Shown in pieces: positions 1 through 64,000 of a DNA stretch of 64,000 bases (position 1 is its first letter; every line of letters begins with the position of its first letter). The DNA is from Ferroplasma acidiphilum. Lineage in GTDB: Archaea > Thermoplasmatota > Thermoplasmata > Thermoplasmatales > Thermoplasmataceae. The notes beneath the pieces were generated by a model. That model saw nothing but the letters and a program-made list of their open reading frames with translations. It was not told the DNA's origin and did not search any database. The DNA lies in the NCBI RefSeq assembly GCF_002078355.1, contig NZ_CP015363.1, positions 372,001 to 436,000 of the forward strand. Direction: 5' to 3'. Both the position numbers and the translations under genes were made by a program.

Positions 1-222
1 TTTAAATTTGCCCCTGATTATAAGGAGGATCTCGCAACATACCAGGTTAACCATATTACAGGTGTAATATCAGGTACAGAGTATTCGCCGCCCAAGTGTT
101 CCACCCTGAGGTCTAACCATCTCTGCTACATGGGCGATGATCCATTGTGTGCAAGAATAAAGCATCCCATGCAGTATTATGAAGCCAAAAAGAAAAGTTC
201 AGGAAACTATAGAAAAAAATAA
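1..222 (+). CDS. priL: DNA primase large subunit, C-terminal end (partial)
   Basis: The window opens inside a gene; the last 73 codons read in frame from base 1 to a TAA at 220-222. The fragment carries three cysteines (C33, C42, C50 of the fragment) in the arrangement PPKCSTL, LCYMGDD, LCARIKHP, which is the end of the 4Fe-4S domain of archaeal/eukaryotic primase large subunits. PriL partners the catalytic subunit PriS and controls initiation of RNA primers. The fourth cluster cysteine and the N-terminal domain lie outside the window. It converges on SRP19 with a 1-bp gap. Confidence 0.85.
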   Translation, partial: FKFAPDYKEDLATYQVNHITGVISGTEYSPPKCSTLRSNHLCYMGDDPLCARIKHPMQYYEAKKKSSGNYRKK

Positions 223-223
223 T

Positions 224-472
224 CTACAATTTCTCATTGATAATTTTTATTATTGTTGATTTTTTAATATCAGCGTCAATTACAAACATTTTTGAATCCT
301 CATATGGAATTCTTGAATAATGGGCATCTCTCACTTCATATTTGAGATTCATAGTTCTTAATATCTGCTCCAGCTTATCATCGGAATAATTTTTTGCCCT
401 TTCCCTGCTGATCCTCCGCCCGTATTTTCTTGATATGGCGGGGTTAAAATACTGTGAATAAAGTGTTATCAT
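224..472 (-). CDS. srp19: Signal recognition particle 19 kDa subunit (SRP19)
   Basis: 82 residues, the usual archaeal length. The N-terminus LYSQYFNPAISRKYGRRISR followed by a lysine-rich helix and the RIPYEDSKMFVI strand are characteristic of SRP19. The protein binds the tips of 7S RNA helices 6 and 8 and helps SRP54 join the particle that targets membrane proteins. Its ATG overlaps the S8e stop codon (ATGA at 469-472), so the pair is translationally coupled. Confidence 0.9.
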   Translation of the reverse strand: MITLYSQYFNPAISRKYGRRISRERAKNYSDDKLEQILRTMNLKYEVRDAHYSRIPYEDSKMFVIDADIKKSTIIKIINEKL

Positions 473-849
473 TTTACTAATACTGCATTGATAATTCCAC
501 TCTGCCCGGGCCTTGATGTAATTCTGGCATTTCCTTCTTCTGTAGATATTATCGTGCCTTTATTCATTATATTTCTCTGTACATAATGGGGATCAGCATT
601 GTTTTCTTTTACAGTTAATATTTTCAGCTTCTTTGTGGTTTTGTCTTCCGGGTTGTATATGTTTGCAAACTGCTCTTTCAGCAATAGCAATTTCCTGTTG
701 CCGCCCATTGTCCTGAGGCTCCTGCGTTCTGTCTCACCGATTCTGGTGAATGAGGGTTCCCTGCCGAGTTCATACCTTCTCTTTGAATGCTCCCTCCTTA
801 ACTTTCCTCCTGTAAACTTCTTTGTACTTTTACCCTGATAAATTGTCAT
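469..849 (-). CDS. rps8e: 30S ribosomal protein S8e
   Basis: 126 residues. The start IYQGKSTKKFTGGKLRREHS, the GREPSFTRIG segment and the C-terminal ITSRPGQSGIINAVLV match archaeal S8e, a small-subunit protein found only in archaea and eukaryotes. It is the first gene of an S8e-SRP19 pair. The start codon at 847-849 follows an AT-rich upstream region with TATA-like sequence, so the pair probably has its own promoter within 850-900. Confidence 0.93.
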   Translation of the reverse strand: MTIYQGKSTKKFTGGKLRREHSKRRYELGREPSFTRIGETERRSLRTMGGNRKLLLLKEQFANIYNPEDKTTKKLKILTVKENNADPHYVQRNIMNKGTIISTEEGNARITSRPGQSGIINAVLVK

Positions 850-1000
850 ATCATCCCTTATTTATTGTAATTATATAAGTTTATTTATGTATTATACGGC
901 TCAACCAATCATTAACCGTTTATCATCTACAGAAGCAGGAATATTATAATTCCATGGATATACAAAAAATAAAAATAAACAGACGTAATTATATTTTACT

Positions 1001-2713
1001 GTGAACAGATATTCAATTATATTTAAAAACATCAAAAGTGTATGGTATCTTATCATTGTTGTAATAGGAGCATCACTTGCATATGCCTATCTCCGGCTGC
1101 TTGTTCCACTATATATTGGAGATGCTGTCAACAACCTGGTTGGAAAAAACTATATTATTATCCTCCATTTTGCCCTTCTTATTTTTGGTGTAACGGTGGC
1201 ATCATCTATATTTGATTTTGCCATTGATTACTATGCAAATAAGGCAAGCCAGAAATTTGTTTACAATCTCAGAAAAAATGAATTTTCACATTTGCTGGCA
1301 AAAAATTATGAATATTTTAATAGCAATTCTACAGGCAATATACTTTCAAAATTTACCATGGATATAGAGACACTTAGAAGGCTTGTAAATATGTCACTTT
1401 CTAACCTTTTCAGTGTAACATTCCTTATTATAATAGCAGGCATTGACCTTACCAGGTTATATTACGGATTTACAGTAATATTTTTCGTGGTTATAGCACC
1501 AATAATTTATTTTACCCTTGTTATGCAGAGGAAGCAAAGAAAGTACTGGCGTGCCCTGAGGGACAAATACGGGACAATGAACAACCTGATCAACCAGAAT
1601 ATTATCGGAAACAGGGTTGTCAGAAGCTTCACTGCGGAAGAGGAGGAAATTAAAAGATTTAACAACTCTACAGACTCATATTTCGATGATTATAAGGGAA
1701 TAGCAGGCGTAAGGTCTCTGTATAACCCACTTCTTGCACTCTTTTTAAGCCTTGCAATAGGATTTGTTTTAATATATGGCGGAATAGAAAGCATTGATTC
1801 CATCATCTCAGTTGGGAGTGTCATTGCAGCGGTAAATATATTTACACTGGTTCTCCGCCCTGTGAGGTTTTATGGGCGTTATATTTCATTCTATGAAAAT
1901 GGCATGGCAAGCCTCGATAGAATTAACGCAATAAACAATGATAACTCTGACTATAAAGGTACACTGTTGCCGGAGGTGTATGGAAGAATAAGCCTGGAAA
2001 ATCTCGGCTATAAGAGCAATAATTCAACTATTTTAACCGGTATTAATATGGATATAGCTCCAGGCGAAAGGGTAGCCATTGTTGGAGAGACCGGTGCTGG
2101 AAAAACCACACTGGTAAATATCATTTCGGGGTTATACAAGAACTATACAGGCCACGCATACCTGGACGGAACAGAGTTAAAGGAAATAGATGATAAGCTG
2201 ATAAGGGAAAAAATTGGCATAGTATCACAGGATGCAATACTGTTTTCAGGGACTATCAGGTATAATATAACAATGGGAAAGGATTATACTGATGACCAGG
2301 TAAGGAATGCAGCAAAACTTTCCATGCTTGATGATTTCATTGACAGCCTTCCGTCAGGTTATGATACGCCGGTTGGTGAGAGGGGAATAACACTCTCCGG
2401 AGGGCAAAAACAGAGGATGGCTATTGCCAGGATAATAATCAGGAATCCACAGATTATTATATTTGACGATTCCACATCAAATCTGGATGCGGACACAGAG
2501 ACAAGGTTTTTGAATACAATTCAAGGATTCATCGCAGGAAAAACCACCATAATAATAAGCCATAAAATCTCATCTGTAATGCTGGCTGAAAGGGCATATG
2601 TTATTGAAAAGGGAAGGGTTACTGAATATGGCTATATTAAGGACTTGATAAAGAGCAATGGCTCTTTCTCCGATATATTTGCCGGTAAGTTCAGGGGTGA
2701 TGCGATTGAATAA
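1001..2713 (+). CDS. ABC exporter half-transporter, degenerate ATPase subunit
   Basis: 570 residues: about six membrane segments (residues 10-300), then a nucleotide-binding domain with Walker A GETGAGKTT (about 360), signature LSGGQ (about 465), Walker B IIIFDDSTS (about 487) and the switch histidine in SHK. The residue after Walker B is Asp rather than the catalytic Glu, so this site is probably the non-hydrolysing one. A GTG start is used; an A/T-rich box about 28 bp upstream fits a leaderless transcript. It overlaps the next half-transporter by 14 bp and the two probably form a heterodimer. Substrate unknown (multidrug or lipid exporter family). Confidence 0.88.
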   Translation: MNRYSIIFKNIKSVWYLIIVVIGASLAYAYLRLLVPLYIGDAVNNLVGKNYIIILHFALLIFGVTVASSIFDFAIDYYANKASQKFVYNLRKNEFSHLLAKNYEYFNSNSTGNILSKFTMDIETLRRLVNMSLSNLFSVTFLIIIAGIDLTRLYYGFTVIFFVVIAPIIYFTLVMQRKQRKYWRALRDKYGTMNNLINQNIIGNRVVRSFTAEEEEIKRFNNSTDSYFDDYKGIAGVRSLYNPLLALFLSLAIGFVLIYGGIESIDSIISVGSVIAAVNIFTLVLRPVRFYGRYISFYENGMASLDRINAINNDNSDYKGTLLPEVYGRISLENLGYKSNNSTILTGINMDIAPGERVAIVGETGAGKTTLVNIISGLYKNYTGHAYLDGTELKEIDDKLIREKIGIVSQDAILFSGTIRYNITMGKDYTDDQVRNAAKLSMLDDFIDSLPSGYDTPVGERGITLSGGQKQRMAIARIIIRNPQIIIFDDSTSNLDADTETRFLNTIQGFIAGKTTIIISHKISSVMLAERAYVIEKGRVTEYGYIKDLIKSNGSFSDIFAGKFRGDAIE

Positions 2714-4415
2714 TTATTTTATCAGGCTTTTAAAAGAGATACTTGCATATAAAAGGAATTCCACAATAATTATTTCCGCCATACTGGCGTCATCTGTAAT
2801 AGCAATGATCGGGCCTTACATAATAGGTATAGCTACAGATTCTATTATAGCCCTGAAATTTAAAATACTTATAATTCTGGCGGTACTATATCTTGGCATT
2901 TATATAATAAATTATATAGCAGAAAACAGGCGGACTAAATACATGATGAATACATCCCAGGCCGTAATAAAGGGGCTCAGAGACAGGGCATTCAGGAATC
3001 TTCAGTACGTACCATTAAAATACTATGCAGGCAAGAATGCCGGGCAGATTATAAGCAGGATAACCAATGATGCTGAAACACTTTCAGATTTTCTTACATT
3101 CCAGCTTCCACAGGTAGTTGCAGGCATAGCTGGAATTATAGCTTCCATATTTATTATGATCTACCTTGACCCACTACTTACAGTATACGCTGTTATTATT
3201 ATCCCGATGCTGCTTGCAACTGTATTTCTTATGAATAAAAGAATTAAATTCAATTACATGAATGTGAGGAGAAGGATAGCAGAGCTTACAGGCAATGTAG
3301 GAGAATCTATTAACGGGGTAAAAGCAATAAAAAGCTCCGGAACAGAAGATGTTTTCAATGATAATTTTGAAACTGTCAACTCAAATAATTATGAAGCCAA
3401 TATACGCGCAGTGCGGCTTACCTCACTGTTTTCAAGCATAGTCCAGATTATAGAAGGGCTTGGTATAATGATAGTACTCTATGAAGGTGGTGCAGAGGTT
3501 TTTGGCAGGGTTATAAGTATTGGAATCCTTGTATCCTTTATTGTCTATGTCCAGAGCTTTTTCAACCCTATTGTCCAGCTGTCCCAGTTCTATAATTCAT
3601 ACCAGTCTTCCTCCATAGCAATAGAGAGAATTTACCGCATAATAGATGAAGAAAATGATTATACAACCAACGGTTCTAACATACCTGCATTCACGGACAA
3701 GCTCAAATTCAACAATGTCACATTTTCCTATGGGAAAGAGAGGATAATAGACAATCTTTCCATGGTTATTGAAAAAGGCAAGAGGATAGCAATAATAGGA
3801 AAAACAGGCGCAGGAAAAACCACCATATCAAATCTTATATTGAATTTTTACAAACCTGACACCGGAACAATAACCATGGATGGGGTGGATATAAATAACT
3901 TTAATACCATGGAATACAGAAAGCTTTTTGGGGTAATTTTGCAGGATCCGTTCCTATTCGATGGAACTATACTTGAAAATATAAGATTTGCAGATTATTC
4001 CATTCCGGAAGAGGAAATAAAAGAAAAAATCTCCAGCCTCGGGCTTGACAGCATTATCGGGCCTCTGGGGTTATATGCTAATGTAGGTGAACGTGGGTCC
4101 AATCTTTCCGAAGGGCAAAGGCAGGCAGTTTCAATATTAAGGGCAGCTGTTAATAACCCGCAGATCATAATAATGGATGAGGCCACATCACAGCTGGATA
4201 TGAAAAATGAATCTATAATTCAGAGTGCAATATTCAAATTTATGGAGGGAAAAACTATAATTATCATAGCACACCATCTCCAGACTATAATACATTCTGA
4301 TTATATATATTACATAGACAGGGGCAAAACGCTGGAAGAGGGCGAACCTGACATGTTAATGGGTGAAGGGACGAGATTCTATGATCTTTACATAAAAAAT
4401 AAATTACTGATTTAA
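2700..4415 (+). CDS. ABC exporter half-transporter, catalytic ATPase subunit
   Basis: 571 residues from the ATG at 2700. An upstream in-frame ATG at 2658 lies deep inside the previous gene; the 2700 ATG follows AGGGGTG and gives the expected N-terminus. Membrane domain to about residue 310, then Walker A GKTGAGKTT, Walker B IIIMDEATS with the catalytic Glu, and H-loop AHH. Its signature reads LSEGQ instead of LSGGQ. Together with its partner this gives one canonical and one degenerate ATP site, as in TM287/288-type heterodimers. It ends in a 4-bp convergent overlap with the MazG-like gene. Confidence 0.88.
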   Translation: MRLNNYFIRLLKEILAYKRNSTIIISAILASSVIAMIGPYIIGIATDSIIALKFKILIILAVLYLGIYIINYIAENRRTKYMMNTSQAVIKGLRDRAFRNLQYVPLKYYAGKNAGQIISRITNDAETLSDFLTFQLPQVVAGIAGIIASIFIMIYLDPLLTVYAVIIIPMLLATVFLMNKRIKFNYMNVRRRIAELTGNVGESINGVKAIKSSGTEDVFNDNFETVNSNNYEANIRAVRLTSLFSSIVQIIEGLGIMIVLYEGGAEVFGRVISIGILVSFIVYVQSFFNPIVQLSQFYNSYQSSSIAIERIYRIIDEENDYTTNGSNIPAFTDKLKFNNVTFSYGKERIIDNLSMVIEKGKRIAIIGKTGAGKTTISNLILNFYKPDTGTITMDGVDINNFNTMEYRKLFGVILQDPFLFDGTILENIRFADYSIPEEEIKEKISSLGLDSIIGPLGLYANVGERGSNLSEGQRQAVSILRAAVNNPQIIIMDEATSQLDMKNESIIQSAIFKFMEGKTIIIIAHHLQTIIHSDYIYYIDRGKTLEEGEPDMLMGEGTRFYDLYIKNKLLI

Positions 4416-4789
4416 TCCTCCTTTTTATGATCCGGGGAGGGTATTTTTACCAGCTTTCCTTTTACCTTATCCGGATCATACCGTTTATCCAGTTCTTTCA
4501 TTTTCTGCCTGTAGGCACCCTCAAGGTTAAAATGCAGGTGATCTGCAATGGCAAAGCATGAAAACAATATATCCGAGACTTCATTTTTTATCATTTCCAG
4601 TGATTTATTGTCCTTGCCATTCAATATGTTATTTTCAAATTCCTTATCCCTCCATAATAAAATTTCCAAAAGTTCATTGGATTCTACAGAGCAATTCATT
4701 GCAAGGTCTTTTATTGTGTGGAACTTCCTCCAGTCTCTTTTATCTATAAATTCAGAAGCTATGCCTTCCAATTCTTTAATATCTGACAT
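4412..4789 (-). CDS. MazG-like nucleotide pyrophosphohydrolase
   Basis: 125 residues, all-alpha. The acidic pairs in SNELLEILLW and KNEVSDILF correspond to the metal-binding ExxE and ExxD motifs of the MazG/RS21-C6 (dCTP pyrophosphatase-like) superfamily. Such enzymes hydrolyse non-canonical or excess (d)NTPs to NMP and pyrophosphate. The sequence WRKFHTIKDLAMNCSVESNE matches the RS21-C6 branch better than full-length MazG. Single gene, convergent with the ABC pair. Substrate not inferable. Confidence 0.8.
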   Translation of the reverse strand: MSDIKELEGIASEFIDKRDWRKFHTIKDLAMNCSVESNELLEILLWRDKEFENNILNGKDNKSLEMIKNEVSDILFSCFAIADHLHFNLEGAYRQKMKELDKRYDPDKVKGKLVKIPSPDHKKED

Positions 4790-5027
4790 GTTATGGTATT
4801 TAATAAATTAATAAATAGTTGACTGGAATGTTGGAATATTCCTTATCATTTTTTAAACTCTGAAATGATAATTTTGAACTTATTGTAAACTCTGGTTGTG
4901 CAGTAACTTTTTATAAAGCTGTAAAATGAAAGTTTTATCCTAATTTTATAAAAATCCGGTCTGTAGTGTATAAAGAAACTGATAAATTATGGATTTTTAA
5001 AAAAGCAGTATTAAGAGAAAACAATAG
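4790..5027. other. Intergenic, no gene recognised
   Basis: AT-rich spacer between the MazG-like gene start and the 3' end of tRNA-Leu. It holds TATA-like stretches for the MazG-like gene just beyond 4790, but no credible reading frame or RNA fold was seen. Confidence 0.4.
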
Positions 5028-5112
5028 TGCGGAGGGTCGGATTTGAACCGGCGAACCCCTTTGGGAATAGATTTTGAGTCTATCACCTTTAGCCTGACTC
5101 GGTAACCTCCGC
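5028..5112 (-). tRNA. tRNA-Leu (anticodon CAA)
   Basis: On the minus strand the acceptor arms GCGGAGG and CCTCCGC pair perfectly, with discriminator A at 5028. The anticodon stem ATAGA/TCTAT encloses loop CTCAAAA, giving anticodon CAA (reads UUG). A long variable arm marks a class II tRNA, as expected for Leu. The 3' CCA is not encoded. No intron. Confidence 0.93.
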
Positions 5113-5171
5113 TTGCACTGATATTGCATCATATATTATAAATTTTATAATGAATGTTATTATTACTGTTT

Positions 5172-5378
5172 ATGGAGCTATGCATTTCAATAGATGAAGA
5201 TAACTGTAATGCACTGTATAATTCATTAATTCAGGACAATAATCAGGATATAGAAATGGAATGCACTAACAATAAACTTATAATAAAAATAATAAATGTA
5301 AAATTAAGTTCCATCTACAATCTTGTAGATGATATTATAAGGGACTATGAGACATATAAAAAAGTCGGTGAATTATAA
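5172..5378 (+). CDS. Pcc1-like protein (KEOPS complex subunit candidate)
   Basis: 68 residues from the ATG at 5172 (an in-frame ATG at 5154 adds MLLLLF). The order strand MELCISI, helix with ALYNSLIQD, strand IEMECTNNKLIIKII and a C-terminal helix matches the small Pcc1 dimerisation subunit of KEOPS, which makes the t6A modification on ANN-decoding tRNAs. A TATA box around 5133-5146 puts transcription start near 5165, favouring 5172. It sits next to a tRNA gene and converges on TFB. The fold assignment is by pattern only, because sequence conservation in Pcc1 is low. Confidence 0.55.
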   Translation: MELCISIDEDNCNALYNSLIQDNNQDIEMECTNNKLIIKIINVKLSSIYNLVDDIIRDYETYKKVGEL

Positions 5379-5381
5379 AAT

Positions 5382-6317
5382 TCACTCCTCAATTGTTAAA
5401 TTGAGTTTTTCTGTCAGTTCCTTATATCTGTTTCTAATAGTTACCTCAGTAACACCGGCTACTTCAGCAATTGCCCTCTGGGTTCTTCTTTCCCCTGTGA
5501 TGAGAGATGCTATATATATTGCAGCTGCTGCAACTCCTGTAGGCCCTTTTCCAGATGTCAGGTCATTGTCTATTGCCATTTTTAATATTTCCTCAGCCCT
5601 CTTCCTGGCTTCCATTGATAATCTAAGCTTGGAACAGAATCTGTTCACGTAGTCATCGGGTTTTGATGGGAGTATATTCAGTTTCAGGTATCTGGCCATA
5701 ATTCTGTATGTCCTGCCTATTTCTTTCTTCTTTACCCTTGTAACAGATGCAATTTCATCCAGTGTCCTTGGAACATTTGTAATTCTGCATGCTGCATAAA
5801 TTGATCCGGCTACGACTCCCTCTATGGACCTGCCCCTGATCATATTCTGCTTAACTGCTTTTCTGTAGATAACTGCAGATGTTTCACGGACATCATTGGG
5901 TATGCTCAGGTTTGAAGCCATTCTTTCCAGTTCTTGCAATGCCTGTGAAAGATTCCGCTCTGCTGCATTTGATACCTTTATTCTCTTCTGCCACTTCCTG
6001 AGCCTGTACAGCTGTGCCCTGTTTCTTGTTGGTATTGATTTCCCATATGAATCTTTGTTTTTCCATGAAATATCTGTGGATAATCCCTTGTCATGGATCG
6101 TGTATGTCATTGGAGAACCTGTCCTGGCCCTGCTTTCACTCTGTTCTGAGTCGAAAGCCCTCCATTCCGGCCCTTCATCAATATAACTGTCATCTATGAC
6201 AAGGCCACAGTTGGAGCAAACTAATTCACCACGTTCATAATCTCTTACTAACTGTGAAGAACCGCACTCAGGACACTTGTCTATCTCATAAATATTTTTT
6301 TTCTTTTCTGTTGCCAT
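5382..6317 (-). CDS. tfb: Transcription initiation factor B (TFB), copy 1
   Basis: 311 residues with the full TFB layout: N-terminal zinc ribbon (CPECG about residue 15, CSNCG about 34), B-reader/linker segment [11 protein letters not shown], and two cyclin-fold repeats (about 115-205 and 210-305), the second containing the DNA-binding helix [19 protein letters not shown] bridges TBP-DNA and RNA polymerase. It is cotranscribed with gar1 just upstream (9-bp gap), a common archaeal pairing. A second, divergent TFB gene lies about 440 bp away. Confidence 0.95.
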
Positions 6318-6326
6318 TTTATCACC

Positions 6327-6539
6327 TTAACATTTAATATATACCTTCTGGATATTATCATCCTTGCTGGCTATATATGCGAGTGCATATGGACCTGATA
6401 CAGGGCCTAATATTTTTGTTACTTTTCCTATAACGGCATCATATTCATTAACCAGTTTGTTATGGAGTCCGATACAGTCATTCACCCTCAATAATACCTC
6501 ATTATTGAATTTATGTACTATTGTGCACTCAGTTTTCAT
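6327..6539 (-). CDS. gar1: H/ACA ribonucleoprotein subunit Gar1
   Basis: 70 residues from the ATG at 6537-6539. The longer frame reaching 6557 is rejected because a clear ribosome site, GAGGTG on the minus strand (6543-6548), stands at the right distance before the inner ATG. The core IGKVTKILGPVSGPYALAYI is the Gar1/Naf1 beta-barrel signature. Gar1 joins Cbf5, Nop10 and L7Ae in guide-RNA-dependent pseudouridylation of rRNA. First gene of a gar1-tfb unit. Confidence 0.85.
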   Translation of the reverse strand: MKTECTIVHKFNNEVLLRVNDCIGLHNKLVNEYDAVIGKVTKILGPVSGPYALAYIASKDDNIQKVYIKC

Positions 6540-6757
6540 ATACACCTCTATATGCAAATTGAGTATATAAGCATTACGTAATATTATTAAAACTACCTGT
6601 TATGATATTAAAATATTCGTGTATAAACATGTATATTACGGCATTTACTTAATTGTTATACAGTTTATCAGTAAATTTTTATAGCCAATTTTAGCTCCAA
6701 AATATAATAAAACTTTAATACTTAATGTAATATCTATTTTAATATTTGGGTGTGTCT
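6540..6757. promoter_or_regulatory. Divergent promoter region between gar1-tfb and the second tfb
   Basis: About 218 bp separating the two TFB transcription units. It contains a perfect 10-bp palindrome ATTACGTAAT near 6574-6583 and several TATA-like runs. GGGTG (6748-6752) serves as ribosome site for the second TFB. Because both start codons are preceded by ribosome sites, the transcripts probably have short leaders. Regulation of the two TFB genes must be set here. Confidence 0.45.
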
Positions 6758-7675
6758 ATGAAAACAGATGAAGTTAAGAATTGTCCTGAATGCGGGTCAA
6801 TTCATTTGGTTAAGGATTATGACAGGGGTGAATTGACATGCTATGATTGTGGGATTGTTATAGAAGATTCCCTGATAGATCAGGGGCCTGAATGGCGTGC
6901 ATTTGATTCTGAACAGGATGGGAAGAGGTCAAGAACCGGGTCACCTATGAGTTTTTTAAGCCACGACAAGGGGCTTGCTACAGAAATATCATGGTCAAAT
7001 AAGGACTATTATGGAAAGCGGATTCCGCATAAAAACAGGTCGCAGATATACCGTGTAAGGAAATGGCATCAGAGGATAAGGGTTAGCAATGCTGCCGAAA
7101 GAAACCTGGCACTGGCGCTCCAGGTTTTAAATGAGGACGGGGCAAAACTTGGAATTCCGAAAGATATCAAAGAAAGTGCTGCACTGATTTATAGAAAGGC
7201 TGTTGAAAAAAACCTTATCAGGGGAAGGAGCATAGAAAGCATTGTATGTGCTTCTATTTACGCATCCTGCAGGATGATCAATATACCCAGAACACTTGAT
7301 GAAATTTCAAAGGTTTCCGAGGTCAATAAGAAAAAAATTGGAAAAGCTTACCGCCATCTTGCCAAGGAACTGGCACTTAATCTACAGCCAACAACTCCAT
7401 ATTCATATGTATCACAGTTTTGCAATAAACTGGACCTGGACAAGCAGGTTATAATGGACAGCGAGCATATAATCAGGCTTGCCGGAGAATCAGGTCTATC
7501 TACTGGAAAGGGGCCAACTGGCATAGCTGCTGCAGCCATATACATCGCAGCCATGAAAAACGGTAAACAGCGTACGCAGAAGGATGTTGCCCGTGTGTCC
7601 GGAGTTACCGAGGTAACCATCAGAAACCGTTATAAGGAAATTAGCAAAAAGCTAGGAATAGATGATGTAGATTAA
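6758..7675 (+). CDS. tfb: Transcription initiation factor B (TFB), copy 2
   Basis: 305 residues from the ATG at 6758; upstream TTG (6746) and GTG (6752) are in frame, but GGGTG immediately before favours the ATG. Zinc ribbon CPECG...CYDCG, the invariant [11 protein letters not shown] segment, two cyclin repeats and terminal [15 protein letters not shown] are all present, so the copy looks functional. It is close to copy 1 throughout but differs at many surface and reader-region positions. Multiple TFBs are known in several archaea and are thought to give promoter-class or stress-specific initiation. Confidence 0.95.
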   Translation: MKTDEVKNCPECGSIHLVKDYDRGELTCYDCGIVIEDSLIDQGPEWRAFDSEQDGKRSRTGSPMSFLSHDKGLATEISWSNKDYYGKRIPHKNRSQIYRVRKWHQRIRVSNAAERNLALALQVLNEDGAKLGIPKDIKESAALIYRKAVEKNLIRGRSIESIVCASIYASCRMINIPRTLDEISKVSEVNKKKIGKAYRHLAKELALNLQPTTPYSYVSQFCNKLDLDKQVIMDSEHIIRLAGESGLSTGKGPTGIAAAAIYIAAMKNGKQRTQKDVARVSGVTEVTIRNRYKEISKKLGIDDVD

Positions 7676-7707
7676 AATCCCGGTACATCAACTTAAACTT
7701 TATTGTT

Positions 7708-8448
7708 TTATATTGAAGAAGTCCGGACTCCTATGGATATAAAAGCTGTATGGTCTATTATATTGTTATCGGGCCTGGTCGCATTTTCCCGAACAATAAT
7801 GTTGCGTTTTATCAGTTCCACTGTTTCCAGCACATAAAAATTTAGCTTCTTCATGGCTATAACATTCTTTTCTGCCTGATTAAAATTGGGAGAGTAAGTA
7901 ACAAGGTATCCTCCCGGCACGATATATTTCTTCATATTTTCAACTACATCCCATGGATCAGGTATATCAAGTATAGCAGCATCATATTTGCCAGGCAAAT
8001 TATCTGACCGGATATCTCCATGAATGGTCTCCCAGTTACCCGGTTCCATAAATCTCTCCACGTTGCCCCTCGCAATATCTATAGTGCTTTTGTTTATATC
8101 CATTGTAACCAGTTTGCCTCCATTTCCTATCGCTTTCAGGATTGAGTAGCTTAAAGACCCTGTGCCAGCGCCAGCTTCAAGGATGCATGTACCGGGGAGT
8201 ATTCCTGCAGCATGTATTATGTAAGATGTATCCAGTGGCAATACTGCCTGGGTATTCCTTCCAGAAATTTCATTAAAAAATTGAGGGTCTGGCTTCAATG
8301 CTATAAATTCCCTGTTTTTTAACCTTACAATGTCTCCAGGTTCTATAAATGAATTCTTTGGAAGGTTTATCCGTTCCTTTCCGAAATAGGCTATAAGGTT
8401 CTTTTCATCCAGAATTCCGGAAATTTCCTCTGATTTTAATATTAACAT
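7708..8448 (-). CDS. trmI: tRNA (adenine-N1)-methyltransferase TrmI
   Basis: 246 residues. A small N-terminal beta domain (1-65) is followed by a Rossmann methyltransferase with SAM motif I CILEAGAGTGSLSYSI (about 87-102), acidic residue in VTMDINK and motif IV DAAILDIPDPWD. This is the layout of archaeal TrmI, which makes m1A at position 57/58 of the tRNA T-loop using S-adenosylmethionine. It is followed 3' by the end of tfb copy 2 (convergent) and preceded by guaAA with a 10-bp gap, so both are probably in one transcript. Confidence 0.88.
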   Translation of the reverse strand: MLILKSEEISGILDEKNLIAYFGKERINLPKNSFIEPGDIVRLKNREFIALKPDPQFFNEISGRNTQAVLPLDTSYIIHAAGILPGTCILEAGAGTGSLSYSILKAIGNGGKLVTMDINKSTIDIARGNVERFMEPGNWETIHGDIRSDNLPGKYDAAILDIPDPWDVVENMKKYIVPGGYLVTYSPNFNQAEKNVIAMKKLNFYVLETVELIKRNIIVRENATRPDNNIIDHTAFISIGVRTSSI

Positions 8449-8458
8449 TTATTATCAC

Positions 8459-9025
8459 TTATTTCCTGCAAACATCAATAAAATTCTTGAAAATTTCAGT
8501 TCCATGCTCAGTATTATTTACCTCAGGATGGAACTGGACAGCAAAAATATCTTTTGTTTTATGGTAGAAAGCCTGCACCTTGCATGTATCTGATGAGGCA
8601 CAGAGAACATATTCATCGGATAAGTTCTTAATTTCGTCGTTATGGCTTTCCCAGGCGTTAATGGTTTCAGGCATGCCGGCAAATATTGATTCACTTTTAA
8701 TAAATGTAACCTTCTTTTTCCCATATTCTGGGTGAATTGCCTTGCTTACAGTTGCGCCGGAATTAAGGGCGATAAATTGTGCTCCAACACATATGCCAAG
8801 GATGGGATAACTATGGGTTTCTATATATTGTTTTATATATCCAAGTTTCCCCACCTCAGAGTCAATACTTGCAGGGCCTCCAGAAAGTACAAGCCCATCA
8901 AGCCCGTCCAGGCTTGTGTTTTCAACTGTGTTAGGGTATATTTCGGAATCCACGCCAAATGATCTGATAACTCTCCACTCCCTATGGGTCCACTGGCCAC
9001 CATTATCAATAACGCCTATCTTCAT
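8459..9025 (-). CDS. guaAA: GMP synthase, glutamine amidotransferase subunit
   Basis: 188 residues. Class I amidotransferase with nucleophile Cys in GICVGAQ and the His/Glu pair in FHPEVNNTEHG. The start MKIGVIDNGGQWTHREWR is typical of the separate archaeal glutaminase subunit, which supplies ammonia to the GuaAB synthetase that converts XMP to GMP. A longer frame begins at 9046, but a TATA box centred near 9051 lies 26 bp before the inner ATG, supporting a leaderless start there. The elbow is GAQ where GHQ is usual; the His is not part of the triad. Confidence 0.9.
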   Translation of the reverse strand: MKIGVIDNGGQWTHREWRVIRSFGVDSEIYPNTVENTSLDGLDGLVLSGGPASIDSEVGKLGYIKQYIETHSYPILGICVGAQFIALNSGATVSKAIHPEYGKKKVTFIKSESIFAGMPETINAWESHNDEIKNLSDEYVLCASSDTCKVQAFYHKTKDIFAVQFHPEVNNTEHGTEIFKNFIDVCRK

Positions 9026-9044
9026 TTCTTGATAATACATTTCC

Positions 9045-9056
9045 AATATTTAAATT
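9045..9056 (-). promoter_or_regulatory. TATA box of guaAA (leaderless)
   Basis: AATTTAAATATT on the minus strand, centred about 26 bp upstream of the guaAA ATG at 9025. The divergent gene at 9142 has its own ATTAAATA box near 9103-9111, so two promoters sit back to back in 9026-9141. Confidence 0.6.
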
Positions 9057-9141
9057 GCTGGCTACACTTTTTTCATTTAAAAACCATCCGGTATAACGAT
9101 AATATTAAATATTCCCTTTGATTTATTATATCGTGATTGGC

Positions 9142-9747
9142 ATGAATGGGGAGCGTTATTTTTATTATATTAAACTTATAAACAACCCGCCTGATAATTC
9201 TGTGGTAGAATATTACGTAGATCTATCTGCCCAGCTGGAAAATGATTATGAATTATCTGTAAGCCAGATTACAGAGCTGGAGTCACTGATTGGGAACTAT
9301 ATAAAAATGAAAGCCAATCCGCATATAAAGGTTATAAACGCAGTTACAGGCATAGAAGAGGATCCGCCAAGGACTAAAATAGACGATTTTGGTGGAAATG
9401 CAGTTTTCATAGGGAAAGAAATAAGGCATGGAATAGAATGGGATGTGTACGAGCCCAGGGCCAGCAACAATCTTTTCTTTAAAAAATGGTATTACAATGA
9501 GAGAATAGCATCCATACTTGACAAAACCCTTGAAAAGGCAATTCCACACAGAATACCGAATTATTTCGATATACCTCCATGGATATTCGGCAATTTTTCA
9601 TACAGGGGCATAAGGTATGTGCCCTTAGCTGAAATAATCAACAATGCAATTGAACTGGAAATAATACCCAATAAATATTACCTGGTACAGAAAGGCATAA
9701 GCAGGGAATTCATAGATAACATAAATGACAGCAATATGTGGCTGTAA
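9142..9747 (+). CDS. Hypothetical protein
   Basis: 201 residues from ATG 9142; in-frame TTG (9118) and GTG (9133) are alternatives, and a TATA box centred near 9107 would fit the GTG or the ATG as a nearly leaderless start. No signal peptide or membrane segment. The sequence is rich in aromatic residues and Asn/Ile, with segments such as IPHRIPNYFDIPPWIFGNFS that look like a folded globular domain. I do not recognise the family. It precedes a DtxR-family regulator gene, whose promoter overlaps its stop region. Confidence 0.7.
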   Translation: MNGERYFYYIKLINNPPDNSVVEYYVDLSAQLENDYELSVSQITELESLIGNYIKMKANPHIKVINAVTGIEEDPPRTKIDDFGGNAVFIGKEIRHGIEWDVYEPRASNNLFFKKWYYNERIASILDKTLEKAIPHRIPNYFDIPPWIFGNFSYRGIRYVPLAEIINNAIELEIIPNKYYLVQKGISREFIDNINDSNMWL

Positions 9748-9761
9748 GTGCTTAAAGTTAA

Positions 9762-9787
9762 GTTTAAATATTTTAGTATTATACTAA
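9762..9787 (+). promoter_or_regulatory. TATA box plus palindromic candidate operator of the DtxR-family gene
   Basis: GTTTAAATA (9762-9770) is the TATA box, 27 bp before the ATG at 9793. Directly downstream, 9773-9787 reads TTAGTATTATACTAA, a perfect 7-bp inverted repeat around one central base. It lies between TATA box and start codon, over the transcription start. A repressor bound here would block initiation, so autoregulation is the simplest reading. Confidence 0.6.
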
Positions 9788-9792
9788 TAATC

Positions 9793-10191
9793 ATGGAATA
9801 TAATATTACCAGGAAAGAAAGGGATTGTATAGTAGCCATCCACGACAGTTCTGGCTTTCCATTAAGGTTATTCAATATAGCTGAAATATTAAATATCAAA
9901 CGTCCTACAGCATACGAACTGATTAAGCGGTTAGAATCAAAGGAAATTATAGAGAGAAAAAACGGGGTTATATATCTAACACCATACGGCAACACAATTT
10001 ACAGTGAAATAATTATGGCACACAGGACACTGGAAGTAATGCTTACCAAAAGTGGGGTAAATTCCGAGAGGGCATGTGAGCAGATAGAAAAAATAGATTA
10101 CCTTATGGATGACACATCAATACAGAAGCTTTTCATAAGTCTTGGAAACCCACAGACGTGCCCTCACGGGAAACCGGTAAAATCTAACTGA
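9793..10191 (+). CDS. DtxR/MntR-family metal-dependent transcriptional regulator
   Basis: 132 residues from ATG 9793; a GTG-initiated frame from 9748 would begin upstream of the TATA box and is rejected. N-terminal winged helix (about 5-65: IAEILNIKRPTAYELIKRLE, wing IIERKNGVIYLTPYG) and a C-terminal metal-binding/dimerisation domain ending in CPHGKP, the conserved motif of DtxR, IdeR and MntR. Such proteins repress metal uptake genes when Fe2+ or Mn2+ is plentiful. No metal transporter adjoins it here. The palindrome in its own promoter suggests autoregulation. Confidence 0.82.
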   Translation: MEYNITRKERDCIVAIHDSSGFPLRLFNIAEILNIKRPTAYELIKRLESKEIIERKNGVIYLTPYGNTIYSEIIMAHRTLEVMLTKSGVNSERACEQIEKIDYLMDDTSIQKLFISLGNPQTCPHGKPVKSN

Positions 10192-10761
10192 TCATTTAAA
10201 AATCTTCCTGATTTCAGGTGATAAAAGAAGAGACCCTATAGCGAGAATTTTTTCTTTCTCTACATTGATGACAGACATGGACGCGTGCCTTATGTCCAGG
10301 CCAAAGCTTTCTATCTCCCCCAGTTTCAGGTAATTTGCCAGCACGCATCTTATAGGAAAAGAATGGCTTACCACTATGTAGTTTCCAGTATACGAATTTA
10401 TAAGGTCAATCATTCTGCTGGTCTGGGATTCGAAGGATTCCATACCAAGTTCATCGCGGGATTTGTCAGGTATGTCCACTATCCTTTTGCCATTATACTC
10501 CCCAAAATCTGATTCAATGGCCCTGTTATCGGTCTTAATTTCAAGATTCAGGTATTGATTAATTATATTGGCTGTTTCTACCGCACGCAAAATAGGGCTT
10601 GATATTATTCCATCAAACTTTAGCCCATTAAGCTGCTCTCCAGTAAATCTGGCCTGTTCAATACCTTCTTCTGTTAATCTATACCTATTAAGCTCACTGG
10701 AAAGTATCCCGTTTCTATTTGTATAGCTTTCCCCGTGTCTTATAAGTATAACATACTTCAT
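10192..10761 (-). CDS. Histidine phosphatase (phosphoglycerate mutase-like) family protein
   Basis: 189 residues from the ATG at 10759-10761 (a TTG two codons upstream is less likely). The catalytic LIRHGES motif is at residues 6-12, the second Arg in SSPILRAVETA and the second catalytic His in VVSHSFPIR. Members include cofactor-dependent phosphoglycerate mutases and diverse phosphatases; substrate cannot be told from sequence. A separate ApgM-type mutase is encoded at 24770, so this one need not be glycolytic. Stop codon abuts the DtxR gene convergently. Confidence 0.82.
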   Translation of the reverse strand: MKYVILIRHGESYTNRNGILSSELNRYRLTEEGIEQARFTGEQLNGLKFDGIISSPILRAVETANIINQYLNLEIKTDNRAIESDFGEYNGKRIVDIPDKSRDELGMESFESQTSRMIDLINSYTGNYIVVSHSFPIRCVLANYLKLGEIESFGLDIRHASMSVINVEKEKILAIGSLLLSPEIRKIFK

Positions 10762-11123
10762 AGCCAATATATTATTAAATGGTTTATAATTCTATTGAAA
10801 TTTTGATATATAATCCGGTTCATATATGTATAATGATGGCCTGAAAAATCCTTTTTGCTATCAAATTAAAACTACTGGAAACTAAAATATGGCGGGCTAT
10901 CAGTTCCAAACTGAGAGACAATACATGGTATTGAATTCCCATAACTCCGATTTTAATGTTTGCCAGGCTTACATATAATATTCAGTATTAGAACCTAAAT
11001 AGCCGTAGGCGCATATAGAAACATAAATTAATGAATAAGTTTTTATCTTCTGGAGCTACATATTCATAAAATATTGTAATTTTAAAATCGATAGATTGAT
11101 TTATAAAAATGCCATGACAGATT
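10762..11123. other. Intergenic, 362 bp, no gene recognised
   Basis: AT-rich region between divergent genes. TATA-like boxes lie near 10770-10780 (for the phosphatase gene) and 11080-11110 (for the DUF255 gene). Short open frames occur on both strands, but none has protein-like composition or a promoter. No RNA gene recognised. Confidence 0.4.
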
Positions 11124-13040
11124 ATGAATAAACTTGCAAATGAAAATAGCCCATACCTGCTGGAACATTCAAATAATCCTGTTGACTGGAATCCATGGTC
11201 TGATGAAGCCTTTAACCTGGCTAAAAAAGAGGATAAGCCTGTATTTCTCAGTATAGGTTATTCCAGCTGCCACTGGTGCCATGTTATGGAGCAGGAGAGC
11301 TTCACTGACCCTGAAGTCGCTAAAAGGATGAACAGTACATTTGTATGCATAAAGGTCGACCGGGAGGAAATGCCCGATGTGGATAGCCTCTATATGACAT
11401 TTAGCCAGGTAATGACAGGGACAGGCGGATGGCCACTGAATGTGATACTCACTCCTGATAGAAAACCAATTTTTGCATTTACCTATATACCGAGGGTTTC
11501 CAGAAATAACATGATAGGCATAATGGAATTAGCAGAAAATATTGACTATCTGTGGAAGAATAAGAGGGGCGAAATGGAAAAAAATGGCGATGAAGCCATA
11601 TCAAGGTTAAGGAACATGGAGAGGAAAGAAGAAAACAATTCTCCTGTGGATTATAAAAAAGCCATAGAAGCTACCTATGAGTCACTTAAAAGAAATTATG
11701 ACAGTGAATACGGAGGATTCGGGAACGCACCGAAGTTTCCTTCATTCCATAATATTATTTTCCTGCTGAACTATTATAAAGCACATGGAAAAGAGGAAGC
11801 CCTGGAAATGGTGAAACATTCACTGCGCATGATGTATATAGGGGGCATGTATGACCATGTTGGAGGTGGATTCCATAGATATTCAACCGATCCATTCTTC
11901 CGAATCCCGCACTTCGAAAAGATGACATATGACCAGGCAATGGCAATAATTGCATATTCATATGCATATGATGTTACCGGTGATACTTTCTACAAAAATG
12001 TTGTCTATGAAATATATAAATTCCTGAAACAGGAAATGTTTTCAAGGGGATTTTATACAGCTATGGATGCGGATTCTGAAGGCCAGGAAGGAAAGTATTA
12101 TACATGGACATATGAAGAGCTGGTAGAAAATGCAGGAAAGAAATTTGTTTATGACTTCAATATACTGCCAGAAGGCAATTTCTACGATGCAAATTCCCGC
12201 CAGACAGGGCGAAATATACTGTATATGGGCAGGGATATACAGGGTGATCCAACAACACTCTATAAAAACGAGCTTGAAGCATTGAAGAAAAGCAGGGAAA
12301 AAAGGATAAAACCATTAACAGATGATAAAATTCTAACCGATATAAACGGCCTTGTGATAAAAGCACTTTCCATAGCTTCCATGATTTTTAATGATAAAGA
12401 CATGCTCAACACTGCTGAAGGGTCAGCCGATTTTATCATGAACGATATGTATACAGATAAAAAGCTGATGCACTCCTACCGGAATGGAAAATCATCTATT
12501 AATGGCATGCTTGATGACTATTCATTTATGGTTTCTGGCCTCCTATCATTATACGAAGCATCCTTAAATGACATATATCTTGACTATGCCCGCGATCTCC
12601 AGAAAACAATTATGGATACATTTTATGATAAAACCTCTGGTGGTTTCTATAACGGCATGGGAAACCTGCTTGTAAGGCTTAAGGAATCCTATGACAATGC
12701 CATACCATCCGGTTTTTCCTTTGAGATCGGCAACATGATTGTTTTTAACTATATTGATGATAAATATAGGGTGGAACTGGAGAAATCAATCAATGCCGTA
12801 TCAAAGGACATAGAAATGCAACCCATGTTCTTTACATATACAATTTCGAATTTCTTTAATATGGTTGATTTCTATAAGGTTTCTACTTCATCTCCAGAAG
12901 TTATGGAATACCTGCAACAGCACTATCCCTATAACTACTTCTTCCTGAAAGACGGCAGTAATGAAATCTCCGTATGCGATACCAATAAATGTTATATCGT
13001 TAAGAATATGGATGAACTGAAAAAGCTAATCAAGTGTTAA
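11124..13040 (+). CDS. DUF255 / thioredoxin-domain protein (YyaL/SPATA20 family)
   Basis: 638 residues, typical length. The N-terminus [21 protein letters not shown] and a thioredoxin-like domain with CHWCHVME (about 51-58) and GGWPLNV are the family signature; the rest is an alpha/alpha-toroid like that of GlcNAc epimerases and cellulases, with [10 protein letters not shown] and [14 protein letters not shown] conserved. The biochemical role is not established for the family. Cytosolic by sequence. Followed by NMD3 after 25 bp, possibly cotranscribed. Confidence 0.9.
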
Positions 13041-13065
13041 ATAGCCTGTAGTAATATGAAATATT

Positions 13066-14058
13066 ATGAAATGTATCCTATGCGGTGAAAATGAGGCGTA
13101 TAAACTTGGACTATGCAGGAGTTGCCTTTCCGATAAAATCCACCTTAAATCAGATAATATGGACCTTACTGTGTGCCCTAAATGTGGTGCAGTGAGGCTT
13201 AATAAAAAATGGCATTACGACAATGCTGATAAATACATAATTAAAAGTGCCACTTCACATGTAATTATGGATAAGGAAGATAAGATATCCAGTGTAACAT
13301 CATACAATATAGGTGAAAATGAGATATCCATGGAGTTAGTAGTGGAAGACAGGAATCTCGGTGACGTGGAGAAGGAAATATCTATAAACCTTAAAACTTA
13401 TAAGGAAAGCTGCCCGGTTTGCAACAAGGTTACAGGATCCTATTACGAATCTGTGATACAGTTAAGGACTTATACAACTGCATACGGGAAGATACTTGAA
13501 GAGGCAAAGGATACGATAGTTAAATTTATGAAAAACCTCAACAAACAGGATCCAAACTCCTTTATCTCCAGAATTGACACATTAAAAGAAGGTCTTGATA
13601 TATACCTCGGTAAAAAAGAGGATGCTGTAAAGATTGACAAGCTGATGGAACTTGATTATTTTTGCAATATGAAAATAACAAAATCACTTGCCGGGCGAAA
13701 GGATAGCAAAGACCTATTCCGGTACACTCATCTTGTACGTATACTGGACCTTCAGAAAGGTTCTGTGGTATATAATAAAGCATATTATATGGTCAAGAAT
13801 ATCAAGCCAAATACAATAGAGCTTCTGGATATACACAATGGCAGTACTTTAACAGTAAGTTCAAAGGAATTCTTCCGGGCTACATACAGAATAGTAATGA
13901 AAGAACCGGAAGCAACTAAATTTATAGTTTTATCGAGTACAGATAATGAATCACAGCTTATGAATTCCAGAACATTTGAAATTATTACATTCCGCAGCCC
14001 TTTTAAGCAGAAAGAAGTAAACCTCTACAAATACGAAGGCGTATTCTATCCCCTGTGA
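13066..14058 (+). CDS. nmd3: NMD3-family ribosome biogenesis protein
   Basis: 330 residues. Zinc-binding pairs CILCGENEAYKLGLCRSC and CPKCGAVRL at the N-terminus and CPVCNKVTGSYYES (about 124-137) match archaeal NMD3, homologue of the eukaryotic 60S export adaptor. In archaea, which have no nuclear export, a role in late 50S maturation is presumed. The C-terminal half has the SH3/OB-like strands of the family (VYNKAYYMVKNIKPNTIELLD). It overlaps the possible GTG start of arginine deiminase by 4 bp. Confidence 0.85.
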   Translation: MKCILCGENEAYKLGLCRSCLSDKIHLKSDNMDLTVCPKCGAVRLNKKWHYDNADKYIIKSATSHVIMDKEDKISSVTSYNIGENEISMELVVEDRNLGDVEKEISINLKTYKESCPVCNKVTGSYYESVIQLRTYTTAYGKILEEAKDTIVKFMKNLNKQDPNSFISRIDTLKEGLDIYLGKKEDAVKIDKLMELDYFCNMKITKSLAGRKDSKDLFRYTHLVRILDLQKGSVVYNKAYYMVKNIKPNTIELLDIHNGSTLTVSSKEFFRATYRIVMKEPEATKFIVLSSTDNESQLMNSRTFEIITFRSPFKQKEVNLYKYEGVFYPL

Positions 14059-14090
14059 AAAACATTTTAAAGCTCTTGCGATACGCTTCC

Positions 14091-15338
14091 ATGGAAATAA
14101 AATCAGAATGGGGGCACTTAAACAGGGTTATAATGCACAGGCCAGGAACAGAAATAACATATGCAATGCTGGCACCTAAACCATTTTTATTTGAGCGACC
14201 GTTTAACTATTCCATTGCAAATAAAGAACACCAGAATCTTGAAGATACTCTGAGGGAAAATGGTGTAAAAGTTGACCTTCTTGAAAATTTAATCGTTGAC
14301 GAAGCAGAAAAAAAAGCGTCATTCCGCCAAAAACTGGAAGAAAAAATAATGGCGCTGGTAAATTTTTACGGTACAATGGAATCAGTAGAGGAGGCAAAAA
14401 AAGACATGGAAAAGAATATAAAATATGTTGACCCGCTTTCCCTGTTCCAGGCATTAATAATGGAACCATCAATAGACCTTAAAGAGTACGTTCCCGGGAT
14501 ACAGTATCCAAGGGTTTACTCTAACCTCCCACTGGCCAATCTTTATTTCATGCGTGATCAGCAGGCTGTATCATCCGGAGTGCTTTTAGGAAAAATGAAA
14601 ATGCAGCAGAGGAGAAAAGAAACTGATATTACATCATTCGTGTTCAGTGAAATTCTGGGGGCGAAAACCAAAAAAATTACGGAAGGATTTTTTGAAGGAG
14701 GGGATTTCATACCCTGCGGAGATTTTTGCCTTATAGGTACGGGAAACAGGACAGATGAAACAGGTGCAATGGAAGCAATCAATTCAGGGATTTTCAATTT
14801 TCCCCGGGTAGCAATTATTACCAATCCTTTATATGATTTCATGGACGGGCATGATGTAATGGTCAATATGCATCTGGATACCTATTTCAATATACCTGCA
14901 AAGGGAATGGCTATCACATCCGTTGAGCTTGCCAGGGTAGCCCGGGCAAAGATATATACAAGGGATAGGGAAGGGCATTATGCACAGGAAACAGAAACAA
15001 CGCTTTATGATTTCCTGAAAGGGGAAGGCTATGAATTTATTAATCTTGGTATAAGTGAGCAGCTTTCATACTCTTCCAATTTTTTGACGCTGTCTGATAG
15101 GAAAATAGTGGCAATTGACTCTTCAAAAGTAATAAAAAAGCTCCTTGCAGAGAATGTTTTTGACACTGATACACGCCAGAAAATAATAAAAGATATGGAA
15201 TTGAAAAGTGGAAAAATGTTCCCGGACAGCGATGCAATGGCAAAAAGCGGGATAGATGTGATAAAAATAGACCTAAGTGAAATAACAGGCGGCTATGGCG
15301 GAGCCCATTGCATGACCTCAGCAATTGATAGAACATAA
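14091..15338 (+). CDS. arcA: Arginine deiminase
   Basis: 415 residues from ATG 14091. The longer frame starts at a GTG (14055) overlapping the NMD3 stop, but family members begin close to the IKSEWGHLNRVIMHRPGTE block. Catalytic features: EGGDF acidic site, HDVMVNMHLDT His/Asp site and nucleophile Cys in GGAHCMT nine residues from the end (GPRCM in most relatives). The enzyme hydrolyses arginine to citrulline and ammonia, and could support ATP generation and pH homeostasis in an acidophile. No carbamoyltransferase or carbamate kinase gene is adjacent. Confidence 0.9.
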   Translation: MEIKSEWGHLNRVIMHRPGTEITYAMLAPKPFLFERPFNYSIANKEHQNLEDTLRENGVKVDLLENLIVDEAEKKASFRQKLEEKIMALVNFYGTMESVEEAKKDMEKNIKYVDPLSLFQALIMEPSIDLKEYVPGIQYPRVYSNLPLANLYFMRDQQAVSSGVLLGKMKMQQRRKETDITSFVFSEILGAKTKKITEGFFEGGDFIPCGDFCLIGTGNRTDETGAMEAINSGIFNFPRVAIITNPLYDFMDGHDVMVNMHLDTYFNIPAKGMAITSVELARVARAKIYTRDREGHYAQETETTLYDFLKGEGYEFINLGISEQLSYSSNFLTLSDRKIVAIDSSKVIKKLLAENVFDTDTRQKIIKDMELKSGKMFPDSDAMAKSGIDVIKIDLSEITGGYGGAHCMTSAIDRT

Positions 15339-15484
15339 TTTTAATTTATAATTTTATGGCTTCAATTCCGGGAAATGTATCTATTCCTGCAATAATGTTT
15401 ATCCCATATTTAGAAAACATTATAAATTTATAAGCAATAAAGTATTTCACTAGTAGATTAAGCTCAATTAATAAGAGGGATTTA

Positions 15485-16114
15485 ATGGCAGATAGAAGAA
15501 GGTCAACTACAAAGGATAAATGGAAGGAGAAATCGTGGTACACAATCGTCGCTCCATCATATTTTGGAGAAAAGGAAATCGGGTTAAGCCCCAGTGCTGA
15601 CCCTAAGTATATGATAAATAGGACTATAGCGGTTCCTGTATCAACTTTTACCGGAAATTTTAAGAAAGCTAGCTCTATGGTTTTATTCCAGATAGACAAC
15701 TGTGAAGGCAAAAGATGCACTACTAAATTCATAGGGCACGAAGTCAGCGATGATACGATAAGAAGAATGGTAAGGAGAAGGAGAGAAAGGCTTGACATAG
15801 TCACAGATGTAAAAACCAGTGATCTTTACAACGTGGCAGTTAAGCTGGTTCTTGTTGCTGACCAGAAACTTACAGGTACAAAGAGGTCTGAAATCAGGTC
15901 TACAGCAGTAGATTATATACTTAACAAGGCTAAGGAAATGGATCTAGGGACATTTGCAAATTATGTCATAGGAGATGCTGTCTACGGTGATTTTGTCAAT
16001 TCATTGAAGGATGTTTATCCTATTAAAAAAATAGAAGTAAGGAAAACCGAGATTGGAAAGCGCGATGAAGTACCGGATAAGGAACAGGAACCTGTAGAAG
16101 CTGTTCCAAATTGA
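15485..16114 (+). CDS. rps3ae: 30S ribosomal protein S3Ae (eS1)
   Basis: 209 residues. KDKWKEKSWYTIVAP at the start, LFQIDNCEGKRCTTKFIGHE and RRMVRRRRERLDIVTDVKT are conserved S3Ae blocks. The acidic C-terminal tail (DKEQEPVEAVPN) is variable in the family. GAGGGA ends 4 bp before the ATG and probably serves as ribosome site. The gene lies 11 bp upstream of tRNA-Met on the same strand, so the tRNA may be processed from a common transcript. Confidence 0.93.
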   Translation: MADRRRSTTKDKWKEKSWYTIVAPSYFGEKEIGLSPSADPKYMINRTIAVPVSTFTGNFKKASSMVLFQIDNCEGKRCTTKFIGHEVSDDTIRRMVRRRRERLDIVTDVKTSDLYNVAVKLVLVADQKLTGTKRSEIRSTAVDYILNKAKEMDLGTFANYVIGDAVYGDFVNSLKDVYPIKKIEVRKTEIGKRDEVPDKEQEPVEAVPN

Positions 16115-16125
16115 TATTTTCATAA

Positions 16126-16214
16126 GCCGGGGTGGCTCAGTTGGTAGAGCGTCGGACTCATAAGTGAAAAACTGAGATATCCGAAGGCCTCGGGTTCAAT
16201 CCCCGACCCCGGCA
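16126..16214 (+). tRNA. tRNA-Met (CAT, elongator) with 16-nt intron
   Basis: Acceptor GCCGGGG pairs with CCCCGGC, discriminator A at 16214; T arm TCGGGTTCAATCCCCGA. The anticodon stem TCGGA/TCCGA is interrupted by an intron at 16163-16178 (agtgaaaaactgagat), in the canonical 37/38 position. The precursor folds into a strict bulge-helix-bulge: 4-bp central helix CTCA/TGAG flanked by bulges TAA and ATA. Removal gives loop CTCATAA, anticodon CAT. G1-C72 and the stem sequence match archaeal elongator rather than initiator tRNA. Spliced length is 73 nt. Confidence 0.93.
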
Positions 16215-16581
16215 TGTTAATAAAAATTGAATTCGTTTTCTATAATAACATTAAAAAATTTCTGGACATGAAATAGTTTGAATAATATATTTGTACTTTT
16301 AAAATCCAGATGCATTGTTAAATTACCATAGTTTTGCGATTTAATTGTTTATTGTATCCGGTTATTATCCTTTCAAGAAATTCATTTTCTGTTTTATTCG
16401 GCCTTGGTGTCAATAATACATAAAATTTTCGTGGTTTTATAGCACTTCTGTGCAGATATTCATAGGGAACTAGCTGTAATCATTATACGGGAGAAAAATG
16501 TGTTAATCTGCTATTTTAGTTAAATTAAAAATTTGTAGTTAAAAAAATATTATTCAATTGGATTAAAAAATATCTGGAGGA
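16215..16581. other. Intergenic, 367 bp, possible gene remnant on minus strand
   Basis: On the minus strand an open stretch of about 52 codons runs from 16476 to a TAA at 16318-16320 and contains protein-like sequence (SAIKPRKFYVLLTPRPNK then ENEFLERIITGYNKQ). It has no ATG near its upstream end and is bounded by a stop at 16480-16482. It may be the tail of a decayed gene; I cannot name a family. The rest is AT-rich, including the end of the surface protein gene unit. Confidence 0.25.
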
Positions 16582-18477
16582 TTATTTGGACCCTCCCTTT
16601 CTCAACATTATTGCTACTGCTGTACCAATAACTGCCAGTGCCACAACAATACCGACTATTATGTATATGTCTGTGTTTGAAATGGATGTTGAAACTTTTG
16701 AGAATTTAGCAGTCTCAGAAGTTGAATGCCCACTTACAGTGAAAGTTCCCTTGACTGCATGATATGCACTGTCCGTTGAGCTAGCAGTGTACGCGTAAGA
16801 TCCATTCAACAGGCTCACCGTGTAGGTTGTTCCTGTCAATGGCCCTGATGAAGCCATGGAGGTTATGTTCAGATACCAGGTTGTTCCAGATGGCAATCCC
16901 GTTTCCTTGAATGTTACCGGATACACTATGAGCACGGCTGTAACCAACACGGTTATGTTATTTCCATTAACTGTTTCAGTTCCCGTAGATGGAGTGGCAC
17001 TGTAGTCAGCTGGAACTATTATAGAGAATGGATACGATGCATTTGTCATAGTAAAATTGACAGATGATGAGATGGTTGTTGTGGTTATCCCATCCAGTGT
17101 AACACCCCATTGTGTTCCAGATGCAAGCCCTGATTCATTGAATGCCACGGTGTAGGTAGCCTGATTTGGTGCTGCAAATGTAATTCCCTGGTATGCAATT
17201 TCCCCGTTAACTATTATACTTCCGGTTGATGGAAATATCTTGTCAGCAGTGCTGGAAGCAACTGAGAAGGCATAGGTGCCATTTGGTTCAGAGAACGAGA
17301 TAGTAGGAACGGTAGATGATAGTAATACGCCATTCAGTGTGACATTCCATTGTGTTCCAGATGGCAGCCCTGCTTCTGTAAATGTAACTCCATACATCGC
17401 AGCAGTTATGGACTGTGGCTCGAGAGGTGCAGTTATTGTATCAGACTGAAGGGTAACGGCGGTTTGAGCCAGTGCGAGTCCGGTCATGCTGGAACCGGTA
17501 GCAATTGTAATTGCTGTCTGTGAAAGTATTGTTCCATAAAATGTTGCACCTGTTCCTATTGTCGCTCCGCTTGCAACCTGCCAGAATATGTTCTGGGGCT
17601 GTGCTCCACCACTTAGAATAATATGTGCTCCGTTACCGAATGTAAGTCCGCCTGATATCTGGAAAATCCAGACTGAGCTTGAGTTCCCGGTGAGTGTTAT
17701 ACTTGTTGATATGGATACTCCAGTTCCCCATTTATATAATCCAGGTACAAGTGTCATACCGTTTAAATCCCCTGCTCCGAGGTTTACATAATTTGGATTG
17801 GTTCTTCCAGCTGCATTAGTATACGCTGTCTGCATATCGCCCACAGCAGTTGTTAGTGTTGAAGGAGTAGGCGATGCATATGTGGCTGCGTATACATTTC
17901 CGGTAACCATTGAGGACGTGGAAAACTGCCCTGATGAATTCATTGTTAATGATAAACCTGTTATGTAAGTGCTACTCGCGGGGCTAACACCTATGTTACC
18001 TACAATAGAAGTTGTTCCTGTGTTAGATATTCCAGTTTTTGCCAGAATTGCGTAATTGCCTGCTGTCCCGAGGTTCACTGGAGATATAGATACAGGGGCC
18101 AGTTTTGTAAATGATACGTTAACTGTAATTGCTGCTCCGTTGACAGTTACCGGGCTTGCAGGCGACACTGATTTCACACTAAATCCTGATACGTTCCCGA
18201 TTGTGTAGGAATATATGTTATTTACTTCTGAGAAAACGATTGAGCTTGATGTCGATGTTCTTGATGTGCCATTCAATACTACGTTCCATTGTGTTCCTGA
18301 TGTCAATCCTGTTTCATTGAATGAAACATTGTATGAACCGGATAAAAAAGGTGCTGCAGAAACGCCTGAATTGCCAGAATTTTGTGACTGACCCAGGAAT
18401 AGCATACTTGATGACAAAATTAGTATAATTGATATAAGAATAACCAGAGTTATTTTTATTGTATGTTTTTTATACAT
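16582..18477 (-). CDS. Surface protein with ice-binding-like (DUF3494) domain and SGTxW repeats
   Basis: 631 residues from ATG 18477. Signal-anchor (about 7-28); four copies of a roughly 80-residue module beginning YxVxFxExGLxSGTxW (about 49, 360, 440, 520); between the first and second, about 135-355, a DUF3494 ice-binding-like beta-solenoid (LGTAGNYAILAKTGI, NPNYVNLGAGDLNGMTLVPG, WIFQISGGLTFGNGA, IFWQVASGATIGTGATFYGT, ALAQTAVTLQSDTITAP). A C-terminal membrane helix (about 604-626) and KGGSK tail anchor it. Thr/Ser/Asn-rich and probably glycosylated outside the cell. Adhesion or envelope structure is likelier than ice binding. A TATA box 24 bp upstream supports this start over 18510. Confidence 0.85.
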   Translation of the reverse strand: MYKKHTIKITLVILISIILILSSSMLFLGQSQNSGNSGVSAAPFLSGSYNVSFNETGLTSGTQWNVVLNGTSRTSTSSSIVFSEVNNIYSYTIGNVSGFSVKSVSPASPVTVNGAAITVNVSFTKLAPVSISPVNLGTAGNYAILAKTGISNTGTTSIVGNIGVSPASSTYITGLSLTMNSSGQFSTSSMVTGNVYAATYASPTPSTLTTAVGDMQTAYTNAAGRTNPNYVNLGAGDLNGMTLVPGLYKWGTGVSISTSITLTGNSSSVWIFQISGGLTFGNGAHIILSGGAQPQNIFWQVASGATIGTGATFYGTILSQTAITIATGSSMTGLALAQTAVTLQSDTITAPLEPQSITAAMYGVTFTEAGLPSGTQWNVTLNGVLLSSTVPTISFSEPNGTYAFSVASSTADKIFPSTGSIIVNGEIAYQGITFAAPNQATYTVAFNESGLASGTQWGVTLDGITTTTISSSVNFTMTNASYPFSIIVPADYSATPSTGTETVNGNNITVLVTAVLIVYPVTFKETGLPSGTTWYLNITSMASSGPLTGTTYTVSLLNGSYAYTASSTDSAYHAVKGTFTVSGHSTSETAKFSKVSTSISNTDIYIIVGIVVALAVIGTAVAIMLRKGGSK

Positions 18478-18496
18478 ATTACTATAATATATACAT

Positions 18497-18505
18497 CTAT
18501 ATAAA
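18497..18505 (-). promoter_or_regulatory. TATA box of the surface protein gene
   Basis: TTTATATAG on the minus strand, centred 24 bp before the ATG at 18477, so the message is probably leaderless. Confidence 0.55.
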
Positions 18506-18510
18506 TGCAA

Positions 18511-18918
18511 TAGGCTGGTTTTTTATACAGTTAGCTTAAATAACGGGGTGTATTGCCCATAAAAACACTCAATTAAAATGGTTAGGCATTACATTGGAGA
18601 CGATATCTTTTGCTAATCCCTACATAACTTTTTAATCAAGAATTAGTATTAAAAAATGGAACAAAACATGGTAAAAACACTCAATGAAATGTTTTAGTGG
18701 TAGTTTATTTACAGGTACCTGTAAATTAAAATAAGCTTTTCTGGTGCTATTATAACAGATAAATTTCACGGGCAGCGTAGAAGATGGACTATGAATAGGA
18801 ATACCTATATTTTATATTAACTGTATCATTTCATCCTTATATTGCAAAAAGCGGATCTGAAGTATTCAAATATGGAGATAATTTTCTGTTTTTTAAGTTA
18901 AGTAAACCTTTGCAGGAA
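18511..18918. other. Intergenic, 408 bp, with direct repeat and palindrome
   Basis: Non-coding on both strands as far as I can see. It holds a 13-bp direct repeat AAAAACACTCAAT at 18561-18573 and 18673-18685, each extended imperfectly by about 12 bp, and the 20-bp palindrome listed separately. The region lies upstream of the surface protein gene and downstream of tRNA-Gly, so it may regulate the former. Confidence 0.5.
18707..18726. repeat. Perfect 20-bp palindrome
   Basis: ATTTACAGGTACCTGTAAAT is its own reverse complement over all 20 bases, with no spacer. It lies about 205 bp upstream of the surface-protein TATA box. Lack of a loop argues against an RNA terminator and for a dimeric protein-binding site. 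Confidence 0.7.
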
Positions 18919-18991
18919 TGCGATTGCCGGGATTTGGACCCGGGTTAGTGGCTTGGGAAGCCACTGTGATACCAGGCTACACCACAATCGC
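18919..18991 (-). tRNA. tRNA-Gly (anticodon CCC)
   Basis: Minus-strand acceptor GCGATTG/CAATCGC, discriminator A (18919). Anticodon stem GTGGC/GCCAC encloses TTCCCAA, anticodon CCC (reads GGG). 73 nt, no intron, no encoded CCA. Confidence 0.93.
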
Positions 18992-19022
18992 TCCAGTGTG
19001 TATTGTTTAACAATATATAAAT

Positions 19023-19514
19023 TTATAATATTTTAATCTGCCTTCTTCTAGCCAGGTCTACCACAGCAAGCCCCATAGAAGTTGGCTCATAGTTTTTGTC
19101 CATTAACCCCATGTCGTATAATTTTGCGCATTTTTCACGGTTTTCTTTTCTTAGCCGTTTTAATACCAGGAGTTTCAGGCATTCCACCTGCAAATATTTT
19201 ATATATTCCCTTTCTGTCATATCCTTAAGGATGTAATGCCCCTTATTTGTTAATTCATAATAGGTATGGTGTTTATGCACTTCATTTGTTTTCTTTAGTT
19301 TAGCCTGCGTTCTCTTTACAGATGAACCGCTATACTTTTCCAGCAATTCCATAGAATAAAGCCTTTCTATATATATCTCAACATTTTCCTGGGGTATGCT
19401 GGTATAAATTTTTACATTTTTTGCATAATCAAGTTTTGCCAGCTGGAAATGCTCCAGAACCATAAGCATCTGATGGTCCATTGCCAGTTTTTTCTTAATC
19501 TCTGCATCCTCCAT
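19023..19514 (-). CDS. Winged-helix protein, DUF2250-like
   Basis: 163 residues. The N-terminal half reads as a winged helix (LAKLDYAKNVKIYTSIPQENVEIYIERLYSMELLEKYSG), followed by a basic HKHHTYYELTNKGHYIL wing that resembles the archaeal DUF2250 family, and a helical C-terminus. Function unknown; DNA binding is plausible. Single gene between tRNA-Gly and divergent gdhA. I rate the family name as likely, not certain. Confidence 0.65.
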   Translation of the reverse strand: MEDAEIKKKLAMDHQMLMVLEHFQLAKLDYAKNVKIYTSIPQENVEIYIERLYSMELLEKYSGSSVKRTQAKLKKTNEVHKHHTYYELTNKGHYILKDMTEREYIKYLQVECLKLLVLKRLRKENREKCAKLYDMGLMDKNYEPTSMGLAVVDLARRRQIKIL

Positions 19515-19641
19515 ATATTTTTTATAATGTTATCATAATATAAAAATTAAATCGTTACAGGATACGTGTTATCAATACTCATTGTATAGGTATCGAAGCA
19601 AACATTAAACTACATCCTAGTGATTTCAATCTGGTGTTTAT

Positions 19642-20892
19642 ATGGAAAATTTAGATCCGTTTGATATTGCGCTGGAACAGCTTAACAAGGCTGCTAAAGT
19701 TATGAAGCTTGATAAGGCAAGCATCGATGTTTTGAGTTCTCCCAGGGAGATCCTTCAGGTGAGCATACCTGTGAAGATGGATAATGGAACAACTGAAGTT
19801 TTTACCGGGTTCAGGGTACATTATAATAATGCCAGGGGACCTATGAAAGGAGGAATCAGATATTATATTAAAGAAAACCTTTCTGAAGTAAAGGCTCTAT
19901 CAGCATGGATGACATGGAAAACAGCACTTCTCGGGCTTCCATTCGGTGGTGCAAAGGGCGGTATAATATGCGACCCGAAGAAAATGAGCAAGATGGAACT
20001 GGAAAGATTGAGCAGAGGGTATATCGATGCCATAGCAAACTTCATCGGCCCTGAAATAGATGTTCCGGCTCCAGATGTTTATACAACACCCCAGATAATG
20101 GGCTGGATGATGGATGAGTACGAAAAAATAGTCAGGCATTCAGCTCCAGGAGTTATCACAGGAAAACCATTGACAATAGGCGGGTCTCTTGGAAGAGGAG
20201 ATGCCACAGCCAAAGGTGGAATGTATGTATTAAGAGAAGGTGCAAAATACAAGGGCATAGACCTTACAAAGGCAAAATTTGCCGTGCAGGGTTTCGGAAA
20301 TGCAGGCCAATTTGCTGTTAAATTCGTAAAGGAAATGTTTGGCGCAAAGGTTGTTGCAGTTTCTGACTCAAGTGGCGGAATTTACAAGGAAAGTGGCATA
20401 GACTATGCAGAACTTCTTGCACATAAAGAAAAACACGGATCAGTAGAAAACTTCCCCGGATCAAAGAACATATCAAATGAAGAATTATTAGAATCTGATG
20501 TTGATGTATTGATACCCTCAGCAATAGAAGACCAGCTAACCGGCGCGAATGCATCGAAAGTTAAGGCAAAAATTGTGCTGGAACTTGCAAATGGGCCATC
20601 TACACCGGAAGCTGATGAAATATTCTACAAAAACAATGTGCTGCTGTTACCGGATTTCCTATCAAATGCAGGCGGTGTTACAGTATCATATTTCGAATGG
20701 GTTCAGAATATAACCGGAGACTACTGGACGGAGGATGTTGTATACAGCAAGCTGGATGAGAAGATGACATTTGCAACAAAAGATGTACTGGCAACCCATG
20801 AAAAATACCAGACCGACCCCAGGACAGCTGCATATATAATAGCCATACAGAGAGTACTCGACGCTATGAAAGCCAGAGGACTCTTAAACTAA
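19642..20892 (+). CDS. gdhA: Glutamate dehydrogenase
   Basis: 416 residues, normal for the hexameric enzyme. Glutamate site with catalytic Lys in [10 protein letters not shown] (about 93-102), PMKGGIRY, and the Rossmann loop VQGFGNAGQ (about 215-223). The enzyme interconverts glutamate with 2-oxoglutarate and ammonia; the cofactor is not decided from sequence alone. GGTG at 19633-19636, 5 bp before the ATG, is a ribosome site, so the message has a short leader. Monocistronic by spacing. Confidence 0.95.
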
Positions 20893-20953
20893 TTTTTTAT
20901 TTTTGTTTTTTCAAAAAGAATATTTATAACATACTAATCAATGTCATGATTAT

Positions 20954-21694
20954 ATGACTAGAATGAACATTTCTGTAAAGAATCTCAGGGACGTAGTAGA
21001 TATGCTCGGTACCGTTGTAACTGAAGCTAAATTTAAAATAGGCCAGCAGGGCATATCTGTAAATGCTGTGGATCCTGCACATGTAGCTATGGTTTCACTG
21101 GAAATTCCAAAGGGCATTCTCCTGGAATATGATGTGGAAAGTGAGGAGGAATTATCACTTGACCTTGAAAAGGTAAAAGGTATTTTAAAACTTGCATCGG
21201 GCAATGATTCTTTCATAATAACAAAAGATAAGGAAAAATTAAGATTTGAGATAGGCAATATAATTAAAAGCATATCACTTCTTGACAACAGCCAGATAAG
21301 TACACCAAGAGTTCCGCAAATTGTTGCAGAGGATTATATTGTAATAAACAAAGGAGACCTTGAAAAGGGGTTAAAGGCTGCTGAAGATGTATCGGACGCC
21401 ATAAGGTTTACAATGAACCCTGATAGCTTTTCCGCCAAATCAATGTCAGATGCAGATGAGAGTGAAATGATATTGCCCGGTGACAAGCTGAAAGAAATAC
21501 AGTGCCACGAGTCTATAAAATCATCGTATCCCCTGGAATACCTCCTGAAGTTTATGAGATCAATATCTCCAAATGAGGAAGTAAAACTTTCCTTCAAAAG
21601 TGATTATCCACTTACAATTGAATTCAATCTGGGTTCAGAATCGGCGGACAGAATAAAAGGAAGATTTTTGCTTGCCCCAAGAATGGAATCATAA
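20954..21694 (+). CDS. pcn: DNA polymerase sliding clamp (PCNA)
   Basis: 246 residues. NISVKNLRDVVDMLGTVVTEAKFKI at the start, the VDPAHVAMVSLEIP block (about 36-49) and C-terminal strand YPLTIEFNL...GRFLLAPRM identify an archaeal homotrimeric PCNA, the ring that tethers polymerase, ligase and nucleases. Only one clamp gene is in this window. It is followed 2 bp later by the 3' end of a convergent tRNA-Arg. Confidence 0.93.
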   Translation: MTRMNISVKNLRDVVDMLGTVVTEAKFKIGQQGISVNAVDPAHVAMVSLEIPKGILLEYDVESEEELSLDLEKVKGILKLASGNDSFIITKDKEKLRFEIGNIIKSISLLDNSQISTPRVPQIVAEDYIVINKGDLEKGLKAAEDVSDAIRFTMNPDSFSAKSMSDADESEMILPGDKLKEIQCHESIKSSYPLEYLLKFMRSISPNEEVKLSFKSDYPLTIEFNLGSESADRIKGRFLLAPRMES

Positions 21695-21696
21695 AG

Positions 21697-21771
21697 CGGG
21701 CACGAGGGGATTTGGACCCCTGATTTACAGCTTAGGAGGCTGTTGCCCTATCCATGCTAGGCCACGTGCCC
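21697..21771 (-). tRNA. tRNA-Arg (anticodon CCT)
   Basis: Minus-strand acceptor GGGCACG/CGTGCCC, discriminator G (21697). Anticodon stem ACAGC/GCTGT with loop CTCCTAA, anticodon CCT (reads AGG). 75 nt, no intron, no encoded CCA. Confidence 0.93.
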
Positions 21772-22122
21772 ATTTCATAGGTAATTAAACAAAAGCATTT
21801 AATTTTTTTTAATTGTCATGATGAAATAAATATTTTCATATCCTGATTTTCGAACTTTCTGGAATAACATCAGGATAATTATCCGGTATTGTTATTTTTA
21901 CAAATTAAAACATTAATTTTCATTGAAGCCGCAGCAAATCTTAATGGGAAAGACCTTCTGCAATCTATGACCCATGAAACGCACAAATATCAATAATTTC
22001 CGGGCAGTTAGAAAAGAATAATAATATTCTGAATCATAATATTAAATAAAGCCCGTTGAATGCATCGTTATCCATTTCAGCATAGGAATTTTTTTAAGGC
22101 TAAATACTATATACACATTATA
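21772..22122. other. Intergenic, 351 bp, no gene recognised
   Basis: Region between tRNA-Arg and ahcY. A TATA-like box near 22094-22104 serves ahcY. ATGATGA followed by CTGA around 21818-21846 recalls box C and D of guide RNAs, but boxes D' and C' were not found. No credible coding frame. Confidence 0.4.
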
Positions 22123-23352
22123 ATGACAGATAATAATGGATTTTTAAGGTTAAAGTGGGCAAGAGACCATATGCCAGTTTGTGCTAATATACGTGAAAGA
22201 TTTCTTAAGGAAAAACCATTCAAGGGAATAAAAATTGCGATGGCACTGCATGTGGAAGCGAAAACAGGGATATTTGCACTTTTGCTTACAGAAGGTGGTG
22301 CTGAAGTCCGTTTAGCCTCATGCAATCCCCTCAGTTCAGATGACAGTGTTGTCCAATCATTAAGCAAAGATTATAATTATATGGTTTATGCTAAAAAGGG
22401 AGAATCTGAAAAAGAATACTATGAAAATATTAATAAAACTATTGAAGCTGCACCTGATATTATCATAGATGATGGTGGAGACCTTACAAACCTTGTTGCC
22501 TCAAAACCGGAACTGGTAAAAAAAGTGATTGGTGGCAATGAAGAGACAACTACCGGTGTGGTAAGGCTTAAGGCTATGGAAAAAGCAGGGGCTTTGAAAT
22601 TCCCGATGTTTGACGTCAATGATGCGCAGATGAAACACTTTTTCGACAACAGATACGGTTCGGGGCAGAGTGCACTGGATGGATTTATGAATGCAACAAA
22701 TATCCTCATAGCTGGAAAAAATGCACTTGTAGCCGGATATGGGTATGTAGGCAAGGGAGTAGCCATGAGGTTAAAGGGCATGGGTGCGAGGGTTACTGTA
22801 ACAGAAGTGGACCCTGTGAAAGCAATTGAAGCTGTTATGGATGGATTTACAGTAGATACAATGAACAGCGCTATAAGATACTGTGATCTCATATTCACAG
22901 CTACGGGCATGAAAAATGTGGTGAGCTATGATGATATGCTGGTTGCAAAGAAAGGCATAATAATGGGAAATGTAGGGCATTTTAACAATGAAATAGATTA
23001 CTCCTCACTTGAAAAGAAAAATATAGGAAAAACACCTGTGAGAAATCTTGTTACAGAATATAAACTTGAAAATGGCAATACAGTGAATTTAATATCTGAT
23101 GGAAGATTGCTTAACCTTGCAGCAGGGCAGGGGCATCCAGTTGAAATTATGGATTTAAGCTTTGCACTTCAGGCTCTGACAGCTGAATATATTGTGAAAA
23201 ATAAGGGAAAACTATCAAACAAAGTTTATCCTGTGCCGGCGGAAATAGATACAGAGGTTGCAAAAATAGCACTGGAATCACTTAATTTTAAAATAGATAC
23301 ATACACAGAGGAGCAGCTAAAATACCTGGACAGCTACCAGGAAGGCACATAA
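22123..23352 (+). CDS. ahcY: Adenosylhomocysteinase
   Basis: 409 residues from ATG 22123; the longer frame from 22060 is rejected because a TATA box about 24 bp upstream fits a leaderless start and relatives begin near LRLKWARDHMPV. NAD-binding loop GYGYVGKGVA (about 207-216), substrate segments LHVEAKTGIFALLL and KFPMFDVNDAQMKHFFDN, and C-terminal dimer tail ending in YLDSYQEGT. It hydrolyses S-adenosylhomocysteine to adenosine and homocysteine and keeps methyltransferases such as TrmI working. Confidence 0.93.
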   Translation: MTDNNGFLRLKWARDHMPVCANIRERFLKEKPFKGIKIAMALHVEAKTGIFALLLTEGGAEVRLASCNPLSSDDSVVQSLSKDYNYMVYAKKGESEKEYYENINKTIEAAPDIIIDDGGDLTNLVASKPELVKKVIGGNEETTTGVVRLKAMEKAGALKFPMFDVNDAQMKHFFDNRYGSGQSALDGFMNATNILIAGKNALVAGYGYVGKGVAMRLKGMGARVTVTEVDPVKAIEAVMDGFTVDTMNSAIRYCDLIFTATGMKNVVSYDDMLVAKKGIIMGNVGHFNNEIDYSSLEKKNIGKTPVRNLVTEYKLENGNTVNLISDGRLLNLAAGQGHPVEIMDLSFALQALTAEYIVKNKGKLSNKVYPVPAEIDTEVAKIALESLNFKIDTYTEEQLKYLDSYQEGT

Positions 23353-23381
23353 ATTTTTATATAATTTACTTATCAATAAAC

Positions 23382-24206
23382 ATGAAAATAGCGTCCGTAA
23401 CTATAGATAATAAAAACCATCTTGCACTGTACAGAGAAGGAAAGTTAGCACTTCTGGATGATTATGGCATAAAGGCAACATCAGTTGCCGAACTTTCACA
23501 TGATGATTTTGCAAAATTAAAAGATATAAACAGGTTTCAAGATTATACATTTTCATATAATTCTATTATTGATCAGAAATCAAGTCTGTTATGCATTGGC
23601 CTTAACTATAAAAGCCATGTATCGGAGCACGCTGGAGGGAAAATACCTGAAACGCCAGTGGTATTCTCAAAAGCAAATAATGCATTTACCGGAAATCATT
23701 CTATTGTTCAAACAGGGAATGGAATGCATGTGGATTATGAGGGAGAACTCTGCGTAATGATCGGAAAAACAGCCAGGAATGTTGGCGAAGCAAATGCCCT
23801 TAACTATGTGCTGGGTTATTTCATAGGCAACGATGTCAGTTCACGGCTAATGCAGTACAAAACAACGCAGTTCTTCCTTGGCAAGAGCTTTGATAATTTT
23901 TATCCCAATGGGCCATATATTTCAATAGGAGAAATAAACGACCCGCAGAACTTAACAATTCAAACAAGAGTAAACGGTGAGTTGAGGCAGGATTCAAATA
24001 CAGGGCTTATGATATTCCCTGTAAATAAGCTGATAAGCTATATTTCACAATTTATGACCCTGAGACCAGGAGACTGCATTTCTACGGGAACACCGGCTGG
24101 AGTAATAATGGGAATGCCTGAATCTAACCAAAAATGGCTTGGAAAGGGCGATAAGGTGGAAGTTCAGATTACTGGATTGGGGAAACTGGAAACTACATTT
24201 GAATAA
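23382..24206 (+). CDS. Fumarylacetoacetate hydrolase-family protein
   Basis: 274 residues. The C-terminal FAH domain has CIGLNYKSH (about 71-79), the metal-binding acidic set in VDYEGELCVMIGK (about 118-130), YFIGNDVSSR and the STGTPAGV loop. The family cleaves or hydrates beta-keto acids (fumarylpyruvate hydrolase, 2-keto-3-deoxy sugar acid dehydratases, oxaloacetate decarboxylase-like). The exact substrate is open. First gene of a compact run with the 2H phosphoesterase (1-bp gap) and apgM. Confidence 0.85.
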   Translation: MKIASVTIDNKNHLALYREGKLALLDDYGIKATSVAELSHDDFAKLKDINRFQDYTFSYNSIIDQKSSLLCIGLNYKSHVSEHAGGKIPETPVVFSKANNAFTGNHSIVQTGNGMHVDYEGELCVMIGKTARNVGEANALNYVLGYFIGNDVSSRLMQYKTTQFFLGKSFDNFYPNGPYISIGEINDPQNLTIQTRVNGELRQDSNTGLMIFPVNKLISYISQFMTLRPGDCISTGTPAGVIMGMPESNQKWLGKGDKVEVQITGLGKLETTFE

Positions 24207-24207
24207 G

Positions 24208-24747
24208 ATGCAGTATACACTTATACTTAAGCCATCTTTGAGTGCGAGGCGTAAAATTACAGCAAAGAAAAAGCGCCTGGAGAAATTATATGGCTATACA
24301 GGGTCACTGAGCAACAAGGGTGTACATATAACAATGGCATATCTAAGAAACTCCAGATTTCTTGATGTAAACCCCATAATAACACTTTGTGGAAAAACAG
24401 CACCATTTACATATGAGATAGGGGAAGTTGGTTATTTCGAAAAGGTCAGGAAGGGAAAAATTTCCTATATTGTTTTTTTAAATGTAATACCATCCCCGGA
24501 AATGTATGAATTCCATGAAGGACTTATAAAAGCACTGGGGGATAATACCACAGAAGTCGGGAAATTCATTCCCCACATTACACTTATCAGAAAAAATGTA
24601 AATGAAAATAATCTTAATGAAATAGTAAAATTCTGTGAAAACTTAAAAATTGACTGTAAATTTTTATCCACCTATTTGATTCTTGGAAAGCGTTCATCAG
24701 AATATTCCCGGTGGCATTTTGAGCACATTGATTTCCACAAAATTTAA
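24208..24747 (+). CDS. 2H phosphoesterase-family protein (LigT-like)
   Basis: 179 residues from ATG 24208; the frame extending into the FAH gene is a read-through. Two HxTx motifs, KGVHITMAYL (about 33-42) and IPHITLIRKN (about 118-127), define the 2H superfamily, which includes 2'-5' RNA ligase/cyclic phosphodiesterase ThpR. Likely to act on 2',3'-cyclic phosphate ends or related nucleotides. This copy has a basic N-terminus (SARRKITAKKKRLEKLYG), unlike standard ThpR, so substrate is uncertain. Confidence 0.72.
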   Translation: MQYTLILKPSLSARRKITAKKKRLEKLYGYTGSLSNKGVHITMAYLRNSRFLDVNPIITLCGKTAPFTYEIGEVGYFEKVRKGKISYIVFLNVIPSPEMYEFHEGLIKALGDNTTEVGKFIPHITLIRKNVNENNLNEIVKFCENLKIDCKFLSTYLILGKRSSEYSRWHFEHIDFHKI

Positions 24748-24769
24748 AAGGAATTTACAATAACAACCT

Positions 24770-25978
24770 ATGAAAAAAATTATTCTCATAATAATGGATG
24801 GGTTAGGAGACCGACCCAATAAGGAACTGGATGGCCTGACAGCACTTCAGGCGGCTAACAGGCCAAATTTAAACTATTTATCTTCACATGGAACTACCGG
24901 GTTGATGTCTCCTGTAGCATCAGGCATCAGAGCCGGTTCGGATACTTCCCACCTCTCAATTCTGGGATATGACCCCCATAAATATTACACTGGCCGTGGG
25001 CCATTTGAAGCCCTTGGTGTTGGATTGGAATTGAAACCGGGAGATATAGCATTCAGGGCAAATTATGCATCAATTATAGATGGAAAAATTGTTGACAGGC
25101 GTGCAGGAAGAATCCAGAACACTGCAGAACTTTCCAGCGCACTTGAAACAGAAATAGATGGGGTAAAATTCATCGTAAAATCCGGGGTTGAGCACAGGGC
25201 AGCAGTAGTTATGAGGGGCCCGAAACTCTCCGATAAAGTTTCAGAAACCGATCCCCATTCAGTAGATTCTTCACCAATGGATACAGAACCGCTCGCACCG
25301 GAAGCTAATTTTACATCGGCAGTAATAAATAAATTTCTGGAAAGGTCAAGAAAAATACTTGCTAGCCATCCATTAAACCGGAAATTAATATCCGAAGGCA
25401 AACTGCCTGCAAATGAAATTATGCTCAGGGGAGTTGGAAAAATGCCGGCTATACCATCGTTCCACGAAAAATATGGCATGAAAGCTGCATGTATCTCCGG
25501 GACTCCATTGATCAGGGGAATTGCGGGGCTTGCAGGTTTTGATGTATTAAGTGTTGAGGGAATGAACGGGAGGGTCGACACAAACTATGAAAATATCATC
25601 TCTTCTGCTATTAAATCTCTGGAAAAATATGATTTTATACTTATTAACTTCAAGGGAACGGACATAGCCGGGCATGACAGGAAACCATGGCTCAAGAAGC
25701 AGGTGATAGAAAGCGTTGATTCTGTGATAGCTCCTTTGCTTAAACTGTTGCAGGATACGCTGATCGTTGTGACCGGAGATCATTCCACCCCATGCTCCTT
25801 CGGCGACCATACAGGCGACCCTGTACCTATAATGTTTGCCACCGATGGAATTATCAATGACAACGTAAGAACCTTTGATGAGCTAAGCGTTTCAGATGGC
25901 TATTACAAAATAACCAGTGGAGATATAATGCCTATAATACTATCATATTCAGACAGGTCAGAAAAGTATGGCGCATAG
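24770..25978 (+). CDS. apgM: 2,3-bisphosphoglycerate-independent phosphoglycerate mutase (ApgM)
   Basis: 402 residues, alkaline-phosphatase superfamily. LIIMDGLGDRP (metal site 1), the nucleophile region SDTSHLSILGYDPHKYYTGRGPFEALG, and KGTDIAGHD...VVTGDHSTPC metal ligands are typical of archaeal ApgM. It interconverts 3- and 2-phosphoglycerate in lower glycolysis/gluconeogenesis. End of the FAH-2H-apgM run; converges on RNase Z with 5 bp between stops. Confidence 0.92.
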   Translation: MKKIILIIMDGLGDRPNKELDGLTALQAANRPNLNYLSSHGTTGLMSPVASGIRAGSDTSHLSILGYDPHKYYTGRGPFEALGVGLELKPGDIAFRANYASIIDGKIVDRRAGRIQNTAELSSALETEIDGVKFIVKSGVEHRAAVVMRGPKLSDKVSETDPHSVDSSPMDTEPLAPEANFTSAVINKFLERSRKILASHPLNRKLISEGKLPANEIMLRGVGKMPAIPSFHEKYGMKAACISGTPLIRGIAGLAGFDVLSVEGMNGRVDTNYENIISSAIKSLEKYDFILINFKGTDIAGHDRKPWLKKQVIESVDSVIAPLLKLLQDTLIVVTGDHSTPCSFGDHTGDPVPIMFATDGIINDNVRTFDELSVSDGYYKITSGDIMPIILSYSDRSEKYGA

Positions 25979-25983
25979 GATTT

Positions 25984-26922
25984 CTAGGATATGCTAATTA
26001 ACCTGTCATTTTTTTCTATATCATACTGTTCCAGTTCATGACTCAGATAGGATTCCGGAAAGACCTTCTTTGCATCTTTTAAAAGTATATCAAGGTCGTT
26101 GTACCTGGAACTATAGTGAAAGAGAAATAATTTCTTAACACCGCCTTTCAGGGCACTCTCGGCAGCCTGCCTTGCAGATGAATGGCCATATTCATTCACC
26201 ATTGGCTCCATGGAAGAATCCATGGTGGTATCATGTATGAGTACATCCGCATTTTTAGCAAACTCTGGCATTTCCGGAACTGGCCTGGTATCTCCGGTAT
26301 ATACAATCTTCCTGCCCTTCTTTATCCCCATTGCCACATCATTTAACAGGTACTCTTTTCCATTTAATTCAACCTTTCCATTTTTTCTCAACTCTTCAAG
26401 CCTGTATACTGGAAATCCAATTTCATCAACTTTTTTTCTATCGATTTTTGTCAGGTCTTTTTCTTCCAGTGAATATGAAATAGATGGGACTGTATGGTTA
26501 TTAGCCAGTGTCCTGATAGTAAATTTGCCGAGATTATAGGAAGTGCCAGGAATAACCTCAACCACATTTATATTATAGCTAATTCTTCCATAGCCAAGGG
26601 TTATAGCATTGCGTATAAAGTTGACAGCACCAACCGGCCCGAATATATTTAGGTCTTCTGTCCTGCCCATGAATGAAAGAGAGTTTAGAAGCCCCGGCAA
26701 TCCAAGAAAATGGTCAGCGTGAAAATGTGATATAAATATGTTTGAAAGGGACATGAAGGAAACCCCGCTCTTCATAAATTGTTTCTGTGTGCCCTCTCCA
26801 CAGTCGAACAGATTCAGGATATCATCAACCTGAATAGCAACTGCCGGCAAACTCCTCCCCGGTTTTGGCATTGACCCTCCGGTACCGAGGAAGGTTATTC
26901 TAATATTTGAAGCCATATTCAT
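25984..26922 (-). CDS. rnz: Ribonuclease Z (tRNA 3' endonuclease)
   Basis: 312 residues. Metallo-beta-lactamase fold with SHFHADHFLGLPG (HxHxDH), VYTGDTRP, LIHDTTMD and FHYSSRY, the set of motifs of tRNase Z; GTGGSMPKPGRSLPA starts the domain. It cuts tRNA precursors after the discriminator base, which matters here because none of the tRNA genes in this window encodes CCA. ATG at 26922 or 26916; a TATA-like box near 26942 fits either as leaderless. Confidence 0.92.
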   Translation of the reverse strand: MNMASNIRITFLGTGGSMPKPGRSLPAVAIQVDDILNLFDCGEGTQKQFMKSGVSFMSLSNIFISHFHADHFLGLPGLLNSLSFMGRTEDLNIFGPVGAVNFIRNAITLGYGRISYNINVVEVIPGTSYNLGKFTIRTLANNHTVPSISYSLEEKDLTKIDRKKVDEIGFPVYRLEELRKNGKVELNGKEYLLNDVAMGIKKGRKIVYTGDTRPVPEMPEFAKNADVLIHDTTMDSSMEPMVNEYGHSSARQAAESALKGGVKKLFLFHYSSRYNDLDILLKDAKKVFPESYLSHELEQYDIEKNDRLISIS

Positions 26923-26983
26923 GTATTACCGGATAATATATTATTTTTGATAAATTAATTATACAGAATAGGCATTTAACGTT

Positions 26984-27271
26984 ATGATAAATCAGGAGAT
27001 TGAAATAAAAGGCAGAAAATACCAGTATATAAATGAAAAGATCGGCAAAAAGGCACCACTTATAATTGTAAAGGGTGAAAACGGATACATAATGTGCGGG
27101 TATCTTAACATAGATGCAGCCAATTCTCTGGGAGATGTTGCTGTCCGTGTATCCGGTGTAAACGACATAAATGACGTTTTAAATACTTCAGTAAATGCAT
27201 GCACTGATAAGGCCAAGGAACTGGGAATAAAGCCAGGCGATAGCATTATGGATATTGTTCAGAAATTATAG
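26984..27271 (+). CDS. DUF1805-family protein
   Basis: 95 residues. APLIIVKGENGYIMCGYLNI and the GDVAVRVSGVNDINDVLN block match DUF1805, a small conserved archaeal and bacterial family of unknown function. No membrane segment. A leaderless start is likely (TATA-like ATTAATTATA about 29 bp upstream). It is 49 bp before the next gene, which has its own promoter. Confidence 0.78.
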   Translation: MINQEIEIKGRKYQYINEKIGKKAPLIIVKGENGYIMCGYLNIDAANSLGDVAVRVSGVNDINDVLNTSVNACTDKAKELGIKPGDSIMDIVQKL

Positions 27272-27320
27272 AAATCCGGTAAACCGGTAATCCTTATATA
27301 CTAGATTACAATATATAATT

Positions 27321-27791
27321 ATGGCAGAAGAAAATAAAGAAACTGAAACAACAGAAGATGAGAATGTCGTAAGGAAAACCATATCAATTAAGGGTGTTAG
27401 TGCAGACCTGTACAGAAGAATCCAGAAAATATCCAATGATACTGGAAAAACAATAGGGCAGGTAACCGATGACGCATATAAATCGTTTATGGGCACTGTT
27501 GAAAATGCAAAGCATTTATCAGATGGCTTTATGAAAGGAATGAAAGAAGGATCATCCCAGTTTATAGAGAACATAAAAGAACTTGAAATCACGGGAAATG
27601 ACCTTAAAGAAATAGGACGAAAAATTATATTCAAAAACATAGAAAGCCTTACCTTCAAAGATATTGACAACGAAACATTTGATAAATACGTCAATGCTAT
27701 TATAATGGTAAAAACCGTTACAATTCCCAAGGGGCTCAGCAAAGCCAAGATTCTCCTGAAGGGTAATTTTATAGATAAGATAGTACAATAA
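27321..27791 (+). CDS. Hypothetical protein with ribbon-helix-helix-like N-terminus
   Basis: 156 residues. After an acidic leader (EENKETETTEDEN) residues 18-55 read like a ribbon-helix-helix motif (strand KTISIKGV, helices ADLYRRIQKISNDTG and TIGQVTDDAYKSFM). The C-terminal 75 residues form an unknown alpha/beta domain (IIFKNIESLTFKDIDNETF). A DNA-binding regulator is possible. A TATA box (CTTATATAC, 24 bp upstream) supports a leaderless ATG. Family not recognised. Confidence 0.65.
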   Translation: MAEENKETETTEDENVVRKTISIKGVSADLYRRIQKISNDTGKTIGQVTDDAYKSFMGTVENAKHLSDGFMKGMKEGSSQFIENIKELEITGNDLKEIGRKIIFKNIESLTFKDIDNETFDKYVNAIIMVKTVTIPKGLSKAKILLKGNFIDKIVQ

Positions 27792-27808
27792 TTTTTTTGT
27801 TTCCTATC

Positions 27809-28354
27809 TTATAATTTTTCCTCTTTATAAAAAAATGCGCTTTCCACATCTGAAATAACAGCATCATAATTACTTTTGTTTTTTTCAATATAATTGTAAA
27901 CATCCGTATGGAATGGTAACCAGTATTTTTCAATATATTCTGGATTTACTGACTGGATAAATTTATTTTTCACCCTATAGATACTATCGGTAACTTCTGA
28001 ATTAACGGTTTCAGGACTCTTCCAGTACCCTTTCAAATAAGAATTAATGACCGTTTCTATTATGTCTACAATGTTTTTCTTTGTAACCTCTTCCGCATTA
28101 TGGGTCTCTAAGGAATACCTGGTTAATAATTCATTATATTTATCATAATCAATTTCCGGGAAAAAAACATTGAATGAATTTTCAAGCAATTTTATTTCCC
28201 TGAATTCATCCTGTTTCATATTATAATTATGCCGGGATGTGTATGTAATTATTAGATTTTTTACTTTCAGTTCACCCAGATATGTGATCAGGTCTTCATA
28301 TCCATATCCAATGGTATTTTCATGCATTTTGCCTAGAGTAGAAATTATTATCAT
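27809..28354 (-). CDS. Hypothetical protein
   Basis: 181 residues, soluble, Asn/Tyr/Lys-rich. It starts MIIISTLGKMHENTIGYGYE and contains KVKNLIITYTSRHNYN, which suggests a Rossmann-like alpha/beta beginning; the remainder is helical (EEVTKKNIVDIIETVINSYL). No motif I can name. A TATA-like GTTTTAAATG lies about 26 bp before the ATG. Neighbouring genes give no functional clue. Confidence 0.62.
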   Translation of the reverse strand: MIIISTLGKMHENTIGYGYEDLITYLGELKVKNLIITYTSRHNYNMKQDEFREIKLLENSFNVFFPEIDYDKYNELLTRYSLETHNAEEVTKKNIVDIIETVINSYLKGYWKSPETVNSEVTDSIYRVKNKFIQSVNPEYIEKYWLPFHTDVYNYIEKNKSNYDAVISDVESAFFYKEEKL

Positions 28355-28809
28355 AGTTATATGTATTTCATGGTTGCATTTAAAACTAATTTAAATTGGC
28401 CATATGTAAATAATAGGTAGCTGAAAATTTATCTATACGGGTTAGATGAATACCGGGCAACAATTACATTCAAGATACGGTATACAGCAGTGGAAAAAAG
28501 ATATTGCAATTCAGAAAGTTTAGAAAGTAAATACAACACATTACAGTAGATGTTTTCTAAAGTCTCCTATAAAAGGCTACAGGTATAGAATGTACCCTGA
28601 TTCTACTGGCAATTATATAATACAATTGCTCTACGTTCTAGATTTACCGAAACACCGGTTAATGGGGGTATACCTCAATAAAAAGGGGAAGTATGGAATA
28701 AAATTCCCTGCTGCATTTATGGAAATTCTGTATCTTTTATCATTAAAAATTATTCATATGGATGAAAGATAAGTATTTATACATTTAATTATTGTTATAA
28801 TTGATAAAT
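28355..28809. other. Intergenic, 455 bp
   Basis: Long AT-rich gap before the rubrerythrin-like gene. A 60-codon frame at 28590-28772 is open but has no recognisable domain or good initiation context, so I do not call it. TATA box TATTTATAC near 28774-28782 probably drives the downstream gene. Confidence 0.4.
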
Positions 28810-29367
28810 ATGTCAGTGTTAGGAAAAAATACAGAGGCCGGGTTAAAAGAACTTTTAACAGCCAACGCAGAGGACCATATGAGACTGAATGCCGCATCGA
28901 ACTACTTTGAAAAAATAGGTGATCTGGAAACAGCCAGAGAATTGAAAGACAAAGCCAATGTAGAACTGGGGCATTTCAATGCAATATTCGCTACACTTGT
29001 AAAATATGAAGGGCTCAAAGGTCTGGTAAACGACATGGCAAAGGAAGAAACTGAACAGCATGTATCAGAATATACAAACGTTGCCAATGCTGCAAAGGCT
29101 GAAGGGCATGATGACATTGAAGCAATGTTATGTGCATTCTCCGAGCAGGAAAAAGGCATAGCTGAAACCCTTAACAGAGCCGGAATGAAGAAAATAATAT
29201 CCGACATGGCAAAGGAAGAAACTGAACAGCATGTATCAGAATATACAAACGTTGCCAATGCTGCAAAGGCTGAAGGGCATGATGACATTGAAGCAATGTT
29301 ATGTGCATTCTCCGAGCAGGAAAAAGGCATAGCTGAAACTTTGAAAAGAACAAGAAATGCCTTTTAA
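28810..29367 (+). CDS. Rubrerythrin-like protein with internal tandem duplication
   Basis: 185 residues from ATG 28810 (a TTG at 28801 is in frame). The first helix pair (8-65) has ferritin-like AEDHMRLNAASNYFEKIGD and ExxH in NVELGHFNAI. The second helix pair (about 75-120, EETEQHVSEYTNVANAAKAE then SEQEKGIAET) occurs twice, identical over 46 codons. In both copies the final ExxH is EKGI, with the His missing. There is no rubredoxin domain. Standard rubrerythrins detoxify peroxide at a di-iron site; whether this protein can build one is doubtful. The gene sits beside an insertion sequence. Confidence 0.75.
   Translation: MSVLGKNTEAGLKELLTANAEDHMRLNAASNYFEKIGDLETARELKDKANVELGHFNAIFATLVKYEGLKGLVNDMAKEETEQHVSEYTNVANAAKAEGHDDIEAMLCAFSEQEKGIAETLNRAGMKKIISDMAKEETEQHVSEYTNVANAAKAEGHDDIEAMLCAFSEQEKGIAETLKRTRNAF
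29031..29339 (+). repeat. Perfect 138-bp direct repeat inside the rubrerythrin-like gene
   Basis: Bases 29031-29168 and 29202-29339 are identical, offset 171 bp (57 codons), so the frame is kept. The 33-bp spacer and the outer flanks are only distantly similar. The absence of any silent difference points to a recent duplication or to gene conversion. Confidence 0.9.
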
Positions 29368-29398
29368 GCATTTTTTATTAATCTAGTGTGTTGCATAA

Positions 29399-30322
29399 TT
29401 AATAGGCATGTGTCATCTCCCTCATAATATTGTAATTAACTACCTTAAGAGCTAATTCCTGTATAATATACTCTATTTTCTTAGCTTTAATAACCTCTGT
29501 CATTACTCTTTTTAATCCTGAAAAATATATTTCCACAATCCATCTTTTGCCATAGCTATTATTCTCCTTCCACTGTTCCATGGAATTCTTTTTAATATAT
29601 CTCACAATCTTAGCCCTTGCAGATGAACCTCTGGATTTGGTAGAAGCATTCTTCCTGGGTGGTATTACTGCATTATATCCGAACATATTATAGATATACT
29701 TTGAATCGTATCCCTTATCCCCAAATATTCTTAGAATATTATTTTTCATCTTACTCAATAGTTTTCTAGCAGCCTTAGAGTCATGTGTATGCTCATCTGT
29801 TATAGTGAATGATAATACAGTAACATCTTTTAATGATATTATTACATGTAATTTTATCCATCCCTTCCTTTTCTTATGCCATTTATGGCCTAAATAATCT
29901 CCCCTTATTGTTATCTTATATCCAGTAGAATCTATAATGCAATCCAGCTTACTGTTAGTATTATTTATTTCAGGCTTGATTCTCCTTATCCTCCTGAATA
30001 TTTCACTGTATGATATTGATTTTATTCCGGTTATAATTGCTAAGGACCTTAGCATGCCTTCAAGTGACCTGAACGGTATATTGAATATAGATCGCAATCT
30101 TGCTAAATACATTATCAATGCATCAGGCACTTTGTATGGATGGCCTATTTTACCATTATTCTTTTCCTCCAATAAAGTATCATAATCTTTAATGAATGAT
30201 AAATCTGTAAGGTATTGTATTCTATCTACAAGTGATTCATTATACTTTTCCCATCTCCTGTTCGAGCCGATCCAGTACCTTTTTATACTTCTATTTATTT
30301 TATTATTGATTTGTGGTGTCAA
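29399..30322 (-). CDS. Transposase, IS5-like DDE family
   Basis: 307 residues. DDE residues can be placed in CIIDSTGYKI (D), RIFGDKGYDSKYIY (D) and KRWIVEIYFSGLKRVM (E, in the YREK-like context of IS4/IS5 enzymes). The helical N-terminus ends in VPDALIMYLARLRSIFNIPFRSL. Start is a TTG (30320-30322); there is no ATG before residue 85. A TATA box inside a palindrome 27 bp upstream makes a leaderless TTG start credible. The frame is intact, so the element may be active. Confidence 0.88.
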   Translation of the reverse strand: MTPQINNKINRSIKRYWIGSNRRWEKYNESLVDRIQYLTDLSFIKDYDTLLEEKNNGKIGHPYKVPDALIMYLARLRSIFNIPFRSLEGMLRSLAIITGIKSISYSEIFRRIRRIKPEINNTNSKLDCIIDSTGYKITIRGDYLGHKWHKKRKGWIKLHVIISLKDVTVLSFTITDEHTHDSKAARKLLSKMKNNILRIFGDKGYDSKYIYNMFGYNAVIPPRKNASTKSRGSSARAKIVRYIKKNSMEQWKENNSYGKRWIVEIYFSGLKRVMTEVIKAKKIEYIIQELALKVVNYNIMREMTHAY

Positions 30323-30331
30323 AGCAAATCG

Positions 30332-30355
30332 CCCCTATATTTCACTATATAGGGG
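30332..30355 (-). promoter_or_regulatory. Palindrome over the transposase TATA box
   Basis: CCCCTATAT (30332-30340) and ATATAGGGG (30347-30355) form a perfect 9-bp inverted repeat with a 6-base centre. The minus-strand TATATAG (30346-30352) falls in it, 27 bp before the transposase TTG. It could be an operator for self-repression, or a hairpin that limits expression from read-through transcripts. Confidence 0.6.
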
Positions 30356-30426
30356 TTTACCTTTTAAGTTTTAAATTTATTATGGGATAATTATTAAATT
30401 AGAATGAATTATGCAACACACTATTA

Positions 30427-30852
30427 TTAATCAATATCTTTTTTTATAATATGGATAAAGTTTGTTGATTTTTTCATCTCTTTTATAAATTCCATTGTGC
30501 TTTCATTGATACTATTGTCCAGTGATTCCATATCAAAATATTTGAGCTTCAACGCATCCGATCCAGCCTGTTCTATCCCTTTTACAGGCCTGCATTTATA
30601 ATCCAGGATAACATAATGAAAATCCTTTCTAATTATCTCTGAGATACCCAGAAGGCTTTCTACTTCAACAGTTAACCCGGTTTCTTCAAGCATTTCCCTT
30701 TTTAGCCCCTCTTCAATAGTTTCATTTAATTCCAGCTTTCCACCCGGTATTGCCCATTTGTACCTGTCAGGTTCGTCCCTCCTTTTTCCCAGCAGTATCT
30801 TATTTTCAAGTGTTATTACTCCGCCAACAGCAACTTTCGGATACGTTTTCAT
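30427..30852 (-). CDS. Nudix hydrolase
   Basis: 141 residues. Complete Nudix box GKLELNETIEEGLKREMLEE plus TGL (about 38-60: Gx5Ex7REUxEExGU), preceded by ILLGKRRDEPDRYKWAIPGG, which resembles the ADP-ribose pyrophosphatase/MutT branch. It hydrolyses a nucleoside diphosphate linked to another group; substrate not determined. It follows the amino acid permease by 26 bp and may be cotranscribed. The IS right end lies 5 bp after its stop. Confidence 0.88.
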   Translation of the reverse strand: MKTYPKVAVGGVITLENKILLGKRRDEPDRYKWAIPGGKLELNETIEEGLKREMLEETGLTVEVESLLGISEIIRKDFHYVILDYKCRPVKGIEQAGSDALKLKYFDMESLDNSINESTMEFIKEMKKSTNFIHIIKKDID

Positions 30853-30878
30853 ATCTTTCTAATTCTAACGGAATATTT

Positions 30879-32306
30879 TTATTTATTTATCTTTTCATTG
30901 TTGCTTCCTGGAAGAGGGGCTTCTATGGTTCCTATATCTTCTATGCTTTTCCCTCTTTTTTTAGCAAAGTGTGCCACGAATATTCCTATTAAGGCAATAA
31001 GAATAACTGTGGCTGTTGTAGCCAGGCTGTATGGAAATACAGGAGGTATAACACTGAAATACACCCCGAATACCAGCACTATCAGGGATGTGATAGGCAA
31101 TATTATATGTAAACCAATATTTAATTCATGTAGTTTATGATATAGAAATGGCAAAGCGAAATCGCTCATTATATGACCAGCAAAAAGTGCCAGGCTTGCA
31201 ATTGTGATCAGTATTATGTAACCATAAAAAGGCCCATAGACCAGCCCTACAATAACACTTACAACTATACTGGATATTCCCATAAAAGCAATTGCGTTTG
31301 AAGGAGTTTTGTACTTTGGATGAATTTTGACAAACCATGGCGGCATTACGCCATCCCTGGAAAATGAGTAAGATATCCTGCCAAGGACATTCAGTGGAGA
31401 TACCATGGATACAAAAACACTGTTGAATAGCAGGATAACAATCACTACTAAAAATGGAAATCCAAGAAACTTATCCGATAGTATTAGCCCGGGAATTAAT
31501 TCAGTAGCGAAGTTCCCCATTTTTGTAGGTCCCCATCCTATGGTAAATGCATATGCAACAAGTAAAAACAGTGCTCCTGTTATAACAAAACTCACTGCCA
31601 TGGCCTTCTTAATATTTGTTCTTGGCATCTTTGCCTCTTCCCCTATGTAAACGGCCCCGGAAGCACCTGTCATTAGAAACGTTCCGAGGACTACTCCCTC
31701 AAAAAGAGGTGATATCCCTCCGGACAATTCTGGAAGAAAAACGGTACCGGTGTTTTTCGGCCCTGAAATTATTATGATTGCTGCACTTAAAATTATAAGT
31801 ATTGCTATCTCCAGCAATGAACCAAATAGGGCATACTTCACTGACGGTTTAATTCCTATATAAGGCAATACAGTAAAAATCAATACAAATACAATTAAAA
31901 TTGGAATCCAGAGATATTTCGATACTGTGATACCAAAAAAGTCTGAAAAAATAGCAGGAATTAAAACTCCCGAAAAGAATAGAGTAGTGTTAGCAAGGAT
32001 CGCATACTCAAACATTAAATATATGAGCCCATCAAAAAGTCCATATTTTGGGCCTATAGCTTTTCTGGTAAAAGTATAGAACCCGCCTGCACTGGCAATT
32101 TTAGTGGAATACTGGTAGGGGGTGTTTACCCAGATAAGCCCGCTTATCACTGCTATAAGTATAGCCAGTGGCAGTGCACCTTTAGCGTATAATGCAGCTC
32201 CCGTAAGGGAAGTTACAACTGAAGCAAGGGGTGCTGTAAATGCAATTGTTTGCCCGACAAGGGGCCAGAAACCTACTGATCCACGCATCAAACCTGTTTT
32301 TACCAT
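30879..32306 (-). CDS. Amino acid permease (APC superfamily)
   Basis: 475 residues with about 12 hydrophobic segments. The N-terminus GSVGFWPLVGQTIAFTAPLASVV is the APC TM1 with its unwound substrate-binding stretch; GEEAKMPRTNIKKAM follows TM6 as in the family. It probably imports amino acids by proton symport, using the steep proton gradient of an acid habitat. First gene of a permease-Nudix unit; substrate unknown. Confidence 0.87.
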   Translation of the reverse strand: MVKTGLMRGSVGFWPLVGQTIAFTAPLASVVTSLTGAALYAKGALPLAILIAVISGLIWVNTPYQYSTKIASAGGFYTFTRKAIGPKYGLFDGLIYLMFEYAILANTTLFFSGVLIPAIFSDFFGITVSKYLWIPILIVFVLIFTVLPYIGIKPSVKYALFGSLLEIAILIILSAAIIIISGPKNTGTVFLPELSGGISPLFEGVVLGTFLMTGASGAVYIGEEAKMPRTNIKKAMAVSFVITGALFLLVAYAFTIGWGPTKMGNFATELIPGLILSDKFLGFPFLVVIVILLFNSVFVSMVSPLNVLGRISYSFSRDGVMPPWFVKIHPKYKTPSNAIAFMGISSIVVSVIVGLVYGPFYGYIILITIASLALFAGHIMSDFALPFLYHKLHELNIGLHIILPITSLIVLVFGVYFSVIPPVFPYSLATTATVILIALIGIFVAHFAKKRGKSIEDIGTIEAPLPGSNNEKINK

Positions 32307-32688
32307 TATTATTACCTCGATATCAATATAATGTTATTTAATAAAAGTATTTCTACTATTAGCTATAATTTTTGTTTTAGCTTTAATATTAATATATATT
32401 ACGTAGTAATATAAAGTAAAAATATGTATTAGAATTAAACTTCATATAGATATTTCCATTTATACCATAAGGTTATGTTATGTTTTCATGTATTTAAGTA
32501 TTCCACATTAACCTGTTTTTATTCCGGGCATACCTGTTAAATATCCTACTGTATTCCGATAAAAATTAGGAACCCGTACGGCAACAATTATAAGAAATTA
32601 AAACGTGAAATTATCTGACTAATTTCTAAGTAGCCATATTTCTCCACCCACTATAATGTTTAAATATTCTTTATTAATGGTTGCCTAA
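32307..32688. promoter_or_regulatory. Divergent intergenic region, promoters of permease and gcvPA
   Basis: 382 bp. GTTTAAATATT (32659-32669) is the gcvPA TATA box, 26 bp before its ATG, so gcvPA is probably leaderless and a glycine riboswitch in a leader can be excluded. The permease side has TATA-like ATATTAATATATATT around 32380-32400. No gene or structured RNA recognised in between. Confidence 0.5.
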
Positions 32689-33978
32689 ATGAGCGAAACT
32701 GATGAAATACTGGACTATCTTAATGTTAAATCCGTTGATGGCTTATTCAGTGATATCCCGGACAGATTAAAGGTATCCCTGGATCTGGGAAAACCTATTG
32801 ATGAGTTTTCTACAATAAGAGCCATAGAAGATATGGGGAGAAAGAATAAAGCAGGAAATATGAATTTCCTGGGCAATGGCATATATGATAGATTTGTGCC
32901 ACCACTTGTTGATGAGATAATAGGCAGAAATGAATTTTTAACATCATATACTCCATACCAACCTGAAATATCACAGGGAATTCTTCATTCTCTATTTGAA
33001 TACCAGAGCATAATATCAGACCTTACAGAGATGGATATAACAAATTCTTCCATGTATGACGGTTTTACATCCCTAGCAGAGGCCGTGAGAATGGCATACC
33101 GTATCAATGGAAAAAGCGAAGTTTTAATCCCAGAAAATATATATAAATCACAATTGAGCATAATAAAGAACTACACGGAAGGGCTTAATTTAAAAATTAT
33201 AACATATGGATTCGGAACAGATGGGCTGCTGGATCTTGAGGACCTGAAGTCAAAAGTAACATCTGATACTTCTGCAATCATTGTAGAGAACCCGAATGTT
33301 TTCGGGCTTATAGATGAAAATGCGTTTCATGTCAGTGAAATCAAGAAAGATTCTATCCTGATAACATACTATGATCCTGTATCACTCGGATTTATTATAC
33401 CTCCTGGAGAATACGGTACAGATATAGCTGTGGCTGAGGGGCAACAGCTGGGAATCCATATGAATTATGGAGGGCCTCTACTCGGGCTGTTTTCATTTAA
33501 AAAAGAATATGTGCACAGGTCTCCTGGAAGGTTAATTGGACTGTCAAAAGACTCTGAGGGAAAGAAAGCATTTGTTATGACTCTCCAGGCCAGGGAGCAG
33601 CATATAAGGCGTTCAAGGGCTATGAGCAATATATGCTCAAACCAGGCCCTTCTGGCTGTAGCATCACTTGCATACCTGTCCATCATGGGTTCCGAAGGGC
33701 TAAGAAAAATAGCGTTGATAACAATGAATAAGAGCAGGAAACTTAAAAATAATATGAAATCTGCAGGGATTAAGCCTGTATTTGACGGGATAAATTTTTC
33801 AGATAACCTGTTCTATTTTGACCAGCTGGAGATTCTTGAAAGCAACAACATATCAGGTGGAATAAGGCTATCTTCCATATCAGAATATAATGGATACGGA
33901 AATGCATCGTTTTTTTCAGTTACAGAAAAGACAGGCGACGAAAATATAGAGAAACTGGCAAAAATACTGGGTGATTAA
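32689..33978 (+). CDS. gcvPA: Glycine dehydrogenase (decarboxylating) subunit 1
   Basis: 429 residues. NFLGNGIYDRFVPP, TPYQPEISQGILHSLFEYQ and AREQHIRRSRAMSNICSNQAL are conserved in the N-terminal half of P-protein. It lacks the PLP lysine, carried by subunit 2. The complex decarboxylates glycine and passes the aminomethyl group to lipoyl H-protein. First of two genes; a 1-bp gap and a GGTGATT ribosome site at its end couple it to gcvPB. Confidence 0.93.
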   Translation: MSETDEILDYLNVKSVDGLFSDIPDRLKVSLDLGKPIDEFSTIRAIEDMGRKNKAGNMNFLGNGIYDRFVPPLVDEIIGRNEFLTSYTPYQPEISQGILHSLFEYQSIISDLTEMDITNSSMYDGFTSLAEAVRMAYRINGKSEVLIPENIYKSQLSIIKNYTEGLNLKIITYGFGTDGLLDLEDLKSKVTSDTSAIIVENPNVFGLIDENAFHVSEIKKDSILITYYDPVSLGFIIPPGEYGTDIAVAEGQQLGIHMNYGGPLLGLFSFKKEYVHRSPGRLIGLSKDSEGKKAFVMTLQAREQHIRRSRAMSNICSNQALLAVASLAYLSIMGSEGLRKIALITMNKSRKLKNNMKSAGIKPVFDGINFSDNLFYFDQLEILESNNISGGIRLSSISEYNGYGNASFFSVTEKTGDENIEKLAKILGD

Positions 33979-33979
33979 A

Positions 33980-35413
33980 ATGTACAGGCAAGCTTATTAT
34001 GATGAGGATTTCCTGAATCAGTTTAATACAGGAAATGATTTCTATATGGATGATGTTGAAGATAGCTATCCAGAGTCAATAAGGAGAAAGTCCCTTAAAC
34101 TACCGGATGTGCGTAGCGTTGATGTATCACGGCATTTCACAAGGCTTTCGGAAATGAATTATTCGGTGGATCTTGGTATGTACCCGCTGGGTTCCTGCAC
34201 CATGAAATTTAATCCAAAATATGCAAATTATGCTGCATCTTTGCCGGATTTCCGGGATATTCATCCTATGGAAAGCCAGTTAAAAACACAGGGCACACTC
34301 GAGGTAATGTACAACATGCAGCAGTTTCTTGTTAAAATTTCAGGCATGGATTATGCAACACTTCAGCCGTCTGCTGGGGCACATGGGGAGTTAACAGGAA
34401 TTCTTATAGTAAGAAAATATTTCGAAACCCGTGGAGAAATTGATAAACGCAATGAAATCATAATTCCTGATTCAGCACACGGCACCAATCCTGCATCGGC
34501 CGTTATGGCCGGTTTCAAAGTAGTTGAGGTTCCATCAAATGAAAATGGGCTGGTAGACCTTGAGGCATTAAAAGCGGCAGTAAATGAAAATACCGCAGCT
34601 TTTATGATAACAAATCCAAACACACTGGGCATATTCGATGACCAGATATCTGAAATAGCTACAATAATACACAACAATGGATCGTTGCTCTATTATGACG
34701 GCGCAAATTTCAATGCTATACTGGGCATTACAACTCCTGGCAAGATGGGGTTTGACATAGTGCACTTTAACCTGCATAAAACATTTGCAACCCCGCATGG
34801 CGGCGGAGGCCCGGGTGCCGGTCCTGTGGCTGTAAAATCCTTCCTCATGGATTTCCTGCCTGTTCCCATAGTGGTTAATGACAAAGGCACATATTCCCTA
34901 TTCTACGGGCTCAAAAATACAATAGGCAAAGTATCCTCATATAACGGTTCATTTGGTGTGGTACTAAGGGCATTCTCATACGTATTGAAGAATGGAAATA
35001 ATCTCAGTGCAAATGCAAAGAGAGCAGTAATGAATTCAAACTATATGGCAAAAAAATTATCGAAATATTATAAGATACCCTATAAACAACTGAAAAAGCA
35101 CGAATTTGTACTTTCAACAGAGAATACGGGCAGGAAGGCGCTGGATATATCCAAATTTATACTGGATTATGGAATCCACTCCCCTACCACATATTTTCCG
35201 TTGATTGTAAAGGAAGCAATGATGATTGAACCCACAGAATCGGTAACGAAGAAGGATATGGATTATTATATAGATGTAATGGAAAAGGCACTTTCAGTTC
35301 CTGAAGAAGAATTAAAGCAATCGCCTGTAAACACATCTGTTCACAGGATAGATGAAATAGGTGCAGCCAGGAATCTTATATTAAAATGGCCGGCCCCAAC
35401 GGAAAACCATTAA
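33980..35413 (+). CDS. gcvPB: Glycine dehydrogenase (decarboxylating) subunit 2
   Basis: 477 residues from ATG 33980, chosen over GTG 33971 because GGTGATT (33970-33976) is a ribosome site for it. The PLP lysine is in HFNLHKTFATPHGGGGPGAG (about 257-276). MYPLGSCTMKFNPK and LQPSAGAHGELTGI are family blocks. It pairs with GcvPA to form an (alpha-beta)2 enzyme. Genes for the T, H and L proteins are not in this window. The RPA gene follows after 23 bp. Confidence 0.94.
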   Translation: MYRQAYYDEDFLNQFNTGNDFYMDDVEDSYPESIRRKSLKLPDVRSVDVSRHFTRLSEMNYSVDLGMYPLGSCTMKFNPKYANYAASLPDFRDIHPMESQLKTQGTLEVMYNMQQFLVKISGMDYATLQPSAGAHGELTGILIVRKYFETRGEIDKRNEIIIPDSAHGTNPASAVMAGFKVVEVPSNENGLVDLEALKAAVNENTAAFMITNPNTLGIFDDQISEIATIIHNNGSLLYYDGANFNAILGITTPGKMGFDIVHFNLHKTFATPHGGGGPGAGPVAVKSFLMDFLPVPIVVNDKGTYSLFYGLKNTIGKVSSYNGSFGVVLRAFSYVLKNGNNLSANAKRAVMNSNYMAKKLSKYYKIPYKQLKKHEFVLSTENTGRKALDISKFILDYGIHSPTTYFPLIVKEAMMIEPTESVTKKDMDYYIDVMEKALSVPEEELKQSPVNTSVHRIDEIGAARNLILKWPAPTENH

Positions 35414-35436
35414 ATAAGCATAAGGGATATGAAATA

Positions 35437-36495
35437 ATGAAAATTAATGAAATGCAGGGTAACCTGAATAATGTTGAGGGGAAGGTCAAAATACTTTCTG
35501 TTGACAAACGGGAAATAACAACATCCAGGGGCGATACTGTATATTATTATGGCCTTGCAGGTGACGAAACCGGCGTGTTGCCATACACTGCATGGGAATT
35601 CCCTGCGCCTATAAAACCCGGTGATGTTGTACAGATAAAATATGCGAAAACAAAGGTTTACAACGATCGAATGAGACTTTACTTCGACTCCAAAACAGAG
35701 ATTATGCTAAAACCCGGGGAAGAAATGGAAGTAAAAAACACATATAAAGATGTGAAGCTAATGGATCTTACAACAAAGAATCCATTTGTGGCTGTAACCG
35801 GGAAAATAAGCAATATGTCCGGCAAGGAATATAACAAAGCCGGAAAAACATTTATAATATACAATGGCTTCATAGAAGACGATACATCACGTGTAAGGAT
35901 ATCATCCTTCGGGAAACCTCTGGAAAACGGAAAGGTATACAGAATTGTGGGCGCCAGGGTATCTGAATTCAACAAACAGCTGGAAATTTCAATAGGCGAT
36001 AAAACAGAGGTATTTATTGAGAATGAGGATATGGACTTTCAGAGATACTATAAATTATTTGAGGTCGATAACCCTGCAGGTGGAATTACTATAATGGGAT
36101 TCATAATTACACTGGGGACAAAAAGTGGCATTATAAAACGCTGCAGTGAATGCAATAAGCCCCTGAGCAATGGCGTATGCCCGGATCATCCTGAGAAACC
36201 AACAAAACTGGACATATTTTCATATTTTACACTGGACGATGGAACGAAATATATACAGTGCATAGCAGGAAAAAATGCAATTATGCCTTTTATTGGCATA
36301 AAGGAGGAAGAGCTTCCACATTACGCAGGAGAGATTTACAGAATGCTGGAAGAAAAGCTATACGGCCACGCAGTTAAAATCAACGCAGATTTTATTAAAA
36401 ATGAAGAAGATCTATCTCTCAGGGTTAATTCCATAACAAATATAGAAAGAGAAGATATAAGCAGGGAGATAGAAGCAAATCAACAGGTGAAATGA
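35437..36495 (+). CDS. rpa: Replication protein A, single-strand DNA-binding (OB folds and zinc finger)
   Basis: 352 residues from ATG 35437; an upstream frame from 35386 runs into gcvPB and is not needed. Three OB-like regions (about 1-95, 100-195, 215-340), the third with an embedded zinc finger CSECNKPLSNGVCPDHPE. This is the layout of euryarchaeal RPA41-type proteins, which coat ssDNA in replication and repair. It overlaps the downstream RPA-associated gene by one base, so expression is coupled. Confidence 0.85.
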   Translation: MKINEMQGNLNNVEGKVKILSVDKREITTSRGDTVYYYGLAGDETGVLPYTAWEFPAPIKPGDVVQIKYAKTKVYNDRMRLYFDSKTEIMLKPGEEMEVKNTYKDVKLMDLTTKNPFVAVTGKISNMSGKEYNKAGKTFIIYNGFIEDDTSRVRISSFGKPLENGKVYRIVGARVSEFNKQLEISIGDKTEVFIENEDMDFQRYYKLFEVDNPAGGITIMGFIITLGTKSGIIKRCSECNKPLSNGVCPDHPEKPTKLDIFSYFTLDDGTKYIQCIAGKNAIMPFIGIKEEELPHYAGEIYRMLEEKLYGHAVKINADFIKNEEDLSLRVNSITNIEREDISREIEANQQVK

Positions 36496-37391
36496 TGGCG
36501 TATACAAAAAGGGAAAACTCATACTGGTTATTTTCGAGAGAACTAAAGGATTCAACAAAACTTGAGGGTGAGGAGAAGCGGCCTTATGTTATAACTCCCC
36601 TGGGTACAAAGGTAAAACGTATACTGTTTGCCGGAGCGATAACATATAAAAATTCCGATGACCGGATGGTAAAAGTAACGGTTGCCGATTATATCGGGTC
36701 GTTTTACCTCACAGCATTTAAAACTGGCTTCAGCAGTGAAATGGCTGAGGAACTGGATAAATTTAATGTGAACGACATAGTAATGGTTATGGGAAAAGTA
36801 AGCTCATTTAAAACAGATGATGGAATATTCTACTTTTCTGTAAATCCAGAGTTGATAAAAAGCATCGGGGAAACGGAACGGTATTTCTGGGGGGTACGTG
36901 CTTCTTATGTTGCAAAAAGGAAGATTCTCGCAATTACCGAAGCCATAAAAGACGATGTGGCAACAGTTGATACACTTCTCAAGCTCGGATACTCGCAGGA
37001 TGAAGCAGAGGACGCAATAAGGGCGAAAGAATATTACACTGATTATGACTTTAAGTCCTATATGGATGCAATATCTTCAATCAATTTTGATTCCCCGGTA
37101 ATGGCTGTGGCACACCGGGAGATGGATATTGAAAATCCGGAAAGTTTTGAAACAGAGGGCAATTCATCCAACCAGCAAAATACAGGGGCCCCACAGACTT
37201 TTAACATAGAAGAATTTGTACTGGCATACATAAAAAATAATGACAGCGGGCCAGGCTGCAAATATGATGACATTATAATTTCATGCTCAAACGCAGGCAT
37301 CTCAAGGGAAAAGGTGGATGAAATACTTAATTCCCTTGGTTCCCGTGGTGAAATTTATGAAGTCTCCCTAAAAAGGTATAAACCCCTTTAA
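36495..37391 (+). CDS. RPA-associated OB-fold protein (COG3390-like)
   Basis: 298 residues. Two adjacent ATGs occur; AGGTGA at 36485-36490 is correctly spaced for the second (36495). N-terminal OB fold (KVKRILFAGAITYKNSDDRMVKVTVADYIG...), a variable Gln/Asn linker (about 215-235), and a C-terminal winged helix (EEFVLAYIKNNDSG...YEVSLKRYKPL). Genes of this kind follow rpa in many euryarchaea and the products bind RPA. Role in replication or repair is inferred from that linkage. Confidence 0.8.
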   Translation: MAYTKRENSYWLFSRELKDSTKLEGEEKRPYVITPLGTKVKRILFAGAITYKNSDDRMVKVTVADYIGSFYLTAFKTGFSSEMAEELDKFNVNDIVMVMGKVSSFKTDDGIFYFSVNPELIKSIGETERYFWGVRASYVAKRKILAITEAIKDDVATVDTLLKLGYSQDEAEDAIRAKEYYTDYDFKSYMDAISSINFDSPVMAVAHREMDIENPESFETEGNSSNQQNTGAPQTFNIEEFVLAYIKNNDSGPGCKYDDIIISCSNAGISREKVDEILNSLGSRGEIYEVSLKRYKPL

Positions 37392-37433
37392 TTTTAATAA
37401 AACATTTAAAATACTTTGTACAGATATAATATT

Positions 37434-38042
37434 ATGGTAACCCTTGATGATATATTAAAATGGCTCAGTTCTGGAACAGATAATGCAAGCTCCCTGATTG
37501 ATTTAAAATGGAATATAAAGAAAGTGGGAAATTATATAGCTCTGGAAAACAACAAAATACCCTTTGATATCCTGCTTTATGCAGACGATCAAAAGAAATC
37601 CTGCAGCCTTATAGTCAGAACAGGAATTGAAACAGCTACCATAGAGAACCAGCCACGCCTTACAATATACAGAACGCTGTTGCTTTTAAATCAAAAAGTT
37701 GAAATGGTAAAGTTTATGCTTGACGGGATCAATGAGGAAGTTGTAGCAAGGGAAGATTTTGATCTATCCGTGTTGACAAAGGACGTTCTTAATACCGGAC
37801 TTAACACAATACTGGCAGCTTTCTACCTGATGGTTAAGGCACTGAATATGGAGGATGAATTCAATTCTGGCGTTATAGAAAGGACAGCTATGATGATAAA
37901 GGAAATGGCCAGTGCTGGAAAAACAAAGGAAGAAATAAAAGACTATCTTGTTTCATCACTGGGATTGAATGAGAACGATGCCAACAAGCTCATATCCGAG
38001 GTTCTTTCTGCGGATTCGGCTCCAAAAAATATGTACGAGTAA
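37434..38042 (+). CDS. Hypothetical protein (possible chaperone-like alpha/beta fold)
   Basis: 202 residues from ATG 37434; TTTAAAATA centred 25 bp upstream supports it over the earlier ATG at 37416. A first domain of mixed strands and helices (IPFDILLYADDQKKSCSLIV...LTIYRTLLLLNQKVEMVKFM) resembles the type III chaperone-like/YbjN fold in outline only. A C-terminal helical piece (KEEIKDYLVSSLGLNENDANKLI) looks like a UBA-type helix bundle. Function unknown. Confidence 0.6.
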   Translation: MVTLDDILKWLSSGTDNASSLIDLKWNIKKVGNYIALENNKIPFDILLYADDQKKSCSLIVRTGIETATIENQPRLTIYRTLLLLNQKVEMVKFMLDGINEEVVAREDFDLSVLTKDVLNTGLNTILAAFYLMVKALNMEDEFNSGVIERTAMMIKEMASAGKTKEEIKDYLVSSLGLNENDANKLISEVLSADSAPKNMYE

Positions 38043-38174
38043 TATAAATTTCTGGCAAATCTATATTTTTCCATAACATTGAATTTTTTATATTTAACAA
38101 TATGCCATGGTTGCTAGTTGAAGATTTAATAGAAATACTTTTTAGCAGGTAAGATATATTAATTCGTGGTAAAT

Positions 38175-38528
38175 ATGTTTACTGAGATAATTCCAGTTGA
38201 TTATACAACAGCCGTGCCCGGGTCCCTTGTATTCGCAGTTATCCTTGTAATAATAGTACTTGTAGTTATTATTACAGTGACAGTTTATTATCTGTATAAA
38301 ATCATTTCATCACAACGTGGAAGAAAATATACAGGATCAGAATCAATGACAAATATAATCGGAATTGCCAGCAACAATATTGATAAAAATGCCGGCGGGT
38401 TTATAAAAATCGATGGCGTATCATGGGAAGTTATTAATAATGGCGATGAGCCCATTGAAAAATATGATAAAGTTGTTGTTACTGGCAGGATTGGCTTAAA
38501 ACTTATGGTTAAAAAAATCAAAAAATAA
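38175..38528 (+). CDS. NfeD-like membrane protein
   Basis: 117 residues from ATG 38175 (GTG 38166 is possible). One membrane helix (about 15-42, SLVFAVILVIIVLVVIITVTVYYLY) and a C-terminal OB-like domain GGFIKIDGVSWEVINNGDEPIEKYDKVVVTG, which is the NfeD C-terminal signature. Short NfeD proteins normally work with a stomatin/SPFH partner in membrane quality control; no such gene is adjacent here. Confidence 0.75.
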   Translation: MFTEIIPVDYTTAVPGSLVFAVILVIIVLVVIITVTVYYLYKIISSQRGRKYTGSESMTNIIGIASNNIDKNAGGFIKIDGVSWEVINNGDEPIEKYDKVVVTGRIGLKLMVKKIKK

Positions 38529-38775
38529 TGTTATATAAATTCTTATTTTTTAGACCCGGAATACTGGAACTACATGCCATTGCAAGCTATAAAGCAGGAT
38601 TTAATGTGCACCCTTCTAATGAAAATTACTGACTCTTGAGAAATTATAATACTATTATAATTACCATGTAGCTAATAGAAAATTTTAAATCTTTCTGGAG
38701 AGCTAATACGTGTTATATTTATTGTAATTCCAGGAAGCGACGATAAATTTAACATCTTATAAATTATTATGGTGT

Positions 38776-39075
38776 ATGGAATATGGATGTTATACATGTA
38801 ATAAAATAATAAAAACAGGGGAGAAATTTACCTTCACAAAGGAAGGGCCTGTACATCTGGATTGCTTTGTAGCCACACAGAGGAAAAAGGTTCCCGAAGA
38901 AAAACAGGAATATCTCAGAAACCTCAGCATGGTCCTTGATTATGAATTAACCTACCTTGTTGAACTATTGGGATTAAAATCTGATGATAAACCAACATCG
39001 GAATTCATAAAACGCAGGATAACAGCAATAGAAAAGCAGGCCGGTGAAACTACCGGGCTTATTTATAACTTATAA
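38776..39075 (+). CDS. DUF2175-family zinc-finger protein
   Basis: 99 residues. CYTCNKIIKTGEKFTFTKEG and PVHLDCFV give a CxxC...HxxC metal site typical of DUF2175, a small archaeal family. The rest is helical. Function unknown; nucleic-acid or protein binding is plausible. GGTG 3 bp before the ATG and a TATA-like AAATTTAAC about 26 bp upstream are both present. Converges on S27ae. Confidence 0.75.
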   Translation: MEYGCYTCNKIIKTGEKFTFTKEGPVHLDCFVATQRKKVPEEKQEYLRNLSMVLDYELTYLVELLGLKSDDKPTSEFIKRRITAIEKQAGETTGLIYNL

Positions 39076-39086
39076 TTTTTTAAAAT

Positions 39087-39242
39087 TTATTTTTTCTTTT
39101 TGAATTCAGTATATTTGCATTTTCCACAGGTATAGCGATCAGAGTGCTCTGCCATAAATACACCCGCGCCACATCTGGGGCATGTTCTACGCTTTCTGAC
39201 TATTTTATCTGCTTCTACTGCATATAATTCTCTTTTTTCCAT
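39087..39242 (-). CDS. rps27ae: 30S ribosomal protein S27ae
   Basis: 51 codons on the minus strand. The peptide has the zinc ribbon [19 protein letters not shown] and CGKC (C-x2-C...C-x2-C) with a basic KYTEFKKKK tail, as in archaeal S27ae. Its ATG (39240-39242) shares one base with the S24e stop, the usual archaeal order S24e-S27ae. It is the last gene of the rpo7-spt4-DPCK-S24e-S27ae cluster. Confidence 0.93.
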
Positions 39243-39559
39243 TATTTACTCTCCTTTTCCTTTAATCCATTTCTTAATAGCTCATAATCCGGCTCATAGA
39301 GCATTGCATGCTCTTTTGTGTCATATATTTTCACATATCCTTTCAGGGAATCCTTTCCTGTTTCCTGAATATTATGGTCAACTATTATGACTTCCTCTTT
39401 GGCTTTATAATAATCCATAAGCAGTTTTTTTATTTCATTCCTGCTTACAGTTTTTCCAGATTTAAAATCTATTGTATATTTTATCTCTTTTCTGAACAGC
39501 AATTTGTTATCCCTTTCGGAATCAACGCTGAAGTTCTTAATCATTTTTTCATTGCTCAT
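39242..39559 (-). CDS. rps24e: 30S ribosomal protein S24e
   Basis: 105 residues. [40 protein letters not shown] and the [20 protein letters not shown] block are S24e hallmarks. An inner ATG (residue 6) is possible. The start overlaps the dephospho-CoA kinase gene by 11 bp. Confidence 0.92.
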
Positions 39560-40055
39560 TTCTGTACATCTCCATTATCATTTCTTTTATTCTTTCTTTT
39601 ATTTCATCATTGACTTTTATGTACGCCATACCCACGTCAGGCACGCCATAAACTATTACTGTATTCTTATCTGCATAAAAAATTATTGGTATAACTGCCA
39701 GGTCCTCTTCGCCATCTACTTCTATTCTCCCATGGACGCCAGTGCTGATAAATTCATAAATTTTATTCATTAAATCAATAGATATGATTCCAGGCGGATT
39801 AGAAACAGTTATTGACCCCTCTTCATGCATAAATCTTTTTCCATCCCTTTTAGTTACCAGGTCTACTATCTGGAGATTGAGTTTAATGCCCGCATTTTTC
39901 AAATTCTCAGTTGTTACATCTCCCACGGAAATAATTTTATTTTTTAAAGCCAGTTCTCTTATATCATCAACGGAGCAGAGGGAATATTTGAAATCCTGTA
40001 TATATTTCCTTTCCCTGCTTCCTATTACAATATTACGATCTAACTTTAATGGCAT
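39549..40055 (-). CDS. GTP-dependent dephospho-CoA kinase (DUF359)
   Basis: 168 residues. [15 protein letters not shown] (about 42-56), SNPPGIIS, and [29 protein letters not shown] match DUF359, shown in Thermococcus to be the GTP-dependent dephospho-CoA kinase that completes CoA synthesis in archaea. It overlaps spt4 upstream by 23 bp and S24e downstream by 11 bp, tight coupling typical of this cluster. Confidence 0.88.
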
Positions 40056-40224
40056 ATATACCTTTTTCGGTTATTCCAGCTTTTTGTGCAATCTGGGAAT
40101 TTATATCGTTTATTATCAGGAATCCAAACCAGTCTACCTTTGTACGTTCTTCCCCGTGTACCGGGCATACATCTTCAGTTGTGAGCCTCTTGCAAATTTT
40201 GCAGGCCTTATACGCTTTTTTCAT
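40033..40224 (-). CDS. spt4: Transcription elongation factor Spt4
   Basis: 63 residues. Zinc site ACKICKRLTTEDVCPVHG followed by VDWFGFLIINDINSQIAQKAG, the standard archaeal Spt4 (formerly RpoE double-prime). It dimerises with the NGN domain of Spt5 to form the processivity clamp of RNA polymerase. It lies 8 bp after rpo7. Confidence 0.93.
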   Translation of the reverse strand: MKKAYKACKICKRLTTEDVCPVHGEERTKVDWFGFLIINDINSQIAQKAGITEKGIYAIKVRS

Positions 40225-40232
40225 TTAACACC

Positions 40233-40808
40233 TCAATTATTAACGTTCTCCTTTTTCATCCATTCCAATTTTCCAAGCCCGGGCTGTTTAGCAGTAAATC
40301 CTATTTTGCTATCAGACAGGGATGCTGAGGATAGATTCAGGGCAACAATCCTTACACGGATCTTATCTCCTACTTTCAATTCCATTTTGCTATCCTTTCC
40401 CACTATTCTCTGGTTTTCCATATCAATATTTATAGCATCATCCATAATCTGGCTGATATGCAAAAGCCCTTCAAATGGCCCGAATTTTATAAATGCACCG
40501 AATTTCTGCACAGCCACAACTATTCCATCCACAACTTCATGCATCTTTGGAAAATATGCCAGGGCACTGTATTTTATGGACTGGTACACACCACCGTCAC
40601 CATGCACTATGGTACCTTCGCCCTTCATTTCGATGCTATTTACAGAAACTATGTATGATTTTCCAATATTTTTCTGGCCTTCCTGGATATCCACTAGCTT
40701 ACCTTCTAAAGTTGATTTTGAGGCTTCCGCAACGGCATCAGAATAATTATCATTCAACAGTTCAGGCGGAACCCTAATCACGTATTCATCCTCAAGCAAT
40801 ATGTACAT
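40233..40808 (-). CDS. rpo7: DNA-directed RNA polymerase subunit Rpo7 (RpoE')
   Basis: 191 residues. An N-terminal tip domain (1-80) and an S1 OB fold (VVDGIVVAVQKFGAFIKFGPFEGLLHISQIMDD, about 92-124) match Rpo7, partner of Rpo4 in the polymerase stalk. First gene of the five-gene cluster. Unlike most first genes here it has a ribosome site (GGAG at 40816-40819) and a TATA box near 40850, implying a leader of about 20 nt. Confidence 0.93.
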   Translation of the reverse strand: MYILLEDEYVIRVPPELLNDNYSDAVAEASKSTLEGKLVDIQEGQKNIGKSYIVSVNSIEMKGEGTIVHGDGGVYQSIKYSALAYFPKMHEVVDGIVVAVQKFGAFIKFGPFEGLLHISQIMDDAINIDMENQRIVGKDSKMELKVGDKIRVRIVALNLSSASLSDSKIGFTAKQPGLGKLEWMKKENVNN

Positions 40809-41109
40809 ATTTATTCTCCTTTAAAATATTGTTAAAGAATTTAATAATGTTATAAATATTTATGTATTGTGCCTGTTAATTATATCCTGTTAGAGAAATA
40901 ATTATATTCTATGCTTTTCCTACCCTAAAGTGCTTGCTTATGGAGAAATCCACCTGCCATAGAGTAATTGTAAACAGATATATGCAGTTATTAAGAAATA
41001 ACAGTTGTGGGGATAACCGGAACAATTGATTTTATTTGTTCAATGTAATATAATTGCCATAGTATTGTATAAACCTAAAAAATATATGTGTAATCAATAT
41101 TCACTTTTA
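40809..41109. promoter_or_regulatory. Divergent region between rpo7 and asnS
   Basis: 301 bp. Minus-strand TATA AATATTTATAAC near 40850-40860 serves rpo7. Plus-strand AAATATA (41079-41085) lies about 28 bp before the asnS ATG. Nothing else recognised. Confidence 0.45.
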
Positions 41110-42399
41110 ATGGAAAAAATAAAGGAAGCATTATCAGATGATTTACTTGGAAAAACTGTCAGTATCCGGGGGTGGGTATACCGTATAAGGAGTTCTGGCA
41201 AAATAACGTTTATAGTTATGAGAGACTCTACAGGCATAATACAATGCATAGCATCCTCGGAAAACCTGAACGATGAACAGATGAAAGAAATTTCATCCCT
41301 TACTATAGAAAGCAGCATTGAACTTTCAGGGAAACTCAGGAAAGAGCCCCGTGCAGTAACCGGATATGAAATCTCCCTGCAATCTTATAAAATATATGAA
41401 AGGAATGAAAATTTCCCAATTGCTAAAGACCTCGGGGAAGAATTTCTCCTGGACAACCGCCATCTCTGGTTGCGCAGCAGGGAGTTTACAGCAGTATTAA
41501 AAATCAGGTCTACAGTTTTTAAGGCATTTGCCGATTATTTTTATAAAGAGGATTATTACCAGGTTCAGGCTCCAATGTTTGTTTCTACTGCCACAGAAGG
41601 CGGCTCATCTTTATTCAATGTAGATTATTTCGGGGAAAAGGTAAATTTAACCCAGAGCTCACAGTTTTATCTTGAAACACTCATATATAGCCTTGAAAAA
41701 GTATTCACTATAGCACCAAGCTTCCGTGCTGAAAAATCACGTACAAGAAGGCATCTTACCGAGTACTGGCACGCAGAGGGTGAAGCAGCATGGTATAGCA
41801 ATGAAGACATGATGGCCGATGAAGAAAAAATGATAAAATACATCATAGACGAAGTACTGAAAAATAATCTGGAAGATCTGGAAATCATTAAAAGAGATAT
41901 CAATAAAATAAAAAATATAAAAATTCCTTTTGAAAGGATAAAATATAAGGATTTAATTGAAAAATCAAAGGAATTTGGCATGAACCTCAAATATGGGGAT
42001 GACCTCGGGGCAGACGAAGAATACGGGATAATGGTGCATTTTGATAATCCTATATTTGTTACCGATTATCCAGAATCTTTAAAAACATTTTACCACAGGC
42101 CGGACCCCGACAATCCCGGAGAGATACTATGCCATGATCTGCTGGCACCTGAGGGGTATGGCGAAGTTTTAGGCGGGGGAGAAAGAATATACGATCTCCA
42201 GCAACTTCTTGACAGGATAAAGGAAAATAACCTGAATCCTGAAGATTATTACTGGTATGTTGATTTAAGGAAATATGGGAGCATTCCACACAGTGGATTT
42301 GGCCTGGGGCTTGATAGGCTTGTAATGTGGATTTGTGGATTATCCAATGTAAGGGAGACAATTCCATACCCCAGAACCATAAGGCGTGTGAAACCATGA
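41110..42399 (+). CDS. asnS: Asparaginyl-tRNA synthetase
   Basis: 429 residues from ATG 41110; longer frames from 41026 or 41086 lie upstream of or within the TATA region. OB-fold anticodon domain [22 protein letters not shown] (about 17-38), then class IIb core: [22 protein letters not shown], motif 2 [19 protein letters not shown], motif 3 [15 protein letters not shown]. The EGGSSLF segment places it with AsnRS rather than AspRS. It overlaps hemE by 4 bp (ATGA). Confidence 0.9.
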
Positions 42400-43403
42400 A
42401 CAATTTTATTCCAGCATTGAAACAGGAACCGCATGACCATATCCCTGTATGGTTTATGCGCCAGGCGGGCAGATATATGGATGAATATAAGGAACTCCGG
42501 AAATTATATAATATCAGGCAAATGTGCATGGATCCTGAAATTACTGAAAAAATTACATATGCCCCTGTAAAATTGCTCGGAGTGGATGCAGCAATAATAT
42601 TCGCTGATATAATATTGCCTCTGGAAGCCATGGGGTATAAAATAGATTTTAACAGTTCAGGGCCTGATATAGGGAATGGATACAGGCACAATAAAAGTAT
42701 GGAAGGAATACATGAGTTCAATACAGGAGATTTAAAATACAGAACATATGACGCAATCCGGCTCTTCAAGCAGAATTACCCTGAAACCCCCCTTATTGGT
42801 TTTTCCGGGGGAATCATAACAGTTATGTCATATATTATTGCTGGAGTTTCTGATAATAATCTTGTATACACAAAGAAGGTTATGTTAAATGACCCTTCAT
42901 TTGGAATAATGAAAAAAATGATTAAAAACATGATACTTGACTATGTAACAATGCAGGTCAAAGCCGGCGTGGATGCCATACAGATATTTGATTCATGGCT
43001 TGGCGCCTTATCGCCATATACCTTTGAGAAATACCTGAAAAACGACATTATTGAACTGGTAGAATCAATAAAAAGCAAGGTTCCTGTTATATACTTTTCA
43101 ACAGGCAGTTCAGGCATGATAGAACAATTTAATGATATTAAGCCGGATATACTGAGTGTTGACTGGAGAATAAAATTATCCCATGCCAGAACAATATTAA
43201 ATGGTAGCATAGGAATGCAGGGCAATTTAGACCCGTATCTTGTTCAGTACAGCAGGGAAGCAGCATTGGAAGAAACTGGTAGAATCCTCGGTGAAGCAGG
43301 AAAGGATGATAATTATATATTCAATCTTGGACACGGCGTATTGCCGGAAACAGATCCTGACACGCTCAAAAGCATAACAGACACCGTTCATTCTTATAGA
43401 TAA
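42396..43403 (+). CDS. hemE: Uroporphyrinogen III decarboxylase
   Basis: 335 residues from ATG 42396, in the ATGA overlap with asnS; an upstream frame from 42327 is inside asn[12 protein letters not shown] (about 18-28) is the substrate-binding arginine loop; [17 protein letters not shown] and [13 protein letters not shown] are further family blocks. It converts uroporphyrinogen III to coproporphyrinogen III. With hemH 193 bp downstream it indicates a coproporphyrin or protoporphyrin haem route rather than the sirohaem route usual in archaea. Confidence 0.93.
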
Positions 43404-43596
43404 AATCTTAATTTATCCAGCTATTGGCTTATTGAATTTCTAATTGTGTAAATCCAGTGTTGGTCCATGTTATTTTTATTATACCATCTCTATCCAACCT
43501 ATATCTAAGCTCCCGGTTGAATATCCGGCGGCCAGTGTTTTTTCCATATAAATAAAATGTAGAAAGAAATAAATGCGCGCTTAAAATAAACCATTT

Positions 43597-44481
43597 ATGA
43601 AGAAAGTTATATTATTAAGTTACGGAAGCCCTGAAAGGATTGATGATGTTCCGGAATATCTATCAGGCATATTTAATGGGAAACCCGTACCGGAAAAGAT
43701 CATGGAAGAAAATATTAAAAAATATGAAATGGTCAATGGCATATCTCCCTCAAACCAGATAATTAAAAATTTAAAAGATAAACTTGGGAAATTGCTGGCA
43801 AGATATGGTGATTTTGAGATCATAGATGCCTACAAGCACTGGCATCCCGGAATAGAAGAAACAGTATCATCACTGGATGCAGATTATGAGGAAATAATTG
43901 CATTGCCACTGTTTGCTTTTAAGTCAAACAATATTAGAAAATCATACGAAATACCGGTGAAAAAAGCCATGGAAGGAAAAAATATGAAACTGAGGTTCAT
44001 AAATGGCCTTGATTACAGCATACTGGCTTCTATGTGGGTTTCAGAGATCAGCAAATACGTATATGATTTTGACAATTTCCTGTTCACTGCACATAGCCTT
44101 CCCCTGATAGATGACGAATCTGATTATCAGGCATCACTGGAAAGAAATGCAGGGAAAATTTCAGATATGCTTGGCATTGAAAAGTATTATACTGCATTTT
44201 ACAGCCAGGGGCCACATGGAAAATGGATTGAACCATCTATATATTCTAAGATTGACCTGTTTAAAGAAGATAAAATTAACAATTTACTTGTATCTCCAAT
44301 TGGCTTTTTATATGAACATCTGGAAATACTATACGATCTTGATGTAAAGTATAAAGAGTTTCTTGAATCCCAGGGCATAAAATACGCACGTGCCAGAACA
44401 CCATCAGATTCGGATGGCATGGCCATACTTCTAAAAAACGCAATAATGGGAGTAGAGGGAGATAAGGAAAACTATTATTAG
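43597..44481 (+). CDS. hemH: Ferrochelatase
   Basis: 294 residues. VILLSYGSPERIDDVPEYL at the start, YKHWHPGIEE (catalytic His region, about 79-88), LFTAHSLPL and the C-terminal PIGFLYEHLEILYDLD motif with the conserved Glu/His are those of HemH/CpfC. It inserts Fe2+ into protoporphyrin IX or coproporphyrin III; which one cannot be read here. It has its own AT-rich promoter (AAATAAAT about 27 bp upstream) after hemE. Confidence 0.9.
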   Translation: MKKVILLSYGSPERIDDVPEYLSGIFNGKPVPEKIMEENIKKYEMVNGISPSNQIIKNLKDKLGKLLARYGDFEIIDAYKHWHPGIEETVSSLDADYEEIIALPLFAFKSNNIRKSYEIPVKKAMEGKNMKLRFINGLDYSILASMWVSEISKYVYDFDNFLFTAHSLPLIDDESDYQASLERNAGKISDMLGIEKYYTAFYSQGPHGKWIEPSIYSKIDLFKEDKINNLLVSPIGFLYEHLEILYDLDVKYKEFLESQGIKYARARTPSDSDGMAILLKNAIMGVEGDKENYY

Positions 44482-44553
44482 CAGAGGCCAGAGTTATTAA
44501 ACAGAAATATAACTCCACCTTAAATCTTTTTAAGCTTTAATGCATAACTGACT

Positions 44554-45453
44554 ATGGAATCATACAGCATTTTCTGTTACAACGCCTCTGATTATATAAA
44601 GGAAATCGCAAAGGTAGGGACAAATAGTGACATACAGCTTTACCACCGGAAGGATGAAAATATAATAATGACATTTATAGAGCCGATAAAATACCCGGAG
44701 AAGGTGTCATCACTTACAGATTCAATATATCCTTCAGATATAGCAATAATTAAAGTCAGCTCCATCAATAAGGACCTGGGTGAAGTAATAATAGCTCTTG
44801 ACCTTATGGGCAAAACAAGGGGATTTATAATAGCTGATGAAGAGAAACAGCCTGTTATTAAAAAAATTATAGGAAATACCTCATTAAAGGATTATAAATT
44901 CTTTACCGGAAAGCCAATGGAACTCATAGATGAAATAAAGGCAATGGACATACCCAGAAATGGCGATCAGAATTTAACTGTAATAGATCACTTTTTTAAG
45001 GTTAAGGGAGTAGGCACAGTTGCCCTTGGCTTTGTTTTATCCGGAAGCATTTCAAAACACCAGAAACTGGTACTTTCTGACCTGGATCGTGAGGTAGAGG
45101 TCAGGTCAATACAGATGAATGATGAGGATGTGGACAGTGCAGGCGCAGGATCCAGAGTAGGGCTTGCATTGAAAAACATAGAGCCTACCGATATGGAAAG
45201 GGGGATGTTTCTATCAGATAAGCCCTTTGAATATGCTGAAACCATACCAGGGAAGGTTGTGCCACAAACAAGCCTGAAATTAGACCTCGGTGACAATTTT
45301 GAAATATTTGTGTCGGATATTATGAGATTCCAGAGGGGCAAATTTGAGAACGACCATATAATTTTAGATAAAAAAATTCCTGTGGTAAAGAAGACAATGG
45401 TTCTTTCAAATAATAATATGGTACCCAGAATTTTCGGTACCATCAATCTTTAA
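44554..45453 (+). CDS. SelB/EF-Tu-like protein lacking a GTP-binding loop
   Basis: 299 residues. Residues 145-230 form a clear EF-Tu domain 2 of SelB type (VIDHFFKVKGVGTVALGFVL, SGSISKHQKLVL, EVRSIQMNDEDVDSAGAGSR) and a domain 3-like tail follows. The first 140 residues show the order of a shrunken G domain, but there is no GxxxxGK[ST] P-loop, no DxxG and no NKxD. Such G-domain-deficient translation-factor relatives occur in archaea; their function is unknown. TATA-like TTTTTAAGC lies 25 bp upstream. It overlaps purD convergently by 11 bp. Confidence 0.75.
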   Translation: MESYSIFCYNASDYIKEIAKVGTNSDIQLYHRKDENIIMTFIEPIKYPEKVSSLTDSIYPSDIAIIKVSSINKDLGEVIIALDLMGKTRGFIIADEEKQPVIKKIIGNTSLKDYKFFTGKPMELIDEIKAMDIPRNGDQNLTVIDHFFKVKGVGTVALGFVLSGSISKHQKLVLSDLDREVEVRSIQMNDEDVDSAGAGSRVGLALKNIEPTDMERGMFLSDKPFEYAETIPGKVVPQTSLKLDLGDNFEIFVSDIMRFQRGKFENDHIILDKKIPVVKKTMVLSNNNMVPRIFGTINL

Positions 45454-46720
45454 TTTTTCCTTTTATCATGGCTTCCGTGCCTATGTCATGCCTGATATAA
45501 TAATCTCCTGTTATATATTTCAAATTGTCTTCAACGATATCTGAGGCCTCGTATATGCTATCGCCTATTCCTATCAATGCTAAAGACCTGGATTTTGTTG
45601 TGGTTACATGATTCAGGGTGCCAGAAACCGATGAATAGTAAACTTTGAAATTATCAGTTTCAATTCTATCCTTAATTGTTAGCTCTGTTTCCACAGGTTT
45701 TATTCCATAACCGGGAGGTACAATATATTTAAGCACAGTAGCTTTGCTCTTAAATTTTATATTGTTTTTTAATGTCCCGCTGTATATGTCCAGGAAAATA
45801 TCAACAATATTTGACTGCAACAGTGTTAGTACATTTATTCCTTCAGGGTCTGCAAATCTTGAATTGATTTCAATAACCCTTACACCCTGTGCTGTGCTCA
45901 TAAACTGCCCGTAAATTACACCCTTGAAAGGATTGTTCTCCTCTCTCATTGCTGTGACAATGTCATTAAGTATACCCCTTGCTTCATTAACTACATCTAT
46001 AGATAAAAATGGCAAAATAAAATTCTTGTCTGATATTGACCCCATCCCGCCGGTATTCGGCCCGAGGTCATCTTCATACAACCTTTTATAGTCCTGGACA
46101 ACTGGCATAAATACCACATTTTTGCTATCTGTAAATGCCTGGATTGAGAACTCTTCGCCTATTTCCCTTTTCTCCAGAAGCACCTTGCCATCACGATCAA
46201 TAATCTCAGATGCATATGCTATAGCTTCAGCCACGTTGCTAAGCTGAAGCCCCATAACTTTTACGCCTTTTCCTCCAGTAAGCCCTATTGGCTTTACAGC
46301 GTATTCAGTATCGTTGTTTTCAAAAAATGTTTTGAGCACTTCTTTATCTGATATGAGCTTATTTTCAATATTTCCCTTTATGTGGTGCCTCTCCATCAGA
46401 TTGCGCATGTATTCCTTTGAAGTTTCAATCATTGCAGCCTTTTGTCCAGGCGAAGCCACAGGAATATGATTTTCTATAAGGCTGTCCACAAGATCCGTAT
46501 TTAATATGTCGTCCGGGCCGATAAATGCAATATCTACCCTATTTTTTTTAGCAAAATTTACAATTTCCTGTGTATTCTTATTATATTTTATTACATTGCG
46601 CGATAATCCAAGTATAGATGGATTTTCATTGCTGACGACTGAATAAAGGTTATCTGTTTCCCTTATCTTCCTTGCAATTGCATCTTCTCTACCACCACTG
46701 CCTACTAGCAAGACGTTCAT
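45443..46720 (-). CDS. purD: Phosphoribosylamine-glycine ligase
   Basis: 425 residues. VLLVGSGGREDAIARKI (N domain), an ATP-grasp core with YAVKPIGLTGGKGVKVMG, QDYKRLYEDDLGPNTGGMG and EINSRFADPEG. It joins glycine to phosphoribosylamine in purine synthesis. Its start overlaps the ScpB gene by 4 bp, so the pair is cotranscribed. Confidence 0.93.
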   Translation of the reverse strand: MNVLLVGSGGREDAIARKIRETDNLYSVVSNENPSILGLSRNVIKYNKNTQEIVNFAKKNRVDIAFIGPDDILNTDLVDSLIENHIPVASPGQKAAMIETSKEYMRNLMERHHIKGNIENKLISDKEVLKTFFENNDTEYAVKPIGLTGGKGVKVMGLQLSNVAEAIAYASEIIDRDGKVLLEKREIGEEFSIQAFTDSKNVVFMPVVQDYKRLYEDDLGPNTGGMGSISDKNFILPFLSIDVVNEARGILNDIVTAMREENNPFKGVIYGQFMSTAQGVRVIEINSRFADPEGINVLTLLQSNIVDIFLDIYSGTLKNNIKFKSKATVLKYIVPPGYGIKPVETELTIKDRIETDNFKVYYSSVSGTLNHVTTTKSRSLALIGIGDSIYEASDIVEDNLKYITGDYYIRHDIGTEAMIKGKIKD

Positions 46721-47205
46721 TGTTCCTCTGCCCGTAATGTCCTCTTATTAATATTAAATTTACGGTGAAACTCTGTTGTAACCTTATACTTATGTGTATT
46801 CCTATATTTTCTTGATGATACCATTCCACCTTTTTTTAATTTTTCAAGATCCTCTTTGTAAGCATAGCCAAAATTGTCCCTGAGGTTACCGGATATAGCC
46901 TCCCCATTCATCTTATAAATATAAGAAAGCATGGCAAGCTGTTTTTCAGTGAATTCTTTCTCAATAAAAGGATCCACAACCGGTACAAATTCTTCGCTCA
47001 GTTTAATCTTGTAACTGTTCCCGAACTGCCCCACGATTAATGAGCTCTCTATATTTTCATAATTCCTGGATATTTCTTTAATTGCTTTGATGAACTCTGC
47101 ATTTGTTATATTTAGATATTCAGCTATCTCTGATGCCTTCACCGGTTCTTTAGATGAAAACAGTATTGCTTCAATCCTCCTGGAAATTTCATTCATTATA
47201 CTCAT
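46717..47205 (-). CDS. scpB: Chromosome segregation and condensation protein ScpB
   Basis: 162 residues, two winged-helix domains (about 4-75 RRIEAILFSSKEPVKASEIAEYL, and 85-150 FTEKQLAMLSYIYKMNGEAISG...). This matches the kleisin-binding ScpB of SMC complexes. The partner scpA and smc genes are not adjacent in this window. A second in-frame ATG (47196) is possible. Coupled to purD. Confidence 0.85.
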   Translation of the reverse strand: MSIMNEISRRIEAILFSSKEPVKASEIAEYLNITNAEFIKAIKEISRNYENIESSLIVGQFGNSYKIKLSEEFVPVVDPFIEKEFTEKQLAMLSYIYKMNGEAISGNLRDNFGYAYKEDLEKLKKGGMVSSRKYRNTHKYKVTTEFHRKFNINKRTLRAEEQ

Positions 47206-47373
47206 ATCTCAAAAGTATAATATAACTTTATTGCAGAATATTAACCAGAATATAAGAAAGTTAAATGAAATTCCATGTATTGCACTGAATAACTGTTAAA
47301 AATTAAGCAGGCAGGATCACTGTACTTATAATTTATATTAAAAAAATAAATATATTCTATCTTATTTACCTAT

Positions 47374-48723
47374 ATGGATATAGAAAAATCCGGGGGCCAT
47401 AATTCTGAATTTGTTTATAACGAATTTGAACCCGTACCGGAGGAGATGAGGAAAAACAACTCATCCGAGCTATTCACTCTCTGGTTTGCATCCAACATGA
47501 CAATTGGAGATTTTGCTATAGGATTTATACCCGTGCTCCTCGGTTTAAGTCTGGGTATGTCTTTATTTTCCATGCTTCTCGGAAGTGTTATGGGGTCTAT
47601 ACTTGTAGCATTCATGTCCAGGACAGGTACTCTTACAGGATTGCCACAGATGGTCCTCGGGAGGAGGGCCTTCGGTAAAAATTTCGGAATATTTATGACA
47701 GTCCTCCAGTGGATTAACACACTGGGCTGGCTAACAGTAAACCTCATACTTGCTTCATTCGCATTTTCCCTTGCATTTCATGTGCCATACTATGAAATTT
47801 CCATAATATTGATGGGTATAATCATATTTCTCATATCAAATTCTGGAAGAAAATCCATATCATATTTTGAGAAGGCAATGTCAGTTATTCTTGGAATACT
47901 TTTTACAATTATTATACTTAATGCAGGATTGCATATCAATGACATTTATGCCTATAAACCATCCTCCTTTGGTTTTGGCGTAGCGTTTGGAATAACTCTT
48001 GCAACATCATTCTCCTATCTTATGTCATGGGGGCCCTATGCGGCAGATTATTCCCGCTATAATAAAACAAAGAATGCGTTTATTTACACTTTTTCAGGTG
48101 GTTTGATTGCTACATTCTGGGCGGAAATAGCAGGCGTATTTGTTGCCATAATGTCACTTGACCCATCAGGAAATCCTGCCAGTGACCTTAACCACGTTCT
48201 TGGACCCTATGGAATCATAGGCTTGATAGCAATCTTCCTTGGAGGAATAGCAGCGGATGCATTGAATCTCTATTCCAATTCAATATCTCTTAAAAGTACT
48301 GGATTAAAAATAAGGCGCATATACTCTGTTATTTTTGGCATTGTTATAGCCATAGCATTGGCGGTCGCCCTGTATACAAAATTTTATTCGTTCTATGAAG
48401 ATTTTCTCTTCCTCCTTGATTACTGGATAACTCCATGGCTGGGAATTATGCTTGCAGACTTTTTTATAGTAAACAGGAATGAAAAATTCAATATTAAAAC
48501 CATTCCAGGATTGAATATTTCGGGCATTTCAGCATATTTTATAGCCCTCATCGCTTCCGTTCCCTTTATGGACCCCGGAATAATATTTGAAGGGCCAATT
48601 TCTAAACTTTACCTTGGTGGTGTTGATATAAGTTATTATGTGTCATTCCTGCTGGCCCTTGTACTGTATCCGGTTATAACAAAGGTAATTAATCGAAATA
48701 ATATCCAGTCACATGTTAAATGA
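47374..48723 (+). CDS. NCS1-family nucleobase/cytosine-purine permease
   Basis: 449 residues with about 12 membrane segments. The cytosolic start FVYNEFEPVPEEMRKNNSSELFTLWFASNM runs into TM1 as in NCS1 transporters; LTGLPQMVLGRRAFG and SWGPYAADYSRY are conserved loops. It probably imports cytosine, purines, allantoin or a related compound by H+ or Na+ symport. It overlaps the dCTP deaminase-like gene by 11 bp, which suggests a link to pyrimidine metabolism. TATA about 26 bp upstream. Confidence 0.87.
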   Translation: MDIEKSGGHNSEFVYNEFEPVPEEMRKNNSSELFTLWFASNMTIGDFAIGFIPVLLGLSLGMSLFSMLLGSVMGSILVAFMSRTGTLTGLPQMVLGRRAFGKNFGIFMTVLQWINTLGWLTVNLILASFAFSLAFHVPYYEISIILMGIIIFLISNSGRKSISYFEKAMSVILGILFTIIILNAGLHINDIYAYKPSSFGFGVAFGITLATSFSYLMSWGPYAADYSRYNKTKNAFIYTFSGGLIATFWAEIAGVFVAIMSLDPSGNPASDLNHVLGPYGIIGLIAIFLGGIAADALNLYSNSISLKSTGLKIRRIYSVIFGIVIAIALAVALYTKFYSFYEDFLFLLDYWITPWLGIMLADFFIVNRNEKFNIKTIPGLNISGISAYFIALIASVPFMDPGIIFEGPISKLYLGGVDISYYVSFLLALVLYPVITKVINRNNIQSHVK

Positions 48724-49156
48724 TCGGGAGATAGAATACAATGTAGCTGCAGGAAGAATAATCTCTGAAAATTACAGCAGGGATTCACTTACACCAAACG
48801 GCTATGACATCCGTATTGGAGACCATGAATTAGATATTATAAAAACCAACTCATTGTTTTTCATTTCAAGCCTTGAAAAATTCAACATGCCTGATAACAT
48901 TGTGGCTTCATTGCACATAAAATCGAAATATGCAAGGAGAGGTGTGTTTGCATCATTCGGATTTGTTGATGCTGGATTTATCGGCAACCTTACAATGGCA
49001 TTTTACAATTTCGGTGAAGAATTCCGGATTAAAAGGGGCATGAAATTTGTTCAAATAGTATTCTATGAAATAAAAACTCCGGAGAAAAATTATCCAGGAA
49101 GGTCAGGCAACTATCAGAACAGCGAAGGAATTAATGTTAAATCACCGGAAGACTAA
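48713..49156 (+). CDS. dCTP deaminase/dUTPase-fold protein with altered catalytic site
   Basis: 147 residues, shorter than most Dcd. LNDREIE at the start, TPNGYDIRIG (about 27-36), SKYARRGVFASFGFVDAGFIG (SxxAR site and conserved Asp) and LTMAFYN. In E. coli Dcd the last block reads VLEFYN, with E138 as the deaminase general base; here it is Ala. The Asp in VDAGF, which activates water in dUTPases, is kept. It may be a dUTPase-only or non-catalytic member. Cotranscribed with the NCS1 permease. Confidence 0.75.
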   Translation: MLNDREIEYNVAAGRIISENYSRDSLTPNGYDIRIGDHELDIIKTNSLFFISSLEKFNMPDNIVASLHIKSKYARRGVFASFGFVDAGFIGNLTMAFYNFGEEFRIKRGMKFVQIVFYEIKTPEKNYPGRSGNYQNSEGINVKSPED

Positions 49157-49246
49157 AATTTATATTTGTCCCAGTATCTTTCTATAAAGAATCTATAATT
49201 TTCCCTTCTTATAAAAATTTATTTACAATATGCATATTCAGGTTAA

Positions 49247-49765
49247 ATGAAAGCCTTTATAATAGGAAGGTTCCAACCTTTCCATAACGGTCATCTGGCT
49301 ATAATAAAACATATACTGGAGCACAATGAATATGTAGTTATAGGTATCGGGAGTGCACAGTTATCCCACACAATCATGAATCCCTTTACGGCTGGAGAAC
49401 GTTATCTCATGATTCTGAACACACTGGAAAATAATGGAATATCAAATTATTATATAGTGCCTATCGAGGATGTCAACTCAAATCCAATGTGGGTTGCCCA
49501 TGTAGAATCCCTTACACCGCCATTTCACCGTGTGTACACCAACAATCCCCTTGTAAGGAGATTATTCTATGAAAAACAATATGAAGTCCTTTCACTACCC
49601 ATGATAAACCGCAATTCATGGTCTGGAACAAGAATAAGGCAAAAAATACTCAAGGGAGAAGACTGGAGATCAGACGTTCCTGACACAGTTTATAATATAA
49701 TGAAAGACCTGGATGGCATAAACAGGATCAGTGATCTGTCAAAAACAGACGAAGACCCGATATAA
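49247..49765 (+). CDS. nadM: Nicotinamide-nucleotide adenylyltransferase (NadM type)
   Basis: 172 residues. GRFQPFHNGHLAIIKHIL holds the nucleotidyltransferase HxGH motif; IGIGSAQLSHTIMNPFTAGER and NSWSGTRIRQKI (the C-terminal SGTxxR) match archaeal NMN adenylyltransferase. It makes NAD+ from NMN and ATP. Separate transcription unit before polB. Confidence 0.92.
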   Translation: MKAFIIGRFQPFHNGHLAIIKHILEHNEYVVIGIGSAQLSHTIMNPFTAGERYLMILNTLENNGISNYYIVPIEDVNSNPMWVAHVESLTPPFHRVYTNNPLVRRLFYEKQYEVLSLPMINRNSWSGTRIRQKILKGEDWRSDVPDTVYNIMKDLDGINRISDLSKTDEDPI

Positions 49766-49854
49766 TCAACAGGCCTGTTTTTATTCATGGCACTGTTGTT
49801 ATGATACTTCATTATAGGACAAAAATATATATTGATTTAAAATACTACACATAG

Positions 49855-52188
49855 ATGAATGTTAAAATGAGAATCGTTGCCGCCTCATACAGGCAGAGCG
49901 ATGTAACGGTAGAATTGTACGGGCGTACAGAGGATAATAAATCCATTACAGCCCTTTATTATGGCTTTAAACCATATTTTGACTATGTTGAGCCGGATGA
50001 AAAATGCATAACTGAAATTAAAAATAATCCAGAATTTATCAAAATGGAAGATAAAAAATTGTTTCTTGAGGGGAAAGATGTAAATGTTAAGAGGATTTAT
50101 ATAAAGTCTCCCTGGAAGGTGCCTGAACTGAGAAAAATATGCCAGTGCCAGGCCCTTGCAGCAGATATACCTTTCCATCACAGATTCATATACGATTTTG
50201 ATTTAGGTTCTACTGTTGAAATAGAAGGTGAACCTGCAGAAGGTGAAAAGGGTAATTATACTACAGATCTGGTTATAAAAATCAACACTGTTAAGAAAAC
50301 AGATGATTTCAACCCTCAACTTAAGATATTTTCATTTGATATTGAAAATTCCATATCCACTAGGGAAATCTTTGTTATTGGATACTCTGTATTTTTCAAT
50401 GGAGAAATTACAGAGGGGGCACTCACCGGTACTGAACCGGAGATACTTGAAGATTTTAATAAACTGGTACAGAGGGAAGACCCTGATATAATTACAGGCT
50501 ATAATATAGATGGCTATGACATGCCACTGCTGGAGGAACGGATGAAGTTTAATAAGGTCCGGTTCAGCATAGGCCGGGATTACATCTCCCCCAGAAGGAT
50601 TATGGACCAGTACTGGAGGCTTCATGGAAGGGTTATAGATGATACATGGTGGGAAGTCAGAAAAGTATTGCATCCAAAGCATGAAACCCTGAATTACGTC
50701 TCAAACATGCTTCTCAATGAGGGAAAGGAAGATGTTAACAGGCTGGATATAGAGAACGAGTGGAAGAACAGGAGGGATGATGTAATTAAGTACTGCATAA
50801 AGGATGCGAGGCTTGCCCTTTTAATATACCGGAAAATAAGGATACTGGATAGAAATCTCTATCTTTCCACAGTATCCATGCTTCCCCTGGACGATGTTAC
50901 AAATGGCGGAACGAGCACATATGTGGATTCTTTGCTGATCAGACGGGCTGACAGGGAAAATATCGGCGTTCCCATGAGTTCGAGCAAATTCTCAAATGAT
51001 ACCTATGCAGGAGGATACGTGCATACCATGGACCCTGGATTGTATGATATGATAGTTGTACTTGATTTCAAAAGCATGTACCCATCTATGATTATAAAAT
51101 ATAATATATGCTTTACAACACTTAGCCCGGAAGGCACCATTCAAGCTCCTAACGGTGCGAGATTTCTTGATCCGGGAGTAAAAAAGGGCATTATACCCGA
51201 TCTGCTCGAGCAGCTTATGAAAAACCGTGATGAAGTTAAGAAGCAGATGAAAGAGGATAAATCAAATCACGATTACCTCGATGGATTGCAGGCAGCCATC
51301 AAAGTTCTGATGAATACCTTCTACGGTGTCCTGGGAACATCATTTTACAGGTTCACTAACCGGGAAATCAGCAGTGCCATTACAGCCTATGCAAGAAATA
51401 CTATTACATCTATAATTGCAGATCTCGATAAATCAGGGAATAAGGTAATCTATGGAGATACCGATTCCATATTCATCGAATCAGGCAAGAAAACACTTGA
51501 TGAAGCTATAGAATACGGAAATAGGCTAAGTTCAGACATATCCAGAAAGGAGAATCTTGTACTGGAATTTGAAAAGATAATGGATCCATTATTTTCACAT
51601 GGAGCCAAGAAACGGTACGCCGGGAAAATAGTTTATCCTCCATCATCAGCGGGTGAAATCCTGGTGAGAGGCTATGAAACCCGGAGAACCGACTCATTCG
51701 ACCTGCAGAGCGAAGCACTCTCCACGGTGTTTGACCTTATCCTGTCAAGGGATGTTGAGGGTGCTAAACAATACGCTGAAGACCTGGTTAAAGAAGTTGC
51801 CACGGGAAAAATAGACACAGCCAAACTTGTTATATCAAGAAGCGTGAAAAATTTTTCAACCTATAAAAATGCAGGTTCAATGGCAAATGTGAACGCAGCC
51901 AAAAAACTTATAGACGCGGGGGAAACGTTTATTCCTGGAATGAAAGTTTCATGGATAGTTACTGATGCTGGAAAAACTCCACAGGCTGTGGAGCCATTTA
52001 TAGATGGCAGAAAGTTCACGCACACCCCTGATTATGTATATTATTCAAAAAGGCTGCAGGAAACCCTTAACAGGGTTCTGGAAAGCCTGGACAAGGAAAT
52101 AGCTGTTTTCAAAAATCCCCAGAGTAAAATTACAGACGCATTTGAAGAAAAACCTAAAAAGAGAGATATAGAAGATTTTTTCAAATAA
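49855..52188 (+). CDS. polB: DNA polymerase family B
   Basis: 777 residues, complete and without intein. Exonuclease motifs SFDIENS (about 161), YNIDGYDMP (about 218) and YCIKD (about 316); polymerase motifs DFKSMYPSMII (A), KVLMNTFYGVLG (B), YGDTDSIF (C) and KKRYAG. All catalytic residues are present, so both proofreading and polymerisation should work. Probably the main replicative B-family enzyme, working with the PCNA and RFC encoded nearby. TATA-like AAATATATATTG is about 28 bp upstream. Confidence 0.95.
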   Translation: MNVKMRIVAASYRQSDVTVELYGRTEDNKSITALYYGFKPYFDYVEPDEKCITEIKNNPEFIKMEDKKLFLEGKDVNVKRIYIKSPWKVPELRKICQCQALAADIPFHHRFIYDFDLGSTVEIEGEPAEGEKGNYTTDLVIKINTVKKTDDFNPQLKIFSFDIENSISTREIFVIGYSVFFNGEITEGALTGTEPEILEDFNKLVQREDPDIITGYNIDGYDMPLLEERMKFNKVRFSIGRDYISPRRIMDQYWRLHGRVIDDTWWEVRKVLHPKHETLNYVSNMLLNEGKEDVNRLDIENEWKNRRDDVIKYCIKDARLALLIYRKIRILDRNLYLSTVSMLPLDDVTNGGTSTYVDSLLIRRADRENIGVPMSSSKFSNDTYAGGYVHTMDPGLYDMIVVLDFKSMYPSMIIKYNICFTTLSPEGTIQAPNGARFLDPGVKKGIIPDLLEQLMKNRDEVKKQMKEDKSNHDYLDGLQAAIKVLMNTFYGVLGTSFYRFTNREISSAITAYARNTITSIIADLDKSGNKVIYGDTDSIFIESGKKTLDEAIEYGNRLSSDISRKENLVLEFEKIMDPLFSHGAKKRYAGKIVYPPSSAGEILVRGYETRRTDSFDLQSEALSTVFDLILSRDVEGAKQYAEDLVKEVATGKIDTAKLVISRSVKNFSTYKNAGSMANVNAAKKLIDAGETFIPGMKVSWIVTDAGKTPQAVEPFIDGRKFTHTPDYVYYSKRLQETLNRVLESLDKEIAVFKNPQSKITDAFEEKPKKRDIEDFFK

Positions 52189-52243
52189 TTTATTAATAAA
52201 CAATTTAGTAAAAATATAAATAGCTTTTTGCACTTATATAAAA

Positions 52244-53479
52244 ATGAAAGACCAGGGGAAATCCCTCATTTTTACATCATTGGGACATTTTGCAAACGAT
52301 GGAAACTTCCTTTTATTTCCCACTTTAATAGCATATTACAAAGTTATCCCGCATGTAAGCATTGCATTTCTTGGAGTCATGGCAATTATATACAATCTGC
52401 TTTCCGGGCTTCTCGGGCCATCCATAGGAAAACTTGCGGACAGAATTGACAGGGATGGGGCACTTATATTTCTGGGTATTTTGCTTGAAGCAATATCCGC
52501 TATCTTCTTCGGGCTGGCATTTGTATTTACGGCATATGTCAATTATATAATACTTGTAGCAGCTGTAATCCTGGGAATAGGCCAGGCTTTCTACCATCCT
52601 ATCGGCGCTTCTATACTGGCATTCACATATGGAAAAAAGGATTCATCAACTGCTATGGGAATTAATGGTTCATTCGGCAGCCTGGGGCGTGCCCTGATAC
52701 CTTCGGTGCTTGTATACGCAATAGTATTCTTCGGAAAATTCTATGGTTTGGTAGCTGTAGCTGCATATACAACCATAGCGGCTGTTATAATTCTTGGGGG
52801 GCTCTCATTCTTCAAGAGGAGCAAATATATTAAAATCGATACCAAAAAGCATGCAAAAAATACAGAAGAAAGCAAAGCATCGGAGAGCGAATATAAGAAA
52901 TACGGCAAATTTCTGTATATACTCACAGCAATTGTATTTATAAGGTCATTCTTCCTTATGGGCACCGTAACGTTTACACCGGATTATTTTGATAATATAT
53001 TCCATTCAAAGGTTATTATGGGAGATTTATTAACCATAAGTTTCCTGGGCGCTGTGGTCGGACAGCCCTATTTCGGAAGGGTTGTGAAAGACCACGGTGG
53101 AAAGTTCACTATTGCAGTTACAACAATTGCTTCAACAGTATTCTTCGGCTTAATGCTTTTAACCGATAATGTATACCTTGTAACTGTTATTTACCTGCTT
53201 TACGCAACATTTGCATTCACCAGTTTTCCCGTATTGCTGGGATATGTTGCACAGACAATACCCCAGAAATTTTCCACCAGATCCAACGCACTTGTATGGA
53301 GTTTCGGCAATATAGTTGGGGGAGCTATAGGCATTGCAATAGTAACAATACTGCTATATGTCCATGTGGCACTTTACACATCGCTGGTTGTAATGCTAAT
53401 ATTCTCGGTGATTTCTATAATTATGCTTCCCTTGCTACCATCAAAAAAGAAGCAGGAAGAACTGGCATCAGGTATTTAA
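52244..53479 (+). CDS. MFS transporter
   Basis: 411 residues, about 12 membrane segments with a charged central loop (KRSKYIKIDTKKHAKNTEESK, about 188-210). GKLADRIDRDG after TM2 is the MFS motif A. LGHFANDGNFLLFPTLIAYY resembles the fosmidomycin-resistance (Fsr-like) drug-efflux branch. Substrate unknown. Its 3' end is followed by a palindrome that may terminate transcription. Confidence 0.85.
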   Translation: MKDQGKSLIFTSLGHFANDGNFLLFPTLIAYYKVIPHVSIAFLGVMAIIYNLLSGLLGPSIGKLADRIDRDGALIFLGILLEAISAIFFGLAFVFTAYVNYIILVAAVILGIGQAFYHPIGASILAFTYGKKDSSTAMGINGSFGSLGRALIPSVLVYAIVFFGKFYGLVAVAAYTTIAAVIILGGLSFFKRSKYIKIDTKKHAKNTEESKASESEYKKYGKFLYILTAIVFIRSFFLMGTVTFTPDYFDNIFHSKVIMGDLLTISFLGAVVGQPYFGRVVKDHGGKFTIAVTTIASTVFFGLMLLTDNVYLVTVIYLLYATFAFTSFPVLLGYVAQTIPQKFSTRSNALVWSFGNIVGGAIGIAIVTILLYVHVALYTSLVVMLIFSVISIIMLPLLPSKKKQEELASGI

Positions 53480-53562
53480 AAATTTAATTTTATAATTTTT
53501 TAGCCTTTAAAGGCTAACTTTAATTGTAATGCCAGTTTAAAATTTAATTTTATAATTTTTTA
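53479..53562. terminator. Convergent 3' region with hairpin and duplicated T-rich tract
   Basis: TAGCCTTTAAAGGCTA (53501-53516) is a perfect 16-bp palindrome between the converging MFS and pheS genes. The 24-bp sequence AAAATTTAATTTTATAATTT plus TTTA occurs at 53479-53502 and again at 53539-53562, spanning the two stop codons. The T-runs downstream of each gene fit archaeal intrinsic termination. Confidence 0.5.
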
Positions 53563-54994
53563 ACCAGTCAAGATCGCTATTGTATATTTCCCTTATATCG
53601 TTAAAATTATAATACAGCATGGCAAGCCTCTCAAGACCAAGCCCGAATGCCAGAACCGGTTCCTTGAGCTCCATAGGTTTTGTAACCTCAGGCCTGAATA
53701 TTCCGGAGCCGCCCAGTTCCACTTCCTTTCCATTTATGTCAACTGCTACATCCATGCTTGGCTCTGTGTAGGGATAATAAGATGGTATAAGCCTTATATT
53801 TTTGAATCCTAATCTTGAATAAAATTCCGTGAGAAGCCACTTCAAGGTTGAAAGGTTTACGTCGCTGCCATATACTGCTCCCTCAATCTGGTAAAGCTCG
53901 GAAAGGTGTTTCCAGTCCACACTCTCATGCCTGAATACCTTTTCTATTGAGAATATATACTGTGGCTTATCCCTGTGGTTATACAGGTATCTTATTGTAT
54001 TGACAGTTGTGTGTGTCCTCAGAATTAACTTCTTTGCTTCATCCTCAGACCATTTATAATTCCATCCGCTATATTTCCCATATCCGTGTTCGTGCACCCT
54101 CTTAACCTTATCAAGAATTTCTGGATTTTCAAATTCCACCGGGTTTTTTGATTCTACATAATATGTGTCCTGAAGGTCCCTTGCTGGATGGTCCTGCGGT
54201 ATAAATAACATATCCATATTCCATCCAGTGTATTCGATGAAATGGCCGTGCATTTCTGTGAACCCCATCTCCAGAAAAATTTTCCTTACCTTCTCAATTA
54301 AATACGTAAGTGGATGCAGGCCGGCTCCATTTAAAGGTTCTACCCTGGAATTCAGGTCATATGGGCGGAATTTTGCATCTCTCCATTTTCCAGAGGCAAT
54401 CAATGAGGGTGTAAGCATTTCAAAATAATCATCTTTTCCATAGCTTTCCAGCGCTTCTTTCCCACTTTCATTTATATTAATTATCCTCTTTGTGTATTTC
54501 CGTTTTGCTGCAAGCCCTCTGTGTAAAAACTCATCCAGGGTGACTTTATCCGGAATTTTCCCATTGCTGATGCCAGACAATTCCATTCTTTTATTCCTGA
54601 AAATATCATCAAGTTTTTCACCGTGCAATGCCATCTCGCCATTTGCCGGTTTTATTCCGAGTTTTGCAGTGTTTGCAATGGCAATTTTATAGTCACTGCC
54701 CATGTAATCTACTACCTCTTTCATGGAGCACTTTTCATGCTTAGCCAGGAAATTGTACAATTTCTCTTCAGGGAATCCATTCTCAATGTATTTTTTTCCC
54801 TCCTCTGTGATAGAAACAGATTCCTCTGTCACTTTGTTTACATTGATTAAATTTTTAAATTCCAGATATGAGATAGAACTTGAAACAATGCGCCTGTCAG
54901 TATCAACATCTATATCCTCTTCAGGCACATCACTGCGGTTTTTTATGAAATTCAAAACTTTATATTCATTCGGGCTTATCTCATTCTTTTCCAT
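53537..54994 (-). CDS. pheS: Phenylalanyl-tRNA synthetase alpha subunit
   Basis: 485 residues: long archaeal N-terminal winged-helix region (1-200) and a class II catalytic core with RTHTTVNTIRYLY, FSIEKVFRHESVDWKHLSEL (motif 2), GGSGIFRPEVT and AFGLGLERLAMLYYN (motif 3). It works with PheT as a heterotetramer; pheT is not next to it here. Single gene, convergent with the MFS gene. Confidence 0.93.
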   Translation of the reverse strand: MEKNEISPNEYKVLNFIKNRSDVPEEDIDVDTDRRIVSSSISYLEFKNLINVNKVTEESVSITEEGKKYIENGFPEEKLYNFLAKHEKCSMKEVVDYMGSDYKIAIANTAKLGIKPANGEMALHGEKLDDIFRNKRMELSGISNGKIPDKVTLDEFLHRGLAAKRKYTKRIININESGKEALESYGKDDYFEMLTPSLIASGKWRDAKFRPYDLNSRVEPLNGAGLHPLTYLIEKVRKIFLEMGFTEMHGHFIEYTGWNMDMLFIPQDHPARDLQDTYYVESKNPVEFENPEILDKVKRVHEHGYGKYSGWNYKWSEDEAKKLILRTHTTVNTIRYLYNHRDKPQYIFSIEKVFRHESVDWKHLSELYQIEGAVYGSDVNLSTLKWLLTEFYSRLGFKNIRLIPSYYPYTEPSMDVAVDINGKEVELGGSGIFRPEVTKPMELKEPVLAFGLGLERLAMLYYNFNDIREIYNSDLDWLKNYKIKF

Positions 54995-55139
54995 TACGTC
55001 TTAAATAGTTAGGTGGATTAAATAATTTTTGAACATGGCTATTTCCGGAACAAAGCGTATAATCCGGTAAAAAATCCCGTGTATTTCGTATTTTCAGTCA
55101 ATTTGAAATTATTTAAATAATAATATAACATTATCTAAT

Positions 55140-56963
55140 GTGGATTACGTACCGGATACATCAGTAATAGTAAGCGGAAAATTCAGGGAATATGTAGCAG
55201 GAAAGAACGATGTAAGGGTTATACTTGCAGAGGCTATGATAGCTGAAATAGAGCACCAGGCAAATGAGGGGAGGTCAATAGGCTTCACAGCCCTTGAAGA
55301 GCTTAAGAAATTAAGGGAATTATCAGATTCAGGCAAAATTTACATAGATATCATGGGAAACCGCCCCATGGAATGGCAGATAAAAAATGCCCATAGTGGC
55401 GAAATTGACAATATAATTAGAAATATAGCACTGGACAATGCAGCTACACTTGTAACTGGAGACCACATACAGAGCATTATAGCATCTATAAAGGGAATAA
55501 ATGTTATTTATATTAAAGGCGAGGAGAAAGATGCAAGGGACATCCAGGAATTTTTTGATGAATACACATCATCGGTCCATTTAAAAGCCGGGATGAAGCC
55601 ACTTATAAAAACAGGCAAGCCTGGAGAAGTGGTATTAAAAGAACTGGACTATGTAGTATCAAACGATGAGCTTGAAAGAATAGCATATAACATTGTCCAG
55701 AGAGGCAAATTTGAAGACCAGTCCTTTATAGAAATGGATATGTTCGGAGCAACAGTTATCCAGCTGAAGAATCTCCGTATTGTCATAACAAGGCCACCGT
55801 TCTCAGATATAATGGAGATTACAGCAGTAAGGCCTGTTGTAAAAACCTCCATAGAGGATTATAAACTTGATAAAAGAGTGATGGACAGGCTTCAAAACAA
55901 GGCATATGGAATACTGGTTGCAGGTTCACCAGGAGCCGGGAAAAGTACATTTGTTACAGCACTGGCAGAATATTATGCCTCCCAGAACAAAATTGTCAAA
56001 ACCATGGAAAAACCAAGGGATTTGCAGGTAAATGATAGCATAACACAGTATACAACGCTGGAAGGCGATATGGAAAAAACCGGAGATATACTTCTTCTTG
56101 TCAGGGAGGACTATACCGTATTTGATGAAATGCGTGTCACTTCAGATTTCAAGGTTTATTCAGACCTCAGGCTTGCCGGTGTTGGCATGGTTGGTGTTGT
56201 GCATTCTACCAGAGCTGTGGACGCTATCCAGAGATTTGTAGGCAGAATAGAACTCGGATTAATCCCCCAGGTGGTGGACACTGTCCTGTTTATAGACGGA
56301 GGGAAAGTATCGCAGGTACTTACAACAGATTACCAGATTAAAATACCATATGGGCTTAATCAGGAAGACCTTGCAAGGCCGGTAATAGTTATACGTGATT
56401 TTCTAAAAAACAAGCCTGTAAGTGAAATATATACATTCGGCGACCAGGTAGTTGTAATTCCTGTAGGTGACGAGAAAAACGGTGCAAATCCATTATTTGC
56501 CATTGCCGCAGCAAAAATAAGGGAAGATATGATGAAACTTCTTGAAACAGATCATGTGGATGTGCAGATCGTTTCAGAGGGAAGGGTTATAATAAAAGTT
56601 CCCGATGCAAAGATACCGAGATTAATTGGAAGAAAAGGCGAAACAGTTACTGCACTGGAAAAATCCTACGGGCTTAAGATAGATGTGGATACACTATCAG
56701 ATGATGTAAATGTAATGCAGGATGCTTTAATTGAAATAAAGAACAAAACAATATTCATTGACGTGGGCTCAAGGAACAGGCCGGTAAAATTATATGTTGA
56801 TGGCATTGCAATGCTTTCAGCCCGCAGTTCAGCCAAGGGAATGATAAAACTCAGGATAAATAGTGATACAGGAAATACGGTATATAAATACATAAAGCAG
56901 GGGAAGAAACTTCAGTATATGGTAATGGAGGAATCTGAACCATCATCTTCACATTCCAGATAA
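55140..56963 (+). CDS. PIN domain-ATPase-KH protein (PINA-like)
   Basis: 607 residues. N-terminal PIN fold (YVPDTSVIVSGKF with the first acidic residue, EIEHQANEG, LVTGDH), a PilT/VirB11-like RecA ATPase with Walker A VAGSPGAGKSTF (about 261-272) and a C-terminal KH domain (RLIGRKGETVTAL, about 500). This matches PINA, a hexameric ATPase in Sulfolobus reported to act with Holliday-junction enzymes. GTG start; TATA ATTTAAATAAT centred 26 bp upstream indicates a leaderless GTG message. Confidence 0.85.
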   Translation: MDYVPDTSVIVSGKFREYVAGKNDVRVILAEAMIAEIEHQANEGRSIGFTALEELKKLRELSDSGKIYIDIMGNRPMEWQIKNAHSGEIDNIIRNIALDNAATLVTGDHIQSIIASIKGINVIYIKGEEKDARDIQEFFDEYTSSVHLKAGMKPLIKTGKPGEVVLKELDYVVSNDELERIAYNIVQRGKFEDQSFIEMDMFGATVIQLKNLRIVITRPPFSDIMEITAVRPVVKTSIEDYKLDKRVMDRLQNKAYGILVAGSPGAGKSTFVTALAEYYASQNKIVKTMEKPRDLQVNDSITQYTTLEGDMEKTGDILLLVREDYTVFDEMRVTSDFKVYSDLRLAGVGMVGVVHSTRAVDAIQRFVGRIELGLIPQVVDTVLFIDGGKVSQVLTTDYQIKIPYGLNQEDLARPVIVIRDFLKNKPVSEIYTFGDQVVVIPVGDEKNGANPLFAIAAAKIREDMMKLLETDHVDVQIVSEGRVIIKVPDAKIPRLIGRKGETVTALEKSYGLKIDVDTLSDDVNVMQDALIEIKNKTIFIDVGSRNRPVKLYVDGIAMLSARSSAKGMIKLRINSDTGNTVYKYIKQGKKLQYMVMEESEPSSSHSR

Positions 56964-57183
56964 GCACAGTTTTCTGCCTTAACTGCTTTTGCCATCTACA
57001 TATTTTCATTGCCTGATAATTTTATCCTGTAAATTTAGAATTCTCCCAATCAGTTAAGCAATAATCTGGCATATGGAAATTATGCAGTTAAATTTCATTG
57101 AAAAGTGAGTAATATCCACTGCATTTGTTATATTAATTAAACATGCTAAACGAACTTTAAATATTTGCCTGCAATACAACAAT
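56964..57183. other. Intergenic, no gene recognised
   Basis: 220 bp. CTTTAAATATT near 57153-57163 is the TATA box of the DUF302 gene, 26 bp before its ATG. Nothing else seen. Confidence 0.45.
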
Positions 57184-57558
57184 ATGTATTCATACGAAAA
57201 AACTTTAAACAAAAGTGCTGAAGAAGTATTTGGGGGGCTCCACAAGCTTCTGAAGGAAGCAAACTGGCTAATTATTTCATACATTGATCTGAAGGAAATA
57301 TTTTCCAAAATGCAGAAAGAAATAGAACCGTACTATATACTTGATGTATGTTTTCCACCGGCTGCAGCCGAACTTGTGAAGGATAATGAAGACATCGGCG
57401 CTTTTATTCCGTGCAAGGTTGTACTTATTCAACATGGGAATACCACAAAAATACTGATGCCTAAGCCATCTGTTCTTTCCAAAGAGTACCTTGATACAGA
57501 TGGGAAGGTGGCAGAAAAATATGAAACCACGTTGATGGGCATGCTGGATAAATTATAA
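57184..57558 (+). CDS. DUF302-family protein
   Basis: 124 residues. YYILDVCFPPAAAELVKDNEDIGAFIPCKVVLIQHGN is the DUF302 core, including the conserved Cys and the IPC motif. No membrane segment. Function unknown; members occur in sulfur and metal stress contexts, but I see no such link here. Leaderless start likely. The flippase gene follows after 40 bp. Confidence 0.82.
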   Translation: MYSYEKTLNKSAEEVFGGLHKLLKEANWLIISYIDLKEIFSKMQKEIEPYYILDVCFPPAAAELVKDNEDIGAFIPCKVVLIQHGNTTKILMPKPSVLSKEYLDTDGKVAEKYETTLMGMLDKL

Positions 57559-57598
57559 ATTCATAAAGTTTATTCGTTAAATTTTATATGCAATCCTA

Positions 57599-59122
57599 TT
57601 GATTGCTAAAAAATCTCCGATGCTGGTTTTCGGCCAGGTTACAAATTCACTATTTGGATATATTGGCTTATTTTTTATTATTAGATTTGTAGGGCTGCAA
57701 TCATGGGGATACCTCAGCTTTTCCCTGGCATTTATAGGTGTATTGAGCATTATCGGGGATCTGGGATATGGAACTGCACATCTGAAATACCTCTCATCCG
57801 GAGAATATGAAGAGGGTGTGTGTACCGGTACATTTTTGACAATAAGGACAGTACAGACTTTAATTACAATATCAATTGTCCTGGGGTCACTGTTTATCTG
57901 GATAAATGTTTTGCACAGGGGGTTCCAGAGCAATGTAGAAATATACGCTATAATACTTCTTCTTCCATATTTTTTCTTTGCACGGTTGAAGGATGTTCCC
58001 ATCATATATTACAATTCTAAACTGAAATCTGCCCGTATGTCAATCCCCCAGATTACAGAAGCAGTGGTAAGGAATTCACTGTTTATAATCCTCGGCGCAG
58101 TATATATTCTCAGAATACCCGGTTATAATACAGTATCTGCAGCCATTTTACTGGCTATTATTTACAGTATTTCCTATTTTATCTATTTCCTGTTGTCTGT
58201 ATTTCTAGGAAGACCGTGGAAAGTTAACAGGCCATCAATGGAACTCTTCAAGAAATACACAAAACTTGCATATCCCCTGGCACTGGCATCGATTATCGGG
58301 TCTGTAAGTGGAAACATAGATAAGGTTTTAATTGAATTTTACTGGCATGCTGTTGCAACAGGGGCATTTGCAAGCCTGCAGCGTATAGCCAGCCCAATTA
58401 CAACCTTCTCAGGGACAATAAGCATATTTTTTATTCCACTGCTCATGAAAAGCCAGGGGTCCAGCGATAAAAACTTCAAAACAGATATTTCATTATTTGA
58501 AAGGATAATATCTATATTCATATTGCCACTGGTAATTATCTTCGTTGTTTTGAGGGTATATGTGGCGAATCTATGGTCTGCTGCCCTGATACCCTATGCC
58601 GACATACTGATATTTCTCACACTTGCAGCCTACCTTGTTGCAATAAATTCTGCTTATTCTTCAAGCCTCGTGGCCAGGGGACTCACTAATAAAATAGGAA
58701 AAATTACGGTAATCGCGCTCATAATCAACATCTCCCTGGATCTGCTACTTATACCTCCAGATGTGTTTGAAATACGTATCTTCTCACTTGGAGTCCTGGG
58801 CGGTGCTGTAAGCACTTTTGTTGCCATGCTGTTTGAGACCGTGGCTTACCGGGTTACTGTAATAAGGGCAGAAAAGATGAAACCTGATTTGAGGATATTT
58901 TACCAGTTATTGCCCATCCTGGCACAATCCATGTTCCTTTTCGGTATAACCAGTTACATAAAAATATACAGTATCCTCCTGTTTATCCCCGTTTCAGTAG
59001 CATCAGTTATTGTATTTTTGGGAGTCGCCGTACTGTCAAGGCAAATAACTCTTAACCAGATACTGGAATTTATAAGGGCTTTAAACCCATTTTCATTTGG
59101 AAAGCAGCTACATAATGAATAA
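57599..59122 (+). CDS. Polysaccharide flippase-like membrane protein (Wzx/MVF family)
   Basis: 507 residues with about 14 membrane helices. The start LIAKKSPMLVFGQVTNSLFGYIGLFFIIRFVG and repeated GYGTAH and GNIDKVLIEFYW patterns are those of oligosaccharide-lipid flippases. It may move lipid-linked sugars for surface glycoproteins such as the one at 16582. Start is a TTG at 57599; ATG 57620 is the alternative. No glycosyltransferase genes are adjacent. Confidence 0.8.
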   Translation: MIAKKSPMLVFGQVTNSLFGYIGLFFIIRFVGLQSWGYLSFSLAFIGVLSIIGDLGYGTAHLKYLSSGEYEEGVCTGTFLTIRTVQTLITISIVLGSLFIWINVLHRGFQSNVEIYAIILLLPYFFFARLKDVPIIYYNSKLKSARMSIPQITEAVVRNSLFIILGAVYILRIPGYNTVSAAILLAIIYSISYFIYFLLSVFLGRPWKVNRPSMELFKKYTKLAYPLALASIIGSVSGNIDKVLIEFYWHAVATGAFASLQRIASPITTFSGTISIFFIPLLMKSQGSSDKNFKTDISLFERIISIFILPLVIIFVVLRVYVANLWSAALIPYADILIFLTLAAYLVAINSAYSSSLVARGLTNKIGKITVIALIINISLDLLLIPPDVFEIRIFSLGVLGGAVSTFVAMLFETVAYRVTVIRAEKMKPDLRIFYQLLPILAQSMFLFGITSYIKIYSILLFIPVSVASVIVFLGVAVLSRQITLNQILEFIRALNPFSFGKQLHNE

Positions 59123-59151
59123 GTTTATATTATATAGCTAAAATACAGGGT

Positions 59152-59478
59152 ATGGAAGAGATAAGCATAGATGAATTCCATAAGATAGATATCAGAGTTG
59201 GAAAGGTAATAGAGTGCACAAAGGTCGAAAAATCAAGAAATCTATTGAAAATTATAGTTGACCTTGGAGACCAGCAAAAACAGATCATATCAAGCATTTC
59301 AAATTGCTATTCTCCAGAGGATATGATGGGAAAGCAGCTTGTTGTTATAAATAATTTAGCCCCTGCTAAATTCATGGGCCTGGAAAGCCAGGGCATGCTT
59401 CTTGCTGTAGAGGATGAAAATGGTGTCTCCCTGTTAAAGCCAGATCGGGAAGTTTCTCCTGGCACGAAGGTACATTAA
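59152..59478 (+). CDS. tRNA-binding OB-fold protein (MetRS C-terminal/EMAP-like)
   Basis: 108 residues. IDEFHKIDIRVGKVIECTKVEKSRNLLKIIVDLG through NLAPAKFMGLESQGMLLA is the EMAP-type tRNA-binding domain found at the C-terminus of some MetRS and as free proteins (Arc1p, CsaA). It probably binds tRNA for a synthetase lacking the domain. The TAATG junction couples it to rfcL; TATA about 24 bp upstream. Confidence 0.87.
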   Translation: MEEISIDEFHKIDIRVGKVIECTKVEKSRNLLKIIVDLGDQQKQIISSISNCYSPEDMMGKQLVVINNLAPAKFMGLESQGMLLAVEDENGVSLLKPDREVSPGTKVH

Positions 59479-60737
59479 TGTCACTTGCCGATGATTACCG
59501 CCCATCCGATTTAAATAGCCTGCTGTTAAGCAATGAAGCAAGGCAAGCCATGATTTCATGGATCGATTCCTGGATGAACCATTCAGAAGTCAAAAACTCA
59601 CTGATACTGTGGGGCCAGCAGGGAATAGGAAAAACCAGTGCAGCATATGCACTTGCCAGTTACGCCGGGCTTCCTGTGGTTGAAATGAACGCATCTGAAC
59701 AGAGGAATAAGGAAAGCATGAAAAAGATTGCATTAATGGCATCACAATACAGGAATCTTTTTGATGATGACGCCAGAATGCCCGATAAACTCATACTCAT
59801 AGATGAAGCAGACAACATATTTGAATCCAGAAGCAGGTCCTCGGGTGGTGATACAGGAGGCATGTCAGAGCTTCTTGAAATCATAAAAAACACAAAAAAT
59901 CCGGTTATAATTACAATGAACGATTACTATTCTTTTAAATCTAAAAATAATGCAAGGGAAATAGTTTCCAGATCGGTAGAAATAGAAATGACCCCATATA
60001 AAAGAAAAAATGAGGTAAACTATAAAATATTCACTTCAGGCGTGCACAGTGTCCTGAAAAATATAGCTATAAAGGAAAATATACATATAAATGACCATGA
60101 GATTGATGGGATTATAAGGTCAAATGAGCCTGATATTAGAGCCATGATAAACGACCTTTACCTCTACAGTTCACGTGAAAACGATTACGGGGAGAATAGC
60201 AGGGACAAATCAGAATCAATCTATTACCTCACATCAGATACATTCAGGGGAAATGATTACGATACGATTATATCAGCTCTGTATAAAATGGATGAAGATA
60301 CTGATTTTTATATGAAGTGGATTGATGAAAATATTCCATATGAGTATACAGACCCGGTAGACCTGAAGAATACATATGACCTGATTTCAATAGCAGATAT
60401 CTATTATGGGAACAGGTTCAAAAATTTCTCACTTGCCAGTTACGGCATGGAAATTACAGCCGGCATATCAGTGAAAGCAAAAAACAGGAATGACCATTAT
60501 GTGAAATACAATTTTCCATCATTTATCAAGAAAATGGCTATGAGGAAAAAGAATTTTGAACTTTACAATACAATTAATTTTGCAGGAAGGATGGGGGCAA
60601 TTTCCCATACATCAACGGCTACAATATCTGGCAATATGTGGTTTTACCATATAATGAAACAGAAGGATAGAAAATTATATTCATTTTTATCCACACTGCT
60701 TGGAATAACTGAAAAACAAACACACAGCGCTAAATAA
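59478..60737 (+). CDS. rfcL: Replication factor C large subunit
   Basis: 419 residues. DYRPSDLNSLLLSNEARQAM at the start, Walker A LWGQQGIGKTS (about 44-54), Walker B LILIDEADN (about 103-111) and sensor region IITMNDYYSFK, typical of archaeal RFC-L of the AAA+ clamp loader. It loads PCNA with the small subunit, which is not in this window. The C-terminus is shorter than some and ends without an obvious PIP box. Start overlaps the upstream stop by one base. Confidence 0.9.
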   Translation: MSLADDYRPSDLNSLLLSNEARQAMISWIDSWMNHSEVKNSLILWGQQGIGKTSAAYALASYAGLPVVEMNASEQRNKESMKKIALMASQYRNLFDDDARMPDKLILIDEADNIFESRSRSSGGDTGGMSELLEIIKNTKNPVIITMNDYYSFKSKNNAREIVSRSVEIEMTPYKRKNEVNYKIFTSGVHSVLKNIAIKENIHINDHEIDGIIRSNEPDIRAMINDLYLYSSRENDYGENSRDKSESIYYLTSDTFRGNDYDTIISALYKMDEDTDFYMKWIDENIPYEYTDPVDLKNTYDLISIADIYYGNRFKNFSLASYGMEITAGISVKAKNRNDHYVKYNFPSFIKKMAMRKKNFELYNTINFAGRMGAISHTSTATISGNMWFYHIMKQKDRKLYSFLSTLLGITEKQTHSAK

Positions 60738-60741
60738 TAGT

Positions 60742-61011
60742 CTATAAATGCGGATTGTTTTCAATCCGGTGCGAGAGGGCTTTCTTGCATTTTTTTATTG
60801 TGCCGCTGACAGTTATTATATTACCGCCCTTTTCACGTATTATGCTGCATATGGTCGGTTTATTCAACTGATTGCACATATAAATACTGAAATTTTCAGT
60901 TCTATATTTCCTCTTAACTTCATAATAGTTATACAGGTATCTGTCCATTCTTTCGGGTTCTGACTCCCAGAATACAAGCACATACCTTTTCCTTATTAAT
61001 GACCCTTTCAA
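60742..61011 (-). CDS. rnp2: Ribonuclease P protein component 2 (Pop5-like)
   Basis: 89 residues. KRYVLVFWESEP, PTICSIIREKGGNIITVSGTIKKCKKAL match the short archaeal Pop5/Rpp14 family, where the IxVSGTIkk strand is characteristic. It assists the RNase P RNA in tRNA 5' maturation together with Rpp30. The start is TTG (61009-61011); a TATA-like TACTATTTT centred 25 bp upstream fits a leaderless TTG. It converges on rfcL. Confidence 0.68.
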   Translation of the reverse strand: MKGSLIRKRYVLVFWESEPERMDRYLYNYYEVKRKYRTENFSIYMCNQLNKPTICSIIREKGGNIITVSGTIKKCKKALSHRIENNPHL

Positions 61012-61349
61012 TGAATAGTTAATGGTTCCTTACTATTTTGAGTTTATCATAATCAGGTTAGGCATTAAGCAATATTCTGATCCTCTTGCAGTAAAATACT
61101 ATGGAAACCGCATTCAGTTAGAAAAATAAATATCCCTACTATAATCAATCCTCTAAAATGCCTTATCCCAGCTAAGTTTATTTTCTATGTAATAATTGTA
61201 TACAAATATTTGATTTTATGACTGAATTTCAATTGTAAAGGTAATCTGATCAGTTGATGTTATTTATCCAATGGGGCATAATTGCCATAGGCGAAATAAA
61301 AATCTATAAATATCATTTATAAATGAAGTAGCAACTAAAAGTGAATAAT
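61012..61349. other. Intergenic, 338 bp, no gene recognised
   Basis: Divergent gap between rnp2 and L15e. TATA-like AAATCTATAAATATC around 61299-61313 should drive L15e. No coding frame or recognisable RNA gene. Confidence 0.4.
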
Positions 61350-61937
61350 ATGGAAACTTCATACAGCTTAATTAGAAATGAATGGAAGCATTTAAAAAAA
61401 TCAAGTATATACGGCTTACAGAAAGAAAGAATGATATCCTGGAGAAGGGGAAATTCCATTGAGAGAGTGGATCGCCCTACAAGGCTGGATAAGGCTAGAA
61501 ACGTCGGATATAAGGCAAAGGAAGGCTATATAGTGGTAAGGGCAAGAGTAAGGAGAGGCGGACAGCACAAGCCCAAGATAATGGGAGGCAGGAGGCCAAG
61601 GAGACTTGCATATACCAAGATGACATTAAAGAAAAACATACAGGTAATTGCCGAGGAGCGTGTAGCTGATAAGTACCCTAATACCGAAGTGCTTAATTCA
61701 TATTATGTGGGCGAGGATGGACTTTACAAATACTATGAAGTTATACTTGTAGATAAAGCCACACCGGCAATATACAATGATAGCAAAATTTCATGGATAG
61801 TTGAGCCACAGAATAAGGGCCGTGCTTACCGTGGCCTCACATCAGCAGCTTATAAGAACAGAGGGCTGGGACATGGGAGACTGGGAAGTGACAAGAGCAG
61901 ACCTTCTATACGGGCAAATGGAAGACTGAGGAAATAA
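61350..61937 (+). CDS. rpl15e: 50S ribosomal protein L15e
   Basis: 195 residues from ATG 61350 (GTG 61341 is in frame). [45 protein letters not shown] and the [20 protein letters not shown] block are archaeal L15e. The gene is followed after only 8 bp by tRNA-Ser on the same strand, so the two probably share a transcript. Confidence 0.94.
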
Positions 61938-61945
61938 TTTTTAAA

Positions 61946-62026
61946 GCCACGGTGGCCCAGTGGTACGGCGCCAGCCTTGAGAGCTGGTTCCCTTGTGGAT
62001 CGGGTGTTCGAATCACCCCCGTGGCG
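61946..62026 (+). tRNA. tRNA-Ser (anticodon TGA)
   Basis: Acceptor GCCACGG/CCGTGGC, discriminator G (62026). Anticodon stem CCAGC/GCTGG with loop CTTGAGA, anticodon TGA (reads UCA). The long variable arm (TTCCCTTGTGGATC region) marks class II. 81 nt, no intron, no CCA. Confidence 0.93.
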
Positions 62027-62058
62027 TTTCAACAATTATGCGCCAGCAAGGTGATATT

Positions 62059-62664
62059 GTGGACGAACTGGATGAATTAAGAAACAAAGCTATTGAACTG
62101 TTATTAAACGTTGATATAATAAGGGATTGCACCTATGTAAACAGGGATGATTTTGAGCAGGGAACCCTGGAATATGAAGATCTGGATTACCAGGATAAAA
62201 ATATGCTCTTTACCATTGACGATTTCACAGTGCTAAATTTAAAGGGTGATAAAAACCATGTGGATAAATTGATTATCAATTTTAACGGCATACATGGGGA
62301 TGACCCGGAGAATTTTGATGATGTTGATTTTTACATGGAGAAATATTCGGATATCCTGGAGAAGAATAATAATGTCTCACTTATAAATATAATACCCCTG
62401 AGGACAAATAGAAAGGAAACGTTTCTGGCTTTATTTGATAGAACGGAATTTAACGGGATAATTACATTTGATTATATCATAAATACACTTTTTAAAAGTT
62501 ATATATTGCCTGTAATAAATATAATAAAACCCGGGGAAGTCCTCATACTTGACAGCAGGCTAAAAAACTCTATAAAAAATGTTCTTGAATCTGACACCAG
62601 CATTGATGTGCCTCCAGTATCTATGTTCGACGATATTTCCAGTTACAGAGAAAATTATGATTAA
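62059..62664 (+). CDS. Hypothetical protein
   Basis: 201 residues. The start is placed at GTG 62059 because AAGGTGAT (62048-62055) stands just before it; an ATG at 62038 and a frame running into the tRNA are alternatives. Acidic and Asn-rich, with no membrane segment; VLNLKGDKNHVDKLIINFNG and GEVLILDSRLKNSIKNVLE look like a compact alpha/beta domain. I do not recognise the family. It follows L15e and tRNA-Ser on the same strand and precedes a GNAT gene, so it probably belongs to that transcript. Confidence 0.68.
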   Translation: MDELDELRNKAIELLLNVDIIRDCTYVNRDDFEQGTLEYEDLDYQDKNMLFTIDDFTVLNLKGDKNHVDKLIINFNGIHGDDPENFDDVDFYMEKYSDILEKNNNVSLINIIPLRTNRKETFLALFDRTEFNGIITFDYIINTLFKSYILPVINIIKPGEVLILDSRLKNSIKNVLESDTSIDVPPVSMFDDISSYRENYD

Positions 62665-62694
62665 ACTATATATGAACGTTTGTTATTTCATTTC

Positions 62695-63144
62695 ATGCAG
62701 GTAAGGCCATACAGGAAGTCTGATTTCCATGGTGTATCAATTATAGAGAAAATGGCATTTGGAGACGAGGCATATTCCAATTTTATGCTTAAAGGCATTT
62801 TAAATAGCATTAATGGTTTTACATATGTCCTTGATGACGGTTCAAAACTCCATGGGTACGCAACAATGGGGCCCTTAAATGAACAGGCAATAGATATAGA
62901 AAGTATAGGGGTTCTTCCGGAAGACCAGGATATGGGATACGGAAGTATGCTGATTACTGCAATAGAAGCAGAAGCCAGAGCGAGAGGATATTCTATTATT
63001 ATACTCGAAGTGAGGGAGAAAAACGATCATGCAATTAAATTCTATAAAGCCCACGGGTATGAAACATTTGAGTTAATTAATGGGTATTACAGTATGCCGT
63101 TCAATGGTTCAAGAAATGCTTACAGGATGAGAAAAAATATATAA
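62695..63144 (+). CDS. GNAT-family N-acetyltransferase (RimI-like)
   Basis: 149 residues from ATG 62695. VRPYRKSDFHGVSIIEKMAF, the acetyl-CoA loop LPEDQDMGYGSMLI (motif A, Q/RxxGxG/A variant DxGYGS), and the KAHGYETFELINGYY tail resemble RimI/ArdI acetyltransferases. It may acetylate protein N-termini. The linked upstream genes (L15e, unknown protein) give only weak support for a ribosomal substrate. Confidence 0.83.
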   Translation: MQVRPYRKSDFHGVSIIEKMAFGDEAYSNFMLKGILNSINGFTYVLDDGSKLHGYATMGPLNEQAIDIESIGVLPEDQDMGYGSMLITAIEAEARARGYSIIILEVREKNDHAIKFYKAHGYETFELINGYYSMPFNGSRNAYRMRKNI

Positions 63145-63328
63145 TTCAATGCTTTTTAATTCTATTCAGCATCATATTAAACTCAGACCTGTTCCGTTCC
63201 TGCCTGAATGCAGAAATATCAAAGAATAAATCATGTTTTTCATGTTTTTTTGATATCATGATAATGCAACTCTTCAGTATATTTTATTGCCCACAGACAT
63301 TTTCCTATTTAAAAATAATATATAGATA
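63145..63328. other. Intergenic, no gene recognised
   Basis: 184 bp between convergent genes, AT-rich with T-runs that could end transcription of either. No coding frame of note. Confidence 0.4.
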
Positions 63329-63940
63329 TTACTCGTGTTCTGCATTGCGTTTTTCAAGTTCGGCATCGATTTCATCATCTTTCTCTGCTGGCTTATTGCT
63401 TTTTGCTGATCTCTTTGTCAGGAAATTGGTCAGCAATTCATCCTCGGAGATTGGTGAATCTGAATTTTCACTGAAACCAAGGTTTTCATTTATGCGCTCC
63501 ACCTGATCGTTTATAGAGTTAAGGTTATTGTCAGCGATATCCTTGATGCTTGCAAGTGATCTGAGATAACTTGCCTGCTGGTCCGGTGTAATTTTAAGTG
63601 CCTGGAATACAACCTCACTTTTTCCAATAAGATCCATAGCTTTTCCAGCATCGTTATACATATCCAGCTGTGATGATATGGAATCTAAGAGTATGTTGGT
63701 ACGATCGAAATATGTAGTAAATGCCCTTACGTCTTCTATCTGCTTTTCAAGGCCACGTTCAATATCGTTATAATTCCTTTCCTGAGCAGCCTTTCTGCTC
63801 TCTTCCAGGGACTGCGCCCTTTTTAAAAGGGCCCTTATTGCCCTTTTTAAATTCATCTGTAAATCCTTAATTTTGACTTTAGTTTCTTCCAGCTCTTCGT
63901 CCTTTGAGAGCTTGGGTTTTTTCTTTGGCAAAATAGACAT
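63329..63940 (-). CDS. Snf7/ESCRT-III (CdvB)-like coiled-coil protein
   Basis: 203 residues, almost all helix. A basic N-terminal region (PKKKPKLSKDEELEE, KIKDLQMNLKRAIRALLKRA, about 1-45), a long middle helix pair with YFDRTNILLDSISSQLDMYN, then the KITPDQQASYLRSLASIKDI segment and an acidic C-terminal tail ending DDEIDAELEKRNAEHE. This matches the Snf7/CdvB plan of basic core helices and acidic regulatory end. ESCRT-III-like proteins remodel membranes in division of some archaea. No Vps4/CdvC gene is visible, but the window ends 60 bp upstream. Confidence 0.55.
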   Translation of the reverse strand: MSILPKKKPKLSKDEELEETKVKIKDLQMNLKRAIRALLKRAQSLEESRKAAQERNYNDIERGLEKQIEDVRAFTTYFDRTNILLDSISSQLDMYNDAGKAMDLIGKSEVVFQALKITPDQQASYLRSLASIKDIADNNLNSINDQVERINENLGFSENSDSPISEDELLTNFLTKRSAKSNKPAEKDDEIDAELEKRNAEHE

Positions 63941-64000
63941 AATATTTATAGTATTTACGTGATAATAAATATTTCGGTTTAACCATACTGCCTCATATCT

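Follow-up and report, generated by a model that had tools for sequence, protein, structure and literature searches.

The rubrerythrin-like gene of Ferroplasma acidiphilum Y encodes two tandem copies of a helical hairpin, and comparison with its orthologues indicates that these copies result from an old duplication of the CD hairpin that has been homogenised by recombination (concerted evolution), not from a recent duplication. The window, i.e. the whole 64,000-nt stretch of DNA that was analysed, covers bases 372001–436000 of the one-contig genome (1,826,943 bp) of this strain. The gene occupies positions 28810–29367 of the window on the plus strand and codes for 185 amino acids counted from its ATG at 28810, with an in-frame TTG 9 nt upstream; orthologues are found in the genus. 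According to the structure model and the multiple alignment, codons 1–66 (28810–29007) form helices A and B, including an ELGH motif. They are followed by two units of 57 codons each (29008–29178, helices C and D; 29179–29349, helices C′ and D′) and by the unique tail TRNAF with the stop codon (29350–29367), as delimited by the unit alignment.

Repeat comparison confirmed the exact in-frame doubling with diverged flanks that had been noticed in the sequence-only reading: positions 29031–29168 are identical to 29202–29339 (138 nt), with a start-to-start distance of 171 nt (57 codons). The earlier view that one helix pair is doubled within a rubrerythrin-like protein was also supported, with the correction that the full unit comprises helix C plus helix D, codons 67–123 in unit 1 and 124–180 in unit 2. 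Unit 1 reads EGLKGLVND, core, AETLNR and unit 2 reads AGMKKIISD, core, AETLKR, so that the units differ in the first nine and the last three to four codons and identity is confined to the middle. In the 64-kb window, which served as the background for how often such repeats occur, the 138-nt pair is the sole direct repeat of at least 60 nt; its TRF score is 618, whereas the next array in the window scores 50.

A divergent neighbour gene at 27809–28354 (181 aa, without a Pfam match) adjoins the repeat gene also in Ferroplasma acidarmanus fer1 and in the metagenome-assembled genome (MAG) G006. Upstream of the repeat gene, some 350 nt (28393–28743) are shared with fer1 at 99% identity but have no counterpart in the remaining Ferroplasma loci that were compared; part of this stretch has weak matches (68%) at three places in fer1.

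Evolution of the unit cores and unit starts

Each unit was partitioned into a start (nt 1–27), a core (nt 28–159) and an end (nt 160–171). Within-genome core differences were zero in all seven multi-copy Ferroplasma genomes (0/132 in the five two-copy genomes and 0/117–132 in the two genomes with gaps), whereas 1–23 of up to 132 core nucleotides differed between genomes; for the five two-copy genomes, the comparison is 0 differences within against 3–23/132 between. In the four nearest species (the window, G003, G005 and G006), the core differences were all silent (3–15), with no amino acid changes. Unit starts, on the other hand, differ at 11–16 of 27 nt inside one genome, yet from species to species, Acidiplasma included, they are conserved according to the position of the copy. 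The two starts of the window (29008–29034, EGLKGLVND, and 29179–29205, AGMKKIISD) differ at 14/27 nt; neither is homogenised, and each groups with the starts of the corresponding unit of other species.

Altogether, 33 core sites were variable among genomes, and at these sites copies of the same genome agreed in 225 of 225 comparisons; for the unit starts, copies of the same genome agreed in just 33 of 114. Among the 120 possible pairings of first and second copies from the five two-copy genomes, only the true pairing gave 0 differences, the next best giving 6. The tree of starts groups the units by copy position (support 0.996), with the second unit of Acidiplasma among the second units, which places the duplication before the split of Ferroplasma and Acidiplasma. 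The tree of cores groups them by genome; together, the two trees indicate that homogenisation of the cores has gone on in each lineage after that split. Under independent evolution since the deepest Ferroplasma split, the probability of 0/132 differences would be ∼ 1e-11 per genome, a rough independent-sites estimate. The two readable units of Acidiplasma form a mosaic in which the first 55 readable nt are identical and the next 61 core nt carry 21 differences. All three signs of concerted evolution were thus found: similarity is greater within than between genomes, the duplication predates the species and copy number has changed through recombination inside the repeat.

The sequence-only reading had offered two origins for the identical copies. 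One, a tandem duplication that arose in F. acidiphilum too recently to have diverged, would agree with the 138 identical nucleotides in the window and with the single copy in the closest strain, fer1. It is contradicted by the starts, which have diverged within the window while the starts of unit 2 resemble one another throughout Ferroplasma and Acidiplasma, by the same two-copy layout in four other Ferroplasma species and by the position of fer1 inside an otherwise multi-copy clade (see below), and we consider it very unlikely. The other, copies kept identical by gene conversion, holds as far as homogenisation is concerned, as conversion and repeated unequal crossing-over give the same pattern here. 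Orthologues with two copies and many silent differences, which that reading had named as the mark of an old, stable architecture, are seen when species are compared but not within any of the Ferroplasma genomes.

Alternatively, the copies could be kept identical without recombination by constraint on the nucleotides themselves, such as codon bias or a regulatory or RNA element. In line with this, most comparisons show a somewhat slower divergence of third positions in the core than in the AB part. Such constraint, however, cannot make two copies change in step, as they do at every variable core site, and no Rfam family matched at the repeat, so that this explanation is hardly credible.

Copy number and the adjacent insertion sequence

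The gene was found in nine of the ten genomes of the genus Ferroplasma and was not found in the tenth, G001, which is 80% complete. Two copies of the unit are present in the window and in G002, G003, G005 and G006, at least three in G004 and G007, both with an N gap inside the array, and one in fer1 and in MAG G008, where it could reflect assembly collapse; several of the relatives are short-read MAGs, and a count taken from a short-read assembly should be read as a minimum. In Acidiplasma (G041), two or more copies are present, in pieces. In genus g19, G042 has one copy and the contigs of G026 end inside the gene, the two ends overlapping by 42 nt. No relative of the protein was found in the viral contigs searched. 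In four genomes other than that of the window (Acidiplasma G041, G026, G004 and G007; loci L010, L011, L013, L015, L022 and L019), the assemblies break or are N-gapped exactly inside the repeat. Public copy numbers of the gene are therefore under-counted, and short-read assemblies of the Ferroplasma group miscount or break at it.

Repeats as long as this one upset short-read assemblies, as these breaks and gaps illustrate, and a single real copy might have been expanded by misassembly in strain Y. The second copy, however, has a start sequence of its own that is seen independently in other assemblies, including the one-contig G005, which makes such an artefact extremely improbable. Typical 454 Titanium reads are long enough to cross the 309-bp repeat region. 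The assembly of strain Y combined 454 FLX Ti, Illumina and fosmid-end data with repeat finishing (PMC5473848), which also argues against misassembly.

The fer1 strain shares 98.7% average nucleotide identity (ANI) with F. acidiphilum Y (PMC5473848). Its single unit consists of the unit-1 start of the window, the core with one silent change and the unit-2 end, and this composition is exactly what a single crossover or deletion between the cores should produce. Whenever crossing-over takes place in the core, the first start still opens the array and the last end still closes it, so that the starts stay distinct. In the tree of the AB part, fer1 pairs with the window inside a clade that is otherwise multi-copy, and G008 groups with G003, G005 and G006; judging by this placement, both have probably come to their single copy secondarily, on two separate occasions. 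The core of G008 (L021) differs from those of G005 and G006 (L003, L004) at 3–4 of 44 third positions and its AB part at 20 of 66, hinting at core exchange between species or at a chimeric MAG.

An insertion sequence (29384–30423, minus strand) with a DDE transposase ORF (29399–30322) and 20-nt terminal inverted repeats is situated 17 nt downstream of the stop codon of the repeat gene and is flanked by a 9-bp target duplication, TTATTAATC (29375–29383 and 30424–30432). This proximity speaks for the earlier suggestion that the element might have caused the duplication or might maintain it. The proposed link was nevertheless refuted: fer1 is uninterrupted at the insertion point and thus has an empty target site, no insertion was found at this site in those two-copy relatives whose downstream flank could be aligned, and no transposase relative was detectable in the two-copy genome G006. 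The probability of such a role is negligible. The element, which has about a dozen relatives elsewhere in the F. acidiphilum genome, is a later, unrelated insertion that stands outside the mechanism.

Protein family, di-iron ligands and structure models

Pfam, NCBIfam and PDB sequence searches with the protein returned sub-threshold matches alone: the score for PF02915 was 14.1 bits (gathering cut-off 22.8), that for the NCBIfam rubrerythrin model was 20.8 (cut-off 200) and no PDB sequence matched below E = 0.05. The profile of the family, however, reaches Thermoplasmata rubrerythrins (G216, G228) over residues 1–115 with E = 0.002. The only above-threshold rubrerythrin domain of the genome lies in a separate 331-aa frame at about position 55,763 (L052). 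The repeat is unmentioned in the searched text of papers on the Ferroplasma genome, oxidative stress and proteome.

Helix B carries ELGH and both D helices carry EKGI, as had been claimed from the sequence. The missing His of helix D is real, but it is not the whole story, being one of three lost ligand positions. E52, H55, E80 and E114 are kept, whereas the helix A Glu is replaced by N19, the second helix C Glu by Q83 and the helix D His by I117; these assignments were taken from the multiple alignment because a simple pairwise comparison with genuine rubrerythrins was unreliable in the second half, and the correspondence of EKGI with EKxH is read ignoring a 7-residue gap that this alignment has in helix D after E114-K115. 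The two ExxH motifs of a four-helix di-iron site are not both present, and there is no C-terminal rubredoxin domain, the protein ending after the last helix. Because three classical ligand positions are lost, we do not call the protein a rubrerythrin with a normal di-iron site; it is a rubrerythrin relative that is specific to the lineage, lacks rubredoxin and has a degenerate set of di-iron ligands. Helices A and C contain invariant acidic and His residues (AEDH, EExEQHxxEY), so that a different metal site is possible.

The AF2 model of the single-copy form (pLDDT 91.5) has a ferritin-like fold of the rubrerythrin branch, with two hairpins in the rubrerythrin/sulerythrin topology. Its PDB matches are led by sulerythrin and Burkholderia pseudomallei rubrerythrin (TM 0.70–0.76), whereas Desulfovibrio vulgaris rubrerythrin gave TM 0.44 and an rmsd of 16, which suggests a hairpin-exchanged topology for the modelled single-copy form. 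Sulerythrin is a domain-swapped dimer (PMC12833474). The 185-aa two-copy model is less certain (pLDDT 73, with residues 102–119 below 50); rubrerythrins once more lead its fold matches, at weak E-values. In this model AB and C′D′ score well, the first CD hairpin is the uncertain part, and helices D and C′ are modelled as one continuous helix (102–154).

Proposed mechanism and known systems

Taken as a whole, we regard as probable an explanation that combines a lineage-specific protein, an old CD duplication, homogenisation by recombination, drifting copy number and hairpins that alter assembly. The protein is built of an AB hairpin with one or several CD hairpins behind it, and CD was duplicated before Ferroplasma and Acidiplasma parted. 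Recombination between repeats has since kept the middle ∼ 132 nt identical in each Ferroplasma genome, presumably through gene conversion, through unequal crossing-over that expands and contracts the array, or through both; the edges, free of recombination, have retained their position-specific sequences, and copy number drifts between one, two and at least three among close relatives. The most parsimonious view of the protein is that AB can pair with any CD hairpin, of its own chain or of another. Additional CD hairpins would then serve as further pairing partners in a domain-swapped, hairpin-exchange assembly, altering oligomerisation and adding no second catalytic di-iron site. The likeness of the single-copy model to domain-swapped sulerythrin suggests that a change in subunit assembly is the most likely effect of the extra hairpins.

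The extra hairpin might instead be functionally neutral, a repeat maintained by recombination on a flexible scaffold that leaves assembly and activity unchanged. The one-copy alleles of fer1, G008 and genus g19, the variation in copy number and the uncertainty of the model in the first CD hairpin are compatible with this idea. The strong purifying selection on the core protein (no amino acid changes against 3–15 silent ones in four species) and the conservation of position-specific unit starts across species argue against it, and we find it possible but clearly the less probable reading. It is also conceivable, though rather unlikely, that hairpin copy number is a selected and rapidly reversible setting, whereby recombination would yield a mixture of one-, two- and three-hairpin forms within a population, each length giving a different domain-swapped assembly and thereby tuning metal storage or handling.

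Short, cytosolic and archaeal, the gene is a compact natural example of concerted evolution within a single gene, and it also shows how a hairpin-exchange fold can be enlarged by adding half-domains. With perfect within-genome identity of a 132-nt stretch in seven genomes (as far as readable), sharp boundaries, and one- and two-copy alleles in strains at 98.7% ANI, recombination between short repeats and its effect on a protein become directly testable in archaea.

Like sulerythrin of Sulfolobus tokodaii and other rubredoxin-less, domain-swapped rubrerythrins, the single-copy form is a four-helix AB + CD chain without a rubredoxin domain and with ExxH in helix B, and these proteins provide its best fold match (TM up to 0.76, with 0.75 for domain-swapped sulerythrin). 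Sequence identity, however, is about 19%, the window protein lacks the helix D His and two other classical ligand positions, and the number of CD hairpins in the family ranges from one to three or more. With classical rubrerythrins (PF02915), it shares the N-terminal start pattern and the order of hairpins but differs in its sub-gathering score, the absence of a rubredoxin domain and its degenerate ligands. Its closest parallel in evolutionary behaviour is with intragenic repeats under concerted evolution, which show the same greater likeness within genomes than between species, variable copy number and mosaic boundaries; unlike those known repeats, this one resides in a small archaeal ferritin-like protein and has sharp, non-homogenised edges. 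In one survey, repeats usually diverged from each other faster than from their orthologues (PMC5120217), and the Ferroplasma repeat shows the reverse of this trend.
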